Below, one piece after another: positions 1-64,000 of a stretch of 64,000 nt of DNA. The position numbers and the translations under genes were made by a program. This DNA comes from Acidimicrobiia bacterium. GTDB lineage: Bacteria; Actinomycetota; Acidimicrobiia; Acidimicrobiales; Bin134. Within the stretch, counting starts at the first letter, position 1. Every line of letters starts with the position of its first letter. The stretch is taken from contig JAJEGM010000053.1 in assembly GCA_022819825.1 (NCBI GenBank), positions 191,722-255,721 on the forward strand, read 5' to 3'. The notes under the pieces were generated by a model. That model had not been told where the DNA came from and did not search any database. It saw nothing but the letters and a program-made list of their open reading frames with translations.

Positions 1-1
1 C

Positions 2-376
2 GCACTCACCACCGACACCCTGACCGTGCCCCCTGATGCCACGGTCAGTGAATTGGTGTACATCCATCTTCTTGGTCGACGCGAACGAGAAGTACCAGTA
101 GTCGACGGTGGAACCTATCTCGGGATGTGCGGCTTGGAGCAGATGAGCGATCTAGAACGCGACGTGTGGAACGACACGCTGGTTGCCGACATCGCTCGGC
201 GCGATCTTCCCACGGCCCGTCCGTCTTGGACGTTGCGCGATGCAGTGGCCCAGATGGACGCCAACGACACCGACCAATTGCCGGTGACCGACGACGACGA
301 CACGTTCATCGGGGTGGTGCGGGCCGACGACATCCTCCGACTCGACGAGATCCTCGACGAGACCGAGGGAGTGTGA
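2..376 (+). CDS. CBS-domain protein, 5'-truncated by window edge
   Basis: Two CBS-like half repeats (EVPVVDGGTYLGM..., DQLPVTDDDDTFIGVVRADDIL); frame is open to the window edge upstream of the first listed Met. Confidence 0.75.
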   Translation, partial: ALTTDTLTVPPDATVSELVYIHLLGRREREVPVVDGGTYLGMCGLEQMSDLERDVWNDTLVADIARRDLPTARPSWTLRDAVAQMDANDTDQLPVTDDDDTFIGVVRADDILRLDEILDETEGV

Positions 377-432
377 CCGGGGTCTAGTAAGACCGGCTCG
401 GTTGGGAAATAGCTCGTCTTGAGAAGACCGGC

Positions 433-651
433 TCAGTCGGGAAATAGCTCGTCAACGCTGTCAGCGCTCGGGGTGTCCCGGTATTCGCACCAGGGTTTTG
501 CCCCAACCTTCACGAGTCGGCATTCCTCACCGGGGATGGCTCCACACTCCACGCATGGATCCTCGTTCTCTTCGAACATAACGTCGAAGTCGTCGCTTGT
601 GTGCTTCAGCGCACGAGCTTCTTCGTAGCGACGGTGGCGTCCCTTTTTCAT
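433..651 (-). CDS. small hypothetical protein with CxxC..C pattern (CVECGAIPGEEC)
   Basis: 72 aa ORF in a stretch with no competing gene; Cys motif plausible for a small zinc-binding protein. Confidence 0.5.
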   Translation of the reverse strand: MKKGRHRRYEEARALKHTSDDFDVMFEENEDPCVECGAIPGEECRLVKVGAKPWCEYRDTPSADSVDELFPD

Positions 652-800
652 GGGCGGCTCCGCAATATCAAGCCGGCGGCTCTTTAGCTCCGGCAGCAGG
701 GGGAACTCACCCCCTAACCTCTCATAAAGGCCAGTCTAACCACTCGGTTGCCGTATCTTGCACACCGCTAATTCCAAGAATGCCTGGCCGTGACACGCAA

Positions 801-1313
801 CTAAGCATCGAGAACCCTATGGCGGGCCTCCTCAGCACTCACCAGGGGTCGATCCGTGGACCACGGGAAGTTGATCCATTGGTCAGTTCGCCTCCACACG
901 TAGTCGCACTTCACCAGGGAATGCGACTTCTCATAAAGCACCGCGGAGCGCACATCGCCAACCCGCTCAACACAGAAGTCGTAGACCATTTTGAGCGTGT
1001 GACCGGTGTCGGCCACGTCGTCTGCGATGAGGATCTTGGAGTTGCGATGATCCACCAGGTCAACGGCGGGAGGCAGCATCACTGGAACGGGAAGCCGCTC
1101 ATCCACCCCGGTGTAGTACTCGCAGTTCATCACGTAGATGTTCTTGATTGACAGGGCATAGCCGAGTGAGCCTGCGCAGAAGAGGCCGCCTCGGGCGATG
1201 GCCAAGATCATCTCTGGCCGGTAGCCGTCGTCGGCCACCAACGCCGCCAATTCCCGTACGGCCCGACCATAGGATTCCCAGTCAAGCCATTCCCGGTCTG
1301 CTGCTTCGCTCAT
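801..1313 (-). CDS. phosphoribosyltransferase
   Basis: PRPP loop-like 'NSKILIADDVADTGHTLKMV' and 'ILAIARGGLFCAG'. Confidence 0.85.
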   Translation of the reverse strand: MSEAADREWLDWESYGRAVRELAALVADDGYRPEMILAIARGGLFCAGSLGYALSIKNIYVMNCEYYTGVDERLPVPVMLPPAVDLVDHRNSKILIADDVADTGHTLKMVYDFCVERVGDVRSAVLYEKSHSLVKCDYVWRRTDQWINFPWSTDRPLVSAEEARHRVLDA

Positions 1314-1369
1314 GTGCTTCCTTTCAATGGATCAGCGGAAATCGGTTTCAAAGAGCGCTCCTCACTCAT
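1310..1369 (-). CDS. possible 19-aa leader ORF (MSEERSLKPISADPLKGST) overlapping the phosphoribosyltransferase start by ATGA
   Basis: ATG preceded by AGGAAACAC; stop TGA overlaps the downstream ATG. Confidence 0.35.
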   Translation of the reverse strand: MSEERSLKPISADPLKGST

Positions 1370-1376
1370 GTGTTTC

Positions 1377-2588
1377 CTAAATCAGTCGCCCTGAGCGCTC
1401 TTCAAGCGTGAGCTTGCCTTGGCTGTCGAAGGCTACTGCCGCGGTTCCGCTCAACAATCGCTGGACTGGTGCCGCGATGATGTCGGCTCGCCACCCCTTG
1501 AGAGCTCGACAATCTGGATCGCCCCGCAGCAGAGCCTCGATATCGCTGCGGGTGGCTACGAGGGCTGGATCGATATCGGCGTCGGCGGCGTGCTGGGCAG
1601 CCCACGACGTGATGAGGCTGACCGCCGGCTTGAGCGCTGGATCCAACTTGGGCGACTTGCTGGCCGGCTCGACCGCCAATTCAGCGTCTTTGAGCCCGTC
1701 GAGGAAGGCCAACAGCTCCTTGTCGGCACCCTTGCGAAGGTTACGAGGCTCGACACCCCGTATCTCCCGCAACTGGGCGAGTGACTTGGGCATGCGTTGA
1801 GCCACAACCGCAACCCCCAGATCCGACAGCACATGGCGAACGGGCTGATTCAAACGGGCGGCATACTCTTCCCGCCATCGGGCCACTGCTTGGGCTACCC
1901 CCCTTTGTCGACCCTCCATGCGACGGACCTCTTTGATCCGGTGCCAGGCGGTTTCGGGAGACCGGCCTGTGTCGGCCCGTTTCAACAAGAGCGCACACTC
2001 TTCCTCAGCCCATTCCAGACGGCCTCGGGCATGCAGTTCTTTCTGCAAGATGTCGCTGATCTCCAGTAGGCGCTCCACATCGGCTGCGGCATAGGCCAGC
2101 ATGTGATCGGGCAGCGGCCGCTGAAACCAGTCGGACAGACGAGCTTCCTTGGCCAATTCCACCCCCAGCAGGCGATCGTGGAGTGTGGCCAGCGAAGGAG
2201 AGCTGTAGCCGATGAACCCGGCCCCTATCTGAGTGTCGAAAATCCTCCGAGGCCGCGTCCCGCACTCGTGGTAGAGGACCTCCAAGTCCTGCTCCGCGGC
2301 ATGGAGCACGGCAAGCCCTTCACCATCCAACAGCTTGGCCAGCGGGGTGATGGGAGCGGCCAACGGGTCGATGATGGCCAGCTGATCGTGCCAAGCGATC
2401 TGGACCAGTGCGAGTCGGGGGTAATAGGTGCGCTCCCGGTGGAATTCGGTATCCAAGGCATAGGCATCTGCGGTCGATGCATCAGCCACCACCGCGGCCA
2501 ACTTACGCCGAGAGGTGACTAGGGCTTCCACTCTGTCGAGGCTAACGGGCTGGGTGAGCTCAGCCGAGGTCTTCGGGTGTGTCGACAT
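1377..2588 (-). CDS. rnd: ribonuclease D / HRDC-domain 3'-5' exonuclease
   Basis: DEDD motifs (ALDTEFHRERTYYP, AAEQDLEVL, YAAADVERLL) plus C-terminal HRDC region. Confidence 0.85.
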   Translation of the reverse strand: MSTHPKTSAELTQPVSLDRVEALVTSRRKLAAVVADASTADAYALDTEFHRERTYYPRLALVQIAWHDQLAIIDPLAAPITPLAKLLDGEGLAVLHAAEQDLEVLYHECGTRPRRIFDTQIGAGFIGYSSPSLATLHDRLLGVELAKEARLSDWFQRPLPDHMLAYAAADVERLLEISDILQKELHARGRLEWAEEECALLLKRADTGRSPETAWHRIKEVRRMEGRQRGVAQAVARWREEYAARLNQPVRHVLSDLGVAVVAQRMPKSLAQLREIRGVEPRNLRKGADKELLAFLDGLKDAELAVEPASKSPKLDPALKPAVSLITSWAAQHAADADIDPALVATRSDIEALLRGDPDCRALKGWRADIIAAPVQRLLSGTAAVAFDSQGKLTLEERSGRLI

Positions 2589-3126
2589 CTGCCACCGCCG
2601 ATGGTGGCGCGGGAACGTCGACAACAGTCAATTCATCGAGCAGCGAGGCAACCGCGCGCTGGCCGGATTCGAACAGGCGCTCGGCCAGTGCTGCGGTTGC
2701 TGTATCGATGGCCAGGGGCAGATAGTGGCGCCGTTGGTCGGTGAATACGGCCGCTGAGGGGGCGGCAGCCGGAGACTCCCGAACTGCCTGCACCAGCACC
2801 GCTACGTCCTCGGGGCTGATAGCGGGGAGATCACAGGGCAAGACCACCGTTACCGGATGATCGGCCAATTCCAGCGCGGTGGCCACTGCCCCAAGAGGAC
2901 CCTCGCCGGGCCAGCGGTCGGAGATGTGCCGGGCATCGGCCAAGGCCGCAGCATCCTCTAGGCGGGGATCGTTGCCGCCGACGATGAATCGCTGCGAAGC
3001 ATGGGCCAATGCCTCCAAGGCACAATCGATCAGTCTTCTGCCCCCCACCGGGATGAACGCCTTATCCGCGCCCATCCGTCGGCTCTGCCCTCCCGCCAGC
3101 ACTGCACCAGTGAAGTCGGACTCGAT
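2560..3126 (-). CDS. mobA: molybdenum cofactor guanylyltransferase
   Basis: 'GAVLAGGQSRRMGADKAFIPVGGRRLID' nucleotidyltransferase signature; end matches DVDTPEDL. Start not canonical (see findings). Confidence 0.8.
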   Translation of the reverse strand: MESDFTGAVLAGGQSRRMGADKAFIPVGGRRLIDCALEALAHASQRFIVGGNDPRLEDAAALADARHISDRWPGEGPLGAVATALELADHPVTVVLPCDLPAISPEDVAVLVQAVRESPAAAPSAAVFTDQRRHYLPLAIDTATAALAERLFESGQRAVASLLDELTVVDVPAPPSAVADVDTPEDLG

Positions 3127-3128
3127 TT

Positions 3129-3692
3129 CTAGCCTCCGTAGTTCATGCGGGTGTCTTCCATACGAAGAACGGGGGTGTCCTCGTCGTGCTGGAAGCCGCA
3201 GTCGACCACTTCGCCAATGAACAGGGTGTGGGCGCCAGTGACCACCGCGTCGCGCACCTCGCAGTCGACATAGGCGGGAGCGCAGTCCAAGATGGGCGCG
3301 CCGGTAACCCCGTCGTGGAAGCCGAAGCCGTTGAGGGTCATGGCCGCCAAATCGACTTCCACCGGCTTGGTGAACTTGCGCACGATCGCCCGGTCTTCTC
3401 TGGCGATCGTGCAAAGGCTGAACACCCCGCCCTCGGAAATGAGCTCGTGGGTATAGGCGGGATGCTCCACGCCAATGCCCACCAGCTTGGGCTCGAAAGC
3501 CAACTGAGTGGCCCAGTTGAGGGTCATGCCGTTGCGCCTCTCCCCGGCCCGCGACCCCACTACGTACAACCCATAGGGCAAGCTCCACAGCACCCTTCTG
3601 CGGAGTCGGTCGTAGGCGTCTTGAGCTTCAGGATCGTCCCCTACATGATCGGGGTAGGGGCCGATGGGTCCGCTGCCACCTGGCGCTGCCAC
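3129..3692 (-). CDS. flavin reductase-like FMN-binding protein
   Basis: GLYVVGSRAGERRNGMTLNWATQLAFEPKLVGIGVE family pattern. Confidence 0.8.
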   Translation of the reverse strand: MAAPGGSGPIGPYPDHVGDDPEAQDAYDRLRRRVLWSLPYGLYVVGSRAGERRNGMTLNWATQLAFEPKLVGIGVEHPAYTHELISEGGVFSLCTIAREDRAIVRKFTKPVEVDLAAMTLNGFGFHDGVTGAPILDCAPAYVDCEVRDAVVTGAHTLFIGEVVDCGFQHDEDTPVLRMEDTRMNYGG

Positions 3693-3693
3693 G

Positions 3694-4140
3694 TCAAGCC
3701 CTCCAGTCCGCTGGAGGCCACGACGGGTCGAGTTGGTGCAAGAAGAGAAGGCAGCGCTCCTCCTCGTCGGTCTCCCCGATCGCCGCCGCGGCGGCCTGCA
3801 ATCCGGCCAAGGCCCGCAGGAAACCCCGGTTCACCTCGTGGGCCCAGCGCACATAGCCCGATCCTCGCCAGCCATTCTGACGCAACCGGTCCAGTCCCCG
3901 GTGATATCCCACCCGGAAGGCGGCATACGCCTCGGCCTGGTCACGGGCCAGCAATCCCAGCCGAGCCCAGCCGTCCAGGAAACGGGGAAACCGGGCAACC
4001 ACCTCAGCCACGGCTTCTCTTCTTTGGGCCTCGTCCAAACTCATCGCCTCGGCCAGCGCGAGCAGTGCTTCGGCGGGCTCAGGATCCAGAACGGTCTCGG
4101 GTGGCCCTGAGCGGGTCAGATTCACCGGCGCATCAGTCAT
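3694..4140 (-). CDS. DUF3151-family protein
   Basis: family-like WARLG...GYHRGLDRLRQNGWRGSGYVRW. Confidence 0.7.
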   Translation of the reverse strand: MTDAPVNLTRSGPPETVLDPEPAEALLALAEAMSLDEAQRREAVAEVVARFPRFLDGWARLGLLARDQAEAYAAFRVGYHRGLDRLRQNGWRGSGYVRWAHEVNRGFLRALAGLQAAAAAIGETDEEERCLLFLHQLDPSWPPADWRA

Positions 4141-4159
4141 CGGCCGAATTCTCCTACGG

Positions 4160-5578
4160 TCAGTGGATGCGCACCAAGCGCAGCACGTCGGTGGCTTCCT
4201 CCATGCCAGCTAGAACGGCAACTACATCCCCAGGGACAACATGCCCAGCTTCTTTGGCCAGGCTCAATGCCTCGGCCACTCGAGCCTCGTAGGTGCCCGG
4301 CTCGCAGGCCAGCATTGGGGTGACTCCCCAGCTCAGGGTGAGCTGCTGAACGGTGCGCTCGGAAGTGCTGAACCCCAATATGGCCGTTTGGGGACGGAAC
4401 CGGGCCATCGACCGAACGGTGAACCCCGACGCCGAGATGCAGACAATGGCGGCCAGGTTCAGCTCGTTGGCCGCGGTGGCGGCCGCCCCGGTCATGGCGT
4501 CGGTGACCGAGGTGGGGGCATCAGCATCAGTCATGCGCAAGCGGCGGATGTTCTCTCCCCAGCGGACGTAGTCGAACTCCTCGTCAGCCCGCTCGGCGAT
4601 TCGGGCCATGGTGGCCACCGTGGCCGCCGGGTGGGCCCCGATAGCGGTCTCGGCCGAGAGCATCACTGCGCTGGTGCCGTCGAAAACCGCGTTGGCCACA
4701 TCCGACACCTCGGCCCTTGTCGGGGTGGATGCCTGAACCATGGAGTCCAGCATCTGGGTGGCGGTGATCACGGGCAAGCCCCCGGCGATGCAGTCTCGAA
4801 TTATCCGCTTTTGAAGGTGAGGGGTCTCTTCCAACAGGCATTCAGTTCCGAGATCGCCGCGGGCCACCATGATGCCCGCCGACGCCTCGATGATGTCGTC
4901 CAGGTTCTGAACGGCCGCCTGGGTCTCGATCTTGGCGATCACCAGCGGGCCGTCTGGATGGGGTTCCACCTTCACCCGGCGTATGTCGTCTCCCGACCGC
5001 ACGAACGAAACAGCCACCATGTCCACCGCCTCACTTACGAACGCGTCCAGGCACTGCAAGTCCTCTGGCGTCGGCGTGGGCATACTGAGCCGGTCGGAGG
5101 GGATCCGAAAGCCGGGCCGCCCGTGGATCACATCACCGTGAAGGATCACCCCGGTGGCCTTGTCTGCTGACACGCCGGCCACTTGCAGCCGCACTTGTCC
5201 GTCGCCCAGCGCTATTTGGTCGCCAACGGCGATGTCGTTGAGGAGATCCTCATAGTCCACTTCCACCGCGGAAGCGGTGCTCTGAGTGTCGCCCACCCTG
5301 ATCTCCACTTCGGTGTCGGCCCGCAGCTCCACGCCTTCTTGGCCAAAACTCGCCGTTCGCACCTTGGGGCCGGGCAAGTCCACCAGCACCCCCACCCGCC
5401 GACCCGCCTCCTGGGCCACCTGGCGCACGAGGCGCATACGACCGAGAGCCTCGTCCAGCGTTCCATGAGCCAGCCCGATGCGAGCCACGTCCATGCCCGC
5501 GTCCACCATGGCCCGCAGCATCTCGGGCGATTCCGATGCCGGGCCAATAGTGGCGATGATCTTGGTTCGGCGGGGCAC
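4160..5578 (-). CDS. pyk: pyruvate kinase
   Basis: MPRRTKIIATIGPASES; MVARGDLGTE; ITATQMLDSM. Confidence 0.95.
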   Translation of the reverse strand: MPRRTKIIATIGPASESPEMLRAMVDAGMDVARIGLAHGTLDEALGRMRLVRQVAQEAGRRVGVLVDLPGPKVRTASFGQEGVELRADTEVEIRVGDTQSTASAVEVDYEDLLNDIAVGDQIALGDGQVRLQVAGVSADKATGVILHGDVIHGRPGFRIPSDRLSMPTPTPEDLQCLDAFVSEAVDMVAVSFVRSGDDIRRVKVEPHPDGPLVIAKIETQAAVQNLDDIIEASAGIMVARGDLGTECLLEETPHLQKRIIRDCIAGGLPVITATQMLDSMVQASTPTRAEVSDVANAVFDGTSAVMLSAETAIGAHPAATVATMARIAERADEEFDYVRWGENIRRLRMTDADAPTSVTDAMTGAAATAANELNLAAIVCISASGFTVRSMARFRPQTAILGFSTSERTVQQLTLSWGVTPMLACEPGTYEARVAEALSLAKEAGHVVPGDVVAVLAGMEEATDVLRLVRIH

Positions 5579-5641
5579 GAGATTTAACGCTACCGCCCGG
5601 TCGGGCTGAACTCGCGGTCTATAGGAAGCCGGTCTCTTCCA

Positions 5642-6427
5642 TCAATTCATGCGGGCACGAGCAAGGGTGGCCAGTCGTTGAAGCTGGTCCTCATCATCGT
5701 CCTCAGCAACTTGGGCCAATTGCTCGAACCGACGGGCGGCCTGGTCGAATCGGCCCCGCTCCATGTTGATCATGCCGAGTTGTTTTGCCTCGCCGGCTGG
5801 AACCGATGGGCACATCGTCCGCAACTCCAGCACCCACTCCAGATTGGCGTAGTCCTTGTTCTGGGCGTAGATCGCTCGAAGGTTCCCCAGCATTCTCTCC
5901 ATGATCGACGAGTGGTCCACCGGGGCCAGATAAGCGGGATGGAAGCCTTTGTCACCCCCGGTGATCTGGTGGAAGAGCTGCTCGCAACCCTGGGCGTCGA
6001 GCAGCGCTCCCCCGGCATACACGTCGATGAACACGTCGGTCTCGTTGCGATCCCGGATCAGGAAATGCCCTGGCAGCCCGATGCCGTCGAAGTCATTGCC
6101 AGAGAGCTGTCCAATGGCGATCGTGAGTACGGCAAGGCTGATGGGAATGCCGGTGCGCCGGTGTATGACCTCATTCAGGAAAGAGTTCCGCGGGTCGTAG
6201 TAGTCCGCCCGGTTGCCGTGAAATCCCAGTTCGCTGAACAGTGAATGCAGCATTCCGTCTCGGCTGGAGCGGTCGCAGCGATCGACCAGTGCGTGGAGCC
6301 GGTCGAGTTCGGCTTGGAAATCCATCCCAGGGCAGCCGTGAGCGGCAATGCACAGCGCGCCCTCATGGAGCGCGAACTCCTCGTCTTGGAGCAGTTGCCT
6401 GAACTTCTCCGCGGGATCCCAAGCCAC
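5642..6427 (-). CDS. SirB1/transglutaminase-like protein with TPR-like C-terminus
   Basis: YYDPRNSFLNEVIHRRTGIPISLAVL...GIGLPGHFLIR. Confidence 0.8.
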   Translation of the reverse strand: MAWDPAEKFRQLLQDEEFALHEGALCIAAHGCPGMDFQAELDRLHALVDRCDRSSRDGMLHSLFSELGFHGNRADYYDPRNSFLNEVIHRRTGIPISLAVLTIAIGQLSGNDFDGIGLPGHFLIRDRNETDVFIDVYAGGALLDAQGCEQLFHQITGGDKGFHPAYLAPVDHSSIMERMLGNLRAIYAQNKDYANLEWVLELRTMCPSVPAGEAKQLGMINMERGRFDQAARRFEQLAQVAEDDDEDQLQRLATLARARMN

Positions 6428-6464
6428 GAGTAGTGAATCTACTCCGACTACTACTCTTTCGCTG

Positions 6465-7220
6465 GTGAGTGCTTGGCCGTTCTTGGACCATGACGGCCCG
6501 ATTCCCATCGCCCACAGGGGGGGCGCCGCGGAGGGGCCGGAGAACACCATGGCCGCGTTCGCCGCCGCCATCGACCTCGGCTACCGATATGTCGAGACCG
6601 ACGTACACGCCACCCGCGACGAAGTGCTGGTGGCATTCCATGACGAGGGGTTGCAGCGCCTCAGCGGACGGCCCGAGGCCATCGCCGACCTGAACTGGCG
6701 GGATCTGAAAACGGTACGAGTCGGCGGTGAACACGCCATTCCCCGCTTCGAGGAACTCTTGGAAGCCTGGCCCGACCTCCGGATCGCGGTCGACCCCAAA
6801 CACGACCAGGCCACTGTGCCATTGATCGGTGCCCTCCAACGCGCCGACGCCATCGACCGCGTCTGCGTCGGCTCGTTTTCCGGCCGCCGACTGGCCCTCG
6901 CCCGGCGGTTGGGAGGACCCCGCTTGTGTACCGGACTGAGTCCCAAGGAGGTCGGCCAACTCCAGGCTGCATCGGCTGGTTTGCCAGTAAAGGTCAAGGC
7001 CGGCGCGTGCGCCCAGGTTCCCCCAAGCGCCAAGGGTGTTCCGCTAGTCCACCAGCGATTCGTGGACGCTGCCCACGCCCAAGAACTTTCAGTGCATGTG
7101 TGGACCATCGACGATCCCGACGAGATGCACCGACTCCTCGACATGGGGGTGGACGGCATCATGACCGACCGGCCCACCGTGTTGCGCGACGTTCTTGTGG
7201 CGCGCGGGATGTGGGCCTGA
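6465..7220 (+). CDS. glycerophosphodiester phosphodiesterase
   Basis: IAHRGGAAEGPENTMAAFAAAIDLGYRYVETDVHATRDEVLVAFHDEGLQR. Confidence 0.9.
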   Translation: MSAWPFLDHDGPIPIAHRGGAAEGPENTMAAFAAAIDLGYRYVETDVHATRDEVLVAFHDEGLQRLSGRPEAIADLNWRDLKTVRVGGEHAIPRFEELLEAWPDLRIAVDPKHDQATVPLIGALQRADAIDRVCVGSFSGRRLALARRLGGPRLCTGLSPKEVGQLQAASAGLPVKVKAGACAQVPPSAKGVPLVHQRFVDAAHAQELSVHVWTIDDPDEMHRLLDMGVDGIMTDRPTVLRDVLVARGMWA

Positions 7221-7326
7221 GGGTCGATTCAAGCTCCAAACCGGGCTTATGCCTGTGGTTAAATCCAGGTTTCTTGGGGATTTCTACTCACAGCAGTGGA
7301 AAACCCTGTGGATTTCGTTTTTTAGC

Positions 7327-7354
7327 TTGACCTGGGTTTTTTCCGCGCTATGGT
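7327..7354 (+). promoter_or_regulatory. predicted sigma-A promoter: TTGACC (7327-7332), 16 bp spacer, TATGGT (7349-7354)
   Basis: near-consensus -35 and TANNNT -10, predicted TSS about 7361. Confidence 0.55.
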
Positions 7355-7360
7355 ATGCCC

Positions 7361-7683
7361 ACCTACCAGAGACAAGCGGGGTGACTCGAGAGAGCAAGCG
7401 CCCGAAAGGGCGAAGGTTCACAAGAGTCCGCAGGGTCACTGGAACGGGCCGAGGAAGTCGGTGGCACCACCGAAAGCCAAGGACCGGGAAGGCGGCCAGG
7501 TGCCGCGAGGGTCTGGGAGGTAGGAACCGGGGAACCGGGGGGCGCAAGCCCGCTGAGGCTCCGGGACCGAACGGGACGGCCCCGAGAAGTCGACCGGTTT
7601 CGACCGGGAGGCTACTCGGGGTCTCCTGCTTTTCTGACGAGTCTCAGAACCTGCCCACCGGGACTCGGGGCCTCCTGCTTTTC
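7361..7683 (+). ncRNA. candidate highly structured non-coding RNA
   Basis: hairpins CGCCC-GAAA-GGGCG (7399-7412), TCGGTG-GCAC-CACCGA (7458-7473), GGGC-GCAA-GCCC (7540-7551), CCCCGAG...CTCGGGG (7580-7621) enclosing GGT-TTCG-ACC; lies behind a promoter and lacks a convincing conserved ORF. Confidence 0.6.
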
Positions 7684-7706
7684 CCTGGCGCTTCGCAACT
7701 CAGGCA

Positions 7707-8414
7707 GTGGGCCTAAGTAGGGTGAGCGCCGTGAGCGGACCCGCAGTAGCACTGCTGCACGGACTGGCCGGCTCGGCCCGCAGGACTTGGGGAGACAATG
7801 CCTGGCTCGACCTTCTTGCCGATGCGGGCCGAGAGGTGATCGGGGTGGACTTGATGGGCCATGGCACCGCCCCCAAACCCCACCATCCCGAGGGTTATGC
7901 CGATTTCGAACAGCATGTGATTGACCACTTTCCGGAGGCGCCCATCGACGCCATCGGATTCTCGCTGGGGGCCTACACCCTGCTGTCCATCGCGTCCAAG
8001 ACCCCGGAGCGGTTCCACCGACTGGTGGTTTCCGGGGTGGGCAAGAACCTCTTCGAGCGGGACGAGGACCACAGTCGCATGATCCTTCACGCCGTTACCG
8101 GCGAACCCGACCCCGAAAACCCCGAAGCCCTCCACTTCTCCACCTTGGCCGACGATCCCGAAGCCGACCGGGAGGCACTGGCCGCCCTGTTGGCCAGCCG
8201 CACCGCCTTCGACACCGATTGCCTGGCCGATGTCGCCGTACCCACCCTTGTGGTTGTGGGCGATAAGGACTTCGCCTACCCCGCCGACCAGTTGGTCGAA
8301 GCCCTCCCCAACGCCCGCCTCATCGTCCTCCGGGGCGTCGACCACTTCGCCACCCCCAAGTCCTTCGACTTCATAGACGCCGCCCTCGATTTCCTCGACG
8401 CCCGCCCCTTCTAG
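7707..8414 (+). CDS. alpha/beta hydrolase
   Basis: VALLHGLAGSARRTW, GFSLGAY nucleophile elbow, terminal VDHF. Confidence 0.85.
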   Translation: MGLSRVSAVSGPAVALLHGLAGSARRTWGDNAWLDLLADAGREVIGVDLMGHGTAPKPHHPEGYADFEQHVIDHFPEAPIDAIGFSLGAYTLLSIASKTPERFHRLVVSGVGKNLFERDEDHSRMILHAVTGEPDPENPEALHFSTLADDPEADREALAALLASRTAFDTDCLADVAVPTLVVVGDKDFAYPADQLVEALPNARLIVLRGVDHFATPKSFDFIDAALDFLDARPF

Positions 8415-8422
8415 AGGAGGGG

Positions 8423-9883
8423 CTAGCGGAGCTGTTGGGCGGTTGGAACCAGAGGAGTGGGCAGCAGAGTGTCGCCGGTGAGGTATTCGTCGACCGCGGC
8501 GGCGCAGGCTCGGCCTTCGGCGATAGCCCACACTATGAGGCTCTGGCCTCGGCCGATGTCGCCGGCCACGAACACGCCGGGAACGGTGCTCATCCAGTTG
8601 TCGTCGCGGGCCACATTGCCCCGGTCGGTGAGCCCCACCCCGAGGTCGTCAAGCAGACCGCCGGTCTCGGGGCCGACGAAACCGAGGGCCAATAGCACCA
8701 GATCGGCCCGAAACGCCCGCTCGGTGCCCTCGATGGGATTGAAGCTCATCCGCCCGCCCTCGAACGACTGCTCTACATCCACCGTGTGCAATGCCTCCAC
8801 TTTGCCGCCCGATCCGGTGAACTCCACGGTGTTGATGGCATAGATCTGGGTGCCGCCCTCTTCATGGGCCGACGACGACCGGTACATGAGCGGCCACGTG
8901 GGCCACGGGGTGGAGTCGTCCCGCTCGTCGGGCGGCCGGGGCAAGATCTCGAACTGGTGGATGGAGGCTGTCCCGTGGCGGTGAGCAGTCCCCAGGCAGT
9001 CGGCACCGGTGTCACCCCCGCCGATGATGATCACGTGCTTGCCCTCCGCCGAGAACGGGTGCTCTTCCAGATCACCCTCCTGCACCCGGTTGGCCGGGGG
9101 CAGGTACTCCATGGCCTGATAGATACCCTCGAGCTCCCGGCCTGGGATGGGCAAATCCCGCCACTTGGTGGCCCCACCGGCCAGTACCACCGCGTCGTAC
9201 TGCTCAGTCAGGTCGGCCGCGCTGATGTCGACCCCGACGTTCACCTCTGTTCTGAATACCGTTCCCTCGGCCTCCATCTGGGCCAGCCGGAGGTCGAGAT
9301 GGCGCTTTTCCATCTTGAATTCGGGGATGCCGTAGCGCAACAACCCGCCGATGCGATCGGCCCGCTCGAATACCACCACATCGTGGCCTGCCCGGGTGAG
9401 CTGCTGGGCCGCGGCCAGCCCCGCTGGCCCCGACCCCACCACCGCGACCGAGCGGCCAGTACGGTCGTCGCACACCACCGGGGTGATCCACCCCTCCTCC
9501 CAAGCTCGGTCCACGATCTCCACCTCGACCTGCTTGATCGTCACCGGGTCTTCGTTGATCCCTAACACGCACGCGGCTTCGCACGGCGCCGGGCAGAGCC
9601 GCCCGGTGAACTCGGGGAAATTATTGGTGGCGTGAAGCCGTTCGATGGCCTCCCGCCAGTGGTCCCTATAGACGAGGTCGTTCCAGTCGGGGATCAGGTT
9701 GCCCAGAGGACATCCGTTGTTGCAGAACGGAATCCCGCAGTCCATGCAGCGCGAGGCCTGAGTGCGCACCGACTCGGCATCGAAGTCCCGGTAGACCTCG
9801 TTCCAGTCTTTGATGCGCACCGGTACCGCTCGGCGAACGGGCAGCTCCCGACCATGCTTGATGAACCCCCGGATGTCACCCAT
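8423..9883 (-). CDS. gltD: glutamate synthase small subunit
   Basis: [33 protein letters not shown] GxGxxG motifs. Confidence 0.95.
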
Positions 9884-12800
9884 GGGCGGCCGCCATGATG
9901 GCTGCTTCGGCGTCGGTGCCGGTCCGCTCGGCCTCGGCCAGCGCGGCGAGCACCCGCTTGTAATCCTTGGGCATCACCTTCACGAAGCGATCAGCCTCGG
10001 TGGCCCAGTTGGCCAATATCCGCTCGGCCACGGCCGAGTCCGTGTTCAACATGTGCTGGCTGATGCGGTCCCGCAGCCACTCCCGGTCACCGTCGTCGGG
10101 CGTCTCCAAGTACACCATCTCTGGGTTCACCTTGGCGGGAAACACCCCGTCAGGGTCGTGTACATAAGCGATTCCGCCCGACATGCCGGCACCGAAGTTC
10201 CTGCCCGTGGGACCGAGCACCACGGCCCGGCCGCCGGTCATGTACTCGCAGCCGTGGTCCCCCACACCCTCCACCACCGCGACGGCACCGGAGTTGCGAA
10301 CGCAGAATCGCTCCCCCACCAGCCCTCGCAGGAAGAGTTCGCCGCTGGTGGCGCCGTAGCCGATCACGTTGCCTGCAATCACGTTTTCCTCGGCAACGAA
10401 CCGGGCCTGCGGATAGGTGGTCACGATGATGCGCCCGCCCGACAGGCCCTTGCCCACATAGTCGTTGGCATCGCCGGTCAGCTTCATGGTGATGCCTCGG
10501 GGCAGAAACGCTCCGAAGCTATTGCCGGCCGACCCGGAGAAGTTGATGCGGATGGTGTCGTCGGGCAAGCCGTCGGCTCCCCATTTGGACGTCACCTGAT
10601 GGCCGAGCATGGTGCCCACTGTCCGGTTCACGTTGCCGATGGGAAGGTCAATCTCCACCGGGAGGCCGTCTTCCAAGGCGGACTCGGCCATCAATATGAG
10701 CTGCTGGTCGAGGGCGCGATCGAGGCCGTGGTCCTGAGGCTGCGTGCAGTGCCGGTCGGCCTCAGGATCAATGTCAGGGGCATACAGGATGGGCGACAGG
10801 TCAAGCCCCGACGCCTTCCAGTGGTCCACCGCGTCGCTCACGTCCAAGCACTCCACCCGCCCGATAGCTTCCGCCAGGGTGCGGAACCCCAGCATGGCCA
10901 ATAGCTCGCGCACCTCCTCGGCGATGTACTCCATGAAGTTGATGACGAACTCCGGTTCGCCGGTGAACTTCTTGCGCAGCTCCGGATCCTGGGTGGCCAC
11001 CCCCACCGGACAGGTGTCCAGATGGCAGACCCGCATCATCACACACCCCGCAACCACCAAGGGCGCGGTGGCGAACCCGAATTCCTCGGCCCCTAGCAGC
11101 GCCGCGATCATCACATCTCGGCCGGTCTTGAGCTGGCCGTCGGTCTGCACCACGATCCGGTCCCGCAGCCGGTTCAGCAACAGTGTCTGCTGGGTCTCCG
11201 CCAACCCCAGCTCCCACGGGGTGCCAGCGTGCTTGATGGAGGTCAACGGCGAGGCTCCGGTGCCCCCGTCGTGACCCGAGATGAGCACCACATCGGCGTG
11301 GGCTTTGGACACCCCAGCGGCCACCGTGCCCACTCCCAGTTCCGACACCAGCTTCACGTGGATGCGGGCTTCTGGGTTGGCGTTCTTCAGGTCGTGGATG
11401 AGTTGGGCCAGATCCTCGATCGAATAGATGTCGTGATGCGGGGGCGGCGAGATCAGCCCCACGCCGGGGGTGGAGTAGCGGACCTCGGCGATCCAGGGCC
11501 ACACCTTGTGGCCCGGAAGCTGGCCGCCCTCGCCCGGCTTGGCCCCCTGAGCCATCTTGATCTGGATGTCGTCGCTGTTCACCAGGTATTCGCTGGTCAC
11601 CCCGAACCGCCCCGACGCGGCCTGCTTGATGGCCGAGCGGCGCAGATCGCCATTGGGGTCGGGCACATAGCGGGCGGGGTCTTCGCCCCCCTCGCCGGTG
11701 TTCGACTTGCCGCCGATGCGGTTCATGGCGATGGCCAGGGTCTCGTGGGCCTCGGCGGAGATCGATCCGTATGACATGGCCCCGGTGGAGAACCGGGTGA
11801 CGATGCTGGAAACCGGTTCCACCTCTTCGATGGGAATCGGCTCTCGCCGTCCAGTTCGGAATCGGAACAGCCCTCGCAGAGTGGCCAGGCGCTCCGACTG
11901 GGTGTCTACTTTCTCGGTGTACTGCTTGAAGATGTCGTAGCGGCCTTCTCGGGTGGCGTGCTGGAGCTTGAACACCGTCTCGGGGTTGAACAGGTGGTAC
12001 TCACCCTCCCGGCGCCACTGGTACTCCCCTCCTCCTTCCAGGGTGCGGTGGGCCCGTTCATCGGGGTTCTCCGGGTAGGCGATGCGGTGGCGAAGCCGCA
12101 CCTCCTCGGCAAGCTGGGGGAAGCCGATGCCGCCTAGGCGGCTGACCGTGCCAGTGAAGCACTCCTGGATGATGGGGTGCCCCAGGCCGATGGCCTCGAA
12201 GATCTGGGCCCCCACATACGACTTCACCGTGGAGATGCCCATCTTGGACATAACCTTCAGCACACCCTTGTCACATGCCTTGATGTAGTTGCGATGGGCC
12301 AGCGCCTTGTCGTCGTCGGGCAAGAAGCCGCACAGACCCTCGTCGATCATCTGGTCGATGGTCTCGAATGCCAGATAGGGGTTGACCGCGGTTGCCCCGT
12401 ACGCCAGCAGCAGGCAGATGTGGTGTACCTCGCGGGCATCGCCGGTTTCCACCACCAAGCCCACCCGGGTCCGGGTCTTCTCCCGAATCAGGTGGTGATG
12501 TACCGCCGCGGTGGCCAGCAATGAGGGGATTGGGGCCGAATCGAGACTGGCCCCCCGGTCGGACAGCACGATGATGCTCTTGCCCGCATCAATGGCTCGG
12601 CTCACCTGCTCCCGGATGCGCTGGATGGCGATCCGCAGCCCCTGCCCACCATCGTCCACCGCATACAGGCAGGGAACTACCTCAGTGGACCAATGGCTGT
12701 GGCCTCCGGGCCCGTCCACCTCCACCAGGTTGGCCAACTGCTGGTCGGTGATCACCGGGTGGGGGGTGAAGATCTGGCGGCATGATTCGGGCCGGGGATC

Positions 12801-14495
12801 GAGCAAATTCCCCTCGGGGCCGAGCCATCCACAGGTGGCGGTGATGATCTCCTCCCGGATGGCGTCCAGCGGTGGGTTGGTCACCTGGGCGAACAATTGC
12901 TGGAAGTAGTCGTACAGCAAACGGGACCGGTTGGAGAGAACAGCCACCGGGGTATCAGTGCCCATCGACCCCAGCGCCTCTTTGCCGTCGCGGGCCATGG
13001 GGGCCAGCAGGATCTTGAGCTCTTCATGGGTGTAGCCGAACATCTGTTGGCGAACCACCAGCGGGGTGTCGTCCGGCTCGGGCCGCGGGCGGTCGACCAG
13101 ATCGTCGAGATCCACTTGGTTGTCGGCCAACCACTGCCCATAGGGGTGGGCCGAGGCCAACCGCTCCTTGATCTCGGTGTCCCGTACGATGCGACCCTCA
13201 GAGGTGTCGATCAAGAACATGCGGCCCGGCTGCAAGCGGCCCTTCTCCACGATGGCCGCCGGGTCCACGTCCATCACCCCGACTTCCGACGCCATGATCA
13301 CCAGATCGTCGTCGGTCACCCAATACCGGGAGGGGCGCAGGCCGTTGCGGTCGAGCACCGCGCCAATAAGCGTGCCATCGCTGAACACGATGTCGGCGGG
13401 ACCGTCCCACGGCTCCATCAGCGAGGCGTAGTAGCGGTAGAAGGCCCGCAGCTCTGGCGCCATCGACTCATGGTTCTCCCACGGCTCGGGGATCATCATG
13501 AGCACCGCCTGAGGCAGCGAGTAGCCGCCCATGTACAGCAGCTCCAGCACCTGGTCGAAGCTGGCGGTGTCGCTCACCCCCTCGGCGCACACCGGGAATA
13601 GCCGCTCCAAGTCGCCAGGGAGGTGGGGCGAGCTCAACAGCGCCTCACGGGTCCGCATCCAGTTGCGGTTGCCCTGCACGGTGTTTATCTCGCCGTTGTG
13701 GGAGATGAAGCGGTAAGGGTGGGCCAGCGGCCAGGACGGAAAAGTGTTGGTGGAGAACCGGGAATGGATCATGGCCAGGGCACTGGTCACCCGGGTGTCG
13801 CTCAGATCGGAGTAGAACTCTCCGAGCTGAGGGGTGGTGAGCATGCCCTTGTAGACGATGGTCCGGTTGGAGAGGCTGGCAAAGTAGCCATAGGTCAGCT
13901 TGCGGGTTTTCGACCCCAGTGCCCCAGTATCGGCCTGGTCATCGGTCTCATAGGCGACCTCGTTGCGAATGCGGGTTCGCACGATGTAGGCCCGCCGCAA
14001 GAGTGCATCGGCATCGAGCCCGTCGCCAGAGTAGAACGGCTGCCAGAACGAGGGCATGGTGGCCAGCGCCTGCGCCCCCAGCTCGTCGGGACAGGTGGGC
14101 ACCTCCCGCCATCCCAGGGGAGTCAGCCCCTCGTCGACAGCGATGGCGTCCATGGCCGCTCGGGCATGGGTCGCGGCCTCGGGGGTGTCGGGGAGGAAAC
14201 CGATGCCGGTGGCGTAGTGTCCCGCCGGCGGCAGATCGAAGTCGCACACCTGGCGGTAGAAGTCGTCGGGCACCTGAATCAGCAATCCCGCGCCGTCGCC
14301 GGTGTTCGCTTCCGCGCCCAGCGCCCCCCGGTGTTGGAGGTTGCACAGCGCCCCGTAGCCCACCGACACAATCTCGTGTCGCGGCCGGCCCTTCAGGTCC
14401 ACCAGAAAGCCCACCCCGCAGCCGTCGTGCTCGTTTCGGGGGTCGTAAAGCCCCTGGGGGTGTGGCAGACCGGGAGGCTGCGGCCAGTTCCTCAT
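9876..14495 (-). CDS. gltB: glutamate synthase large subunit
   Basis: 1539 aa; [41 protein letters not shown]. Confidence 0.97.
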
Positions 14496-14670
14496 TGCGT
14501 CCTTTCCAGCGTGTTTGCGGTGCGCGCCGAGACGACATTGGCCAGCGGCAGGGCTGCAATTTTACCGCCGCAACCCGGCCCTCTACCAAGTCTGTTCTGC
14601 TCGGGAGACTCCCAGGAGGCATGATTACAGGGTGGAATCGTCTGTTGATGATGAGGCTGGAGTGGCTGGA

Positions 14671-15924
14671 GTGAACGAAATCAGCGGCATTGACGGCTTG
14701 CTTCACTTCATCGACGCCTGTCCGACGCCTTTCCACGTGGTCGATCGAGCGGCCGATGTCCTGAGGGCTTCAGGGTTCACCGAAATGGACGAAGCCGACG
14801 AATGGCCTGACGCCGTCGGCAGCCGCTACGTGCGCCGAGGCGGCAGCCTGGTGGCTTGGCGGCACCAGACCAGCGATGCCGGCTTTCGAATCATCGGCGC
14901 CCACACCGACAGCCCTAACTTGCGCATCACTGCCCAGCCCGACACCAGTCAGGCCGGTTATCGGCAACTCGGCGTGGAAGTGTACGGGGGCGCGTTGCTC
15001 AATAGCTGGCTGGATCGCGATCTTGGGGTGGCCGGTCGAGTAGCCACTCCAACGGGCACACGGCTGTTCTGTATCAATCGGCCCGTGCTCCGAGTGCCCC
15101 AACTCGCCATCCACCTCGACCGGGAGGTCAACCAAAAGGGGCTGCTGCTCAATCCCCAGACCCACATCGTGCCCGTATGGGGGCTGGGGCTGCGCACCCC
15201 CGGCGAATTCGCCTTGACGGCGGCCGAGGCGGCCGGTGTCGATGCCGATGAGGTGCTGGCCTGGGATGCGATGCTCCACGACCTCACTCCATCGGTGATC
15301 GGCGGCATCGACGGCGAGTTCATCTATGCTCCTCGCATCGACAACCAGGTGTCGTGCTGGGCCGGTCTCCAGGCCCTGATCGACGCCCCGGCCGACTCGC
15401 CTCCCAGCGCAGTGCTGTGCCTTTTCGACCACGAAGAGGTCGGCAGCACCTCAGCACAGGGGGCCGCCTCCACCCTGCTGCCCGCCGTGTTGGAGCGAAT
15501 TGTCGGCAGCCGCGGCGCGCTGCATCCCGCGCTGGCCCGGTCGCTGTGTGTGTCGGCTGACGGGGCTCACGCCACCCACCCCAACTATCCCGAGCGCCAT
15601 GAGCCCGACCATCACATAGCCATGGGCGATGGACCGGTGATCAAGCGCAATGCCAATCAGCGCTACGCCACCGACGCGGTGGGTGAGGCCGCATTCGCCG
15701 CGGCGTGCGAGAAGGCCGGAGTGGGCCACCAACTCTACGTCCACCGCGGCGACATGCCCTGCGGCAGCACGATCGGCCCGTTCGCGGCCTCAACTACCGG
15801 GGTGACCACCATCGACGTTGGCGTAGCCCAGCTCTCTATGCACTCTGCCCGTGAGATGTGCGGTGCCCAGGATCCCGTGGACTTCGCGCTGGCCCTCAGC
15901 GCGTTTCTCAACGCCGCAGGTTGA
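14671..15924 (+). CDS. apeB: M18 family aminopeptidase
   Basis: FIDACPTPFHVV, GAHTDSPNLRI, FDHEEVGS, MPCGSTIGP, HSAREMCG. Confidence 0.92.
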   Translation: MNEISGIDGLLHFIDACPTPFHVVDRAADVLRASGFTEMDEADEWPDAVGSRYVRRGGSLVAWRHQTSDAGFRIIGAHTDSPNLRITAQPDTSQAGYRQLGVEVYGGALLNSWLDRDLGVAGRVATPTGTRLFCINRPVLRVPQLAIHLDREVNQKGLLLNPQTHIVPVWGLGLRTPGEFALTAAEAAGVDADEVLAWDAMLHDLTPSVIGGIDGEFIYAPRIDNQVSCWAGLQALIDAPADSPPSAVLCLFDHEEVGSTSAQGAASTLLPAVLERIVGSRGALHPALARSLCVSADGAHATHPNYPERHEPDHHIAMGDGPVIKRNANQRYATDAVGEAAFAAACEKAGVGHQLYVHRGDMPCGSTIGPFAASTTGVTTIDVGVAQLSMHSAREMCGAQDPVDFALALSAFLNAAG

Positions 15925-17488
15925 CTCGGGTCAGCCGACGGGTTCGCTCGTAGGCCGACACCACCACCAAGAAGACGGCGAAGAACTCCAAGCGGCCAAT
16001 GAGCATCATCGACATCAGCACCGCCCGGGCCGGACGGGAAAACACCAAGTAGTTGGAGGTGGGCCCGGCGTCGCCCAAGGCGGGTCCCATATTGCTCAAT
16101 GCACTGATAGCCGCAGACGAGGAGGTGATCAGGTCTTGACCCAACGCGGCCAGCACCAAAGTGGCCACAAGCGCTGACAACGCGTAGAGGGCCACCAGCC
16201 CCGCCACCCGCTGGAGTATCGGCTCCGACACCACCATTTGGCCGAGCTTCACCCGTGCCACCACCCTGGGATGCTTCACTCGCAGCAGCCCGACTCGCAT
16301 GTATTTCGCCATCACTTGGGCCCGCAACACCTTCAGGCCCCCGGCGGTGCTCCCGGTCATGCCCCCCATCACCATGAGGGGCAGCAGCAATGCCTGCGCC
16401 CCCGGCGTCCAAGCCGCGAAATCGCCACCCGGATTGGCGCTAGAGGCGTTGCCGAAACCGCCGCTGGTGCCCAGGGTCACCGCGCCGAAGATGCCGTTGC
16501 GGAGACTGTTGGCCAGATCAGACAAGTCGTTCAGCCAGTTCAGCAGGGACGCGAACAACGCGACCGCGAGAATCACAAGGAGATAGGTGCGAAACTCAGA
16601 AGACCGTCCATAGACCCTCGGGTTGCCCGACACCGCCCGCCAGTGGAGGGTGAAGCTCACCCCTCCCACCAGCATCCCAACAATCATCACCGCTTCCACC
16701 GCAATACTGTCGAAGTGGCCGATGGAGTCGTCGTAAGGCGAGAAGCCCCCGGTGCCTGCGCTGGTGAAGGCATGGGCCACTGCGTCGTAGAGGCTCAACC
16801 CGGCGATCATCAGGGCGGCCGCTATCGCGAGGGTGATGCCGCCGTAGAGTGCCCACAGCCTCCGAGCGGTGGAACTCACCCGAGGCGCCAGCCGGTCGGA
16901 CGTGGGACCGGGAGCCTCCGCAGTGATGAGGCTCAGCCCTCCGACCCCCAGGAACGGCAGAATGGTCACCGCCAGCACCACCATGCCCATGCCGCCATAC
17001 CACTGCATGATCTGGCGCCACATGAGCACGCCTCGGCCCGTCCCCTCTATGGGGCTGAGCACGGTAGAGCCAGTGGCGGTGACACCCGACACCGCCTCGA
17101 ACAGGGCAGTGTCGAAGCTACCCAGCTCGCCGGAAAACCACAGCGGTAGCGCGGCGAATAGTGACAATCCGATCCACGTCCATGCTACTGCCGCGAAAAC
17201 CGAGGCCGGGGGCATGTCCTCGTCGAGTCGGGTGAAGGTCACCAACAGCCCCCCTCCAGCAAGCGTGACCAGCGCTCCCATTCCCAGAGCGACCTCATCG
17301 TCCGATACTGACGAACCCCACTCCACCAGGGTGGCCAACAGCATCCCCGGCACCATGAACAGCAGCCCCAGCCCGACCACGAACCCCACTCTGCTTGTCA
17401 CATTCCAGGGTCGGTCCACCAGCAGTTGGGACACGGCCCATTTCACCGCGGCCCTCCCCCGACGGGCGGCCGTCAAGACCGCGGTCAT
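15908..17488 (-). CDS. trkH: TrkH-family potassium uptake protein (copy 1)
   Basis: FEAVSGVTATGSTVL selectivity-type loops; multiple TM. Confidence 0.9.
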   Translation of the reverse strand: MTAVLTAARRGRAAVKWAVSQLLVDRPWNVTSRVGFVVGLGLLFMVPGMLLATLVEWGSSVSDDEVALGMGALVTLAGGGLLVTFTRLDEDMPPASVFAAVAWTWIGLSLFAALPLWFSGELGSFDTALFEAVSGVTATGSTVLSPIEGTGRGVLMWRQIMQWYGGMGMVVLAVTILPFLGVGGLSLITAEAPGPTSDRLAPRVSSTARRLWALYGGITLAIAAALMIAGLSLYDAVAHAFTSAGTGGFSPYDDSIGHFDSIAVEAVMIVGMLVGGVSFTLHWRAVSGNPRVYGRSSEFRTYLLVILAVALFASLLNWLNDLSDLANSLRNGIFGAVTLGTSGGFGNASSANPGGDFAAWTPGAQALLLPLMVMGGMTGSTAGGLKVLRAQVMAKYMRVGLLRVKHPRVVARVKLGQMVVSEPILQRVAGLVALYALSALVATLVLAALGQDLITSSSAAISALSNMGPALGDAGPTSNYLVFSRPARAVLMSMMLIGRLEFFAVFLVVVSAYERTRRLTRVNLRR

Positions 17489-17489
17489 G

Positions 17490-17531
17490 GCCCCAGCCTC
17501 ATCGCCCCGGCCTCATCGTCTCAGCCTCATC
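17490..17531. repeat. 3 x 14-bp tandem repeat at trkH/trkH junction
   Basis: gccccagcctcatc / gccccggcctcatc / gtctcagcctcatc. Confidence 0.9.
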
Positions 17532-18817
17532 CGCTGGACCTCGCCTATACCCCAGCCGATCACCACAACCACCGGGTAGATCGACAGCCGGCCCAAGAAC
17601 ATCAGGGCAATCAACACCCCTCGAGCCGGGGCGGCCAGCACCGTGGCATCGGCAAAACCCGAGAGATCGCCCAAGCCAGGTCCGGCGGTAGCCAGTGCGG
17701 AGATCGACCCCGACACCGCGGTCGGCAGGTCTCCCCCGAGCGAGGCGATGCCGAACACCCCTGAGGCGGCGGCCAGCACCCACAGGATCTGGAAGTTGTG
17801 GACCCGGGTGAGCGAAGCCTCCGAAGCCACCGCTCCCGACACCCTCACCGGCACCACCGCCCGAGGATGGAGTTGCACCACCAGTTCCCGCCGCACGATG
17901 CCCAAAACCTCGATTACCCGTAGTACCCGAAAACCGCCCCCGGCCGAGCCCGCCATCGAGCCCACCCCGATAAGCAAGAGCAGCAGAATTTGGGGCGCGG
18001 CCACCCAATAGCCCCAATCTGCGACTCGGAAACCGGTGGTGCTGATCGACGAGGTGACGACAAAAAACGACTCTCGGATGGTGTCGGCACCCCCGCCGGT
18101 ATCGGTCCACGTCCATGCCGCCACCAGCACCGTCGACCCAACGATCAGGCAGGCGTAGAGCTTGAGCTCGGTCGATCGCCACAAGGCCTGCACTTTCCCC
18201 CGCACCATCCATACCAACGCGGCCACGGACACGCCGGCAAGGGCCATGGCTCCGGCGCCCACCCACTCGATTGCCGCCGAGTCGAAGTGGGCGAATGAGT
18301 CTCGGTAGTTGGCGAATCCTCCGGTGGATGCGGTGGTGAGCCCGAAGGTCGCGGCGTCAAACACGCCCATACCCGCCGCGTAGTAGGCCGCAAACACCAG
18401 GATCGTGAGGCCCATATAGGTCAAGACCACCCGTTGGGTGTTGTGCGACCACGTCCTCGCCAGCACTGCCCGCCGCCCCCGGCCCTCGGCCACCTCGCTC
18501 AGCTGCCGCTGTCCCCCGAAGGCCGGCACCACCACCAAGGCGAGCATCAGGCCGCCCAAGCCGCCCAGCCACTGGGTCAAGGCCCGCCATGTGAGGAGCC
18601 AGGTGGGCAGGGCCTCGGGGTCCACCACAGTGAGAGAGGTAGTGGTAAAGCCAGCCACCGACTCGAAGACGGCGTCGTCCACCCCACTTATCTCTCCCGA
18701 GGCCAGGTACACCACGGTGGAGATCACCACAAGGGAAGCGGCCGTGGCCACGACAGTGGTCAGCACCCTGACTGCGGACCGGTGCCAGGGGAAGCGAACC
18801 CGAGACGGGTCGCTCAT
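17513..18817 (-). CDS. trkH: TrkH-family potassium uptake protein (copy 2)
   Basis: FESVAGFTTTSLTVV, TTASTGGFANY, multiple TM. Confidence 0.9.
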   Translation of the reverse strand: MSDPSRVRFPWHRSAVRVLTTVVATAASLVVISTVVYLASGEISGVDDAVFESVAGFTTTSLTVVDPEALPTWLLTWRALTQWLGGLGGLMLALVVVPAFGGQRQLSEVAEGRGRRAVLARTWSHNTQRVVLTYMGLTILVFAAYYAAGMGVFDAATFGLTTASTGGFANYRDSFAHFDSAAIEWVGAGAMALAGVSVAALVWMVRGKVQALWRSTELKLYACLIVGSTVLVAAWTWTDTGGGADTIRESFFVVTSSISTTGFRVADWGYWVAAPQILLLLLIGVGSMAGSAGGGFRVLRVIEVLGIVRRELVVQLHPRAVVPVRVSGAVASEASLTRVHNFQILWVLAAASGVFGIASLGGDLPTAVSGSISALATAGPGLGDLSGFADATVLAAPARGVLIALMFLGRLSIYPVVVVIGWGIGEVQRMRLRR

Positions 18818-18824
18818 TCCATGC

Positions 18825-18870
18825 TCACCCGAAGAAGCGCTTCACTTCGTCCACGGTGTCCGGCCGCGCA
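18825..18870 (-). pseudogene. 3'-terminal stub of a second trkA copy (ARPDTVDEVKRFFG*)
   Basis: 46 bp matching the trkA 3' end at 18884-18929 with 3 differences, all synonymous third-position. Confidence 0.7.
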
Positions 18871-18883
18871 GGATCATGTCCTA

Positions 18884-20227
18884 TCACCCGAAGAAGCGCT
18901 TGACTTCGTCAACCGTGTCCGGCCGCGCAAAGACCACGATGTGGTCGCGGCTACGGAGCTGGCTGCGACCCCGTCCGATCTGTGCCTTGCCGTCTCGCAC
19001 ATAGGCGCCAACGAGCACGTCCTTGGGCAGACCCAGCTCTCTCACCACGGCCCCATCGGCCTTCGACCCCGCCTTGATCTCAACCTCGATGACCTCGAAG
19101 TCGCCCGACAGGTAGGTGGCCACTTGGGCCACCTCGCCCCGCACATAGCGGAGCACTCCGTTAGCGCTGGCCGTTCGGGGCGACAATGCCACGTCGATGC
19201 CCACATCCCGCAGCAGCGTGCGCAGCGCCAAGTTGTGCAACACGGCGATGGTCCCGCTCGCTCCCATCGACTCGGCATACAGACAGGCCAGGATGTTGGC
19301 GTCGTCTTTGCCGGTGAGAGCGATCACTGCGTCGAATTTGCCGACATCCTCGGATTCCAGCAACTCGGCGTCGGTGATATCGCCGTGGATCACCAGCACT
19401 GCATCCAGTTCCTCACTCAGCGTCTGGGCCCGCTCCAGATTCCGCTCGATGAGCACTACCTCGGCATGGCGCTCACTCAGTCGCCGGGCCAATATCTCGG
19501 CCGTCCGGCCCCCGCCGAGCAGCATCACCCGGCGATGGGTGCCCGGCGCCAGACCCAAGAGCGGCAACAGCGTCGATCGCGCCCGCCGCTTACATACCAC
19601 CCGCAGAAGATCGCCGGGCTCAAGTGTGGTATCGGCCCGGGGAATCTGGGTCTTGCCCTCACGGGTGAGCACGGCCACAAGGAAGTCCCAGTCGGGCTCA
19701 TACTCTTCGGCGATATCGACCAATCGCCGATTAGCCCAGGGTGCGTCGGCGGTGAGCTTCGCCCCCACCACCACAACCTCCCCATCGGCCATCACCGTAA
19801 CGTCGGTGGCCCCCGGATATGACAGGAGGTCCATGATCTCGTGGGCGGTCTCCTCGTCGGGGTCGATGATGGTGTCGGCCTGCATCGCCTCCCGCAGCTC
19901 CCGGGCGTCCTTCTCCCGCAGGTTGCGGGCCTGGATACGGGCGATGGTGCGTCCCACGCCGTGCTGCTTGGCCAGCAAGCAGGCCACCAGGTTCACCTCG
20001 TCGTGGGCGGTGACCGCCACCAGCAGGTCGGCCTTGTTGATGCCCGCCTCGACGAGAACGTGAGGATGGGTGCCGCTCCCCTCCACCGCCAACACGTCCA
20101 GGTCTTCAGCCAGGCTGTGCAGCTTCTTGGCGTTCACCTCCACGACCGACACGGTGTTGCCCTCTTCGCTCAAAATCTGAGCGACGTGGGAACCCACCTC
20201 GCCAGCGCCCACGACCACGATGCGCAC
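18884..20227 (-). CDS. trkA: Trk system potassium uptake protein TrkA (two RCK-N/RCK-C halves)
   Basis: VRIVVVGAGEVGSHVAQILSEEGNTVSVVEV; second VMLLGGGRTAEILA. Confidence 0.92.
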   Translation of the reverse strand: MRIVVVGAGEVGSHVAQILSEEGNTVSVVEVNAKKLHSLAEDLDVLAVEGSGTHPHVLVEAGINKADLLVAVTAHDEVNLVACLLAKQHGVGRTIARIQARNLREKDARELREAMQADTIIDPDEETAHEIMDLLSYPGATDVTVMADGEVVVVGAKLTADAPWANRRLVDIAEEYEPDWDFLVAVLTREGKTQIPRADTTLEPGDLLRVVCKRRARSTLLPLLGLAPGTHRRVMLLGGGRTAEILARRLSERHAEVVLIERNLERAQTLSEELDAVLVIHGDITDAELLESEDVGKFDAVIALTGKDDANILACLYAESMGASGTIAVLHNLALRTLLRDVGIDVALSPRTASANGVLRYVRGEVAQVATYLSGDFEVIEVEIKAGSKADGAVVRELGLPKDVLVGAYVRDGKAQIGRGRSQLRSRDHIVVFARPDTVDEVKRFFG

Positions 20228-20293
20228 TGCTACATCCTTACTGAAAATCCACGAGGGTGCGAGCACTCCCCTGGTTCTGGGGTCGCACGGCGA

Positions 20294-20899
20294 TCACTGG
20301 CGGGCCCGGCGCGACAACGCTTTGCTGAACACCCGCACCCGCTCTTCGGTGACCACCGCATCCATGGTCACATCGCCGGGGTGGGACGGCACCCCATCCA
20401 CGAGCTGACACTCATAGGCCAGCCCCACTACCAGCGGCTTGGCTGGGCGGGGCCCGTTGAGCAAAAAGGACAGCGCCCGGTCGTAATAGCCCTGGCCTCG
20501 GCCAGCGCGATGGCCAGCAGCGTCGAACACCACTACAGGGGCGAACACCACATCAAGCTCCCGGGCCGACACCAGAAACTCGACATCGACATCAGGCTCG
20601 GGAATCCCAAACCGGTTGAGCACGAACGTAGTGTCCGGCCCGGCGGGGGCGAACTGGATGGGAGCGGGATCGCGCATCACCGGGAAATACACCTCGATGT
20701 CCCGCAGGCGGCAAGCGGTCACCAGTGGGGCCGGATCGATCTCGCCGTCGTCGGCCACCGTGGCTGACACCCGACCCACGCCGTCCAGCCAGCCAAGGGA
20801 GGTAACCGCGTTGCACACTGCTCGCGCCGCACCCTCGGGATCAGAAAACAAGCGCCGGGCCTCCCGGGCTTCGGTCCGCAACCGGCTGAGGCTGACCAC
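20294..20899 (-). CDS. 5-formyltetrahydrofolate cyclo-ligase
   Basis: VVVFDAAGHRAGRGQGYYDRAL, VGLAYECQLV. Confidence 0.85.
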   Translation of the reverse strand: MVSLSRLRTEAREARRLFSDPEGAARAVCNAVTSLGWLDGVGRVSATVADDGEIDPAPLVTACRLRDIEVYFPVMRDPAPIQFAPAGPDTTFVLNRFGIPEPDVDVEFLVSARELDVVFAPVVVFDAAGHRAGRGQGYYDRALSFLLNGPRPAKPLVVGLAYECQLVDGVPSHPGDVTMDAVVTEERVRVFSKALSRRARQ

Positions 20900-20950
20900 G
20901 GTTCCAGATTATCGCTAATGACCCGAAATTGGTTATCCCAAATGGCAACC

Positions 20951-20980
20951 TTGGCAGGTCATATTCTCGCTGGCTAACTT
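20951..20980 (+). promoter_or_regulatory. predicted hppA promoter TTGGCA-18-TAACTT
   Basis: -35/-10-like hexamers upstream of the GTG at 21010. Confidence 0.4.
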
Positions 20981-21009
20981 CGCCTAGTTATCTCAAACAG
21001 GGGGTCAAC

Positions 21010-23106
<2,097 letters not shown>

Positions 23107-23148
23107 AGCCATTGCCCAACGGGCCCCAGATCGGCTTATAATCAGATC

Positions 23149-23250
23149 GGTCATACGACCATCCCAAGTGAGCCGGAGCGAGGGTGGTAGAACCCCTTTG
23201 AGGTGTACCTCGCTCCGGCCCATGCGGGACTCTATCTGCCGATAGCCGCA
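23149..23250 (+). ncRNA. candidate small structured RNA downstream of hppA
   Basis: TATAAT at 23137-23142; hairpins GGTC-ATAC-GACC (23149-23160), perfect 12-bp stem GCCGGAGCGAGG/CCTCGCTCCGGC (23172-23183/23208-23219), TGCGG..CTATC-TGCC-GATAG-CCGCA (23223-23250). Confidence 0.45.
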
Positions 23251-23339
23251 CATCAGCCCTTTTCAGCAACTTTCACCCTTTCGGATTTCCGGTCCTGCGC
23301 TGTTACTCATCAGCTAGCTAGCCGTGGCAACATGAGCCG

Positions 23340-24128
23340 ATGCCGATAGCCAAAGTCAGCGACCTCGATCTCTACTTCGAGCTACACGGGTCGGGGCCAC
23401 CCCTGCTCAACATCAGCGGCAGCGGAGGCGACCTGCGCATGACCGCCCCCGACCTGAACCCCCTGAACCGGGCGTTCACCGTGGCCCACTACGACCAGCG
23501 GGGACTGGGCCAGACCTCGACTCCGCCGCTGCCCTGGACCATGGCGGACTACGCTGCCGACGCCGTTGCCTTCTTGGACTTCTTGGGCTGGGATTCGGTG
23601 CCGGTGGTGGGCACCAGCTTCGGCGGGATGGTGGGCATGAACATGGCTGTGCTCCATCCGGGGCGGATCAGCAAGCTGGTGCTCAACTGCACCTCCCCCG
23701 GCGGCCCCGACTACAGCTCCTGGCCCTTGCACACCCTGGCCGACCTCGATCCCGACGAGCGGGGCGAGGTGGCGCTGGAGATCATGGACACCCGATATGA
23801 GCGGGGTGGTCCTCTTCCCCCCGGCGTAGAAGTGTTCGTTGCCAATGCGCGCCCCGACGGCCCCGCCCTACCGCTCGAAACCCCTGGCGCGCTCGGCCAG
23901 CTGGAAGCCCGCCGGGGTCACGACGTGGTCGACCGCCTGGGCGAGATCGACGTGCCCACCCTGGTATGCGCCGGCATCCACGACGGCATCGCCCCCATGC
24001 GCAACAGCGAACTCCTGCGCGACCGAATCCCCAACGCCCGCCTGGCCACCTTCGACGGCGGCCACATCTTCATGATGCAAGACCCCACCGCCTACCCGAC
24101 AATTTTGGAATTCCTTACCGAAGACTGA
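23340..24128 (+). CDS. alpha/beta hydrolase
   Basis: VAHYDQRGLGQTS, VGTSFGGMVGM. Confidence 0.9.
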   Translation: MPIAKVSDLDLYFELHGSGPPLLNISGSGGDLRMTAPDLNPLNRAFTVAHYDQRGLGQTSTPPLPWTMADYAADAVAFLDFLGWDSVPVVGTSFGGMVGMNMAVLHPGRISKLVLNCTSPGGPDYSSWPLHTLADLDPDERGEVALEIMDTRYERGGPLPPGVEVFVANARPDGPALPLETPGALGQLEARRGHDVVDRLGEIDVPTLVCAGIHDGIAPMRNSELLRDRIPNARLATFDGGHIFMMQDPTAYPTILEFLTED

Positions 24129-24156
24129 GCAGCCGGTTTCGCTCTACCGTGTTTGT

Positions 24157-24690
24157 GTGAATCGGGAGCAGGCGCTGCGAACACTGGGGCTGGAGAAGGG
24201 AGCGCAGCCCGACGACATCAACCGCGCCTATCGGACGCTGATCCGCCAAGCCCACCCCGATGCTGGCGGCACCACTGCGGTGGCGGCCCGCATCACCGAG
24301 GCCTACCACTGGCTCCAGCGGGCTGGTACTGAGCCTCCCCCGACTCCGAAACCAGCTCCCCCACCCCAACCAACCCCTTCGGCGGCCGACGACGCCTCTG
24401 TGCTGCTCCTCCCTCCAGGCGACGTATTCGCCCGGCTGGTAGAGGCCGGACACCAGTTGGGCGAGGTGAGCTACATCGACCACGACGCCGGCATCGTGCA
24501 GATCACCTTCACCGCCCACAACGGAATTGTCTGCCAGCTAGCAGCCACGGTCGTCTCGATGCCATCCCGAGCTAGCCGGGGCGAAGCCAGAGTCGAATTC
24601 ACCCTCGATCCCCTGGCCAGCGGCGAAGCCCCACCCATCGACCAAGTTGTCGCCCGATTCGCCCGCATCTTCCAACGAACAAGCCTCTAG
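24157..24690 (+). CDS. J-domain protein
   Basis: INRAYRTLIRQAHPDAGG (HPD motif). Confidence 0.8.
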   Translation: MNREQALRTLGLEKGAQPDDINRAYRTLIRQAHPDAGGTTAVAARITEAYHWLQRAGTEPPPTPKPAPPPQPTPSAADDASVLLLPPGDVFARLVEAGHQLGEVSYIDHDAGIVQITFTAHNGIVCQLAATVVSMPSRASRGEARVEFTLDPLASGEAPPIDQVVARFARIFQRTSL

Positions 24691-24728
24691 CTCAAAGTGT
24701 CACCGGTCGTCCGTAGAGTGGTCGGCCC

Positions 24729-25361
24729 ATGTCGGCTGTTGCCCCACAATCCGAGCGACGCAATGCCATTGCCCAGCCCGCGCTGTGGAGTATGCAAGAG
24801 CCCATCGCACTCGAGTTGGCCCCTAACCGGGTCGACATGGGGGACGAGGCATGGGTTGACAGGATGACCGGCTTCGTCCGGGGCGGCGACACCCTCTTGG
24901 ACGCTCTGGTGACTACGGTCCCCCTGTCCACCGGAAGACGGCCCATGTACGACAACATGGTGGATGTCCCACGGCTGTCAGGCCATCTCCCCACCGCCGT
25001 AGTAGGCTCTGCCATACCGGTGATCAGCGAAATCGCCACGATGCTGGGCGACCGCTACCAGAAAGCGTTCACCCGAGTGGGAATCAACCTCTACCGCAAC
25101 GAACGCGACAGCGTGGCCTGGCACGCCGACAAGATCGGCCAAGTCATGCACCAACCCGTCATCGGCCTGGTGTCGCTAGGCGCGGCTCGCCCCTTCCTGC
25201 TCCGCCCCCTCGGCGGCGGCAAGTCCCGAAAGTTCGTCCTCGGCTCCGGAGATCTACTGGTGATGGGCGGCAACTGCCAGCACCGCTTCGAGCACTCCGT
25301 CCCCAAGCTCTCCCACCCCACCGCCCCTCGCCTCAGCATCACCTTCCGCCACGAGGAGTAG
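24729..25361 (+). CDS. AlkB-like 2OG-Fe(II) dioxygenase
   Basis: GINLYRNERDSVAWHADK...GDLLVMGGNCQHRFEHSVPK...RLSITFR. Confidence 0.88.
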   Translation: MSAVAPQSERRNAIAQPALWSMQEPIALELAPNRVDMGDEAWVDRMTGFVRGGDTLLDALVTTVPLSTGRRPMYDNMVDVPRLSGHLPTAVVGSAIPVISEIATMLGDRYQKAFTRVGINLYRNERDSVAWHADKIGQVMHQPVIGLVSLGAARPFLLRPLGGGKSRKFVLGSGDLLVMGGNCQHRFEHSVPKLSHPTAPRLSITFRHEE

Positions 25362-25380
25362 CGAGGACCGGTTTCGGTGC

Positions 25381-26478
25381 TCAGCTCAGATCGAAAACAG
25401 TTCTGATTCCGATACTGGCTCGGAGGTCGTCGAGGCCGGCGTTGATCTCATCAATAGGACGGCGGGCGGTGATCATGGGCTCCAGGTCGAGGCGGCCGTT
25501 CTGCCACAGGGCCAGCAGACGGGGAACTTCTCGCTGGGAGTTGCAGCCGCCGAACAGGCAGCCCAGCAACTTCTTCTCGGCAGTGAGATACATGACGGCG
25601 GGATTGATGGTCACGGTGTGCTCAAGGGCGGGTGCACCCACCATCACCGTTGTACCGCCGTTGCGGGTGGCCGCCAAGCCAGCTTCCACCAGCGGACCGG
25701 CCCCGGCAGCGTCGAAGGCGTAGTCGGCGCCGATCCCCTTGGTGGCCTCCTGCACATGGGCCACCACGTCGGTCTCGTTCGGATCGAGCAGGTCAGTGGC
25801 CCCGAATGCCACGGCGGCATTGCGGCGGTCGGCCACCGGGTCGGAGGCGAAAATGCGGGATGCACCGGCCAGGCGGGCACCCTGCACTACCGACATGCCT
25901 ACACCACCCAGGCCCATTACCAGCACGGTGGCACCCTCCTCCACCTGGGCAGTGTTGAGCACTGCACCCACGCCTGTCTGGATGGCGCATCCGATCACCG
26001 CAGCTACTTCCAGGGGCACGTCGGGGTCGATCTTCACCGCAGCGGTTTCGGCCACCAAGGTGAGCTGGCCGAATCCGGCGACTCCCAGGCCCCGGTACAC
26101 CGGCTGGCCATCCATCGTGAACGGAATCGAGCCATCGGGCATCGTCCCCATGAACATCGAGGCCGCCGATGCGCACAGCGTCATCTCCCCTCGCACACAC
26201 CAGTAGCACGTCCCGCACGGGCCAAACGGTGACAGCATCACGTGGTCACCTTCGGCCAGGGAGTCCACCCCCGGGCCCACCGCGTCGACGATCCCGGCGG
26301 CCTCGTGGCCCAAAATGATCGGGGTCATCATCTCAGGAGCATCGATCATGGTCAGATCGGAGTGGCACAGCCCGCAGTGGGTGACCTGCACCCGCACCTG
26401 CCCCGGCCCGGGATCGACGCAATCCACGTCGGCCATCACCAACGGCGTGGCCGGCGATGCCAGGAGTGCTGCCTTCAT
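25381..26478 (-). CDS. Zn-dependent alcohol dehydrogenase (MDR family)
   Basis: HCGLCHSDLTM, GHEAAGIVDAVG, GPCGTCYWC, GLGGVGMSVVQGA. Confidence 0.9.
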   Translation of the reverse strand: MKAALLASPATPLVMADVDCVDPGPGQVRVQVTHCGLCHSDLTMIDAPEMMTPIILGHEAAGIVDAVGPGVDSLAEGDHVMLSPFGPCGTCYWCVRGEMTLCASAASMFMGTMPDGSIPFTMDGQPVYRGLGVAGFGQLTLVAETAAVKIDPDVPLEVAAVIGCAIQTGVGAVLNTAQVEEGATVLVMGLGGVGMSVVQGARLAGASRIFASDPVADRRNAAVAFGATDLLDPNETDVVAHVQEATKGIGADYAFDAAGAGPLVEAGLAATRNGGTTVMVGAPALEHTVTINPAVMYLTAEKKLLGCLFGGCNSQREVPRLLALWQNGRLDLEPMITARRPIDEINAGLDDLRASIGIRTVFDLS

Positions 26479-26497
26479 GGAAACCTCTCTTTTGGGT

Positions 26498-27256
26498 TTA
26501 CTTCTTGCCGGCCTTCCAGCCGGTGGTGGCACCGGAGACCATGCCGTAAGGGCCTGACGGCCACCGGAAGCAGTCCACCATGAGCTGATCGACTTCTTCC
26601 CGGCTGGCCACACCCTCGGCCACTACCGCGTTGGCCTCTCGGATCATGGCCCCGTACACCCGATTGGTGACGTAGCCCCAGCTCATGGCCGAGTCTTTGA
26701 TGACCACGGGGTTCTTGCCTGCGGCTGCCGCCAGGCGACAGATGGTCTCGGTGGTCTCGTCGGAGGTTTGCGGCGCCCTTACGATCTCAGCCAGCTTCAT
26801 CACCGGCGGCGGCGATGCCCAGTGCCATCCGATTACCCTGTCGGCTCGATCGGTAGCCACCGCCAGGGCCTGTACCGGATACCCGCTGGAGTTGGATGCG
26901 AAAATGGTGTGCTCCGGGCACTCTTGGTCGAGCTCTCGGAACAACTGAATCTTGAGGTCCAGGCGCTCGGGGACCGCTTCGATAATCACATCGACGCCCG
27001 CAGCTGCATCCCGGTCAGTGGTGAAGTCGATGCGGGCCAGCGCAGCTTCAGCCTCGGCCTCGGTCATCTTGCCCCGGGCCACTGCCCCCTGGATGCCGAA
27101 TCGGCCCTCGGACACCAGACCGGGGGCGGCCGCAACAATGTCGGGATCAATATCGAAGGCCACCACGGGATGGCCGGCGATGGCCATCACCTGAGCGATG
27201 CCCGAGCCCATCACCCCCGAGCCGATGACTCCGATTTTCTCTGCGCCGGCGGTCAC
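26498..27256 (-). CDS. 3-hydroxyacyl-CoA dehydrogenase
   Basis: IGVIGSGVMGSGIAQVMAIAGHPV; ASNSSGYPV; GYVTNRV. Confidence 0.9.
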   Translation of the reverse strand: MTAGAEKIGVIGSGVMGSGIAQVMAIAGHPVVAFDIDPDIVAAAPGLVSEGRFGIQGAVARGKMTEAEAEAALARIDFTTDRDAAAGVDVIIEAVPERLDLKIQLFRELDQECPEHTIFASNSSGYPVQALAVATDRADRVIGWHWASPPPVMKLAEIVRAPQTSDETTETICRLAAAAGKNPVVIKDSAMSWGYVTNRVYGAMIREANAVVAEGVASREEVDQLMVDCFRWPSGPYGMVSGATTGWKAGKK

Positions 27257-27969
27257 GACAGATGCGCGCCGAACCAGGCCGCCATACGGGACCAGCCATC
27301 GGAGGCAGCGTCGGCGTTGTACGACGGGCGCTCGTCGCACAGGAACCCGTGGTCGGCATCGGCGTAGCGCACGATGTCGGTGGGCTGGGCGTTGCCATCG
27401 AGGTCGGACCGAAGTTGCTCAACACCCTCGACCGGGATCATGCCGTCGAGGTCGCCGAACAGGCCCAGCCACGGGCACTGGAGGTCGCCATGGCGGTCAG
27501 CCAGCTTGGGCTGGCCCGGGGTGAACCCGTCGGTCACGATGGCCCCGCCGTAGTAGGTGACCGCCGCGCCCACTGGGCGGCTGATGGCCGTCAGGAAGGT
27601 GACCCGGCCGCCCATGCAGAATCCGGTGATGCCCACCTTGTTGGACGGAATCCCCTGGTCGGCCAGAAAGCCGAGAGCGGCATCCACGTCCATCAGGGAG
27701 TGGGAGTCGAGGAGGTTGCCCATCATCTCGAATATCTTGTCCATCTCGTCGTAGCCGGCCAGATTGTTCTCATAGCGGTGATAAAGATCAGGGGCCACCG
27801 CCAGATAGCCCTCGGCCGCTACCCGTCGGGTTACGTCCTCGATATGGCCGTTCAGCCCGAAGGCCTCCATGATCACGATTACCGCGGCACTCGGCTCGCC
27901 ATCGGGGCGGGCGACGTACAGCCTCATCGGGCCATCGGCAGTGGAGAGTTCTACGTTCTCGGTTTGCAT
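27253..27969 (-). CDS. dienelactone hydrolase family protein
   Basis: GITGFCMGGRVTFL; DADHGFLCDERPSYNADAA. Confidence 0.88.
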   Translation of the reverse strand: MQTENVELSTADGPMRLYVARPDGEPSAAVIVIMEAFGLNGHIEDVTRRVAAEGYLAVAPDLYHRYENNLAGYDEMDKIFEMMGNLLDSHSLMDVDAALGFLADQGIPSNKVGITGFCMGGRVTFLTAISRPVGAAVTYYGGAIVTDGFTPGQPKLADRHGDLQCPWLGLFGDLDGMIPVEGVEQLRSDLDGNAQPTDIVRYADADHGFLCDERPSYNADAASDGWSRMAAWFGAHLS

Positions 27970-28004
27970 GGCTGCCGATGGTAGTTCTCGGTTCGACCAG
28001 CGGC

Positions 28005-28553
28005 CTATTGGTCAGGACGGGGAGCATAAACCGGATCAGAGCGGTCTCGGCTGCCCCGCAAGAAGCGCTCATCGAAAGGACGGAACTGCTCTTCTCGCAC
28101 CCATTCCGTGGTAGCCACCCGCCGCTGGATGAGCCAAGGTCCGTCGCCTCGTCGGCACACGTCGTCGATGAAGCGGAAGCCCACCGACAGGTTCAATTCC
28201 GGCGGCCCTCCCTCAGTCCAATGCCGGGCGATGCCGTGGGCTTCGGAGCGAGCCCATTGCACAGTGCCCCCATCGGCAGAAGTTGCCAACTCCGGGTCGA
28301 CTTCCACAAACACGTTCAATACGTTGTGGACCGAGCCGGTGTAGCGACGTAACAGACGCTCGCTCCACACCAGATACTCGTCCACAGTGCCCTCAAAAGT
28401 GCCGTGGGAATCGGTGGCGTCCGGGTGGTAGCACGAGCGGACCAGCTCCATGTCGAGGCGGTCCACCCCCCGGCAGTACCGATACAGCAGTTCGATGATC
28501 TCTTGCTTGGACAAAAGTTCGGCAAGCTGGGCCTGGCTGTCCACAGCCGCCAT
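28005..28553 (-). CDS. SnoaL/NTF2-like protein
   Basis: QEIIELLYRYCRGVDRLDMELVRSCYHPDATDSHG. Confidence 0.85.
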   Translation of the reverse strand: MAAVDSQAQLAELLSKQEIIELLYRYCRGVDRLDMELVRSCYHPDATDSHGTFEGTVDEYLVWSERLLRRYTGSVHNVLNVFVEVDPELATSADGGTVQWARSEAHGIARHWTEGGPPELNLSVGFRFIDDVCRRGDGPWLIQRRVATTEWVREEQFRPFDERFLRGSRDRSDPVYAPRPDQ

Positions 28554-28599
28554 TCTGCCCTGCCAGCAGGCTGTTGGTCTGGTTAGACTCAGCATTGAG

Positions 28600-28902
28600 T
28601 TGGCAGCGAACCCCGAGCCCGACGCCTCTTGGCATACCGACCCATTCGGGCGGCATGACGCCCGATGGTGGGATGGTACAAAATGGACTGAAAAGGTCCG
28701 CGACCGAGAGCAGCCCGGCATCGACCCGCCTGGCATCGCAGTGGCCCCCCAGGCAATCCCCCTTAACGAGCCAGCCCCGCCCATCCCCAGCCGGCGAATG
28801 ATCCGCCTCTTCGGCAAACGGCTGCCCGGTGCCATGCTGCTGGCGTCAGTGGCCCTTGTTGCCGTGATCGTGCTGGTAGTCGTGGTGGCGGTGCTCATCT
28901 GA
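28600..28902 (+). CDS. DUF2510-type short membrane protein
   Basis: ASWHTDPFGRHDARWWDGTKWTEKV plus C-terminal TM; start uncertain. Confidence 0.6.
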   Translation: MAANPEPDASWHTDPFGRHDARWWDGTKWTEKVRDREQPGIDPPGIAVAPQAIPLNEPAPPIPSRRMIRLFGKRLPGAMLLASVALVAVIVLVVVVAVLI

Positions 28903-28958
28903 CGGGCCCAGAGCTCTCAACAACTCCTTGATCGACATCTCCCGGTAGTGTCCTGGCC

Positions 28959-29702
28959 GTGGCAAAACGAGAGATCATCTTGCACGAGTATGTCGACATC
29001 ATGGGCCAGGCGGCGTGGCCCTACATGGAGCACATCAAGATCCAGAACCGGGACGCCCGGGTTGGTTTCGAGCTCCTGGGCACTTGGTACACCATGGGGA
29101 TCACTGCCCGCTGGCCTCAGGTGGTGAACCTGTGGGACTCGGGGGGCTGGGACGGCTGGCTCGAGCGGGTGGATAGGCTCAATCTCAAGCGGAAGTCCAA
29201 CGACCTGCTCGACGAATGGTGGGAGGAGGCCTACAAACTCCGCACCGGAGGCTACGACCGAGTCCTGGGATCGGTACCCGAATCGCCTCCGGTGGCATCG
29301 GTGCTCGCCGGTGAGGTGCGGGGCACGCTGTACATCCACGAGTTGACCGAGGTGCGGCCGGGTTCGGCCCGGGACTACCTGGCCGCCATGGCCACCGACT
29401 ACCTACCCGCCGCGGCCGACTACGGCTACACTTGCATGGGGCTGTGGGAGGTGCTGCACCACGACTACGAGGTGTGCACGGTGTGGGCCGCTTCCCCCGA
29501 GGCCTATATTCGACTGAACAAAGCTGCCGACGCGGCTGGCGGATTCGACGAGGGGGTCGAGGGCGACGACCGGCTGGTGGCGTGGCGAGCGACAGCCCAG
29601 CAGTACACCACCCGCTTTCGGGAAGAGCTGATGACCCCAGCCCCCGGCACGCTCACCGGCCCCGAGGCATACGAAGACGACACCTATATCAATCGGCCAT
29701 AG
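28959..29702 (+). CDS. NIPSNAP-like protein
   Basis: two alpha/beta-barrel-like repeats (ILHEYVDIMGQAAWPYMEHI; LYIHELTEVRPGSARDYLAAM). Confidence 0.6.
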   Translation: MAKREIILHEYVDIMGQAAWPYMEHIKIQNRDARVGFELLGTWYTMGITARWPQVVNLWDSGGWDGWLERVDRLNLKRKSNDLLDEWWEEAYKLRTGGYDRVLGSVPESPPVASVLAGEVRGTLYIHELTEVRPGSARDYLAAMATDYLPAAADYGYTCMGLWEVLHHDYEVCTVWAASPEAYIRLNKAADAAGGFDEGVEGDDRLVAWRATAQQYTTRFREELMTPAPGTLTGPEAYEDDTYINRP

Positions 29703-29738
29703 GCATCAAACGGTCATAGGCAGAGAGGAGCACCAGCT

Positions 29739-30863
29739 ATGCGGGGCATCTTGTTCGACGGCGAGGGCGCGGTTGTGGTCGATGGGCTAGGAGTGACCGA
29801 TCTCGAACCCGATCAGGTTCGAGTGCGGATCGGGGCAGCCGGGGTGTGTCACTCCGACGTGTCGGTGATCAACGGGACCTTTGGACAGATGTTCTCCCCG
29901 CCATTCGTGATGGGCCATGAGGGTGCCGGCCAGGTGGTGGCGGTGGGCGACGATGTCACAACCGTGGAGGCCGGTGATCACGTGGTGATCGCCACCATCG
30001 ACAACTGCGGGCGCTGCTCGGTGTGTGCCACTGGCCACCCCACCTTGTGCCAAACCTCCAAGCTGGGTGCGGCCATCGCCAGGCGCAACGAGACCGGCGA
30101 GGAGCCCGGCCCCGGCGACTTGCCTGCCTACTTCACCTACCAGGGCGAGGAGATCATGGGCTTCGCCAACACCGGCGTGTTCGCTGAGGAGGTAGTGGTA
30201 GGCCAAGGCCAAGTTGTGGCCATCGACAAGCGGGTGCCGTTCACCAGCGCCTGCCTCATCGGCTGCGGCGTGCTCACCGGCACCGGCGCCATCTTCAATC
30301 GGGCCCAGGTCTACCGGGGCGACTCCGTGGCGGTGATAGGTGTGGGGGGCATCGGCCTCAACGTAATCCAGGCCGCCCGCATCGCCGGGGCTACCAAGAT
30401 CGTCGCCGTCGACAACAACCCCGCCAAGGAGGGATTTGCCCGCCAATTCGGCGCCACTCACTTCGTGGACTCCGGCCAAGACCCGTCAATCGAGACCGTG
30501 CGGGAGATCACCGCAGGCGGGGTGGACTGCTCGGTGGAATGCGTGGGCAACACCTCGCTGATGATGGACGCGGTGGAGATGCTGCGCCCCGGCGGCAGCA
30601 TGGTGATCTTGGGAGTGGCGGGCATGGACTCCCGGATGGAGCTCGCCCCGTTCAAGCTCTACCAGAACAAGTCGATCATGGGCTGCCGCTACGGATCAGC
30701 CCGCCCCGCGTTCGACATCCCCGCCCTGGTGGACTTGTATCTCGACGGCCGCCTGCTGCTGGACGAGTTGGTGTCGGCCACCTACGACCTAGCCGAGCTC
30801 GACAAGGCCTTCGACGACCTCGAGGCCGGGAAGCTGGCCCGAGGCGTGCTCGATCTGAGTTGA
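29739..30863 (+). CDS. Zn-dependent alcohol dehydrogenase (MDR family)
   Basis: GVCHSDVSVINGTFG, GHEGAGQVVAVG, CGRCSVC. Confidence 0.9.
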   Translation: MRGILFDGEGAVVVDGLGVTDLEPDQVRVRIGAAGVCHSDVSVINGTFGQMFSPPFVMGHEGAGQVVAVGDDVTTVEAGDHVVIATIDNCGRCSVCATGHPTLCQTSKLGAAIARRNETGEEPGPGDLPAYFTYQGEEIMGFANTGVFAEEVVVGQGQVVAIDKRVPFTSACLIGCGVLTGTGAIFNRAQVYRGDSVAVIGVGGIGLNVIQAARIAGATKIVAVDNNPAKEGFARQFGATHFVDSGQDPSIETVREITAGGVDCSVECVGNTSLMMDAVEMLRPGGSMVILGVAGMDSRMELAPFKLYQNKSIMGCRYGSARPAFDIPALVDLYLDGRLLLDELVSATYDLAELDKAFDDLEAGKLARGVLDLS

Positions 30864-30902
30864 TCCTCAGGCCGCTCGGTACTCCCGAGGGGCTTTGGAT
30901 CC

Positions 30903-32069
30903 CTAGGCCGCCGGCGTCTCGGTGATGTCGGCGTCGAGGTCTAGATCGAAGTACTTGGCCGGGTTCTCCAGCAGCACCTTGCGGGAGATCGACTCGTCCA
31001 CCTTGGTGAAGTTCTCTTCGATGAACTCCTGGGAGTCGGGGAACGAACCCACCGAGTGGGGGAAATCGGTGCCCCACATGATGTTGTCCCACGGGATGAT
31101 ATCGACCATGTCGAACACCACCGGATCGCGGATCACGCTGAAGTGGAAGTGGTCGAGTATCTGCTCGCTGGGCTTGCGCTCGTAGTTCACCTTGAACCAG
31201 TCGCCGAACAGGTCGTAGTTGTCGTCCATGAAGTAAAGCGTGCCGGGCAGCCAGCTCGCGTTGGTCTCGGCGAAGTAGAACTTGATCTCCGGGAACCGCT
31301 CCAGCACGCCGGCGGCGATGAGCTGGGCCATGCAGTACACCGGGGAATGGCTGCCGGCCCGCTGCACCAGTGCGCTCGCCCAGGGACTGTCAGACGTTCC
31401 CTTGGCCGCCGATTGGGCCGGTGCCTGCCCCGCGCCGAAGCCGAAGTGGGGCGCCAGCTTGAGACCAAGCTCTAGGCTCTTCTCCCAGAACCGGTCGTCC
31501 ACCGGATCGGCGTAGGGAGAGCCGTTGGGGAAGTTGTAGAACGCCACCGATGGCAAGCCGGCCTCGGCAACGAACTCCAGCTCTTCCACCGCGTGGTCGA
31601 TGCCGGTGATGGGGGTCACCGCGTTGCCGATGAGCCGGTCGGGGGCCACCGAGCAGTAGTCGTGGGCCAAAAACGTGTTATAGGCCCGGATCATGGAGCG
31701 GTACACGTCGGGATCCTTGATGCCCTCGAGGAATCGGCTGGCGAACACCGGCGGGAACAGCACCTCGGCGTCAATGCCGTCGAGGTCTTGTTCCCGGAGG
31801 CGCTGCTCGGCGGGGCCTGCCCCCTCGGCCGGGCTGCCGTCGGCGTTGAAATAGGTGCCGCCGGAGAACTTCACCTTGTCGCGCCCGGCGATGTTCTGGC
31901 CGTTGCGAAGCAGCGGCTGGCCCTCGATCAGCCACCCCTCTCCCCCTTCGGGGAGGTGGATCAACCGGGGTGCCCGATCCTTGTATCGCTCGGGGACATA
32001 CTTCACGAATACATCGGGCGGCGTCTCCACATGCCCGTCAGCGCTGATTACCTTGTACTTTCGGCCCAT
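30903..32069 (-). CDS. amidohydrolase (amidohydrolase-2 type)
   Basis: VISADGHVETPPDVF...ETNASWLPG...NIMWGTDFPHSVGSFPDS. Confidence 0.88.
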   Translation of the reverse strand: MGRKYKVISADGHVETPPDVFVKYVPERYKDRAPRLIHLPEGGEGWLIEGQPLLRNGQNIAGRDKVKFSGGTYFNADGSPAEGAGPAEQRLREQDLDGIDAEVLFPPVFASRFLEGIKDPDVYRSMIRAYNTFLAHDYCSVAPDRLIGNAVTPITGIDHAVEELEFVAEAGLPSVAFYNFPNGSPYADPVDDRFWEKSLELGLKLAPHFGFGAGQAPAQSAAKGTSDSPWASALVQRAGSHSPVYCMAQLIAAGVLERFPEIKFYFAETNASWLPGTLYFMDDNYDLFGDWFKVNYERKPSEQILDHFHFSVIRDPVVFDMVDIIPWDNIMWGTDFPHSVGSFPDSQEFIEENFTKVDESISRKVLLENPAKYFDLDLDADITETPAA

Positions 32070-33384
32070 GGTCGGAGCTTATTCCTCTCAGGTGGACCCA
32101 AGAAAAACTGGGCGTTTCAAGCACAAGACACTCGCCGTCTGCATCGCTCTCGGGCTGGTTCTGGCTCTGCTCGCCGCGGGGTGCTCCTCCAACGACGACG
32201 ATTTGCAGCCCGCCGCGCCCATCGCTGAACAGCCGACCGAGGCGCCAGTGCCAACGGAAGCACCAACACCAGCGGCAACGCCCGAACCTCAACCCACCGA
32301 GGCGCCGACGCCCGAACCCACGGAGGCATCAGTACCGACTCCCGAGCCGACGCCACTACCCACCCCGGCACCCACGCCCGCTCCCCCTCTGGTCTTCACC
32401 GAGTTCGGCGACCTCCCCGTAGGAGTGAGAACCCTTGAGTTAGGAGAGGAAACCGGCGAGCAGCCCCTTTCTGTTTGGTACCCCGCCGATTCGGACGCGG
32501 TGGCCGGTATGGATACTGAGATCTATGACTCCGCCCAGGCCATTCCCGCGGCCTTTCGAGCCCTGATCCCCGACAGCATGCAGAGCGCGGTTGAGACCAA
32601 CTCCTATCGCGATGCGCCGCTGGCCGCCGGGGGCCCCTATCCGGTGGTCATCTACAGCCACGGATACGGGGGTCACCGTGACGTTGCCATCTTTCTGACC
32701 AGCCATTTGGCCTCGCACGGCTTCATCGTCGCCTCCCCCGAACACATCCACAGGAATCTGCCCGCCCAGGCGTTTGGAACCGCAGAGTCCAATCCGGAGA
32801 AAGACCAAGCCGATGTGGCCAACACCCTGGCTGCCCTGGAATCGGCATTCGGAGGCGCCGTCGACACCACCCGGGTGGGCGTGATCGGCCATTCCGCCGG
32901 TGCCAGAACCGCACTGGACGCATTGGCCAACGAATCGGTTCTGGCCGCCCTACCGCTGGCCGGCGGTGGTGCGGTTCCACCCGATGGGGCAGACAAGCCG
33001 ATCCTGGTGGTGGTAGCCGAATTGGACATCACCGTGCCCACCGATAGAAGCCTAGAAAGTTACGACTCAGCCCCCGGACCCAAAACTTTCGTAAACCTGG
33101 CTCAGGCCGGCCACAACAGCTTCACCGACAGCTGTCCTGTCATCCTTGCCGGCGGTGGGCTGGGCATGCTCGAACCCCTCCTCGGGGCCGAGCAGGTAGC
33201 GCGGGCCGAAGACGGATGCACCCCGGAAAACGCCGACCCTCTGGCCATGCAAGCGGCCCTCGAGCACCTGACCACAGCATTCTTCCTGGTCAATCTGACC
33301 GACCGGCTCGACATAGGGGTCACCCCCGAGTTTGCCGACCTGATCGACGGAGTCGAACTGGCCGACTATCGCGAAGCTGGCTGA
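32068..33384 (+). CDS. secreted lipoprotein alpha/beta hydrolase with Pro/Thr-rich linker
   Basis: lipobox LLAAGC; PTEAPTPEPTEA linker; YSHGYGGHRDVA and GHSAGA hydrolase motifs. Confidence 0.8.
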   Translation: MVGAYSSQVDPRKTGRFKHKTLAVCIALGLVLALLAAGCSSNDDDLQPAAPIAEQPTEAPVPTEAPTPAATPEPQPTEAPTPEPTEASVPTPEPTPLPTPAPTPAPPLVFTEFGDLPVGVRTLELGEETGEQPLSVWYPADSDAVAGMDTEIYDSAQAIPAAFRALIPDSMQSAVETNSYRDAPLAAGGPYPVVIYSHGYGGHRDVAIFLTSHLASHGFIVASPEHIHRNLPAQAFGTAESNPEKDQADVANTLAALESAFGGAVDTTRVGVIGHSAGARTALDALANESVLAALPLAGGGAVPPDGADKPILVVVAELDITVPTDRSLESYDSAPGPKTFVNLAQAGHNSFTDSCPVILAGGGLGMLEPLLGAEQVARAEDGCTPENADPLAMQAALEHLTTAFFLVNLTDRLDIGVTPEFADLIDGVELADYREAG

Positions 33385-33400
33385 GAAAGGGGAGCCAGGC

Positions 33401-34372
33401 TCAGTCCAAACCGAGGTGGCCTCGGACAAAGCGGCGGTAGCCAGCCGCGCTCCAGTTGTCGTGGTCTTCGCCCCAGCCAACCGCGTCGCCAAACGTCCAT
33501 TCGCTGAGGCAGTTCCACGTCCACAGATTGGGATTCAGGTGTACGCCAATCCTGTTCACGGCCCGACTTGTCGCCTTAAGGTTGCGGCCTAGCTCGTCGG
33601 TGGCCGTGATCTGCACCACAGTGGGAGCGCCGGTGCCGGGGTCACGCTCCAGCACGTCGCGCCGACCCTGGCTGGGCACTAGCCGGGAGTACTCGCTGTC
33701 GCGCAGGTAGTAGCCGTGGATGACGGTGCAGTCGGGGTCGTCGCCCTCGCCGTAAGCCATGGTCAGGGCGTGGAAGCCATCGGTGTCCGAGGCGGTGGCA
33801 TAGCTGTAGCCGCCCCGAACCGCCCCGTGCAGCGTGGCGCCGAACTGGCTGCGCGGCCCCCACGATCGATCCCTCATCCCGTAGGCGTCCACCTCGTAGA
33901 TTTCCTCGCCCAACCGGATAGTGCCCTGGTAGCGGCCCGGCTGGTCCAAATGGCCGTCACCCAGGTAGTTGGGGGGGCACACCGCGGTGAACGTCAGGTC
34001 CACCTCGGCCTCCCCGTCGTCTTGGCATAGGAATCCGATCCGGTACTGCTCCAGAGGCTCGATCGCCTGGTAGCGAATGCCGTTGGGCAGCTCGATGTCG
34101 CTCAGCGGCTGGTCGGGCAGGGGCAGGTGCCAAAAGTTCTTGGCGTAGCGGCAGTTCCAGATCTGGTCGCCGCCGGTGTCCCAGAAGAAGGCTCCACCGG
34201 ACGTGATCCCCTGGTTGGGCCGAAAGAACGGATAGAGCTGCCCCGACAGCTTGTGCTCGGGGGCGGCGAAGGTGAACCAGCAGGTCTCGGTCCAATAGGG
34301 GTCGTCAGAGGTTGGCGGATGGAACTCGTCGTCGGGATGTGTGGCGGTGCCAGTAGAGGGGTTAGCGGACAT
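33401..34372 (-). CDS. hypothetical, CrtC-like/DUF7064-type fold protein
   Basis: YEVDAYGMRDRSWGPR motif. Confidence 0.55.
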   Translation of the reverse strand: MSANPSTGTATHPDDEFHPPTSDDPYWTETCWFTFAAPEHKLSGQLYPFFRPNQGITSGGAFFWDTGGDQIWNCRYAKNFWHLPLPDQPLSDIELPNGIRYQAIEPLEQYRIGFLCQDDGEAEVDLTFTAVCPPNYLGDGHLDQPGRYQGTIRLGEEIYEVDAYGMRDRSWGPRSQFGATLHGAVRGGYSYATASDTDGFHALTMAYGEGDDPDCTVIHGYYLRDSEYSRLVPSQGRRDVLERDPGTGAPTVVQITATDELGRNLKATSRAVNRIGVHLNPNLWTWNCLSEWTFGDAVGWGEDHDNWSAAGYRRFVRGHLGLD

Positions 34373-34385
34373 GGGGTGCCATGCT

Positions 34386-35210
34386 ATGGGAGTGACCCTT
34401 GGTCCTGACGATCTGGTGCTCAGCTCGGGCTCGCTGGACAATCCCTCAATTGAGGTGCTGGTGGAGGCCGCAGTGATTGGAGGTTTCGCCGGGTTGACCC
34501 TGTGGCCGGCGATCTATCCCCCCGATCCGACCATCGGCGAGCGCATTCGCGATGCCGGGCTGGCGGTTGTGGACATGGACGCCGTCATCGTATGGGTGGG
34601 ACCAGACGACCCTGGCGGGCCTTACTACGAGGAAGCCCCTCGCGAATTGGTGTTCGAAGCAGCCGCCGCGCTGGGGGCCACCGGGGTGAACTCGCTGTTG
34701 GTGTGCGCGGGATCAGCGACCAGAGAGCAAGCGACCGAGGCCATGGCTGATCTAGCCGACCAGGGTACTTCCGTCGGGGTGGACGTGTTCATGGAGTTCA
34801 GCCGCAGCCGGCCCATCCCCGACCCTCGCACCAGCGCCGAGGTGGTGGCCGCCACGGGCCGGGCCAACTGCGGCCTGACGGTGGACTTCTGGCATGTGCA
34901 TTACGGCCCCGGCGACTTCTCCGACTTCGCCTCGATTCCTGGTCGGCTGGTGGGGGCCATCCAGCTCAACGATGCTCCGATGGAGTTCCCCGACGACCTG
35001 GGATGGGCCACCCGGTACCGGCGCTGTGTTCCCGGCGAGGGGGTTATGGACCTGGCCGGTGCGCTGAGGACTATCCGGGCTGCCGGATCTGTCGCGCCGG
35101 TGACTCTGGAGGTGTTCGACTCCGACCGGTTGGAGGCTATGGGGCCGGTGGGCTTTGCCCGGCTGTTGGGCGACGCCACCCGACGGGTGCTCGAGGAGGC
35201 CCGCGGCTAG
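34386..35210 (+). CDS. sugar phosphate isomerase/epimerase-like TIM barrel
   Basis: DFWHVHYGPGDFSDFASIPGRLVGAIQLND, PGEGVMDLAG. Confidence 0.75.
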   Translation: MGVTLGPDDLVLSSGSLDNPSIEVLVEAAVIGGFAGLTLWPAIYPPDPTIGERIRDAGLAVVDMDAVIVWVGPDDPGGPYYEEAPRELVFEAAAALGATGVNSLLVCAGSATREQATEAMADLADQGTSVGVDVFMEFSRSRPIPDPRTSAEVVAATGRANCGLTVDFWHVHYGPGDFSDFASIPGRLVGAIQLNDAPMEFPDDLGWATRYRRCVPGEGVMDLAGALRTIRAAGSVAPVTLEVFDSDRLEAMGPVGFARLLGDATRRVLEEARG

Positions 35211-36244
35211 ACGCCCACCCGGATCGGGAGACCCGCGGCCCGGTACACCGCGTCGATGAGTTCCATCGTCTTGATCGACTCCGACGGGGGATACAGGTTG
35301 GGGCCGCCGTCTTCGACGCAAGCTCGGAAGGCTCGGAGCTGACAGGTGTAGGTGGCCACCTGCTCAGCCGGTTCGTAGTGGACGGTGTTGCCATCGTGGT
35401 CGGTGACGGTGAGACCGCTTCCCCACATGGGAGAGAGCGGGTTGTCGATAAGCAGCCTGCCTTCGAAACCAGTCACCACCACATCAGCCTGGAACTCGAA
35501 GTCAAACGCCTCGGGGTCGATAGCGTCGGGATCGCCAAGTTCGACCTTCTGGTCGGTGCCGGTGAACGCCGAGGTGATGGCCGCGGTGGCCCCGCTGTCG
35601 CGATAGCGCAATTCGGCGGTCATGCGGACGTCCACATCGGGAGCCATCTCCTCGGCCTCGGCCCGCACTACCTCCAGCTCGCCGAAGGCCCGCAGGTTGC
35701 TGAGGGCATAAGAGCCGGTGTCCATGAGGGCGCCCCCCGCCAGGTCGTAGCGGTAGCGGATGTCGTCGGGACCGTGCATCGAAGGGAACACCATGGCCGC
35801 CTCCACATGGCTCATCTCCCCCACCGCACTGTCGGCCACCAACTCGATGGCTCGTTGGGCTTGAGGGTGGAAGCGCCAATGGTAAGCCTCCATCACCACC
35901 AGCCCGGTCCGCTCCGCGGCATCGGCCACTTGGCGGGCCTCGTCGGCGTTGGCGGTGAACGGCTTTTCCAGCAATACCGGCTTTCCCGCCTCTAGTGCGG
36001 CAATGGTCCAGCGGGCGTGGTGGGAGTTGGGCAGCGGGTTGTACACCGCGTCGATCTCCTCTGAGGCCAGCAGATCGTCGTAGCTGTCGAATACCAGAGG
36101 AATCCCATGCTCATCGGCATAAGCCCGAGCCCGCTGCGGATCGCGGGCCGCCACCGCGGCCACCTCCACCCCGTCGACCTCTTTCGCCGGCTCGATGAGC
36201 CCCATCGGCCCGATCCACGCCGCCCCCAACATGCCGATTCGCAT
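35207..36244 (-). CDS. Gfo/Idh/MocA family oxidoreductase
   Basis: NPLPNSHHARWTIAALEAGKPVLLEKPF; EAYHWRFHPQ. Confidence 0.92.
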   Translation of the reverse strand: MRIGMLGAAWIGPMGLIEPAKEVDGVEVAAVAARDPQRARAYADEHGIPLVFDSYDDLLASEEIDAVYNPLPNSHHARWTIAALEAGKPVLLEKPFTANADEARQVADAAERTGLVVMEAYHWRFHPQAQRAIELVADSAVGEMSHVEAAMVFPSMHGPDDIRYRYDLAGGALMDTGSYALSNLRAFGELEVVRAEAEEMAPDVDVRMTAELRYRDSGATAAITSAFTGTDQKVELGDPDAIDPEAFDFEFQADVVVTGFEGRLLIDNPLSPMWGSGLTVTDHDGNTVHYEPAEQVATYTCQLRAFRACVEDGGPNLYPPSESIKTMELIDAVYRAAGLPIRVGV

Positions 36245-36257
36245 AACAGCAGGTTAG

Positions 36258-37019
36258 CTAGGCGGCAAATGCCGCCTTCAGATCAGTGGCCAACTCTGGG
36301 CGGCAGATGAGGATGCCCCATTGGGCTAGATCGCGGCGGTTGTAGCGGAGCGGGGAGCCGTCTAGGTGGGAAGCGTGCAGTCCAGCGGCCAGGGCGATGG
36401 CCACCGGGGCGCAGGTGTCCCATTCGTAGAGGCCGCCGGCGTGAACCCAGGCGTCGGCCTCGCCGGTGACTACGGCCATGGCCTTCACCCCGGCGGAACC
36501 CACGCCGTACACATCGGCGTCCAAATGGCGGGCCAGGCGATGGCCGTCCCACCGCACCCGAGAGCGCGACATCACTACTAGCGGCCGCTTTCGGCCAGAA
36601 TCAGCGGGAGGCCCGTCGGGGCTCATGGTGCTGAATGTGCGGCCCCAGGGAGGCACCGAAACCGCCCCGGCTGCTGGTTCGCCGTTCACTGCCAGCCCGA
36701 CGTGGACTGCCCAGGTGTCGCTCCACTGGTCGGCGTAGTCGGATGAGCCATCCAACGGGTCGACGATCCACACCCGCTCAGCCTCTAGGCGGGCTCCGTC
36801 GTCACGCCCTTCCTCCGACAGCACCATGTCGTCTGGCCTGAGCTGGGCCAACGCCCCGGTGAGATAGCGATGGCTGAGTTGGTCCCCCGCCATCTCCCGG
36901 TGGAGGTAGCCAGCTCGGGATTCCTCCATCTCGTCTGAAAGGGCCTGGAGCTGCTCCCCTGCCTGCTGGGCCAACCAGTGGGCGAGTTCGTGGTCACTCG
37001 GTTCTGGGGTCTCGGTCAC
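36258..37019 (-). CDS. inositol monophosphatase/CysQ-like phosphatase
   Basis: LSEEG...WIVDPLDGSSDYADQ; YEWDTCAPVAIALAAG. Confidence 0.88.
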   Translation of the reverse strand: MTETPEPSDHELAHWLAQQAGEQLQALSDEMEESRAGYLHREMAGDQLSHRYLTGALAQLRPDDMVLSEEGRDDGARLEAERVWIVDPLDGSSDYADQWSDTWAVHVGLAVNGEPAAGAVSVPPWGRTFSTMSPDGPPADSGRKRPLVVMSRSRVRWDGHRLARHLDADVYGVGSAGVKAMAVVTGEADAWVHAGGLYEWDTCAPVAIALAAGLHASHLDGSPLRYNRRDLAQWGILICRPELATDLKAAFAA

Positions 37020-38002
37020 GGGGCCAGCACAATCGGACGCCAGTCGAGCACAGGCACTGGATCTGCCCCGTCTCGTTCTGCCTGCACGATCACCGTGAAG
37101 GCCAATAGACGGCCATTGGCCACCGGCTCGGCCGCATTGAGGGTGGCGGCCACATCCACCACGTCGCCCTCGAAAACTGGGCCGGTGTGGTCGCAGAGAT
37201 GCCAGCCCACCACAGTGGCCGCGGTAGGCACTAGGCGTACCAACCCGGCCTGGGCCAGTCCCACGGTGTGCCCGCCATACACCAGGCGCTTTCCCCCCTG
37301 GCCCAGCGACGCATCCCTATGAATTGGGGCCAGGTTTTGGGTGAGCCGTACCAGGGCGGGGGCATCGGTCACCGTGTCGCGCAGCGGATCGCGGTGGGTT
37401 TCCCCGATCGCCCACTCCTGCGGCACCCCCAGCGGGCTCAGATCCCAGTCTGCGGGGGCGACCTCCACAAACGAGGTCATGTCGATCTCATTGGGAGTTC
37501 CTCCGAGATCGTCTTCGTGCCCTGTGAGGGCATCAGAGCGGCGGCGAACAAGGGCGCATCGCTCGAAGTCCAGCACCAGGCGGCCTTGATCGTCGACCGT
37601 TTGCATGCCGAGCAGCACCAAGCCCCGAGGAGGCCGGTCGGGCCGGGCGGAGGCCTCTCGCAGGCCCCGAACGGTCACCGTCGTGGTTAGAGTCTCCCCC
37701 ACTCGTACAGTGCGCAGTTGGCGCACGCCCCGGTAGAACAGGTTGGCCACCACCTTGCGGGTGGCCACGGTGGATTGGCCGATGGCCACTTGCAATACCA
37801 ATGCAGGGTTGACCACCGATCCGGGCTCTCCGGTAATGGCCTCGGCCAACGGGCGGCTCAGGCTGATGGCCAAGGGATCGCCGCAAATTGCCTGGTAGAC
37901 CGCGGCTTCACCGGGACCGATCGTGATAGCTGGGGCAGGATCAAGTGGCTGGCCCACTTCAAAATCCTCGAACCAGGGACCGTCTCCTGCCGGTAGAACC
38001 AC
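37016..38002 (-). CDS. MaoC-like acyl dehydratase (double hotdog)
   Basis: WFEDFEVGQPLD; NLAPIHRDA..VYGGHTVGLAQA. Confidence 0.8.
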   Translation of the reverse strand: MVLPAGDGPWFEDFEVGQPLDPAPAITIGPGEAAVYQAICGDPLAISLSRPLAEAITGEPGSVVNPALVLQVAIGQSTVATRKVVANLFYRGVRQLRTVRVGETLTTTVTVRGLREASARPDRPPRGLVLLGMQTVDDQGRLVLDFERCALVRRRSDALTGHEDDLGGTPNEIDMTSFVEVAPADWDLSPLGVPQEWAIGETHRDPLRDTVTDAPALVRLTQNLAPIHRDASLGQGGKRLVYGGHTVGLAQAGLVRLVPTAATVVGWHLCDHTGPVFEGDVVDVAATLNAAEPVANGRLLAFTVIVQAERDGADPVPVLDWRPIVLAP

Positions 38003-38059
38003 GCCCCGCAGTAAACCACGCCAGAGGGTGATAACCGGAACTGGCGTTAGGGTCTGGCC

Positions 38060-38959
38060 ATGACAGCAGCTTCACCCGAGGAAGTCCCGGCCATCATCGA
38101 GGTGGCCATCAACGGAATCACCAGCCCCGAAATCAATCCCAACGTGCCCTTGAGCCCTGAGGCAATCGCCGCCGATGCTCTGGCCTGCATCGAGGGGGGT
38201 GCGGCCATCATTCACACCCACAACCACGACATCAGCCTTACTGGCCGCGATGCCGCCGACCCCTACATCGAGGCTATGACCCCGGTGCTAGCCGCCCGTC
38301 CTGACGCCCTGTGGTACCCCACACTCACCTCTGGGAACCATCAGGCCAAGTACGCCCACATGGCCATGATCGCCGAGGAACTGCCCCTGCGAATGGTGGC
38401 CGTGGACCCCGGCTCCACCAACATCGGCGGCGCCGGGCCCGACGGCCTCCCGGTGGGCGGCACCTACAAGAACGACTATGCGGAAATCCGGGCCAGCTTC
38501 GACTTGTGCCGCGACAACGGCTGGGCCCCGGCGATGGCCATTTACGAGCCCGGATTCCTGCAATGCGTGCTCACCTACCATCGGGTCGGCCAGTTGCCTG
38601 CGGGCTCGATGGCCAAGCTCTACTTCGGCGCCGAGTGGGGGCTCTCCCGCCGCTCCAAGGGGGTCACCTTCGGGTTGCCCCCTACCAAGCACGCCCTGCT
38701 GGCCTATCTGGACATGCTGGAGGGCACCGACATCCCCTGGTCGGTGTCGGTTTGGGGCGGCGACCTCATGGCCACCCCGGTCGCTCGGCTGGCCCTCGAA
38801 CTCGGCGGCCACCTCCATGTGGGCATCGAGGAGTTCTACGACCCCGACCGCTCCCCCACCAATCAGGAGCTCTTGTCTGAAGCCGTGGCCCTGTGCAACG
38901 AGGTCGGCCGCCCTCTGGCCACCTGTGACGAGACAGCCGAAATGCTGGAGCTGCCCTAG
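38060..38959 (+). CDS. 3-keto-5-aminohexanoate cleavage (BKACE) family protein
   Basis: AINGITSPEINPNVPLSPEAIAADALACIEGGAAIIHTHNHD; HVGIEEF. Confidence 0.85.
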   Translation: MTAASPEEVPAIIEVAINGITSPEINPNVPLSPEAIAADALACIEGGAAIIHTHNHDISLTGRDAADPYIEAMTPVLAARPDALWYPTLTSGNHQAKYAHMAMIAEELPLRMVAVDPGSTNIGGAGPDGLPVGGTYKNDYAEIRASFDLCRDNGWAPAMAIYEPGFLQCVLTYHRVGQLPAGSMAKLYFGAEWGLSRRSKGVTFGLPPTKHALLAYLDMLEGTDIPWSVSVWGGDLMATPVARLALELGGHLHVGIEEFYDPDRSPTNQELLSEAVALCNEVGRPLATCDETAEMLELP

Positions 38960-38963
38960 CGGC

Positions 38964-39788
38964 CTAGACGCAAGGGTTGTCCATTGCGCCGAGACCCTCG
39001 ATCTCGGAGCGGATCACATCCCCGGGCTTGAGGTAAACGCCTTGGGCATGGCCGACCCCTCCGGGGGTGCCGGTGAAGATGAGGTCTCCGGGGTGCAGGG
39101 TAAGGATGGTTGACAGGTATGCCACCATCTCCGCCACCGGGCGCATGAGGAAGCTGGTGCGGCTGTTTTGGCGCAAGTCGCCGTTGACTTCGCAGGAGAT
39201 GGCCAAATCGTCGGGGTTTTCCACCAAGTCGGGGCTCACCAGTGCAGGGCCGATGGGGCCAAACGACTCCCGTGACTTGCCCAGGGAGAACTGAGGCGGG
39301 GAGGCCGCGGTCTGCAAGGCCCGGTCGGAGATGTCCTGGCCGATCATCAGCCCGGCTATCCGGTCCCAAGCCTGAGCTTCGTCCGCCGCACGGGTTTCGA
39401 TGCCGATCACCACAACCAGCTCGCATTCGTAGTCGCAGTGTTCGCCCACCAACTTCACCGGCGCGGCCGGCCCAACCAGGCAGGTGGGGAACTTGGTGAA
39501 CACCACCGGTGCCTCACTGGCGGTCCGGCCCATGGGGTCGACCCGATCGATCTCCTCGATATGGTCCCGGTAGTTCAGCCCGTAGCCGAACACCTGCTGT
39601 GGGTTGGGAACCGGGGGGCCTAGCTCGGCTGGGCTCACCTGGCCGTCGGGCAAGCCCCGGTTGGCCCAGAGGCGGTGGAGATCGTCAATGTCGGCCAAGG
39701 CGTCCATCGGATCCATGCCCATCGCCCAGAAGTCGGCGCCGTCCAGCAGCACCGCCTCTCCCGCCCGGTTTGCCAATCGATAGCTCAT
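38964..39788 (-). CDS. fumarylacetoacetate hydrolase family protein
   Basis: FGYGLNYRDHIEE; DYECELVVVIG; GDLIFTGTPGGVG. Confidence 0.92.
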   Translation of the reverse strand: MSYRLANRAGEAVLLDGADFWAMGMDPMDALADIDDLHRLWANRGLPDGQVSPAELGPPVPNPQQVFGYGLNYRDHIEEIDRVDPMGRTASEAPVVFTKFPTCLVGPAAPVKLVGEHCDYECELVVVIGIETRAADEAQAWDRIAGLMIGQDISDRALQTAASPPQFSLGKSRESFGPIGPALVSPDLVENPDDLAISCEVNGDLRQNSRTSFLMRPVAEMVAYLSTILTLHPGDLIFTGTPGGVGHAQGVYLKPGDVIRSEIEGLGAMDNPCV

Positions 39789-39805
39789 CGCCAGTCCATA
39801 GAGAG

Positions 39806-41812
39806 CTAGAGCGCGGCGGCCAGCTCGACCGCTGACTTCATGGCACCCTCCAGGAAACCGGGCTGAGCGCAGTCGCCCACTGCATGGACTTCAGCTCCAG
39901 CAGACCGCAACTCGTCGGCCAGCGACGTGTCTGGAGCTAGTTCCGAGGTCACAACCACCAGATCAGCGGGCGTCGTCTGCTCCTCACCGTTGGAGCGCCA
40001 CACCACCCCTTCGTCGGTGACTGCCACCACCTGCGCGCCGGTAACCAGGTTCACCCCTGCTTGGCCGAGGTCGTTGACCACTCGCCAGCGGCCAGGGAGC
40101 CCCAGAGAAAAGCCGAACGCCGGACCGGACTCGATGAGCGTTACCTCGGCCCCTTGGTGGTGGGCGGTCTCCGTCACCCCGATGCCGGGCAGGTCTCCGC
40201 CCAGCACAGCCACCCGGGCGGCATCCAATGAAGCGCCGTCGAGAAGCCAAGGAGCCAAATCGTCCACCCCCCAAACCTGGGGGCCATCGATGCCGTCCAC
40301 ATCGGGACGGCCCCACCGGCCGCCCACTGCGACCACCACTGCATCGGGCGAGAGCGCGCTTGCCCCGGCTGCGTCCAGGCGGGTGTTGAGCCGCACATCC
40401 ACTCCGAGCTGATCGAGCTGGCGCTCGAACCACTCCATGAGCTCGGCGTTCACGTCGCTGGTGGCCGACGCCAGCGCCCATCGGCCGCCCAGCCGATCAG
40501 ATGCGTCGGCCAGGATCACCTCATGGCCCCGCAGGGCAGCCACCCGGGCAGTCTCCATGCCCGAGGGCCCTCCGCCGATCACCAGCACCTTTTTGGCAGC
40601 CGACGCGGCCTCAGCGGTGAGCTCATCCTCCCTCCCCAGAAAGCCATTTCCCGCGCACCGAGTTCCCACTCGCAAGAAGATGTTGCCAATGCAGCGGTAG
40701 TGGTACACGCAGGGACGCACGTCTTCGGACTGGCCCGCGGCCAGCTTGTTGGGCAGGTCGGGATCGGCCAGGATCTTGCGGCCCATGGCCACAAAGTCGT
40801 ATCTCCCCTCGGCTATGTGGCGATCGGCCGATTCGGGACTGATCCGTCCCACGGCAATGATCGGCACGTCCACTTCGGCCTTCACTGCGGCCGCATTGGG
40901 CACCAGCAGCTCGGGCACGTGGGGGCCGTAGGAGTCGGTTGGTCCGGTGGCGATGCCCGGATCGTGGTAGGCCGACACGTGGATGGCGTCGGCCCCCGCC
41001 GCGGCTGCAACCCGGGCGTTGTGCAGGGCGTCGTCTAGGACGGTGCCGTCAATGCCCACCTCGGTGCTGTTAAGCCGCACCCACACCGGGTAGTCGTCGC
41101 CCACCCGCCGGCGGGTCTCAGTGAGGATCTCCTCCAGGAAACGAGCCCGGTTCTCTACCGGCCCGCCGTATTCGTCGTCTCGGGTGTTGATGGTGGGCGA
41201 TAAGAAGGCGTCGATGAGATAGCCGTGGCCACCGTGCAGCTCCACCGCGTCCACTCCGGCCTCTCGGGCCCGCACGGTGGCTGCCGCGAATTGGTCGATA
41301 ACCGTGGCGATGTCGTTGTGGTCCATCACCCGGTAATGGGGGTTGGACGTGGGCGCCATGAAGGGTTCGGCCATCATGGCCCCTTCTTCGGCGGTGACCA
41401 TCCCGTAGAGGGGGTCGATGGTCATCGGCCCCGGCTCTGACGGCACCCACATAGGGCGCCCGGCCATGGTGTCCTGAAGACCCATCTTGCCGGCGTGGGT
41501 GAGCTGCATGGCGATCTTGCCGCCATGGTTGTGGACCCGATCGGCGGCCCGCTTCCACGATGGGATGAACCGGTCTTCTGAGATGGCGGTCTGGCGCTTG
41601 TTGGAACAGCCCACCGGATGGGCTACGCCCACCGAACCCAGCATGACCACGGCCATCCCCCCTTTGGCCCGCGCCTCCAGGTAGGCCGCCTGGTCGTCGG
41701 AAACCTCTCCGTTCTCGTCGCCCAACTCCTCCCCCATCGGGGCCATGATCAGCCGGTTGCGCAGTTCCAGAGCGCCAATGCGCCCCGGTGACAGCAGATG
41801 CTCGTAGCTCAT
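39806..41812 (-). CDS. NADH:flavin oxidoreductase / 2,4-dienoyl-CoA reductase-like
   Basis: OYE barrel (LELRNRLIMAPMG, VELHGGHGYLIDAFLSP) plus FAD/NAD domain (VIGGGPSGMETARVAALRGHEV). Confidence 0.92.
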   Translation of the reverse strand: MSYEHLLSPGRIGALELRNRLIMAPMGEELGDENGEVSDDQAAYLEARAKGGMAVVMLGSVGVAHPVGCSNKRQTAISEDRFIPSWKRAADRVHNHGGKIAMQLTHAGKMGLQDTMAGRPMWVPSEPGPMTIDPLYGMVTAEEGAMMAEPFMAPTSNPHYRVMDHNDIATVIDQFAAATVRAREAGVDAVELHGGHGYLIDAFLSPTINTRDDEYGGPVENRARFLEEILTETRRRVGDDYPVWVRLNSTEVGIDGTVLDDALHNARVAAAAGADAIHVSAYHDPGIATGPTDSYGPHVPELLVPNAAAVKAEVDVPIIAVGRISPESADRHIAEGRYDFVAMGRKILADPDLPNKLAAGQSEDVRPCVYHYRCIGNIFLRVGTRCAGNGFLGREDELTAEAASAAKKVLVIGGGPSGMETARVAALRGHEVILADASDRLGGRWALASATSDVNAELMEWFERQLDQLGVDVRLNTRLDAAGASALSPDAVVVAVGGRWGRPDVDGIDGPQVWGVDDLAPWLLDGASLDAARVAVLGGDLPGIGVTETAHHQGAEVTLIESGPAFGFSLGLPGRWRVVNDLGQAGVNLVTGAQVVAVTDEGVVWRSNGEEQTTPADLVVVTSELAPDTSLADELRSAGAEVHAVGDCAQPGFLEGAMKSAVELAAAL

Positions 41813-41847
41813 AGATGCTCCTAGCTCATTGATGCTCGTAGCTCATG
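41797..41847. repeat. 3 x 17-bp tandem repeat carrying the start codon region of the 39806-41812 gene
   Basis: gatgctcgtagctcata / gatgctcctagctcatt / gatgctcgtagctcatg. Confidence 0.95.
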
Positions 41848-41969
41848 GCCCCATCATGGCCCATTGTTGGCAATCCGGTCAGAACCAAAGAGCCTCTGCG
41901 ACTGTTGGCAGCCGCCACCGGAGGGTTTATGACTGCTACCCGGCATCTCCCTAGCCGTAACCTGCCTGA

Positions 41970-42916
<947 letters not shown>

Positions 42917-42917
<1 letters not shown>

Positions 42918-43711
42918 TGGCCCGCGCCGCGGTGGTTCCCAGTACAAGGCTGGCGGTGGAGTACTGGCTATTGACTTATCGCCGCAACTGGAAGGGATCG
43001 ATCCTCACCAGCTTCTTGAGCCCGGTCCTGTTCCTAGCGGCCATGGGCCTGGGCCTGGGTTCGCTGGTCGATGCCGAGGTCGGTTCCGGTCGAGACCTGG
43101 GCGGGCTTGACTATCTGGACTTCCTGGCCCCTGGGCTTTTGGCCGGCAACGCCATGATGCTGGCCGTCAACGAGTCCACCTATCCGGTGCTGGGCGGCTT
43201 CAAGTGGTACCGCACATATATGGCCATGGCCGCCTCCCCGCTGCGGGGCCGCGACATCCTGCTAGGCCACTTCGCCTATATGGCCTTCCGGGTGACGTTG
43301 GCCAGCTTCGTGTTCTTGGGGGTCATGGCCGCATTCCGGTCGGTGTCGTCGCCGCTGGCGGTGTTGGCCCCGTTCTGCGCCGCCCTGTGCGGCATGGCCT
43401 TTGCCACTCCCACCGCGGCTTTCGTCGCCACTCGGATCAACGCTGACAACTTCAGCACCTACACCCGATTCGTGATCATGCCCATGTTCTTGTTCTCGGG
43501 GATCTTCTATCCGGTATCCCAACTCCCCATCGTGCTTGAGCAGCTCGCCTGGCTCACTCCGGTGTGGCACGGGGTGAGGCTGTGCCGGGCGTTGAGCACC
43601 GGAAGCGGAGTGAATTGGGAGTTGGCCGGTCATTTGGCCTATCTGGTGGCGCTAATACTTGCTGGCACGCTGGTCGCCAGCCGGACCTTTACCAAGAGGC
43701 TGTACGAATGA
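42917..43711 (+). CDS. ABC-2 type permease
   Basis: overlapping gene, multiple TM, family-like GIFYPVSQLP. Confidence 0.88.
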
Positions 43712-44535
43712 GCCTGGTTAGCCAGGGGCGCCGACCCAACCGGCTGGGATTGGCCGCGACGGCGGGCTTGCTGCCGTCACGGCGATTCGCCCGCGTCGTG
43801 GAGCGGAACATCACCGTGTACCGACGCACCTGGGTCACGTTGTTGTCCGGGTTCTTCGAGCCGGTCTTCTACCTGCTGTCCATCGGAATCGGAATTGGAG
43901 AGTTGGTAGGCGATGTCACCGTGGGAGGACGAACCGTCGACTACCGCACGTTCGTGGCCCCGGGGCTGCTGGCCACCTCGGCCATGAACGGCACCTTCTA
44001 CGACAGCACGATGAACATGTACTACAAGCTCACCTGGGCCAAGATCTACGACGCCGTGCTAGCCACCCCGGTGGGCGTGGTGGATTTGGCCCTGGGCGAG
44101 ATGGGCTGGTCGGTGCTGCGGGCCACCCTCTATTCCGGCGGCTTCCTGGGCATCATGGCCGGACTCGGCCTGGTGGACTCGTTCTGGGCCATTGCCGCAT
44201 TGCCGGGAGCGACACTCAGCGGCTTCACATTCGCCGCCCTGGGCATGGCCGCCACCAGCTACATGCGGAGCTGGAACGACCTCGACCTGGTAACCGTGCC
44301 GCTCATCGTGCAGTTCCTGTTCTCCGCCACCTTCTTCCCGCTTGACACCTACCCCCGCGCCGTGCAATTCCTAGTGCAGGCCACCCCCCTCTACCACGGC
44401 GTAGCCATGGAACGAGCCTTCATCGCCGGCGACATCAGCCTCGACCTACTCACCCACATCGCCTACTTGCTGGCCCTAGCCGCCGCCGGCGCTTTCATAG
44501 CCAGCCGCCGCCTCGGCCAACTTCTGACCCCGTAA
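43708..44535 (+). CDS. ABC-2 type permease
   Basis: ATGA overlap with preceding gene; ATFFPLDTYP. Confidence 0.88.
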   Translation: MSLVSQGRRPNRLGLAATAGLLPSRRFARVVERNITVYRRTWVTLLSGFFEPVFYLLSIGIGIGELVGDVTVGGRTVDYRTFVAPGLLATSAMNGTFYDSTMNMYYKLTWAKIYDAVLATPVGVVDLALGEMGWSVLRATLYSGGFLGIMAGLGLVDSFWAIAALPGATLSGFTFAALGMAATSYMRSWNDLDLVTVPLIVQFLFSATFFPLDTYPRAVQFLVQATPLYHGVAMERAFIAGDISLDLLTHIAYLLALAAAGAFIASRRLGQLLTP

Positions 44536-44542
44536 GGAATGC

Positions 44543-44899
44543 TCAGTCGGGCTGGCGGATGATGGTTCCAGGCTCTATGCCGGAGTCAGGGCCGATGCCA
44601 TCGAGTTTGAGGGCCATGAGCATGTGGAACTCGTCCTCGTTCTGCACGGTGTGGTCGATGGAGGCAACCGATGTGGATACTGCCTGATCGCCGACGTCAA
44701 CCACAAGGGCGTCGCCCACTTGAACTCGGCCGGCAGTGGCCCGCCCGATGACGAAGAAATCGTCGGCTGACATGGCCTCGGTGCGCACCACCTCAAGTTG
44801 GAACAACTCTTTGCTGCGGCGCCACCGCTTGAAGAACGTCCGCCAGTTGCGGGGCTGGTCGTCCCACTCCCCCTCCACGATGCCCGGCGAGTTGCTCAC
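44543..44899 (-). CDS. hypothetical protein
   Basis: ORF with consistent codon use; start uncertain. Confidence 0.5.
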   Translation of the reverse strand: MSNSPGIVEGEWDDQPRNWRTFFKRWRRSKELFQLEVVRTEAMSADDFFVIGRATAGRVQVGDALVVDVGDQAVSTSVASIDHTVQNEDEFHMLMALKLDGIGPDSGIEPGTIIRQPD

Positions 44900-44917
44900 A
44901 ATTGGCAAACTAGTGCA

Positions 44918-46123
44918 ATGAGTGACCGCTACACCATCATCTCGGCTGACTGCCATGCCGGCGCCAACCACGAGACCTACCGCGGATTTCTCGAGTCGAA
45001 GTACCACGACGATTTCGACGCCTGGCGGGAGAAGTACCGCAACCCATTCCGCGACCTCCAAGACGGGGGCCGGGTGCGCAACTGGGACAACGAGCGCCGT
45101 CTAAGCGACCTGTACGCCGACGGGCAGGTGGGCGAGGTGGTGTTCCCCAACACCGTGCCCCCATTCTTCCCCAGCTTCATCCTGTTCGCCCGCCCGCCCC
45201 GAGCCGATCAGCTTGAGCACCGCTTGGCCGGGATCCGGGCCCACAACCGCTGGCTGGCCGACTGGTGCGCCCAGTACCCCGACCAGCGGGCCGGGATCGG
45301 CCAGACCTTCTTGAACGACGTGGACGAGGCCATCAAAGACGTGGAGTTCATCGCCGCCAACAACCTGCGTGGTGGTGTACTCATTTCCGCCATCCCGCCC
45401 GACTGCAAAGACCTCGCCCCCCTGTACGACCCGGCGTACGACCCATTCTGGGCCGCCTGTGAAGACCTCGGTGTGATCGTGAACAGTCACGGCGGCACCG
45501 GCGTGCCCAACTACGGCAAGTACTCGGTGTCCGACCTGCTGTTCATCACCGAGGTGAGCTTCTACTCCCACCGGCCCTTCTACCAGCTGCTGCTGTCGGG
45601 GGTGTTCGAGCGCTTCCCCAAGCTCAAGTTCGTGATGACCGAGCAGGGCTGCGCCTGGCTGGTGGGGGCACTGTCCCACATGGACGAGACCCTGGCCAAG
45701 ATCCGCGACACCGGCCGCATGGGCGAGATGCGCTACGACGAGAGCCACATCCTGCCCAAGAGCGCAACCGAGTACTTCCAGCAGAACTGCTGGGTGGGAA
45801 TCAGCCAGCCGGGCCACGAAGACGCCGCCGCCCGCGAGGTGCTGGGTTCGCACAAGGTGATGTGGGGGTCTGACTACCCCCACAACGAGGGCACCGGGCC
45901 CTATACCCGCGAGCACCTGCGCCAGGTGTTCTGCGACACCGACCCGATGGAACTCCAACAGATTCTGGCCGGCAACGCCGCCGACCTGTACGGGTTCGAC
46001 CTCGACGCCCTGGCCCCGCTGGCCGCCCAGCACGGCCCGACTCACGACGAGATCGCCGTCCCCCTCAATCAATTGCCCGCTGAGCCCAACGAAGCGCTGC
46101 TCAAGAACGTCATCGCCGCCTGA
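44918..46123 (+). CDS. amidohydrolase (amidohydrolase-2 type)
   Basis: TIISADCHAGANHETYRGFLE; MTEQGCAWL; VMWGSDYPHNEGT. Confidence 0.9.
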   Translation: MSDRYTIISADCHAGANHETYRGFLESKYHDDFDAWREKYRNPFRDLQDGGRVRNWDNERRLSDLYADGQVGEVVFPNTVPPFFPSFILFARPPRADQLEHRLAGIRAHNRWLADWCAQYPDQRAGIGQTFLNDVDEAIKDVEFIAANNLRGGVLISAIPPDCKDLAPLYDPAYDPFWAACEDLGVIVNSHGGTGVPNYGKYSVSDLLFITEVSFYSHRPFYQLLLSGVFERFPKLKFVMTEQGCAWLVGALSHMDETLAKIRDTGRMGEMRYDESHILPKSATEYFQQNCWVGISQPGHEDAAAREVLGSHKVMWGSDYPHNEGTGPYTREHLRQVFCDTDPMELQQILAGNAADLYGFDLDALAPLAAQHGPTHDEIAVPLNQLPAEPNEALLKNVIAA

Positions 46124-46234
46124 CAGGGCTGGTCGACAACAGAGCTAGCCGCATTGGCCTGATCCACACGCGTCTTTCGGCAAGCCCAAGAGAGCCAAGG
46201 GGAACCAAAGACCATCACTGGGCGTCGTTGCCAG

Positions 46235-46771
46235 GTGATGAAGACTATCCCTTGGATGGCTTCGGGAGTTTCAGAGGGCAACCAGCCGATTTGGCACGGG
46301 CCTACGACAACTGGCGAGATTCCGCGGCTGACGAGCTTCGACGACCTGTACCGAGACGAATACGGGCCGATGGTGCGCCTCGCCCGAGGGTTGGTGGATG
46401 TGCAGGAAATCGCAGAAGAGATCGTCCAGGACGCCTTTGCCAGGGTGTACGAGCGCTGGAGTCGGCTCGACCAACCCGGCGGCTACCTGCGTACCGCGGT
46501 GGTAAACGGCGCCCGCAGTGAGCTGAGGAAGCGAGAAGTAAGGCGGCGGATTGGCCTTCGGCCGTTCATTCCCCCCCAACCTGAGGATCAGGACTACCTG
46601 CTGGATGCCCTCGACCAGCTCTCACCCCGTCAGAAGACCGTCCTTGTCTTGAAGTTCTACGCCGATATGACCGAAAAGGAGATCGCCCAGGCCATGGGGG
46701 TGCGGCCGGGCACGGTGAAAAGCGCCACCTCCCGAGGATTGGCCGAGCTGCGAAAGGTGGTGGATCAATGA
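46235..46771 (+). CDS. SigE-family/ECF RNA polymerase sigma factor
   Basis: FDDLYRDEYGPMVRLARGLV...EIAEEIVQDAFARVYERW; LSPRQKTVLVLKFYADMTEKEIAQAMGVRPGTVKSATSRGLAEL. Confidence 0.92.
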   Translation: MMKTIPWMASGVSEGNQPIWHGPTTTGEIPRLTSFDDLYRDEYGPMVRLARGLVDVQEIAEEIVQDAFARVYERWSRLDQPGGYLRTAVVNGARSELRKREVRRRIGLRPFIPPQPEDQDYLLDALDQLSPRQKTVLVLKFYADMTEKEIAQAMGVRPGTVKSATSRGLAELRKVVDQ

Positions 46772-48738
46772 GCGACGAGCGCCGCAACCCTGAGAACCCG
46801 ACTACCGCCGACGATCAGGCCCTCGGCGAGGCCTTGGGCTCCGCCATCCGAGGACGGGTCGATGCCCCGGCTGCCCGGCCACCGGTGTCATCGATTGCCG
46901 AGCGGGCCGCCGCCCGGGCCAAGGCCCGCAACGCCCAGAGGGCGGTTGTGGGCATCGCCGCTTCGGTTGCCCTGGTAGCTGGTGGAATCGCCGCCTGGAA
47001 TGCCTTTGAAGAGGACCAGCCCTCTGAAGTCATCGTGGTCGATGATCCCACTGCCTCCCCTGTGCCCGAGCCGAGTGCAGAACCGACCCCGGCACCAGCC
47101 TCGGAAACTCCGAATGAGCCAGAAGACGCGCCCCAGACTGATCCTGAGGTTGGCTCCGAACCCAAAACGCCGGAGAGCCTGTCCACCATCCCAGCGGTCG
47201 CCTGGACAGAGTTCGAGCCAGCCCAGGTTTTCGGTGCGGGCTTGCCCGACCTCCATCACATCATGTCTGTAGGCGACGGTCGGATACTGGTCCAGGCCTA
47301 CGGCCCCGATGGCAACCAGGTCATGGCCACTGAGAACGGCCGCGACTGGACCGTGGTTCCCATGCCAGCAGACTTCACACCCGAGAGATTCGACATCGCT
47401 GGGGATCGCTGGCTGGTAACTGGATCGAGATTCAACGAAACCAGCTTCGAGACCCAGGCGTTCTTCTCTGACGACCGAGGAACCACGTGGACTGATCTAG
47501 CCCTCGACATTGTTGATCTCGACGAGACCTCCCGTGTCGAAGCCGCAGCGGTGTCCGGGCAGAACATAGTGGTGGCGGTCGAGAGCCGCGTCCACGTCGA
47601 CATCGCCGCGGTAATCGTGGCTCGTGGCCTGGTGCCCGACAAAGAGTCGATAAGGGGCTGGATGGGCGTGGAAGGCAATACAGTGAGCTTTACTCGAGAC
47701 GAGTCGTCGCCACCCGAGTCGTTTGAACTGACCGCCCAGGAGGAGGATTTCCTCTACGGAGGCGACCGGAGCTTCATCCGCATCTTCCACAGCGACGGCG
47801 GAACTGCGGAACTCGTGGCCGAGTATTCGGGCTGGGATGTTGCCGGTTACGGCGCGACCGATGGCTTCCACCTTTTGATGCTGGCCGACGAGGGGGCGCT
47901 GGAACTCACCTCCCCAGATGGCCGCCAATGGAGCCAATCTCCTTTGTCCACTGGTGATGGATCTCCCGTCGACCGCCTCTCCAACTACTACGGGTCAACC
48001 AATGAGACGGTCTGGACATCGGGTGGAACAGCAGGCGAGTACCGAGTCGAGCGTCTCAATGGCGTGTACACCACCCCCCTGGCCGCTGAGCTTCCGGAAG
48101 GCATTGCCCATGTGAATCGCCTCTCAGTCGGCCCTTCGGGCATCGCCATGGTGGCGGTGCCCGGAAGCTTCCCGGACGCCGGCCTCGAGTTGAACTTGCG
48201 GGTCGCCAAAGACGGTTACGAACTGCGCTACGCCGAACCCGAGGGCGGCTTCACCTTGTGGGACTTGACCGAGGACGCAGCCGTCTACGTATTCGATGCC
48301 GAGGGCGAGCAGAGCAACATGCTCCCTGAGGGCATCCGAGTCGTGGAGGGCGGCGACGGCACTCCCGAACTGCTGGTCTTTGAAGATCCGGAGACCGGCG
48401 AACATCTTGTGTCGTTCACCAGGGAAGAACTGGAACCTTGGGCGAACGCTGAGAGCTTTTTGGCCGCGCCAGACATCAGACCCCAGCGGGTTGAAGCGTG
48501 GGTGGGATGGTCGGCCGACGGCACCAACTGGGTGTGGCAGACCCTTTCCGAAGCCTTTGGCCTGACTGGCCTCTCCGATGTTGAGAAAGAGCTCACCAAC
48601 GTGGAACTGGCCGTGGGCAGCGACTTCGTGATCGCCCGTGTCCAGCCCAACCAAGTCGATCCCTCCGATACCCCCGGCGACGACAGCCTCATGGTCACCG
48701 GCGAACCCGCCCGCTGGTTCATCGCCACCTTGCAGTGA
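46768..48738 (+). CDS. single-pass membrane protein, putative anti-sigma factor with large extracytoplasmic domain
   Basis: ATGA overlap with sigma gene; cytoplasmic N-terminus, TM AVVGIAASVALVAGGIAAW, Pro/Glu linker, approx 500 aa ectodomain. Confidence 0.65.
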   Translation: MSDERRNPENPTTADDQALGEALGSAIRGRVDAPAARPPVSSIAERAAARAKARNAQRAVVGIAASVALVAGGIAAWNAFEEDQPSEVIVVDDPTASPVPEPSAEPTPAPASETPNEPEDAPQTDPEVGSEPKTPESLSTIPAVAWTEFEPAQVFGAGLPDLHHIMSVGDGRILVQAYGPDGNQVMATENGRDWTVVPMPADFTPERFDIAGDRWLVTGSRFNETSFETQAFFSDDRGTTWTDLALDIVDLDETSRVEAAAVSGQNIVVAVESRVHVDIAAVIVARGLVPDKESIRGWMGVEGNTVSFTRDESSPPESFELTAQEEDFLYGGDRSFIRIFHSDGGTAELVAEYSGWDVAGYGATDGFHLLMLADEGALELTSPDGRQWSQSPLSTGDGSPVDRLSNYYGSTNETVWTSGGTAGEYRVERLNGVYTTPLAAELPEGIAHVNRLSVGPSGIAMVAVPGSFPDAGLELNLRVAKDGYELRYAEPEGGFTLWDLTEDAAVYVFDAEGEQSNMLPEGIRVVEGGDGTPELLVFEDPETGEHLVSFTREELEPWANAESFLAAPDIRPQRVEAWVGWSADGTNWVWQTLSEAFGLTGLSDVEKELTNVELAVGSDFVIARVQPNQVDPSDTPGDDSLMVTGEPARWFIATLQ

Positions 48739-48868
48739 CGATGAACTCGTCCTCCACCTCGGATAGGACGGTGGAACTGCTGTAGGCGGTTGGTGCGTCC
48801 CCTCCGCACCAACCGCCCGCAGCACCGCTCGCAAGCCCCGCTGGCTGGCCGCCACTTAGACTCGGCAC

Positions 48869-50029
48869 ATGATCATCGATGTGGATACCCACTGGGAGAT
48901 CACGGGAGACTCGGCCGAGGTCGACCCCATGAAGCCGTGGACGGATCAGATTCCCGACAATCGGACACATCTGGCCAACGCCATCGCTGGCGACCTGCTC
49001 CAGGTTCTTCCCGCCGATCGCCTGCCAAGCCCAGCGGAACTCCTGCCCAAGCTGTTCGAGCGGGCCAAAGACTCGGGCGGACCGGTCATACTCCACCCCC
49101 GCCATGACTCCACTGCGGCCGAGCGGGTGGCTTGGATGGACTCGGTGGGCATCGACCACTGCCTGGTCAATCCCGGCGGTTACTGGCAGAAGCTCGACTA
49201 CCTGCGGCCCGATGATCGGGTGATCGCCGCCCAGCGATGCAACGACTTCCTCACCGAGCAGCTTTGGGATCAACGTGACCGGCTCCATTCGGTGGCCACT
49301 ATTGATTTCTCAGACTTGGACGATGCGGTAACTGAGTTAGAGCGGTGCCGAGAACGAGGGGCCCGGGCGTTCTTCCTCTATACCTGCCGGGGCGCGCCCG
49401 TCGGGGGCCCGCCCGGCCACCCCGATTGGGACAGGGTGTGGGCCGCGGCCACCTCCTTGGGCATGGTGGCGGTGATCCACGTAGGCAACACCGAATCGGA
49501 CTTCTCGAAGTGGGCCGACATCGGCTGGGACCTGCCCGACGGGGCCGGCATCGGCGGGCTGATCCGGCTGGCCAACACCCAGCGGCTCCATGCCGCTCAG
49601 AACCTCATCGCCAGCATGCTGTTCGGCGGGGTGTTCCACCGGTTCCCCAACCTCACCGTGCTGGTGGAGGAGATGCGCGCCGGATGGCTGCCCTGGTACG
49701 TGGCCACGCTGTCGCGCCAGTGCCTTTCGTCGCCGTCTCTGGGTGATTGGCCGTGGCCGGTCAGCGGCGAGGACATGCTGCACCGCAACCTGCGGCTCAC
49801 TCCCCTGCCCGGCTTCGGCGACACCGACGCCCTCGACGTGCTGGCTGAGCTGCCCGACATGGTGGTGTTCTCCTCCGACTACCCCCACCAGGAGGGCAAC
49901 GCCGACCCCATCGAGCTCTACCAACCAGCGCTCAATGGTCTCGACGACGGGGTGAGGACCGCGTTCATGGGAGCGACCAGCGCCGAGTGCTTCGCCCGTA
50001 TCGGCGATCCGCTGCCCGCGGTGGGCTGA
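48869..50029 (+). CDS. amidohydrolase (amidohydrolase-2 type)
   Basis: MIIDVDTHWEITGD; VEEMRAGWLPWYV; VVFSSDYPHQEGN. Confidence 0.88.
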   Translation: MIIDVDTHWEITGDSAEVDPMKPWTDQIPDNRTHLANAIAGDLLQVLPADRLPSPAELLPKLFERAKDSGGPVILHPRHDSTAAERVAWMDSVGIDHCLVNPGGYWQKLDYLRPDDRVIAAQRCNDFLTEQLWDQRDRLHSVATIDFSDLDDAVTELERCRERGARAFFLYTCRGAPVGGPPGHPDWDRVWAAATSLGMVAVIHVGNTESDFSKWADIGWDLPDGAGIGGLIRLANTQRLHAAQNLIASMLFGGVFHRFPNLTVLVEEMRAGWLPWYVATLSRQCLSSPSLGDWPWPVSGEDMLHRNLRLTPLPGFGDTDALDVLAELPDMVVFSSDYPHQEGNADPIELYQPALNGLDDGVRTAFMGATSAECFARIGDPLPAVG

Positions 50030-50033
50030 GAAC

Positions 50034-51191
50034 TCAGCGCCCCACGGGCTGCATGTAGAAAGTGATGCCGCTGGGGGCCTCTTGCTCGGTGAGTGCGTCG
50101 CGGGCGGCAGCCAAGGTCTTGCCCGCCTCAGTCTCCTCGTAGAACCAGGCTTCGGCTTGCCGTGCCCCCGGAGGCGGGCCGCCGGCCAACTCCAGGGCGG
50201 CCTCCTGGTAGTAGGCCCGGATGTCATGGGCGATCGCGATGGTGTCCAACCGGGGCCCGTACACCTCTTTCCAGTGTTCTCCGGCAGCCACCCGCTCGAG
50301 GTCGCCAAGCGCTGCGGCCACGCCGTCGGCATCGACGGCCCGGCCCACCTCGGTGGCGCCCCGTCGGGCCACCGCCCGGTCGTAGGCGGCCCGCAGACCC
50401 TGGGCCTCATCGATAGACGGCGCGATATCAGGGTCGTAGCGGGGTGGCAGCGCACAGGCCAGAGGCGTCTCTACCGCTTCCACCACTTCGGGATAGTCCA
50501 CCAGCACTGGGCCTGAGGGGGCGTTGAGCAAGTCGAATGCTGCGGCAAGCACGCGGTGTTGGAATTGGGCGTTGTCGGGCATGCCCAACGGGCGGCCCAG
50601 GGGAAACTCGCAGTAAAGAACCCTGGGAACGTTCATCCGCTCAGCCACCGGGCGCATCGATGCCAATACCACGGTGGCAATCCCGGCATCCTCCAGCACG
50701 TGGGCCAGCACACACACGGTGCGCGTGCACAGCGGTCAAACCGGGGTCAAGATGGCCACATCCACCCCGTCGGCCCGCAACTCGGCCGCGGCGGCGGGTC
50801 CGGTATCAAGACGCACCTCCGACACCGTGTCGGGCTGGTTGCCGGCGAAAGCCACATGCCGGGGTGCCACTGCCCCGATGGTTCCGTCAGCGGCCAATTG
50901 CTCCAACCGGTCGATGGGATACACCACGTTGTGATCGGACACATACGCAGCCCGGTCGAAGTTCGAGCTCCAATGGCCCAAGATCAGCTCCCGGTCACCC
51001 CGGTCGAGCATCCGATAGCTGGTATCCCCACGACCTTCGAAGCGGTCTTGGTCGGCCCGGTGCAATCCCGCACTGGTCACTATGGCCACCGTGGCCTCGC
51101 TGAGCGGCGGCGGGGACGCCCACGGTGTGGACTCGAATTCCGGCACGGGCAGGTTGGCCATCATGTCGCGCATCACTTGATCACTGGACAT
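50034..51191 (-). CDS. GrdB-like (glycine/sarcosine/betaine reductase selenoprotein B family) protein with in-frame UGA read as Sec
   Basis: two same-frame ORFs joined through TGA 50738-50736: ...GVDVAILTPV-U-PLCTRTVCVLAHVLEDAGIATVVLASMRPVAERMNVPRVLYCEFPLGRPLG... Confidence 0.8.
50696..50738 (-). promoter_or_regulatory. putative bacterial SECIS element (GrdB-like gene)
   Basis: GCGCAC-CGTGT-GTGTGC upper hairpin, loop starts 18 nt after TGA; flanking GCAC/GTGC lower stem. Confidence 0.55.
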
Positions 51192-51216
51192 GGGCCTACT
51201 CTCCCATAGCCAGGGG

Positions 51217-52698
51217 CTACCGGTCTGATTGAAGTGGGAACGACCTCCGGCGCAGCTCCGCATACCGGGCTCGCACTTCTTCGCCCGCGATGCCGACTGG
51301 AGGCTCCACCTGCTCTCCTCTCCCCAGCGGCCAGTCGGCAGCGACCTCAGCAGGGTGGCGGTCAGAGGCAACTGCCGCAGCTTGCACCGCCGCGCCCACC
51401 GCCACCGTCTCATCGTCTTCGGGCACGGTGACCCACTCGCCGTGCAGCGCGGCAGCTCGAAGCCGATAGGCCTTCGAACGGGCCCCGCCGCCGATGAGGT
51501 GGAGCGTGCCGCTCACATTCACCCCGGCGGCCCGCAGAGCGTCGAGACCGTCGAACAGCCCGCAGAGCACCCCGTCGTGGGCGGCCAGGGCCAGCTCCTC
51601 GCGGGTGGTGTCGTTTCGCAGCCCGGCCAACAGCCCGGCGGCCTCGGGCAGGTCGGGTGTGCGCTCCCCATCGAAGTAGGGAACCAGAACCGGAGGGTTC
51701 GGGCCGTCGGGTGCAGCCAGCGCCAGCTCGGCCAGGCCAGCGGCATCCACGCCGAGCCATTGGGCCACCGTGTCGGTGACCCGGGTGGCGTTGAGAGTGC
51801 ACACCAGGGGCAGGAAGCCGCCGCCGGCGTCGGCGAATCCGGCGACTGCGCCCGAGGGGTCACTGGTCGGTGTCCGGGACACCGAATAGGCCGTGCCAGA
51901 AGTGCCCAGGGAGATGACCGCGTCGCCCGGCTTCAGCCCGAGGCCGAGGGCCGCCCCCATGTTGTCGCCGGTGCCGGGGCCGACCAGCACCGATTCCGGC
52001 AGACCTAGCGCGGCGGCTGCATCAGGGGTGATCTCCCCAGCAGCAGCGTCGGGGGCCAGCACTCGGGGCAGGCGCGGCAGCCAGCTTTCCGGGTCACCCA
52101 CCGCTAATCCCAAGAGATCATCAGCCAGTTCGTTTCTGGCGGGATCGAACCACCCGGTGCCCGAGGCGTCACCGCGGTCGGTGACATGGGCACCGGTCAG
52201 CCGCCAGGTGAGCCAGTCGTGGGGCAACATGATCTGGGCGATCCGGTCGCCCAGCTCGGGCTCGTGTTCGAGCACCCAGGCCAGCTTGGCAATGGTGAAC
52301 GACGCCAGCGGCACCGATCCGCAGCGCTCGGCCCACTGCTCTGCGCTGTGACGAGCCACCAAATCTCGGGCCTGAGGTGCGGAGGTCGTGTCGTTCCACA
52401 GCTTGGCCCGACGCAAGACCTCTCCGTCCTCGTCTACCAGCACCAGTCCGTGCTGCTGGCCGGCCACACTCACTGCCGCCACGTTGCCCCGGTCGGCATC
52501 TGTGAATTGGGCAAAGCAGGCTGACAACGCCTCCCACCAGGTGGCCGTACCCTGCTCGCTCACCGGCGGGTCCCAGCACGCGTGGGTATGCGGGGAACTG
52601 GTCCGGTCCACCAGCCGACCCGAGTCGATTTCTCGCAATTCGACCTTGGTGGACTGGGTGGAGGAGTCCACCCCGGCCACCAGCGCGCGGTTCGCCAT
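51217..52698 (-). CDS. xylB: xylulokinase
   Basis: ALVAGVDSSTQSTKVELRE; GTGDNMGAALGLGLKPGDAVISLGTSGTAY. Confidence 0.93.
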   Translation of the reverse strand: MANRALVAGVDSSTQSTKVELREIDSGRLVDRTSSPHTHACWDPPVSEQGTATWWEALSACFAQFTDADRGNVAAVSVAGQQHGLVLVDEDGEVLRRAKLWNDTTSAPQARDLVARHSAEQWAERCGSVPLASFTIAKLAWVLEHEPELGDRIAQIMLPHDWLTWRLTGAHVTDRGDASGTGWFDPARNELADDLLGLAVGDPESWLPRLPRVLAPDAAAGEITPDAAAALGLPESVLVGPGTGDNMGAALGLGLKPGDAVISLGTSGTAYSVSRTPTSDPSGAVAGFADAGGGFLPLVCTLNATRVTDTVAQWLGVDAAGLAELALAAPDGPNPPVLVPYFDGERTPDLPEAAGLLAGLRNDTTREELALAAHDGVLCGLFDGLDALRAAGVNVSGTLHLIGGGARSKAYRLRAAALHGEWVTVPEDDETVAVGAAVQAAAVASDRHPAEVAADWPLGRGEQVEPPVGIAGEEVRARYAELRRRSFPLQSDR

Positions 52699-54035
52699 CA
52701 GTTCGGTGTGGACCAGATGATGCGGTTTACTTCATTCTCCAACCGCTCCTGACGCCCCGACACCGGCTGGGGGTCGAGCCCATCGGCCACCGCTTGGTCG
52801 CCCAACGCGGCCAGGTCCACCTCGCCCTTCATGATTTCCGCGCCCAGACCCGAGTCCCACTTGCCGTAGCGGTCGGACCGGGCCTGCTCGATGGCGCCGT
52901 CGGCCAGCATGGCCTCGGCCACCAGCAGGGAGCGGGCCAGCGTGTCGATGCCGCCGATGTGACCCCAGAACAGGTCGTCTCGGGCCATGCTCTGGCGTCG
53001 GAGCTTGGTGTCGAAGTTGAACCCGCCGGTGGTGAACCCCCCGCCTCGCAAGATCTCGTAGAGCGCCAGGGAGAGCTCGTCCACCGAGTTGGGGAACTGG
53101 TCGGTGTCCCACCCGTTCTGGGGATCGCCCCGGTTGGCGTCCACGCTGCCGAAGATGCCGTTGTCCACCGCATAGGCCACCTCGTGGTGGAAGGAGTGGC
53201 CCGACAAGGTGGCGTGGTTCACCTCGATGTTCACCTTGAACTCATCAACGAGGCCGTAGCGGTCTAAGAAACCGTGAACCGAGGCGCAGTCGTAGTCGTA
53301 CTGGTGTTTGGTGGGCTCCTGGGGCTTGGGCTCGAGGAGCAATGTGCCGGCGAAGCCGATCTTGTGCTTGTGCTCGGCCACCAGCGTCAAGAAGCGGGCG
53401 AGTTGGTCGGCCTCTTGGCGCAGACGGGTGTTGAGCAGTGTCTCGTAGCCCTCGCGCCCGCCCCACAGCACGTAGTTGGCCCCGTCGAGGCGGTGGGTGG
53501 CCTCGAGCATGTGCCGCACTTGGGCCGCAGCGTGAGTGAACACCTCAGGGTCAGGGTTGGTAGCTGCTCCGGCGGCGTAGCGGGGATGGGAGAACAGGTT
53601 GGCCGTGCCCCACAGCAGCCGCACGCCGGTGGCCTCCATCTTCTTGGCCGCCCGCTCCACCATGGCGTCGAGGTTGGCCCGGCTCTCGGCCAAGTCGGCG
53701 CCTTCGGGGGCCATGTCCACGTCGTGGAAGCAGTAGAACGGGGTGCCCAGCTTCTCGAAGAACTCAAAGGCGGCATCCTGCTTGGCTCGAGCCGCGGCCA
53801 TCGGATCCTGTCCCGGCTCCAGCCAGGGGCGGTCGAACGTGCCGTGCCCGAAGATGTCGCTTCCCGGCCAGTTGAAGCTGTGCCAGTAGCACACCGCAAT
53901 GCGCAGGTGGTCCTCCATCCGCCGCCCCATCACCACCCGATCGGGGTCGTACACCCGGTAAGCCAACTGGCCGAGCCCCGCGCGACTTCCGGCATGCGCC
54001 ACCGGCTCGGGAACAGTGTCGAAGAAATCAGTCAT
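52698..54035 (-). CDS. xylA: xylose isomerase
   Basis: [43 protein letters not shown]. Confidence 0.96.
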
Positions 54036-54157
54036 TGTGAGCCTCCGTCATGGCGCCGTTGATGACACCGCCCGATTCTAAGGACCGCCCCCGACACTCG
54101 CCCGATCACACGTCGAATGTCCGTGTACGCTTGCGGGGTTGACATCAAGCATCGAGC

Positions 54158-55870
54158 ATGAGAGGCGGGTCCATGTCTTTTCCTTCTGATCTCGAGATTG
54201 CCCGCGGGGCGAATCTCCGACCGCTTACTGAAATCGCTGAAGAAGCTGGCATCCCAACCGAGATGCTGGAGCCCTACGGGGCGGGGGCGGCCAAGATCAG
54301 CCTGGACGCCATCGAGGCGCTGGCCGACCGGCCCCGAGCCCGCTATGTGGTGGTGACTGCCATTACCCCCACACCGCTAGGCGAGGGCAAAACCACCACC
54401 ACGGTGGGGCTGGGCCAGGGGTTCGGCCATATCGGCAAGCGGGCCACCATCGCCATCCGCCAGCCTTCGCTGGGACCGACGTTCGGCATCAAGGGCGGCG
54501 CGGCCGGAGGCGGCTACAGCCAAGTGGTGCCCATGGAGCTGTTCAACCTCCACCTCACCGGCGATATGCACGCGGTGACCGCGGCCCACAACATGTGCTC
54601 GGCCATGCTCGACGCCCACATCTACCACGGCAACGAGTCGGGGCTCGATCTGCACAACATCACCTGGCGACGGGTGGTGGACATCAACGACCGGGCCTTG
54701 CGCAATGTGGTGATCGGCCTGGGCGGGCGGCTCGACGGGGTCCCCCGGGAATCAGGCTTCGATATCACCGCCGCCTCCGAGGTGATGGCCACCTTGGCGC
54801 TGGCCACGTCGCTGTCGGACCTGCGGGCCCGGCTGGGCCGGATCGTGGTGGGCTACACCAAAGCGGGCGACCCGGTGACCGCTGAAGACCTCAAGGCCGC
54901 CGGGGCCATGGCCGTGCTGTTGAAGGATGCCCTCAAGCCCAACTTGATGCAGACCCTGGAGGGCGGCCCCGCCCTGGTGCATACCGGGCCGTTCGGCAAC
55001 ATCGCCACCGGCAACTCCTCGATCGTGGCCGACCGCATCGCCATCCGCACCGGCGACTTCTTGGTGACGGAAGCCGGGTTCGGCGCCGACATGGGTGCCG
55101 AGCGGTTCTTCAACATCAAATGCCGCTACTCGGGCATCGATCCCGACGCCGCGGTGATGGTGGCCACCGTGCGGGGCCTCAAGGCCCACTCCGGCAACCA
55201 CCGCATCGTGGCCGGGCGGCCTCTGCCCGAGGCGCTGCTGGCCGAAAACCCCGACGAGGTACACGCCGGGGGCGACAACCTCCGCAAGCAGCTCTCCAAC
55301 ATGAAGGCCCACGGCGTGACCCCGGTGGTGGCAATCAACGCCTTCCCCGGCGACCACGACGCCGATCTGGCCGCCATCGCCGAGATCGCTGATGAGTACG
55401 GCGCCCGCTGCGCGATCACCACCCACTTCTCCGACGGCGGCGCGGGAGCAGCCGAGCTGGCCGAGGCAGTAGCCGAGGCCTGCGAGGAGCCCAGCTCCTT
55501 CAAGGTGCTGTACGAGGACGATCTGTCGCTCAAAGACAAGATCGCCGCGGTGGCCACCACCGTGTACGGCGCCGATGACGTGGAGTACTCAGCCACGGCC
55601 AACCGCCAGCTCGACACCTACGAGTCCGCTGATTTCGGCCACCTCCCCGTTTGCATCGCCAAGACCCACCTGTCCATCTCATCCGACCCCTCCCTCAAGG
55701 GAGCCCCCACCGGCTGGACCCTGCCGGTGCGGGAGGTGCGGGCCTCGGTGGGCGCCGGCTTCGTCTACCCCATCTGCGGCGACATGCGCACCATGCCCGG
55801 CCTAGGCCGCCAACCTGCCGCCATGGGCATCGACCTAGACGAGAACGGCGAGATCGTCGGCCTGAGCTAA
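54158..55870 (+). CDS. fhs: formate--tetrahydrofolate ligase
   Basis: TPLGEGKTTTTVGLGQG; IRQPSLGPTFGIKGGAAGGGYSQV. Confidence 0.97.
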   Translation: MRGGSMSFPSDLEIARGANLRPLTEIAEEAGIPTEMLEPYGAGAAKISLDAIEALADRPRARYVVVTAITPTPLGEGKTTTTVGLGQGFGHIGKRATIAIRQPSLGPTFGIKGGAAGGGYSQVVPMELFNLHLTGDMHAVTAAHNMCSAMLDAHIYHGNESGLDLHNITWRRVVDINDRALRNVVIGLGGRLDGVPRESGFDITAASEVMATLALATSLSDLRARLGRIVVGYTKAGDPVTAEDLKAAGAMAVLLKDALKPNLMQTLEGGPALVHTGPFGNIATGNSSIVADRIAIRTGDFLVTEAGFGADMGAERFFNIKCRYSGIDPDAAVMVATVRGLKAHSGNHRIVAGRPLPEALLAENPDEVHAGGDNLRKQLSNMKAHGVTPVVAINAFPGDHDADLAAIAEIADEYGARCAITTHFSDGGAGAAELAEAVAEACEEPSSFKVLYEDDLSLKDKIAAVATTVYGADDVEYSATANRQLDTYESADFGHLPVCIAKTHLSISSDPSLKGAPTGWTLPVREVRASVGAGFVYPICGDMRTMPGLGRQPAAMGIDLDENGEIVGLS

Positions 55871-55941
55871 CGGCGGTCGAGGCCGTACCGGGCCGATAGG
55901 CTTGAGCAACCTCAGGGTGTCTCTGGGGGAAAGGGGTGCAA

Positions 55942-57870
55942 ATGGCGAGGCGGGAACGTTTGACCGTGCCGATGGTGCGGGACAACGGGAGCCTGCGAGA
56001 AGCGACGTGGGAAGAGGCTCTTTCGCGGGCTGCGACTGGATTCAACCAGGTGCTGTCTGAGCATGGGCCGCAGGCGTTCGGGATGTTCAGCTGCTCCAAG
56101 GCCACCAACGAGATGAACTACATCGCCCAGAAGTTCATCCGCACGGTGGTGGGCTCCAACAACATCGACTCCTGCAACCGAACTTGACACGCTCCTTCGG
56201 TCGTCGGTCTGGCGACAGTGTTCGGAGCGGGAGGGGGCACTTGCTCCTACCAGGAGGTTGAGGAAACCGACGTGATCTTCTTGTGGGGATCCAACGCCCG
56301 CGAGGCCCACCCCATCTTCTTCCACCATGTTCTCAAGGGCATCGACAACGGTGCCCGCATGTACTGCGTCGACCCCCGCTACACCTCCTCGGCCCAATTC
56401 TCCGACGTGTGGGTGGGCATTGACGTGGGCACCGACATCGCCTTGGCCAACGGGATCGGCCGAGAGATCATCCACGCCGGTCTGGCCAACCAGGACTTCA
56501 TCGCCCACTCCACCCAGGGATTCGAGGCATACGCCGCCTCGGTGGAGCCGTTCACGTCCGAGGCAGTGGCCGCCATCTGCGGCATACCCGCCGAGGTAGT
56601 GGTGGAGATGGCTCACGCCTACGCCACCGCCGACAAGGCCCAGATCCTGTGGACCCTGGGCATCACCGAGCACCACAACGCGGTCGACAACGTGCTGTCT
56701 CTGTGCAATCTAGCCCTGCTCACCGGCCACGTGGGGCGGTGGGGATCGGGCTTGGTGCCGCTGCGGGGCCAGAACAACGTGCAAGGCGGGGGCGACATGG
56801 GGGCCATCCCCAACAAGTTCCCCGGTTTCGCTGGCGTGGACGACCCTGACCATCGGGCCCGCTTCGAAACTGCCTACGGTCGGGAGCTCAACCCGGTTCC
56901 CGGATTGCACCTGACTCTCATGTTCGAAGCCATGGAGCGGGGCGATCTTCGGGCGTTGTATGTGATCGGCGAGAATCCGGCTGATTCCGAGGCTGATGTG
57001 CTCCACGCCCGGGCCCAGCTCGAGAGCTTGGACATCTTGGTGGTGCAGGACATCTTGATGACCCGCACCGCGGAGATGGCCGACGTAGTGCTGCCCGCGT
57101 CGGTGGCCTGGGCCGAGAGCGACGGCACGGTCACTTCCAGCGAGCGCCGAGTTCAGCGGGTGCGCCCTGCCGTCTCCCCTCCCGGCCAGGCCCGCCACGA
57201 CATCGACATCTTGTGCGATATGGCCGAGGCCATGGGTGACGAACTCGGCCCCCGCGACCCTGAGGCTGCATGGGATGAGCTGCGCTCTCTGTCTGCGATG
57301 CACGGCGGCATGGCCTGGCATCGTCTGGAGGCGGCTGGAGGCCTGCAATGGCCATGTCCCGACGATGACCACCCCGGCAGCGTCTTCCTGCACGGCTGGC
57401 TGTGGGCCGACGACCTTGAGGGTCGCGAACCGGCTCCCTTCTCGGTGCTAGAGCACGAGGGGCCGACCGAGGAGTTAAGCGAGGAGTTCCCCCTGCGACT
57501 CACCACCGGCCGGGCGCTGGACTCCTACAACACCGGGGTGCAAAGCGGTCAATATGATTCGCCGCTGCGGTTCGCCGGCCTGGACTTGAACCCACACGAC
57601 GCTGCGGACTTGGGCATCGCTGATGGCGACCGGGTACGGGTCTGCTCCCCTCGGGGATCGGTAGAAATGAACGCCCGGGTGGTGTCAAGCCTGCCTCGGG
57701 GCTTGGCCTTCACTACCCTGCACCATCCCGAACTGATCGACGTGAACGTGCTCACCAACCCCGACTGGGATCCGAAATCCGGCACCGCCGAGTTCAAGGC
57801 GGCTGCCGTCCGGGTAGAGCGGATCGCTACTCATCAGACCGCCGCGACCGCAGGCGCCTCCGTTGGCTGA
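55942..57870 (+). CDS. fdhF: formate dehydrogenase alpha, catalytic (Mo-bis-MGD) half, selenocysteine-containing; lacks N-terminal Fe-S domains
   Basis: in-frame TGA 56185-56187 in NNIDSCNRT-U-HAPSVVGLATVFGAGGGT (FdhF Sec site); continues in same frame to 57870. Confidence 0.93.
56185..56229 (+). promoter_or_regulatory. bacterial SECIS element of the formate dehydrogenase gene
   Basis: TGA + 18 nt + GGTCT apical loop (56206-56210) on stem GTCGTC/GGCGAC, outer stem CGCTCC (56190-56195)/GGAGCG (56224-56229). Confidence 0.85.
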
Positions 57871-59614
57871 TCTTCATTTCGGCGACGATCAACCCACCGA
57901 AGCCGAACGGGCGGCCATCGACGCCATCGTCCCCCAAGCAGACGCTGCCACCATCGTCGAAACCGAGCGGGTCGTTCGCGGGGGCCGCAGTCGGCGCCAC
58001 GGCCTTCGCCACCTGCTGTTACCGGTGCTGCACTCGCTTCAGCACGAGATCGGCTGGATCAGCCCCGGCGGTTTGAACGGCGCGGCCGAGCGGCTGGGGG
58101 TTCCCCCCGCCGATGCCTATGGCGTGGCCACGTTCTACGAGTTGCTCCGCACCACCGACCCCGGCCACCGCGACGATGTCGTCCATGTGTGCGTCGACCC
58201 AGCGTGCGCCATGGCCGGAAACGACAACCTACAAGCATCGCTAGAAGCCGACGGGGCCAGGGTCCATGCCAGCCCCTGTCTCGGCCAGTGCGAACGGGCC
58301 CCGGCCCTGTTCGTCCAGGGTGTTGGGCGGCCCGATCAGGTGCCAGCCGATGATGACGAGGACTTTTATCTGCCCCAAGCGGGCGACCTCGGCCTGCGGG
58401 TGCTGTGCCGGGTGGGTGTGGTGGATCCCACCTCCCTGGGCTCCTATCGCAGTCACGGGGGATACCAGGCTCTGGCCCGAGCCATCGAGATGGGATCGGA
58501 TGCCGTCATCACTGCCATCTCCGACTCAGGACTGTCAGGCCGGGGCGGGGCAGCCTTTCCCACCGGGATCAAGTGGCGAGCAGTGGCCGACGAGCCCGGC
58601 CCGGACAAGCACGTGGTGGCCAACTGCGACGAGTCGGAGCCGGGCACGTTCAAGGACCGCATCGTGTGCGAGCACGATCCGTTCGCAGTCATCGAGTCGA
58701 TGACCATCGCCGGTCTGGCCACCGGGGCGCCCCACGGCTGGATCTACATACGGGGCGAGTACCCCCGGGCCACCGCCCGGCTGGAGGATGCCATCGCCCA
58801 GGCCCGGGCCGCTGGCCTATTGGGTGACGACGTGGCCGGCAGCGGGCAGCGCTTCGACATCGAGGTTCGCCGGGGGGCCGGGGCCTACATCTGCGGTGAG
58901 GAGACGGCGCTGTTCAACTCCATCGAGGGCTTCCGGGGCGAGCCCCGCAACAAGCCCCCCTTCCCCACCACCCACGGCCTGTTCAGCCAGCCCACCGCAA
59001 TCAACAACCCCGAGACTCTCATCAACGTGCTGGACATCGTGATCGACGGCCCCGACGCCTACCGCTCGGTTGGCACAGAGCGCTCTCCCGGCACCCGGCT
59101 TTTCTGCTTATCAGGCCGGATAGGGGTTCCCGGGCTCTACGAGGTTTCGTTCGGCACCACGCTGGGCGAATTGCTCGACTTGGCCGGAGGGCCGACCGGG
59201 GACTTGTCCGCGGTGCTGTTGGGTGGTGCAGCCGGGGTGTTTGTCGGTCCCGATGCCCTCGACATGCCCCTCACTCTCGAGGACACCCGTGAAGCGGGAG
59301 CCACCCTGGGGTCGGGCGTGGTGATGGTGTTCGACGACACCGTGGATATGGAGGCGATCGTCGTCCGAATCGCCGAGTTCTTTCGGGACGAGTCGTGCGG
59401 CCAGTGCGTGCCCTGTCGGGTGGGCACCCAGCGCCAGCACGAAGTGCTGGTGGAGTTGCAAAGCTCCAGGCAGCCTCTGGCACCCCAACGAGCCGAGCTC
59501 ATCGACGACATGGCGCTGGCCATGGTCGATGCCTCCATCTGCGGCCTGGGCCACACCGCCGCCTCCGCCGTCCGCTCCGCATTGGCGCTGGGCCTGATAG
59601 GAAATAGCCAGTGA
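57863..59614 (+). CDS. fused NuoE-NuoF-like subunit (diaphorase module) of NAD-dependent formate dehydrogenase
   Basis: NuoE-like HVCVDPACAMAGND..SPCLGQCERAPA followed by NuoF-like SGLSGRGGAAFPTGIKW...CDESEPGTFKDR...GAYICGEETALFNSIEG...ESCGQCVPCRVGT. Confidence 0.92.
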   Translation: MADLHFGDDQPTEAERAAIDAIVPQADAATIVETERVVRGGRSRRHGLRHLLLPVLHSLQHEIGWISPGGLNGAAERLGVPPADAYGVATFYELLRTTDPGHRDDVVHVCVDPACAMAGNDNLQASLEADGARVHASPCLGQCERAPALFVQGVGRPDQVPADDDEDFYLPQAGDLGLRVLCRVGVVDPTSLGSYRSHGGYQALARAIEMGSDAVITAISDSGLSGRGGAAFPTGIKWRAVADEPGPDKHVVANCDESEPGTFKDRIVCEHDPFAVIESMTIAGLATGAPHGWIYIRGEYPRATARLEDAIAQARAAGLLGDDVAGSGQRFDIEVRRGAGAYICGEETALFNSIEGFRGEPRNKPPFPTTHGLFSQPTAINNPETLINVLDIVIDGPDAYRSVGTERSPGTRLFCLSGRIGVPGLYEVSFGTTLGELLDLAGGPTGDLSAVLLGGAAGVFVGPDALDMPLTLEDTREAGATLGSGVVMVFDDTVDMEAIVVRIAEFFRDESCGQCVPCRVGTQRQHEVLVELQSSRQPLAPQRAELIDDMALAMVDASICGLGHTAASAVRSALALGLIGNSQ

Positions 59615-60450
59615 GCAGCGTCATCACCGAGACCGCGGTGACCATCCGGGTCGACGGCCAAGAGGTGGCCGTGCCCGAAGGGGCGACCATCCTGGATGCA
59701 TGCGACGCGGCGGGCGTGGAGACCCCCACCATCTGCTACGGCCCCACCCTCACCCCGGTGAACGTGTGCCGGGTGTGCGTGGTGGAGCTCGACGGCAGCC
59801 GAGCCCTGGTCCCCTCCTGCTCCCGTCCCGCCGAGGAGGGCATGGTGGTCCACACCGACAGCGAGCGAGTGCGCCACAGCCGCAAGATGGTGCTGGAGTT
59901 CCTGGCCACCGGCGTCGACGTGTCCCAGGCCGATGAGCTGGGCCAGTGGGCCGAGCACTACGGCGCCGACCCCGACCGCTACGTCCCCGGCGGCGAGACC
60001 ATGGACGAGCCGGTGCGGGTGCAGGACAACCTCTACATCCGCGACTACGACAAGTGCGTGCTGTGCTACCGCTGCGTGGAGGCTTGCGGCGACGACGCCC
60101 AGCACACCTACGCCATCTCGGTGGCCGGCCGGGGCTTCGGCGCCCGAATCTCCACCGAATTCGACGTGTCCCTGCCCGACTCGGCCTGCGTCTACTGCGG
60201 CAACTGCGTGGCCGTGTGCCCCACCAACGCCCTCCAGTTCAAGACCGAGTTCGACCTCCGCCAAGCCGACGACTGGCGCCCCGAAGACCAAACCGTCACC
60301 CAAACCGTGTGCTCCTACTGCGGCGTCGGCTGCAACCTCGAACTCCACGTCCAAGACAACCAGATCGTCAAATGCACCTCCCCCGACGACCACGACGTAA
60401 CAAAAGGCAACCTCTGCATAAAAGGCCGCTTCGGCTGGAACTACGTGTAG
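59611..60450 (+). CDS. N-terminal Fe-S half of formate dehydrogenase alpha (2Fe-2S, 4Fe-4S ferredoxin-like domains plus Mo-bis-MGD 4Fe-4S domain)
   Basis: PTICYGPTLTPVNVCRVCVVE; CVLCYRCVEACGD; CVYCGNCVAVCPTNAL; VCSYCGVGCNLELHVQDNQIVKCTSPDDHDVTKGNLCIKGRFGWNYV*. Confidence 0.92.
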   Translation: MSSVITETAVTIRVDGQEVAVPEGATILDACDAAGVETPTICYGPTLTPVNVCRVCVVELDGSRALVPSCSRPAEEGMVVHTDSERVRHSRKMVLEFLATGVDVSQADELGQWAEHYGADPDRYVPGGETMDEPVRVQDNLYIRDYDKCVLCYRCVEACGDDAQHTYAISVAGRGFGARISTEFDVSLPDSACVYCGNCVAVCPTNALQFKTEFDLRQADDWRPEDQTVTQTVCSYCGVGCNLELHVQDNQIVKCTSPDDHDVTKGNLCIKGRFGWNYV

Positions 60451-60572
60451 GAACCAGGTGCTGCGCCGGTGCCTCCAGGGGAGGCTCAGGTCAGACTGAG
60501 ATCTGGATCCCGGGCGAAGGCCAAGCGTGGCCAATTGATGTCGTCGCTACGACAAGGAAGGAGCGATGCGAG

Positions 60573-60983
60573 CTACCGACGGGCCTCCCACAGCTCTCGG
60601 GTAATGTCCCATAGCTGAACTATGCCCGTCACCCTGTCGTCTGCTCCTACGACGATCAGAAAATCCTGTTGGTGGTAGTAGCGAAGCAGGGCTTTACTAA
60701 TCGGCCCATTCCTCTTCCGCACCATTCCCTTGACTTGGAATGGGTCGAATGCACCTTCGCTTGCAAGGAGCCTATGGGCCTGGGCCCTCTCCCGATTGAT
60801 TCCCTTGCGCATCAGGTGCCGGGCAGACACAACCCCAACGAGTCTCCTTGATATCTGATCCTCGACGACTGGCAGCTGGTCGAATCCCGCCCTCTCCATC
60901 GTCTCGATGGCCTCGGTAAGCGGATCATCTGCGGCAACGCAGAGCACGTCGTTGACCATCGCACCGTAGATCCTGGAGGGCAT
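60573..60983 (-). CDS. CBS-domain protein
   Basis: DPLTEAIETMERAGFDQLPVVEDQISRRLVGVVSARHLM. Confidence 0.85.
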   Translation of the reverse strand: MPSRIYGAMVNDVLCVAADDPLTEAIETMERAGFDQLPVVEDQISRRLVGVVSARHLMRKGINRERAQAHRLLASEGAFDPFQVKGMVRKRNGPISKALLRYYHQQDFLIVVGADDRVTGIVQLWDITRELWEARR

Positions 60984-61050
60984 TGATTTCTCCTATCCGT
61001 ATCTTGTCGGTGTTGTCGATCCAACTGCCCCATACAAGGAGGTCATGGCT

Positions 61051-61575
61051 TTAGCCTCCCGAGAGGTACTTGCAATAGCGGCATAGCGGATACCCCCCAT
61101 CGCCCCATCTCCTGTCTCCACGACTTATGTCTCCACCCTGTGGGCATCTTGAGTCGATGTGGTGAACCTTGGAGTCGAGTCTGTTAGCCGAGTGAAACGG
61201 GTCCACCACTTCCTTCCTCCTCGTCTCCCTGCTGACTCCGGCTCTCGGCTGAAACGGGGAGGGGGTTTCAGATTTGCTGCGGGCTGCATAGAAATCCTCT
61301 TGTTCACTCATGTCATACGAGCTGAACCGAGCCGCGGCCATGCCGAAAGCGAACACCGCCATCACCGACAGAAACAAGCCCAGTGTCGAGACGCTTCCCG
61401 CCAAGAACACCATCATCTCCCGATTTCCGCTCAGCCCTTCTGAGAAAACCACGAAACTGGTGATCGCCCCAGCCAAAAAGAAGATCGAAGAGGCGACCGC
61501 TACCCAGCAAGCCGCTCGCGCAGCAAGCCAGTAGCCGGGCTTGGGTTGAGGGCTAGTCATATTGTTCGTGGCCAA
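61051..61575 (-). CDS. hypothetical two-TM membrane protein with C-terminal Cys motif (CRYCKY)
   Basis: two hydrophobic segments; HHIDSRCP...YPLCRYCKYL. Confidence 0.55.
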   Translation of the reverse strand: MATNNMTSPQPKPGYWLAARAACWVAVASSIFFLAGAITSFVVFSEGLSGNREMMVFLAGSVSTLGLFLSVMAVFAFGMAAARFSSYDMSEQEDFYAARSKSETPSPFQPRAGVSRETRRKEVVDPFHSANRLDSKVHHIDSRCPQGGDISRGDRRWGDGGYPLCRYCKYLSGG

Positions 61576-61787
61576 TTCTCAGCTGACATTCTCGTGCCAC
61601 CCTTCTATCGATGGGCAGTTCGAACAGGATCCGTTGTGTTCTGACCACACCCACGACTCCTACTCAAGAGAGAGCGCCTTCGTAACGCATGTTGGGCTCA
61701 CACACATGAGACATACCTACCTTATTTCTCATTCATATGCTGGACCATTCCAGGGGATACTGTCACTGGCGTCGGTAGACTATTGGC

Positions 61788-63104
61788 ATGGATTTAGGTG
61801 TCCTCACCAGGGGAAATACTCCAAAGGCCAGCGGCGAGCCACGGCGCAACGAAAGGCCCACGGTGGATGTTCAGCTGGCTGAATTTGGCGGGTTGGGGTC
61901 GGGTGAATTGGTCAAATTGATCCTCCAGGCCGACAGTGCCCGACGGCAGTTGGATGGCTATCTGACTGCCCTGTTAGGCCGGTTTGGCGATTTGGAGGGG
62001 CAGGATGCTGTTGAGGAGTTGTGCCGTCAGTTCGGGCTCGGTCGCCATAAGGCTCGTCAGCAGGCCAAGACCTCTAGCGCGCTCAAGGCGTTGCCCGACA
62101 CGTTGGAGGCTGCCAAGCAGGGGTGGATCTCCATTGATCACGCCCGGGTGATGGGCGAGTCGCATCTGCGGGCACCGCTATCCAAGGATGAAGAGTTGGA
62201 GTTGGTAGTCGTCGCCATCTCAGAGGACTTCGACGAGTTCAAGAAGACTGTGGCCCGCCGGGAGGACCAGCGCCGGGCCGATGACGGGTTGACCCGCCAT
62301 GAGCGCCAGCGGGAGCGACGCAGCGCCAAGGTGTTCGACGGCAACAACGAGATGGTGATCTTGTACGCCGAGTTAGACCGCATCGCTGGCGAGCGGGTCA
62401 AGACCGCTCTGGACGACTTGAGCGATCGGATGTTTCGCGAGGACGCCAGAGCTGAGAGCGACCGCACCCACGAGCAGCGCAACGCCGATGCCCTGGTTGC
62501 ACTCATCACCCAAAAGCCCGACCGAGCAGACAGCGCCGGTAGCGAACCAGCCATAAAGCCCGACGCCTACACGCCTGAAACCAGCGCTGCGAACGACGAT
62601 GCCAACGGTTCGGGGTGTGACCTTGCTCCACAAGCCACGACACTGATCGTCTCTGTCGACTACGACACACTGAGCGACCAGCTCAAGAATGCCGGGCTCA
62701 TCGACGGCACCCCCATCGACGTCGACGACCTCCGCCACATCGCCTGCGACGCCGGCGTGGTGCCCGCCATCTTCGCCGCCGACGGCCAGCCGCTCTACCT
62801 GGGCAGAAAAGAGCGGGCCGCCACAGCGGCCCAAAAGCTGGCGCTGATCGCCCGCGATAAGCAATGTGTTGGCTGCGGCATGAGAGCCAGCGCCTGCGAC
62901 GCCCACCACATCATCTGGTGGGACGAAGACGGGCCCACCGACATCACAAATCTGGTGCTGCTATGCCCTAAGTGCCATAGGAAAGTCCACAAACACGGCT
63001 ACGCGGTGATCAAAGACGCCGCCGGGCAACACCGCTTGAAATCCCCACCCCGCGCAATCGACCGAGATCGAGTTCGGGGACCAACGGAAACTCTTGCTGC
63101 TTAG
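61788..63104 (+). CDS. DUF222/HNH endonuclease domain protein (13E12-like)
   Basis: CVGCGMRASACDAHHIIWWDEDGPTDITNLVLLCPKCHRKVH HNH signature. Confidence 0.92.
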   Translation: MDLGVLTRGNTPKASGEPRRNERPTVDVQLAEFGGLGSGELVKLILQADSARRQLDGYLTALLGRFGDLEGQDAVEELCRQFGLGRHKARQQAKTSSALKALPDTLEAAKQGWISIDHARVMGESHLRAPLSKDEELELVVVAISEDFDEFKKTVARREDQRRADDGLTRHERQRERRSAKVFDGNNEMVILYAELDRIAGERVKTALDDLSDRMFREDARAESDRTHEQRNADALVALITQKPDRADSAGSEPAIKPDAYTPETSAANDDANGSGCDLAPQATTLIVSVDYDTLSDQLKNAGLIDGTPIDVDDLRHIACDAGVVPAIFAADGQPLYLGRKERAATAAQKLALIARDKQCVGCGMRASACDAHHIIWWDEDGPTDITNLVLLCPKCHRKVHKHGYAVIKDAAGQHRLKSPPRAIDRDRVRGPTETLAA

Positions 63105-63134
63105 TCACTTTGCGCCCAGCGCGGCACGAGCCCC

Positions 63135-63581
63135 CTACTCGCCTGTTGTCCAGTACTCCTGAATCCGCTCGATGGCCTCTTGCCTGGTCATCTCGCTCAG
63201 ATGGGCATCGGACAGGCCCACTCTGTGTTTCAGTAGGTAGAGCAGATCAGCCGGGATCCCCTCCGTCGATCCTGGTCTCGACCCGCGGTCGGGCGGTGTG
63301 CCCTCTTGTACGCAGCGCCAGAACTCCTCGGCGCTTACCTTGAGCTGGTCGCGCAAGATATGCCCCCAGAGCGCTTCTCCATAGTTCGTGCGATCCGGCG
63401 GTCTTGATATCCGCGTCCTCAAGACGGAGCCATCAGGAAGCTCTAGCTGATAGGTCTCATGATGCGTGTTGCGTCTGCCAACAGCCGAACGCACCAACTT
63501 CCAACCCTCGACTTCGCAGAAACGGGCATGATCACGCCGAGTGGGCGCTGGAAAACTCAAGAATTCCTGCCGTACGCCCAA
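63135..63581 (-). CDS. putative toxin of type II TA pair (cytotoxic translational repressor-like)
   Basis: small basic protein encoded immediately after and overlapping a Phd-like antitoxin; RRNTHHETYQLELPDGSVLRTRIS. Confidence 0.6.
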   Translation of the reverse strand: MGVRQEFLSFPAPTRRDHARFCEVEGWKLVRSAVGRRNTHHETYQLELPDGSVLRTRISRPPDRTNYGEALWGHILRDQLKVSAEEFWRCVQEGTPPDRGSRPGSTEGIPADLLYLLKHRVGLSDAHLSEMTRQEAIERIQEYWTTGE

Positions 63582-63973
63582 CTGGCTAGCTCAGCGTCAG
63601 AGCTCATGGACACGAACAGCACGAGCGGCCAAAGGCGCTCGTGGTTTGGTACCAGTCTGAGCCGCTCCTCCCAATCCTCTGCGTACTCCTTAAGGGCGTC
63701 TATGAACTCCTCGACGGCTTCCTCCAGGTCGGCTCCATCGGCGGCGATTGGAGTACCGGGCAAAAACACCGACCAGCCGCCCGCTTCAGCCACTGCCTCG
63801 GGCCTGCCCAGCTGCCAGGAATCGGCGAGAAGTCCCTGGAGACGGTCTCGCTCAACCAGCGCAACCCTTCTGCCATGGCGTTCGATCCCGATTGGCTTAC
63901 CGGCCTCGGCTGCGTCGAGCACTTCACGAAGCCTGCGACGGGTATCCGTGAAGGTGAGAAGCTGCATAAACAA
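63557..63973 (-). CDS. Phd/YefM-like antitoxin with C-terminal extension
   Basis: FTDTRRRLREVLDAAEAGKPIGIERHGRRVALVERDRL. Confidence 0.75.
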   Translation of the reverse strand: MFMQLLTFTDTRRRLREVLDAAEAGKPIGIERHGRRVALVERDRLQGLLADSWQLGRPEAVAEAGGWSVFLPGTPIAADGADLEEAVEEFIDALKEYAEDWEERLRLVPNHERLWPLVLFVSMSSDAELASWAYGRNS

Positions 63974-64000
63974 AGACTATCCGGGCAAATACGTACGTCA

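Follow-up and report, generated by a model that had tools for sequence, protein, structure and literature searches.

Organisation of the locus

The window, which is the whole analysed stretch of 64,000 nucleotides from an Acidimicrobiia bacterium, contains a candidate RNA gene between two protein-coding genes. The features of the locus are as follows:

6348-7220, + strand: GDPD (glycerophosphodiester phosphodiesterase) gene, upstream neighbour (Pfam PF03009, 152 bits; synteny)
7327-7354, + strand: sigma-70-type promoter TTGACC-16-TATGGT (a TTGAC-type promoter occurs in nearly every homologue)
7361-7634, + strand: structured non-coding RNA of about 274-275 nt (start predicted from the -10 element; the terminator sets the end)
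7663-7700, + strand: partial second copy of the terminator 3' half, outside the core RNA (recent tandem duplication)
7707-8414, + strand: alpha/beta hydrolase gene, downstream neighbour (Pfam PF00561 / PF12697; synteny)

An initial annotation made from the letters alone had placed an RNA gene between a GDPD gene and a hydrolase gene, behind a strong promoter. Both neighbours were confirmed by Pfam matches, and TTGACC-16-TATGGT was the sole promoter detected in 7150-7800 (0.0 +/- 0.2 in shuffled sequences). The annotated RNA is structured, but its length of about 320 nt was most likely an overestimate, and the 3' end is very probably the T run at about 7634. Bases 7635-7700 represent the partial terminator duplication and are missing from most relatives. 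The tandemly duplicated 3' half reads CTCGGGGCCTCCTGCTTTTC in this part of the window; three copies were observed in L002, two in L003 and one in most relatives.

Within the genus, homology extends from a point 5' of the promoter as far as the terminator. Conservation begins well 5' of the promoter, reaching at least 7253, and covers a DnaA-box-like array that the initial annotation had overlooked. The locus lies 1.05 Mb from dnaA in genome G006 (3.81 Mb) and 1.45 Mb from it in G014 (3.59 Mb).

Open reading frames of 173 and 87 aa overlap the RNA region and had been regarded as chance ORFs. This reading agrees with the comparison: no frame is open across the relatives, in which stops and indels of 1, 2, 8, 17, 22 and 45 nt break the frames, and no conserved protein in one frame was found among them. 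The unit has its own promoter and terminator, a covarying structure and no conserved ORF, as an autonomous structured sRNA gene would. Positions 7361-7634 are almost certainly a real, conserved and autonomous RNA gene, and its transcription is predicted from these signals.

Fold, domains and covariation

The minimum free energy was far below that of dinucleotide shuffles, with a z-score of -5.2 over 7361-7690 and of -5.9 over the 275-nt unit, in line with the stable hairpins described at the outset, and both the GAAA and the GCAA hairpin loops are present. All representatives (22/22) folded better than shuffles, with z values from -2.3 to -7.2. A consensus structure was built on an alignment of 20 sequences from genus homologues, in which 97.8% of the alignment cells were paired. 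Covariation among these homologues was significant: ten pairs had changed on both sides, against 2.0 in shuffles, including three pairs in helix 1 and three in helix 6, and none of 500 shuffles attained any of the observed covariation measures. Three parts make up the RNA, namely a long irregular rod that the 5' end closes, a GCAA-looped hairpin in the middle and a 3' hairpin:

7361-7521, + strand: domain I, a long irregular rod with an inserted side arm (closed by 7361-7369 with 7513-7521)
7382-7426, + strand: removable side arm of 45 nt, its hairpin capped by GAAA (cleanly missing in L018 and L019)
7523-7568, + strand: domain II, a hairpin with a GCAA loop (consensus structure)
7573-7634, + strand: domain III, the 3'-terminal hairpin followed by the T run, an intrinsic terminator (the most conserved part of the family)

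The exact loss of the side arm in two relatives is as expected for a modular RNA. An alternative local pairing of the 5' end, CCAG...GCGG with CCGC...CUGG (7428-7442), was dropped, and the rod closed by 7361-7369 with 7513-7521 was kept because it fits the relatives L087 and L103 better. The CCCCGAG...CTCGGGG helix does not close the whole RNA as formerly thought; it is the stem (7580-7621) of the 3'-terminal hairpin and terminator. Domain III follows the pattern CCCCGAG-RAG-YYGA-NCGG...CCGN-RAGG-YUA-CUCGGGG, and its internal motif RAG-YYGA / RAGG-YUA is strongly conserved. Across 30 divergent members, 10 of the 19 pairs of this hairpin showed changes on both sides against 4.8 in shuffles, and this cross-family covariation exceeded all 500 shuffles.

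Distribution of homologues

Homologues were detected by BLASTN of the region in 20 of the 22 genomes of the genus, which includes the sponge-associated Candidatus Poriferisocius (Acidimicrobiales). At E <= 0.001, a covariance model of the 3' hairpin matched 70 of 249 genomes of the order, representing 47 of 159 genera; the weakest matches are uncertain, and the E-values of home-made models are rough. Elsewhere in the phylum, the model matched very few genomes. A pattern scan of named genomes yielded 39 loci, mostly Acidimicrobiia or Acidimicrobiales MAGs, and the remainder belonged to Actinomycetes, Actinomycetota or unassigned bacterial MAGs.

The RNA is single copy per genome and varies in length: L078 has 159 nt, the window RNA 275 nt, and many Acidimicrobiaceae have forms of 570-600 nt. 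The GDPD gene adjoins it in more than 10 loci of other families, including the 570-600-nt forms, and the hydrolase gene is also near it in L042, L050, L074 and L087; these loci are therefore regarded as positional orthologues. The homologues, the covariation, the fixed promoter and terminator and the lack of coding potential strongly support the earlier proposal of a lineage-specific structured RNA. Members share ancestry and the counts do not represent independent events, so most weight lies on the compensatory changes, on the constancy of the box positions between families and on the comparison with oriC in which the tested family was left out.

Several variants were observed at the margins of the family. 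Two tandem copies of a related RNA occur in G319 (L059/L068; about 400 bp apart) and G307 (L061), which belong to another order of the class; their variant hairpin reads CCCCGAGAGGG...CCCUCGGGG, and L059 contains many repeated CCCGAGAGGG hairpins. Candidates with the same 3' hairpin motif were found outside the class in L173 (G275), L175 (G290) and L178 (G291); L173 and L175 are about 190 nt long, with a TTGACC promoter and a single CTGGGGA box only. A stray 35-nt fragment of the RNA sequence, flanked by the direct repeat GTAGAGCACGCCGACCAAAACGATGACGGCGCCGAC, lies at an unrelated place of one relative (L026, G013:C16:36295-36330).

Searches for known RNAs

No Rfam family matched the RNA or its representatives at gathering or relaxed E-value thresholds, and only chance hits were returned, e.g. 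F6 at 19 bits; this search had been named as a check at the outset. The RNA family is in none of the 4227 families of Rfam 15. The exclusion of RNase P RNA and tmRNA was upheld: the RNase P RNA (RF00010) of the genome is elsewhere (G000:C26, 245 bits), and ARAGORN and Rfam gave no tmRNA in the window. The 6S RNA (RF00013) covariance model had no match in the window or in 41 related genomes, whereas the controls were matched. Among the papers covered by a literature search, no description of such an RNA was found.

DnaA-box-like array at the promoter

Four DnaA-box-like sites precede the promoter in the window:

7253-7263, + strand: CTGTGGTTAAA, 73 nt before the -35 element (at most one mismatch to TGTGSAYAA)
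7274-7284, + strand: TTGGGGATTTC, 52-53 nt before the -35 element (15.8 bits with a PWM trained on other families)
7294-7304, + strand: weaker box CAGTGGAAAAC, about 32 nt before the -35 element (5.7 bits)
7306-7316, + strand: CTGTGGATTTC, 20-21 nt before the -35 element (16.1 bits)

Boxes of the same orientation (CTGKGGATTTC / TGTGGACAA) lie 5' of the -35 element in nearly all members. Their positions peak at -85/-86, -73/-74, -52/-53 and -20/-21, with a weaker peak near -32, and 110 boxes are forward against 14 reverse over 31 promoters. The box at -52/-53 is present in 22 of the 31 representatives and that at -20/-21 in 24. The spacings of about 11, 21, 22 and 11 bp place the boxes on one face of the DNA. 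At the distance of the CTGTGGTTAAA site (about -73), other families have TGTGGACAA or TGTGCATAA, and the counterpart of CAGTGGAAAAC in relatives reads GTGGATAAC or GGGATAAC. Sites with at most one mismatch to TGTGSAYAA numbered 25 in 20 loci against 0.86 expected, most of them at -73 to -76. A textbook DnaA box (TGTGGACAA, TGTGCATAA) often occupies the -74 site, with perfect copies at -74/-75 in many families. The other boxes read CTGKGGATTTC; the TGGGGATTT form at -53 and -21 departs from the DnaA consensus of E. coli. The locus thus carries several DnaA-box-like sites at fixed promoter-proximal positions, the arrangement looked for in a DnaA-controlled promoter.

The exact sequence TGGGGATTTC is found 7-8 times per genome; of these sites, the RNA locus alone has the promoter array. 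The pattern GGGGATTTC-N-AGTGGATAACCCTGTGGA gave no matches in the own genome, a count that reflects an ill-fitting pattern, as the window has GTGGAAAACC. The full array is missing from the f57 members (L042, L074) and from the distant member L093. These two members of family f57 (L042, L074) retain a pair of CTGGGGATTTC boxes 21 bp apart, but the usual position has no TTGAC promoter, and a -35 element of the TTGCA type may serve there.

Comparison with chromosome origins

Origins were compared by using a leave-family-out matrix, with the expectation taken from flanking coding DNA. Applied to ten dnaA-dnaN intergenic origins, the matrix derived from the promoters of other families gave 44 sites, where 4.0 were expected. 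The promoter boxes are therefore very probably DnaA boxes, as judged by sequence comparison, and the box type of the RNA promoter is that of the chromosome origin in this lineage. The 11/21-bp phasing was also found at oriC upstream of dnaA. In the genome's own dnaA-dnaN intergenic region (L111:3413-3652), TGGGGA(A/C)A boxes occur besides TTATCCACA; together they form an unusual DnaA-box dialect at the origin of the genus. The presence of TTATCCACA in the site immediately before dnaA had first led to the promoter boxes being read as non-DnaA sites, a reading that was overturned by the dnaA-dnaN regions.

Proposed function and alternative explanations

The fixed, regularly spaced row of DnaA-box-like sites before the promoter suggests that the RNA is made in step with chromosome replication. 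We consider it likely that DnaA controls the RNA promoter. On balance, we favour a class-wide structured sRNA of Acidimicrobiia whose transcription is coupled to DnaA and which acts in trans. The promoter would sit at the end of a helically phased, one-orientation array of four to five DnaA-box-like sites, and DnaA would bind this array beside RNA polymerase, adjacent to the -35 element. Bound DnaA would activate, or gate, transcription of the RNA according to the DnaA/replication state, in step with initiation. The sequence itself displays the conserved structure, the promoter, the terminator and phased boxes of the type used at oriC; the binding of DnaA, the direction of regulation, and the abundance and the target of the RNA are predictions. 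Judged from its form, the stable RNA may then act in trans as a protein-binding regulator; the putative recognition parts would be the 5' rod and the conserved 3' hairpin with its tandem G.A internal motif, while the middle would be free to vary in size. More tentatively, in a class in which neither 6S nor Ms1 was found, a trans-acting RNA on an oriC-like phased-array promoter might report on replication initiation or influence it in turn, with RNA polymerase or DnaA itself as examples of what it might tune.

Four other explanations were weighed. The first is an Acidimicrobiia counterpart of Ms1/6S, in which the 5' rod binds RNA polymerase (core or holoenzyme) and tunes its availability. The 5' domain is indeed a long irregular rod, 6S was not found in the 41 relatives, the size and single-gene layout resemble Ms1 (PMC4191392), and the hairpin family was seen in Acidimicrobiia plus a few further lineages, in contrast to Ms1, which is given only for orders of Actinomycetia (PMC9130861). 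On the other side, no large central bubble is predicted (internal loops of the compact L103 reach about 6 x 6 nt at most), the best conservation lies in the 3' hairpin instead of a bubble, the length ranges from 159 to about 600 nt, Rfam gave no signal, and neither the HAD-IB synteny nor the near-origin position of Ms1 applies. We regard this explanation as unlikely, and RNA polymerase as a doubtful partner of the RNA.

A similarly low probability is given to control by another regulator with a DnaA-box-like target, which would place the RNA in a stress or stationary-phase circuit. The departure of TGGGGATTT from TTATCCACA agrees with it, and the mismatch of the -53 and -21 boxes to the E. coli consensus makes binding by some other protein of like specificity conceivable. 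However, the same box type is enriched at the ten origins, perfect TGTGGACAA/TGTGCATAA sites stand at -74/-75 in many families, and the phasing is that of oriC upstream of dnaA.

Less probable still is a locus that works mainly as DNA, namely a datA/DARS-like site that titrates or reactivates DnaA, with transcription merely modulating it. Such a site would suit an upstream array that is among the most conserved stretches, boxes that match those of oriC and an RNA body that varies freely in size and sequence. However, the fixed distance of the array to the conserved -35 element is as expected for promoter control, and DNA titration does not need RNA covariation or a near-invariant 3' hairpin. 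A repeat, whether mobile or due to chance, or an overlooked gene for a small protein as the overlapping ORFs (173 and 87 aa) might suggest, has almost no probability against a single-copy, syntenic locus with strong pair covariation and frames broken by stops and indels in relatives.

Under the preferred reading of a DnaA-coupled RNA, a conserved promoter far from oriC would link a non-coding RNA to replication initiation in a whole class, and this link between the cell cycle and RNA regulation would be testable in cultured Acidimicrobiia. In Actinomycetota other than Actinomycetia, structured RNAs have hardly been explored. The combination of a near-invariant promoter array and 3' hairpin with a body whose length varies almost fourfold at a syntenic locus is unusual.

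Comparison with known systems

A sponge of the CsrB/RsmZ type resembles the present RNA in its fast-changing body, conserved upstream activating sites and strong terminator. This candidate was disfavoured because GGA motifs are not enriched (10 in the window RNA against 12.3 expected). The CcnA ncRNA of Caulobacter, encoded within the origin and under CtrA control, acts by base-pairing with mRNAs (PMC8959179). It is likewise an ncRNA tied to a replication and cell-cycle control system and has weak DnaA boxes, whereas the present locus is 1.05-1.45 Mb from dnaA and has an ordered array upstream of its promoter. An antisense RNA to dnaA in Bacillus is another near idea (PMC12112137). The likeness to 6S RNA consists of the rod-like 5' domain and a probably abundant, housekeeping-type sRNA; the RNA described here differs in being multi-domain, 159-600 nt long and without a predicted open-promoter-like bubble.

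The identity guessed initially, an Ms1/6S-like RNA, was not supported: neither an Rfam match nor 6S was found, and the synteny and near-origin position of Ms1 are absent. The hallmarks of Ms1 are a flanking gene for a HAD-IB hydrolase (CicA/Rv3661-like) and a long hairpin with a conserved central bubble and short end hairpins. Here, the neighbours are the GDPD and alpha/beta hydrolase genes, with no HAD-IB hydrolase, and the TIGR01490 matches of the genome are on contigs C21 and C5, not on C36; Ms1 was rejected by synteny. Ms1 is about 300 nt long, with a sigma-A-like promoter and an intrinsic terminator, and lies near oriC in 84% of cases (PMC4191392); it is given only for orders of Actinomycetia, with Acidimicrobiia not mentioned (PMC9130861). 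By size and layout, it is nevertheless the nearest known system (PMC4191392, PMC9130861). Ms1 (Mycobacterium MTS2823 / Streptomyces scr3559) and the present RNA are both intergenic single-gene units of Actinomycetota in this size range, with a sigma-A-type promoter, an intrinsic terminator and a structure better kept than the sequence. A long irregular 5' rod is present here; its predicted internal loops are small, and no large central bubble is predicted. The present RNA further differs from Ms1 in its distance of 1.05-1.45 Mb from dnaA, in the DnaA-box-like array at its promoter and in a conserved 3' hairpin that is rare or weak outside Acidimicrobiia.
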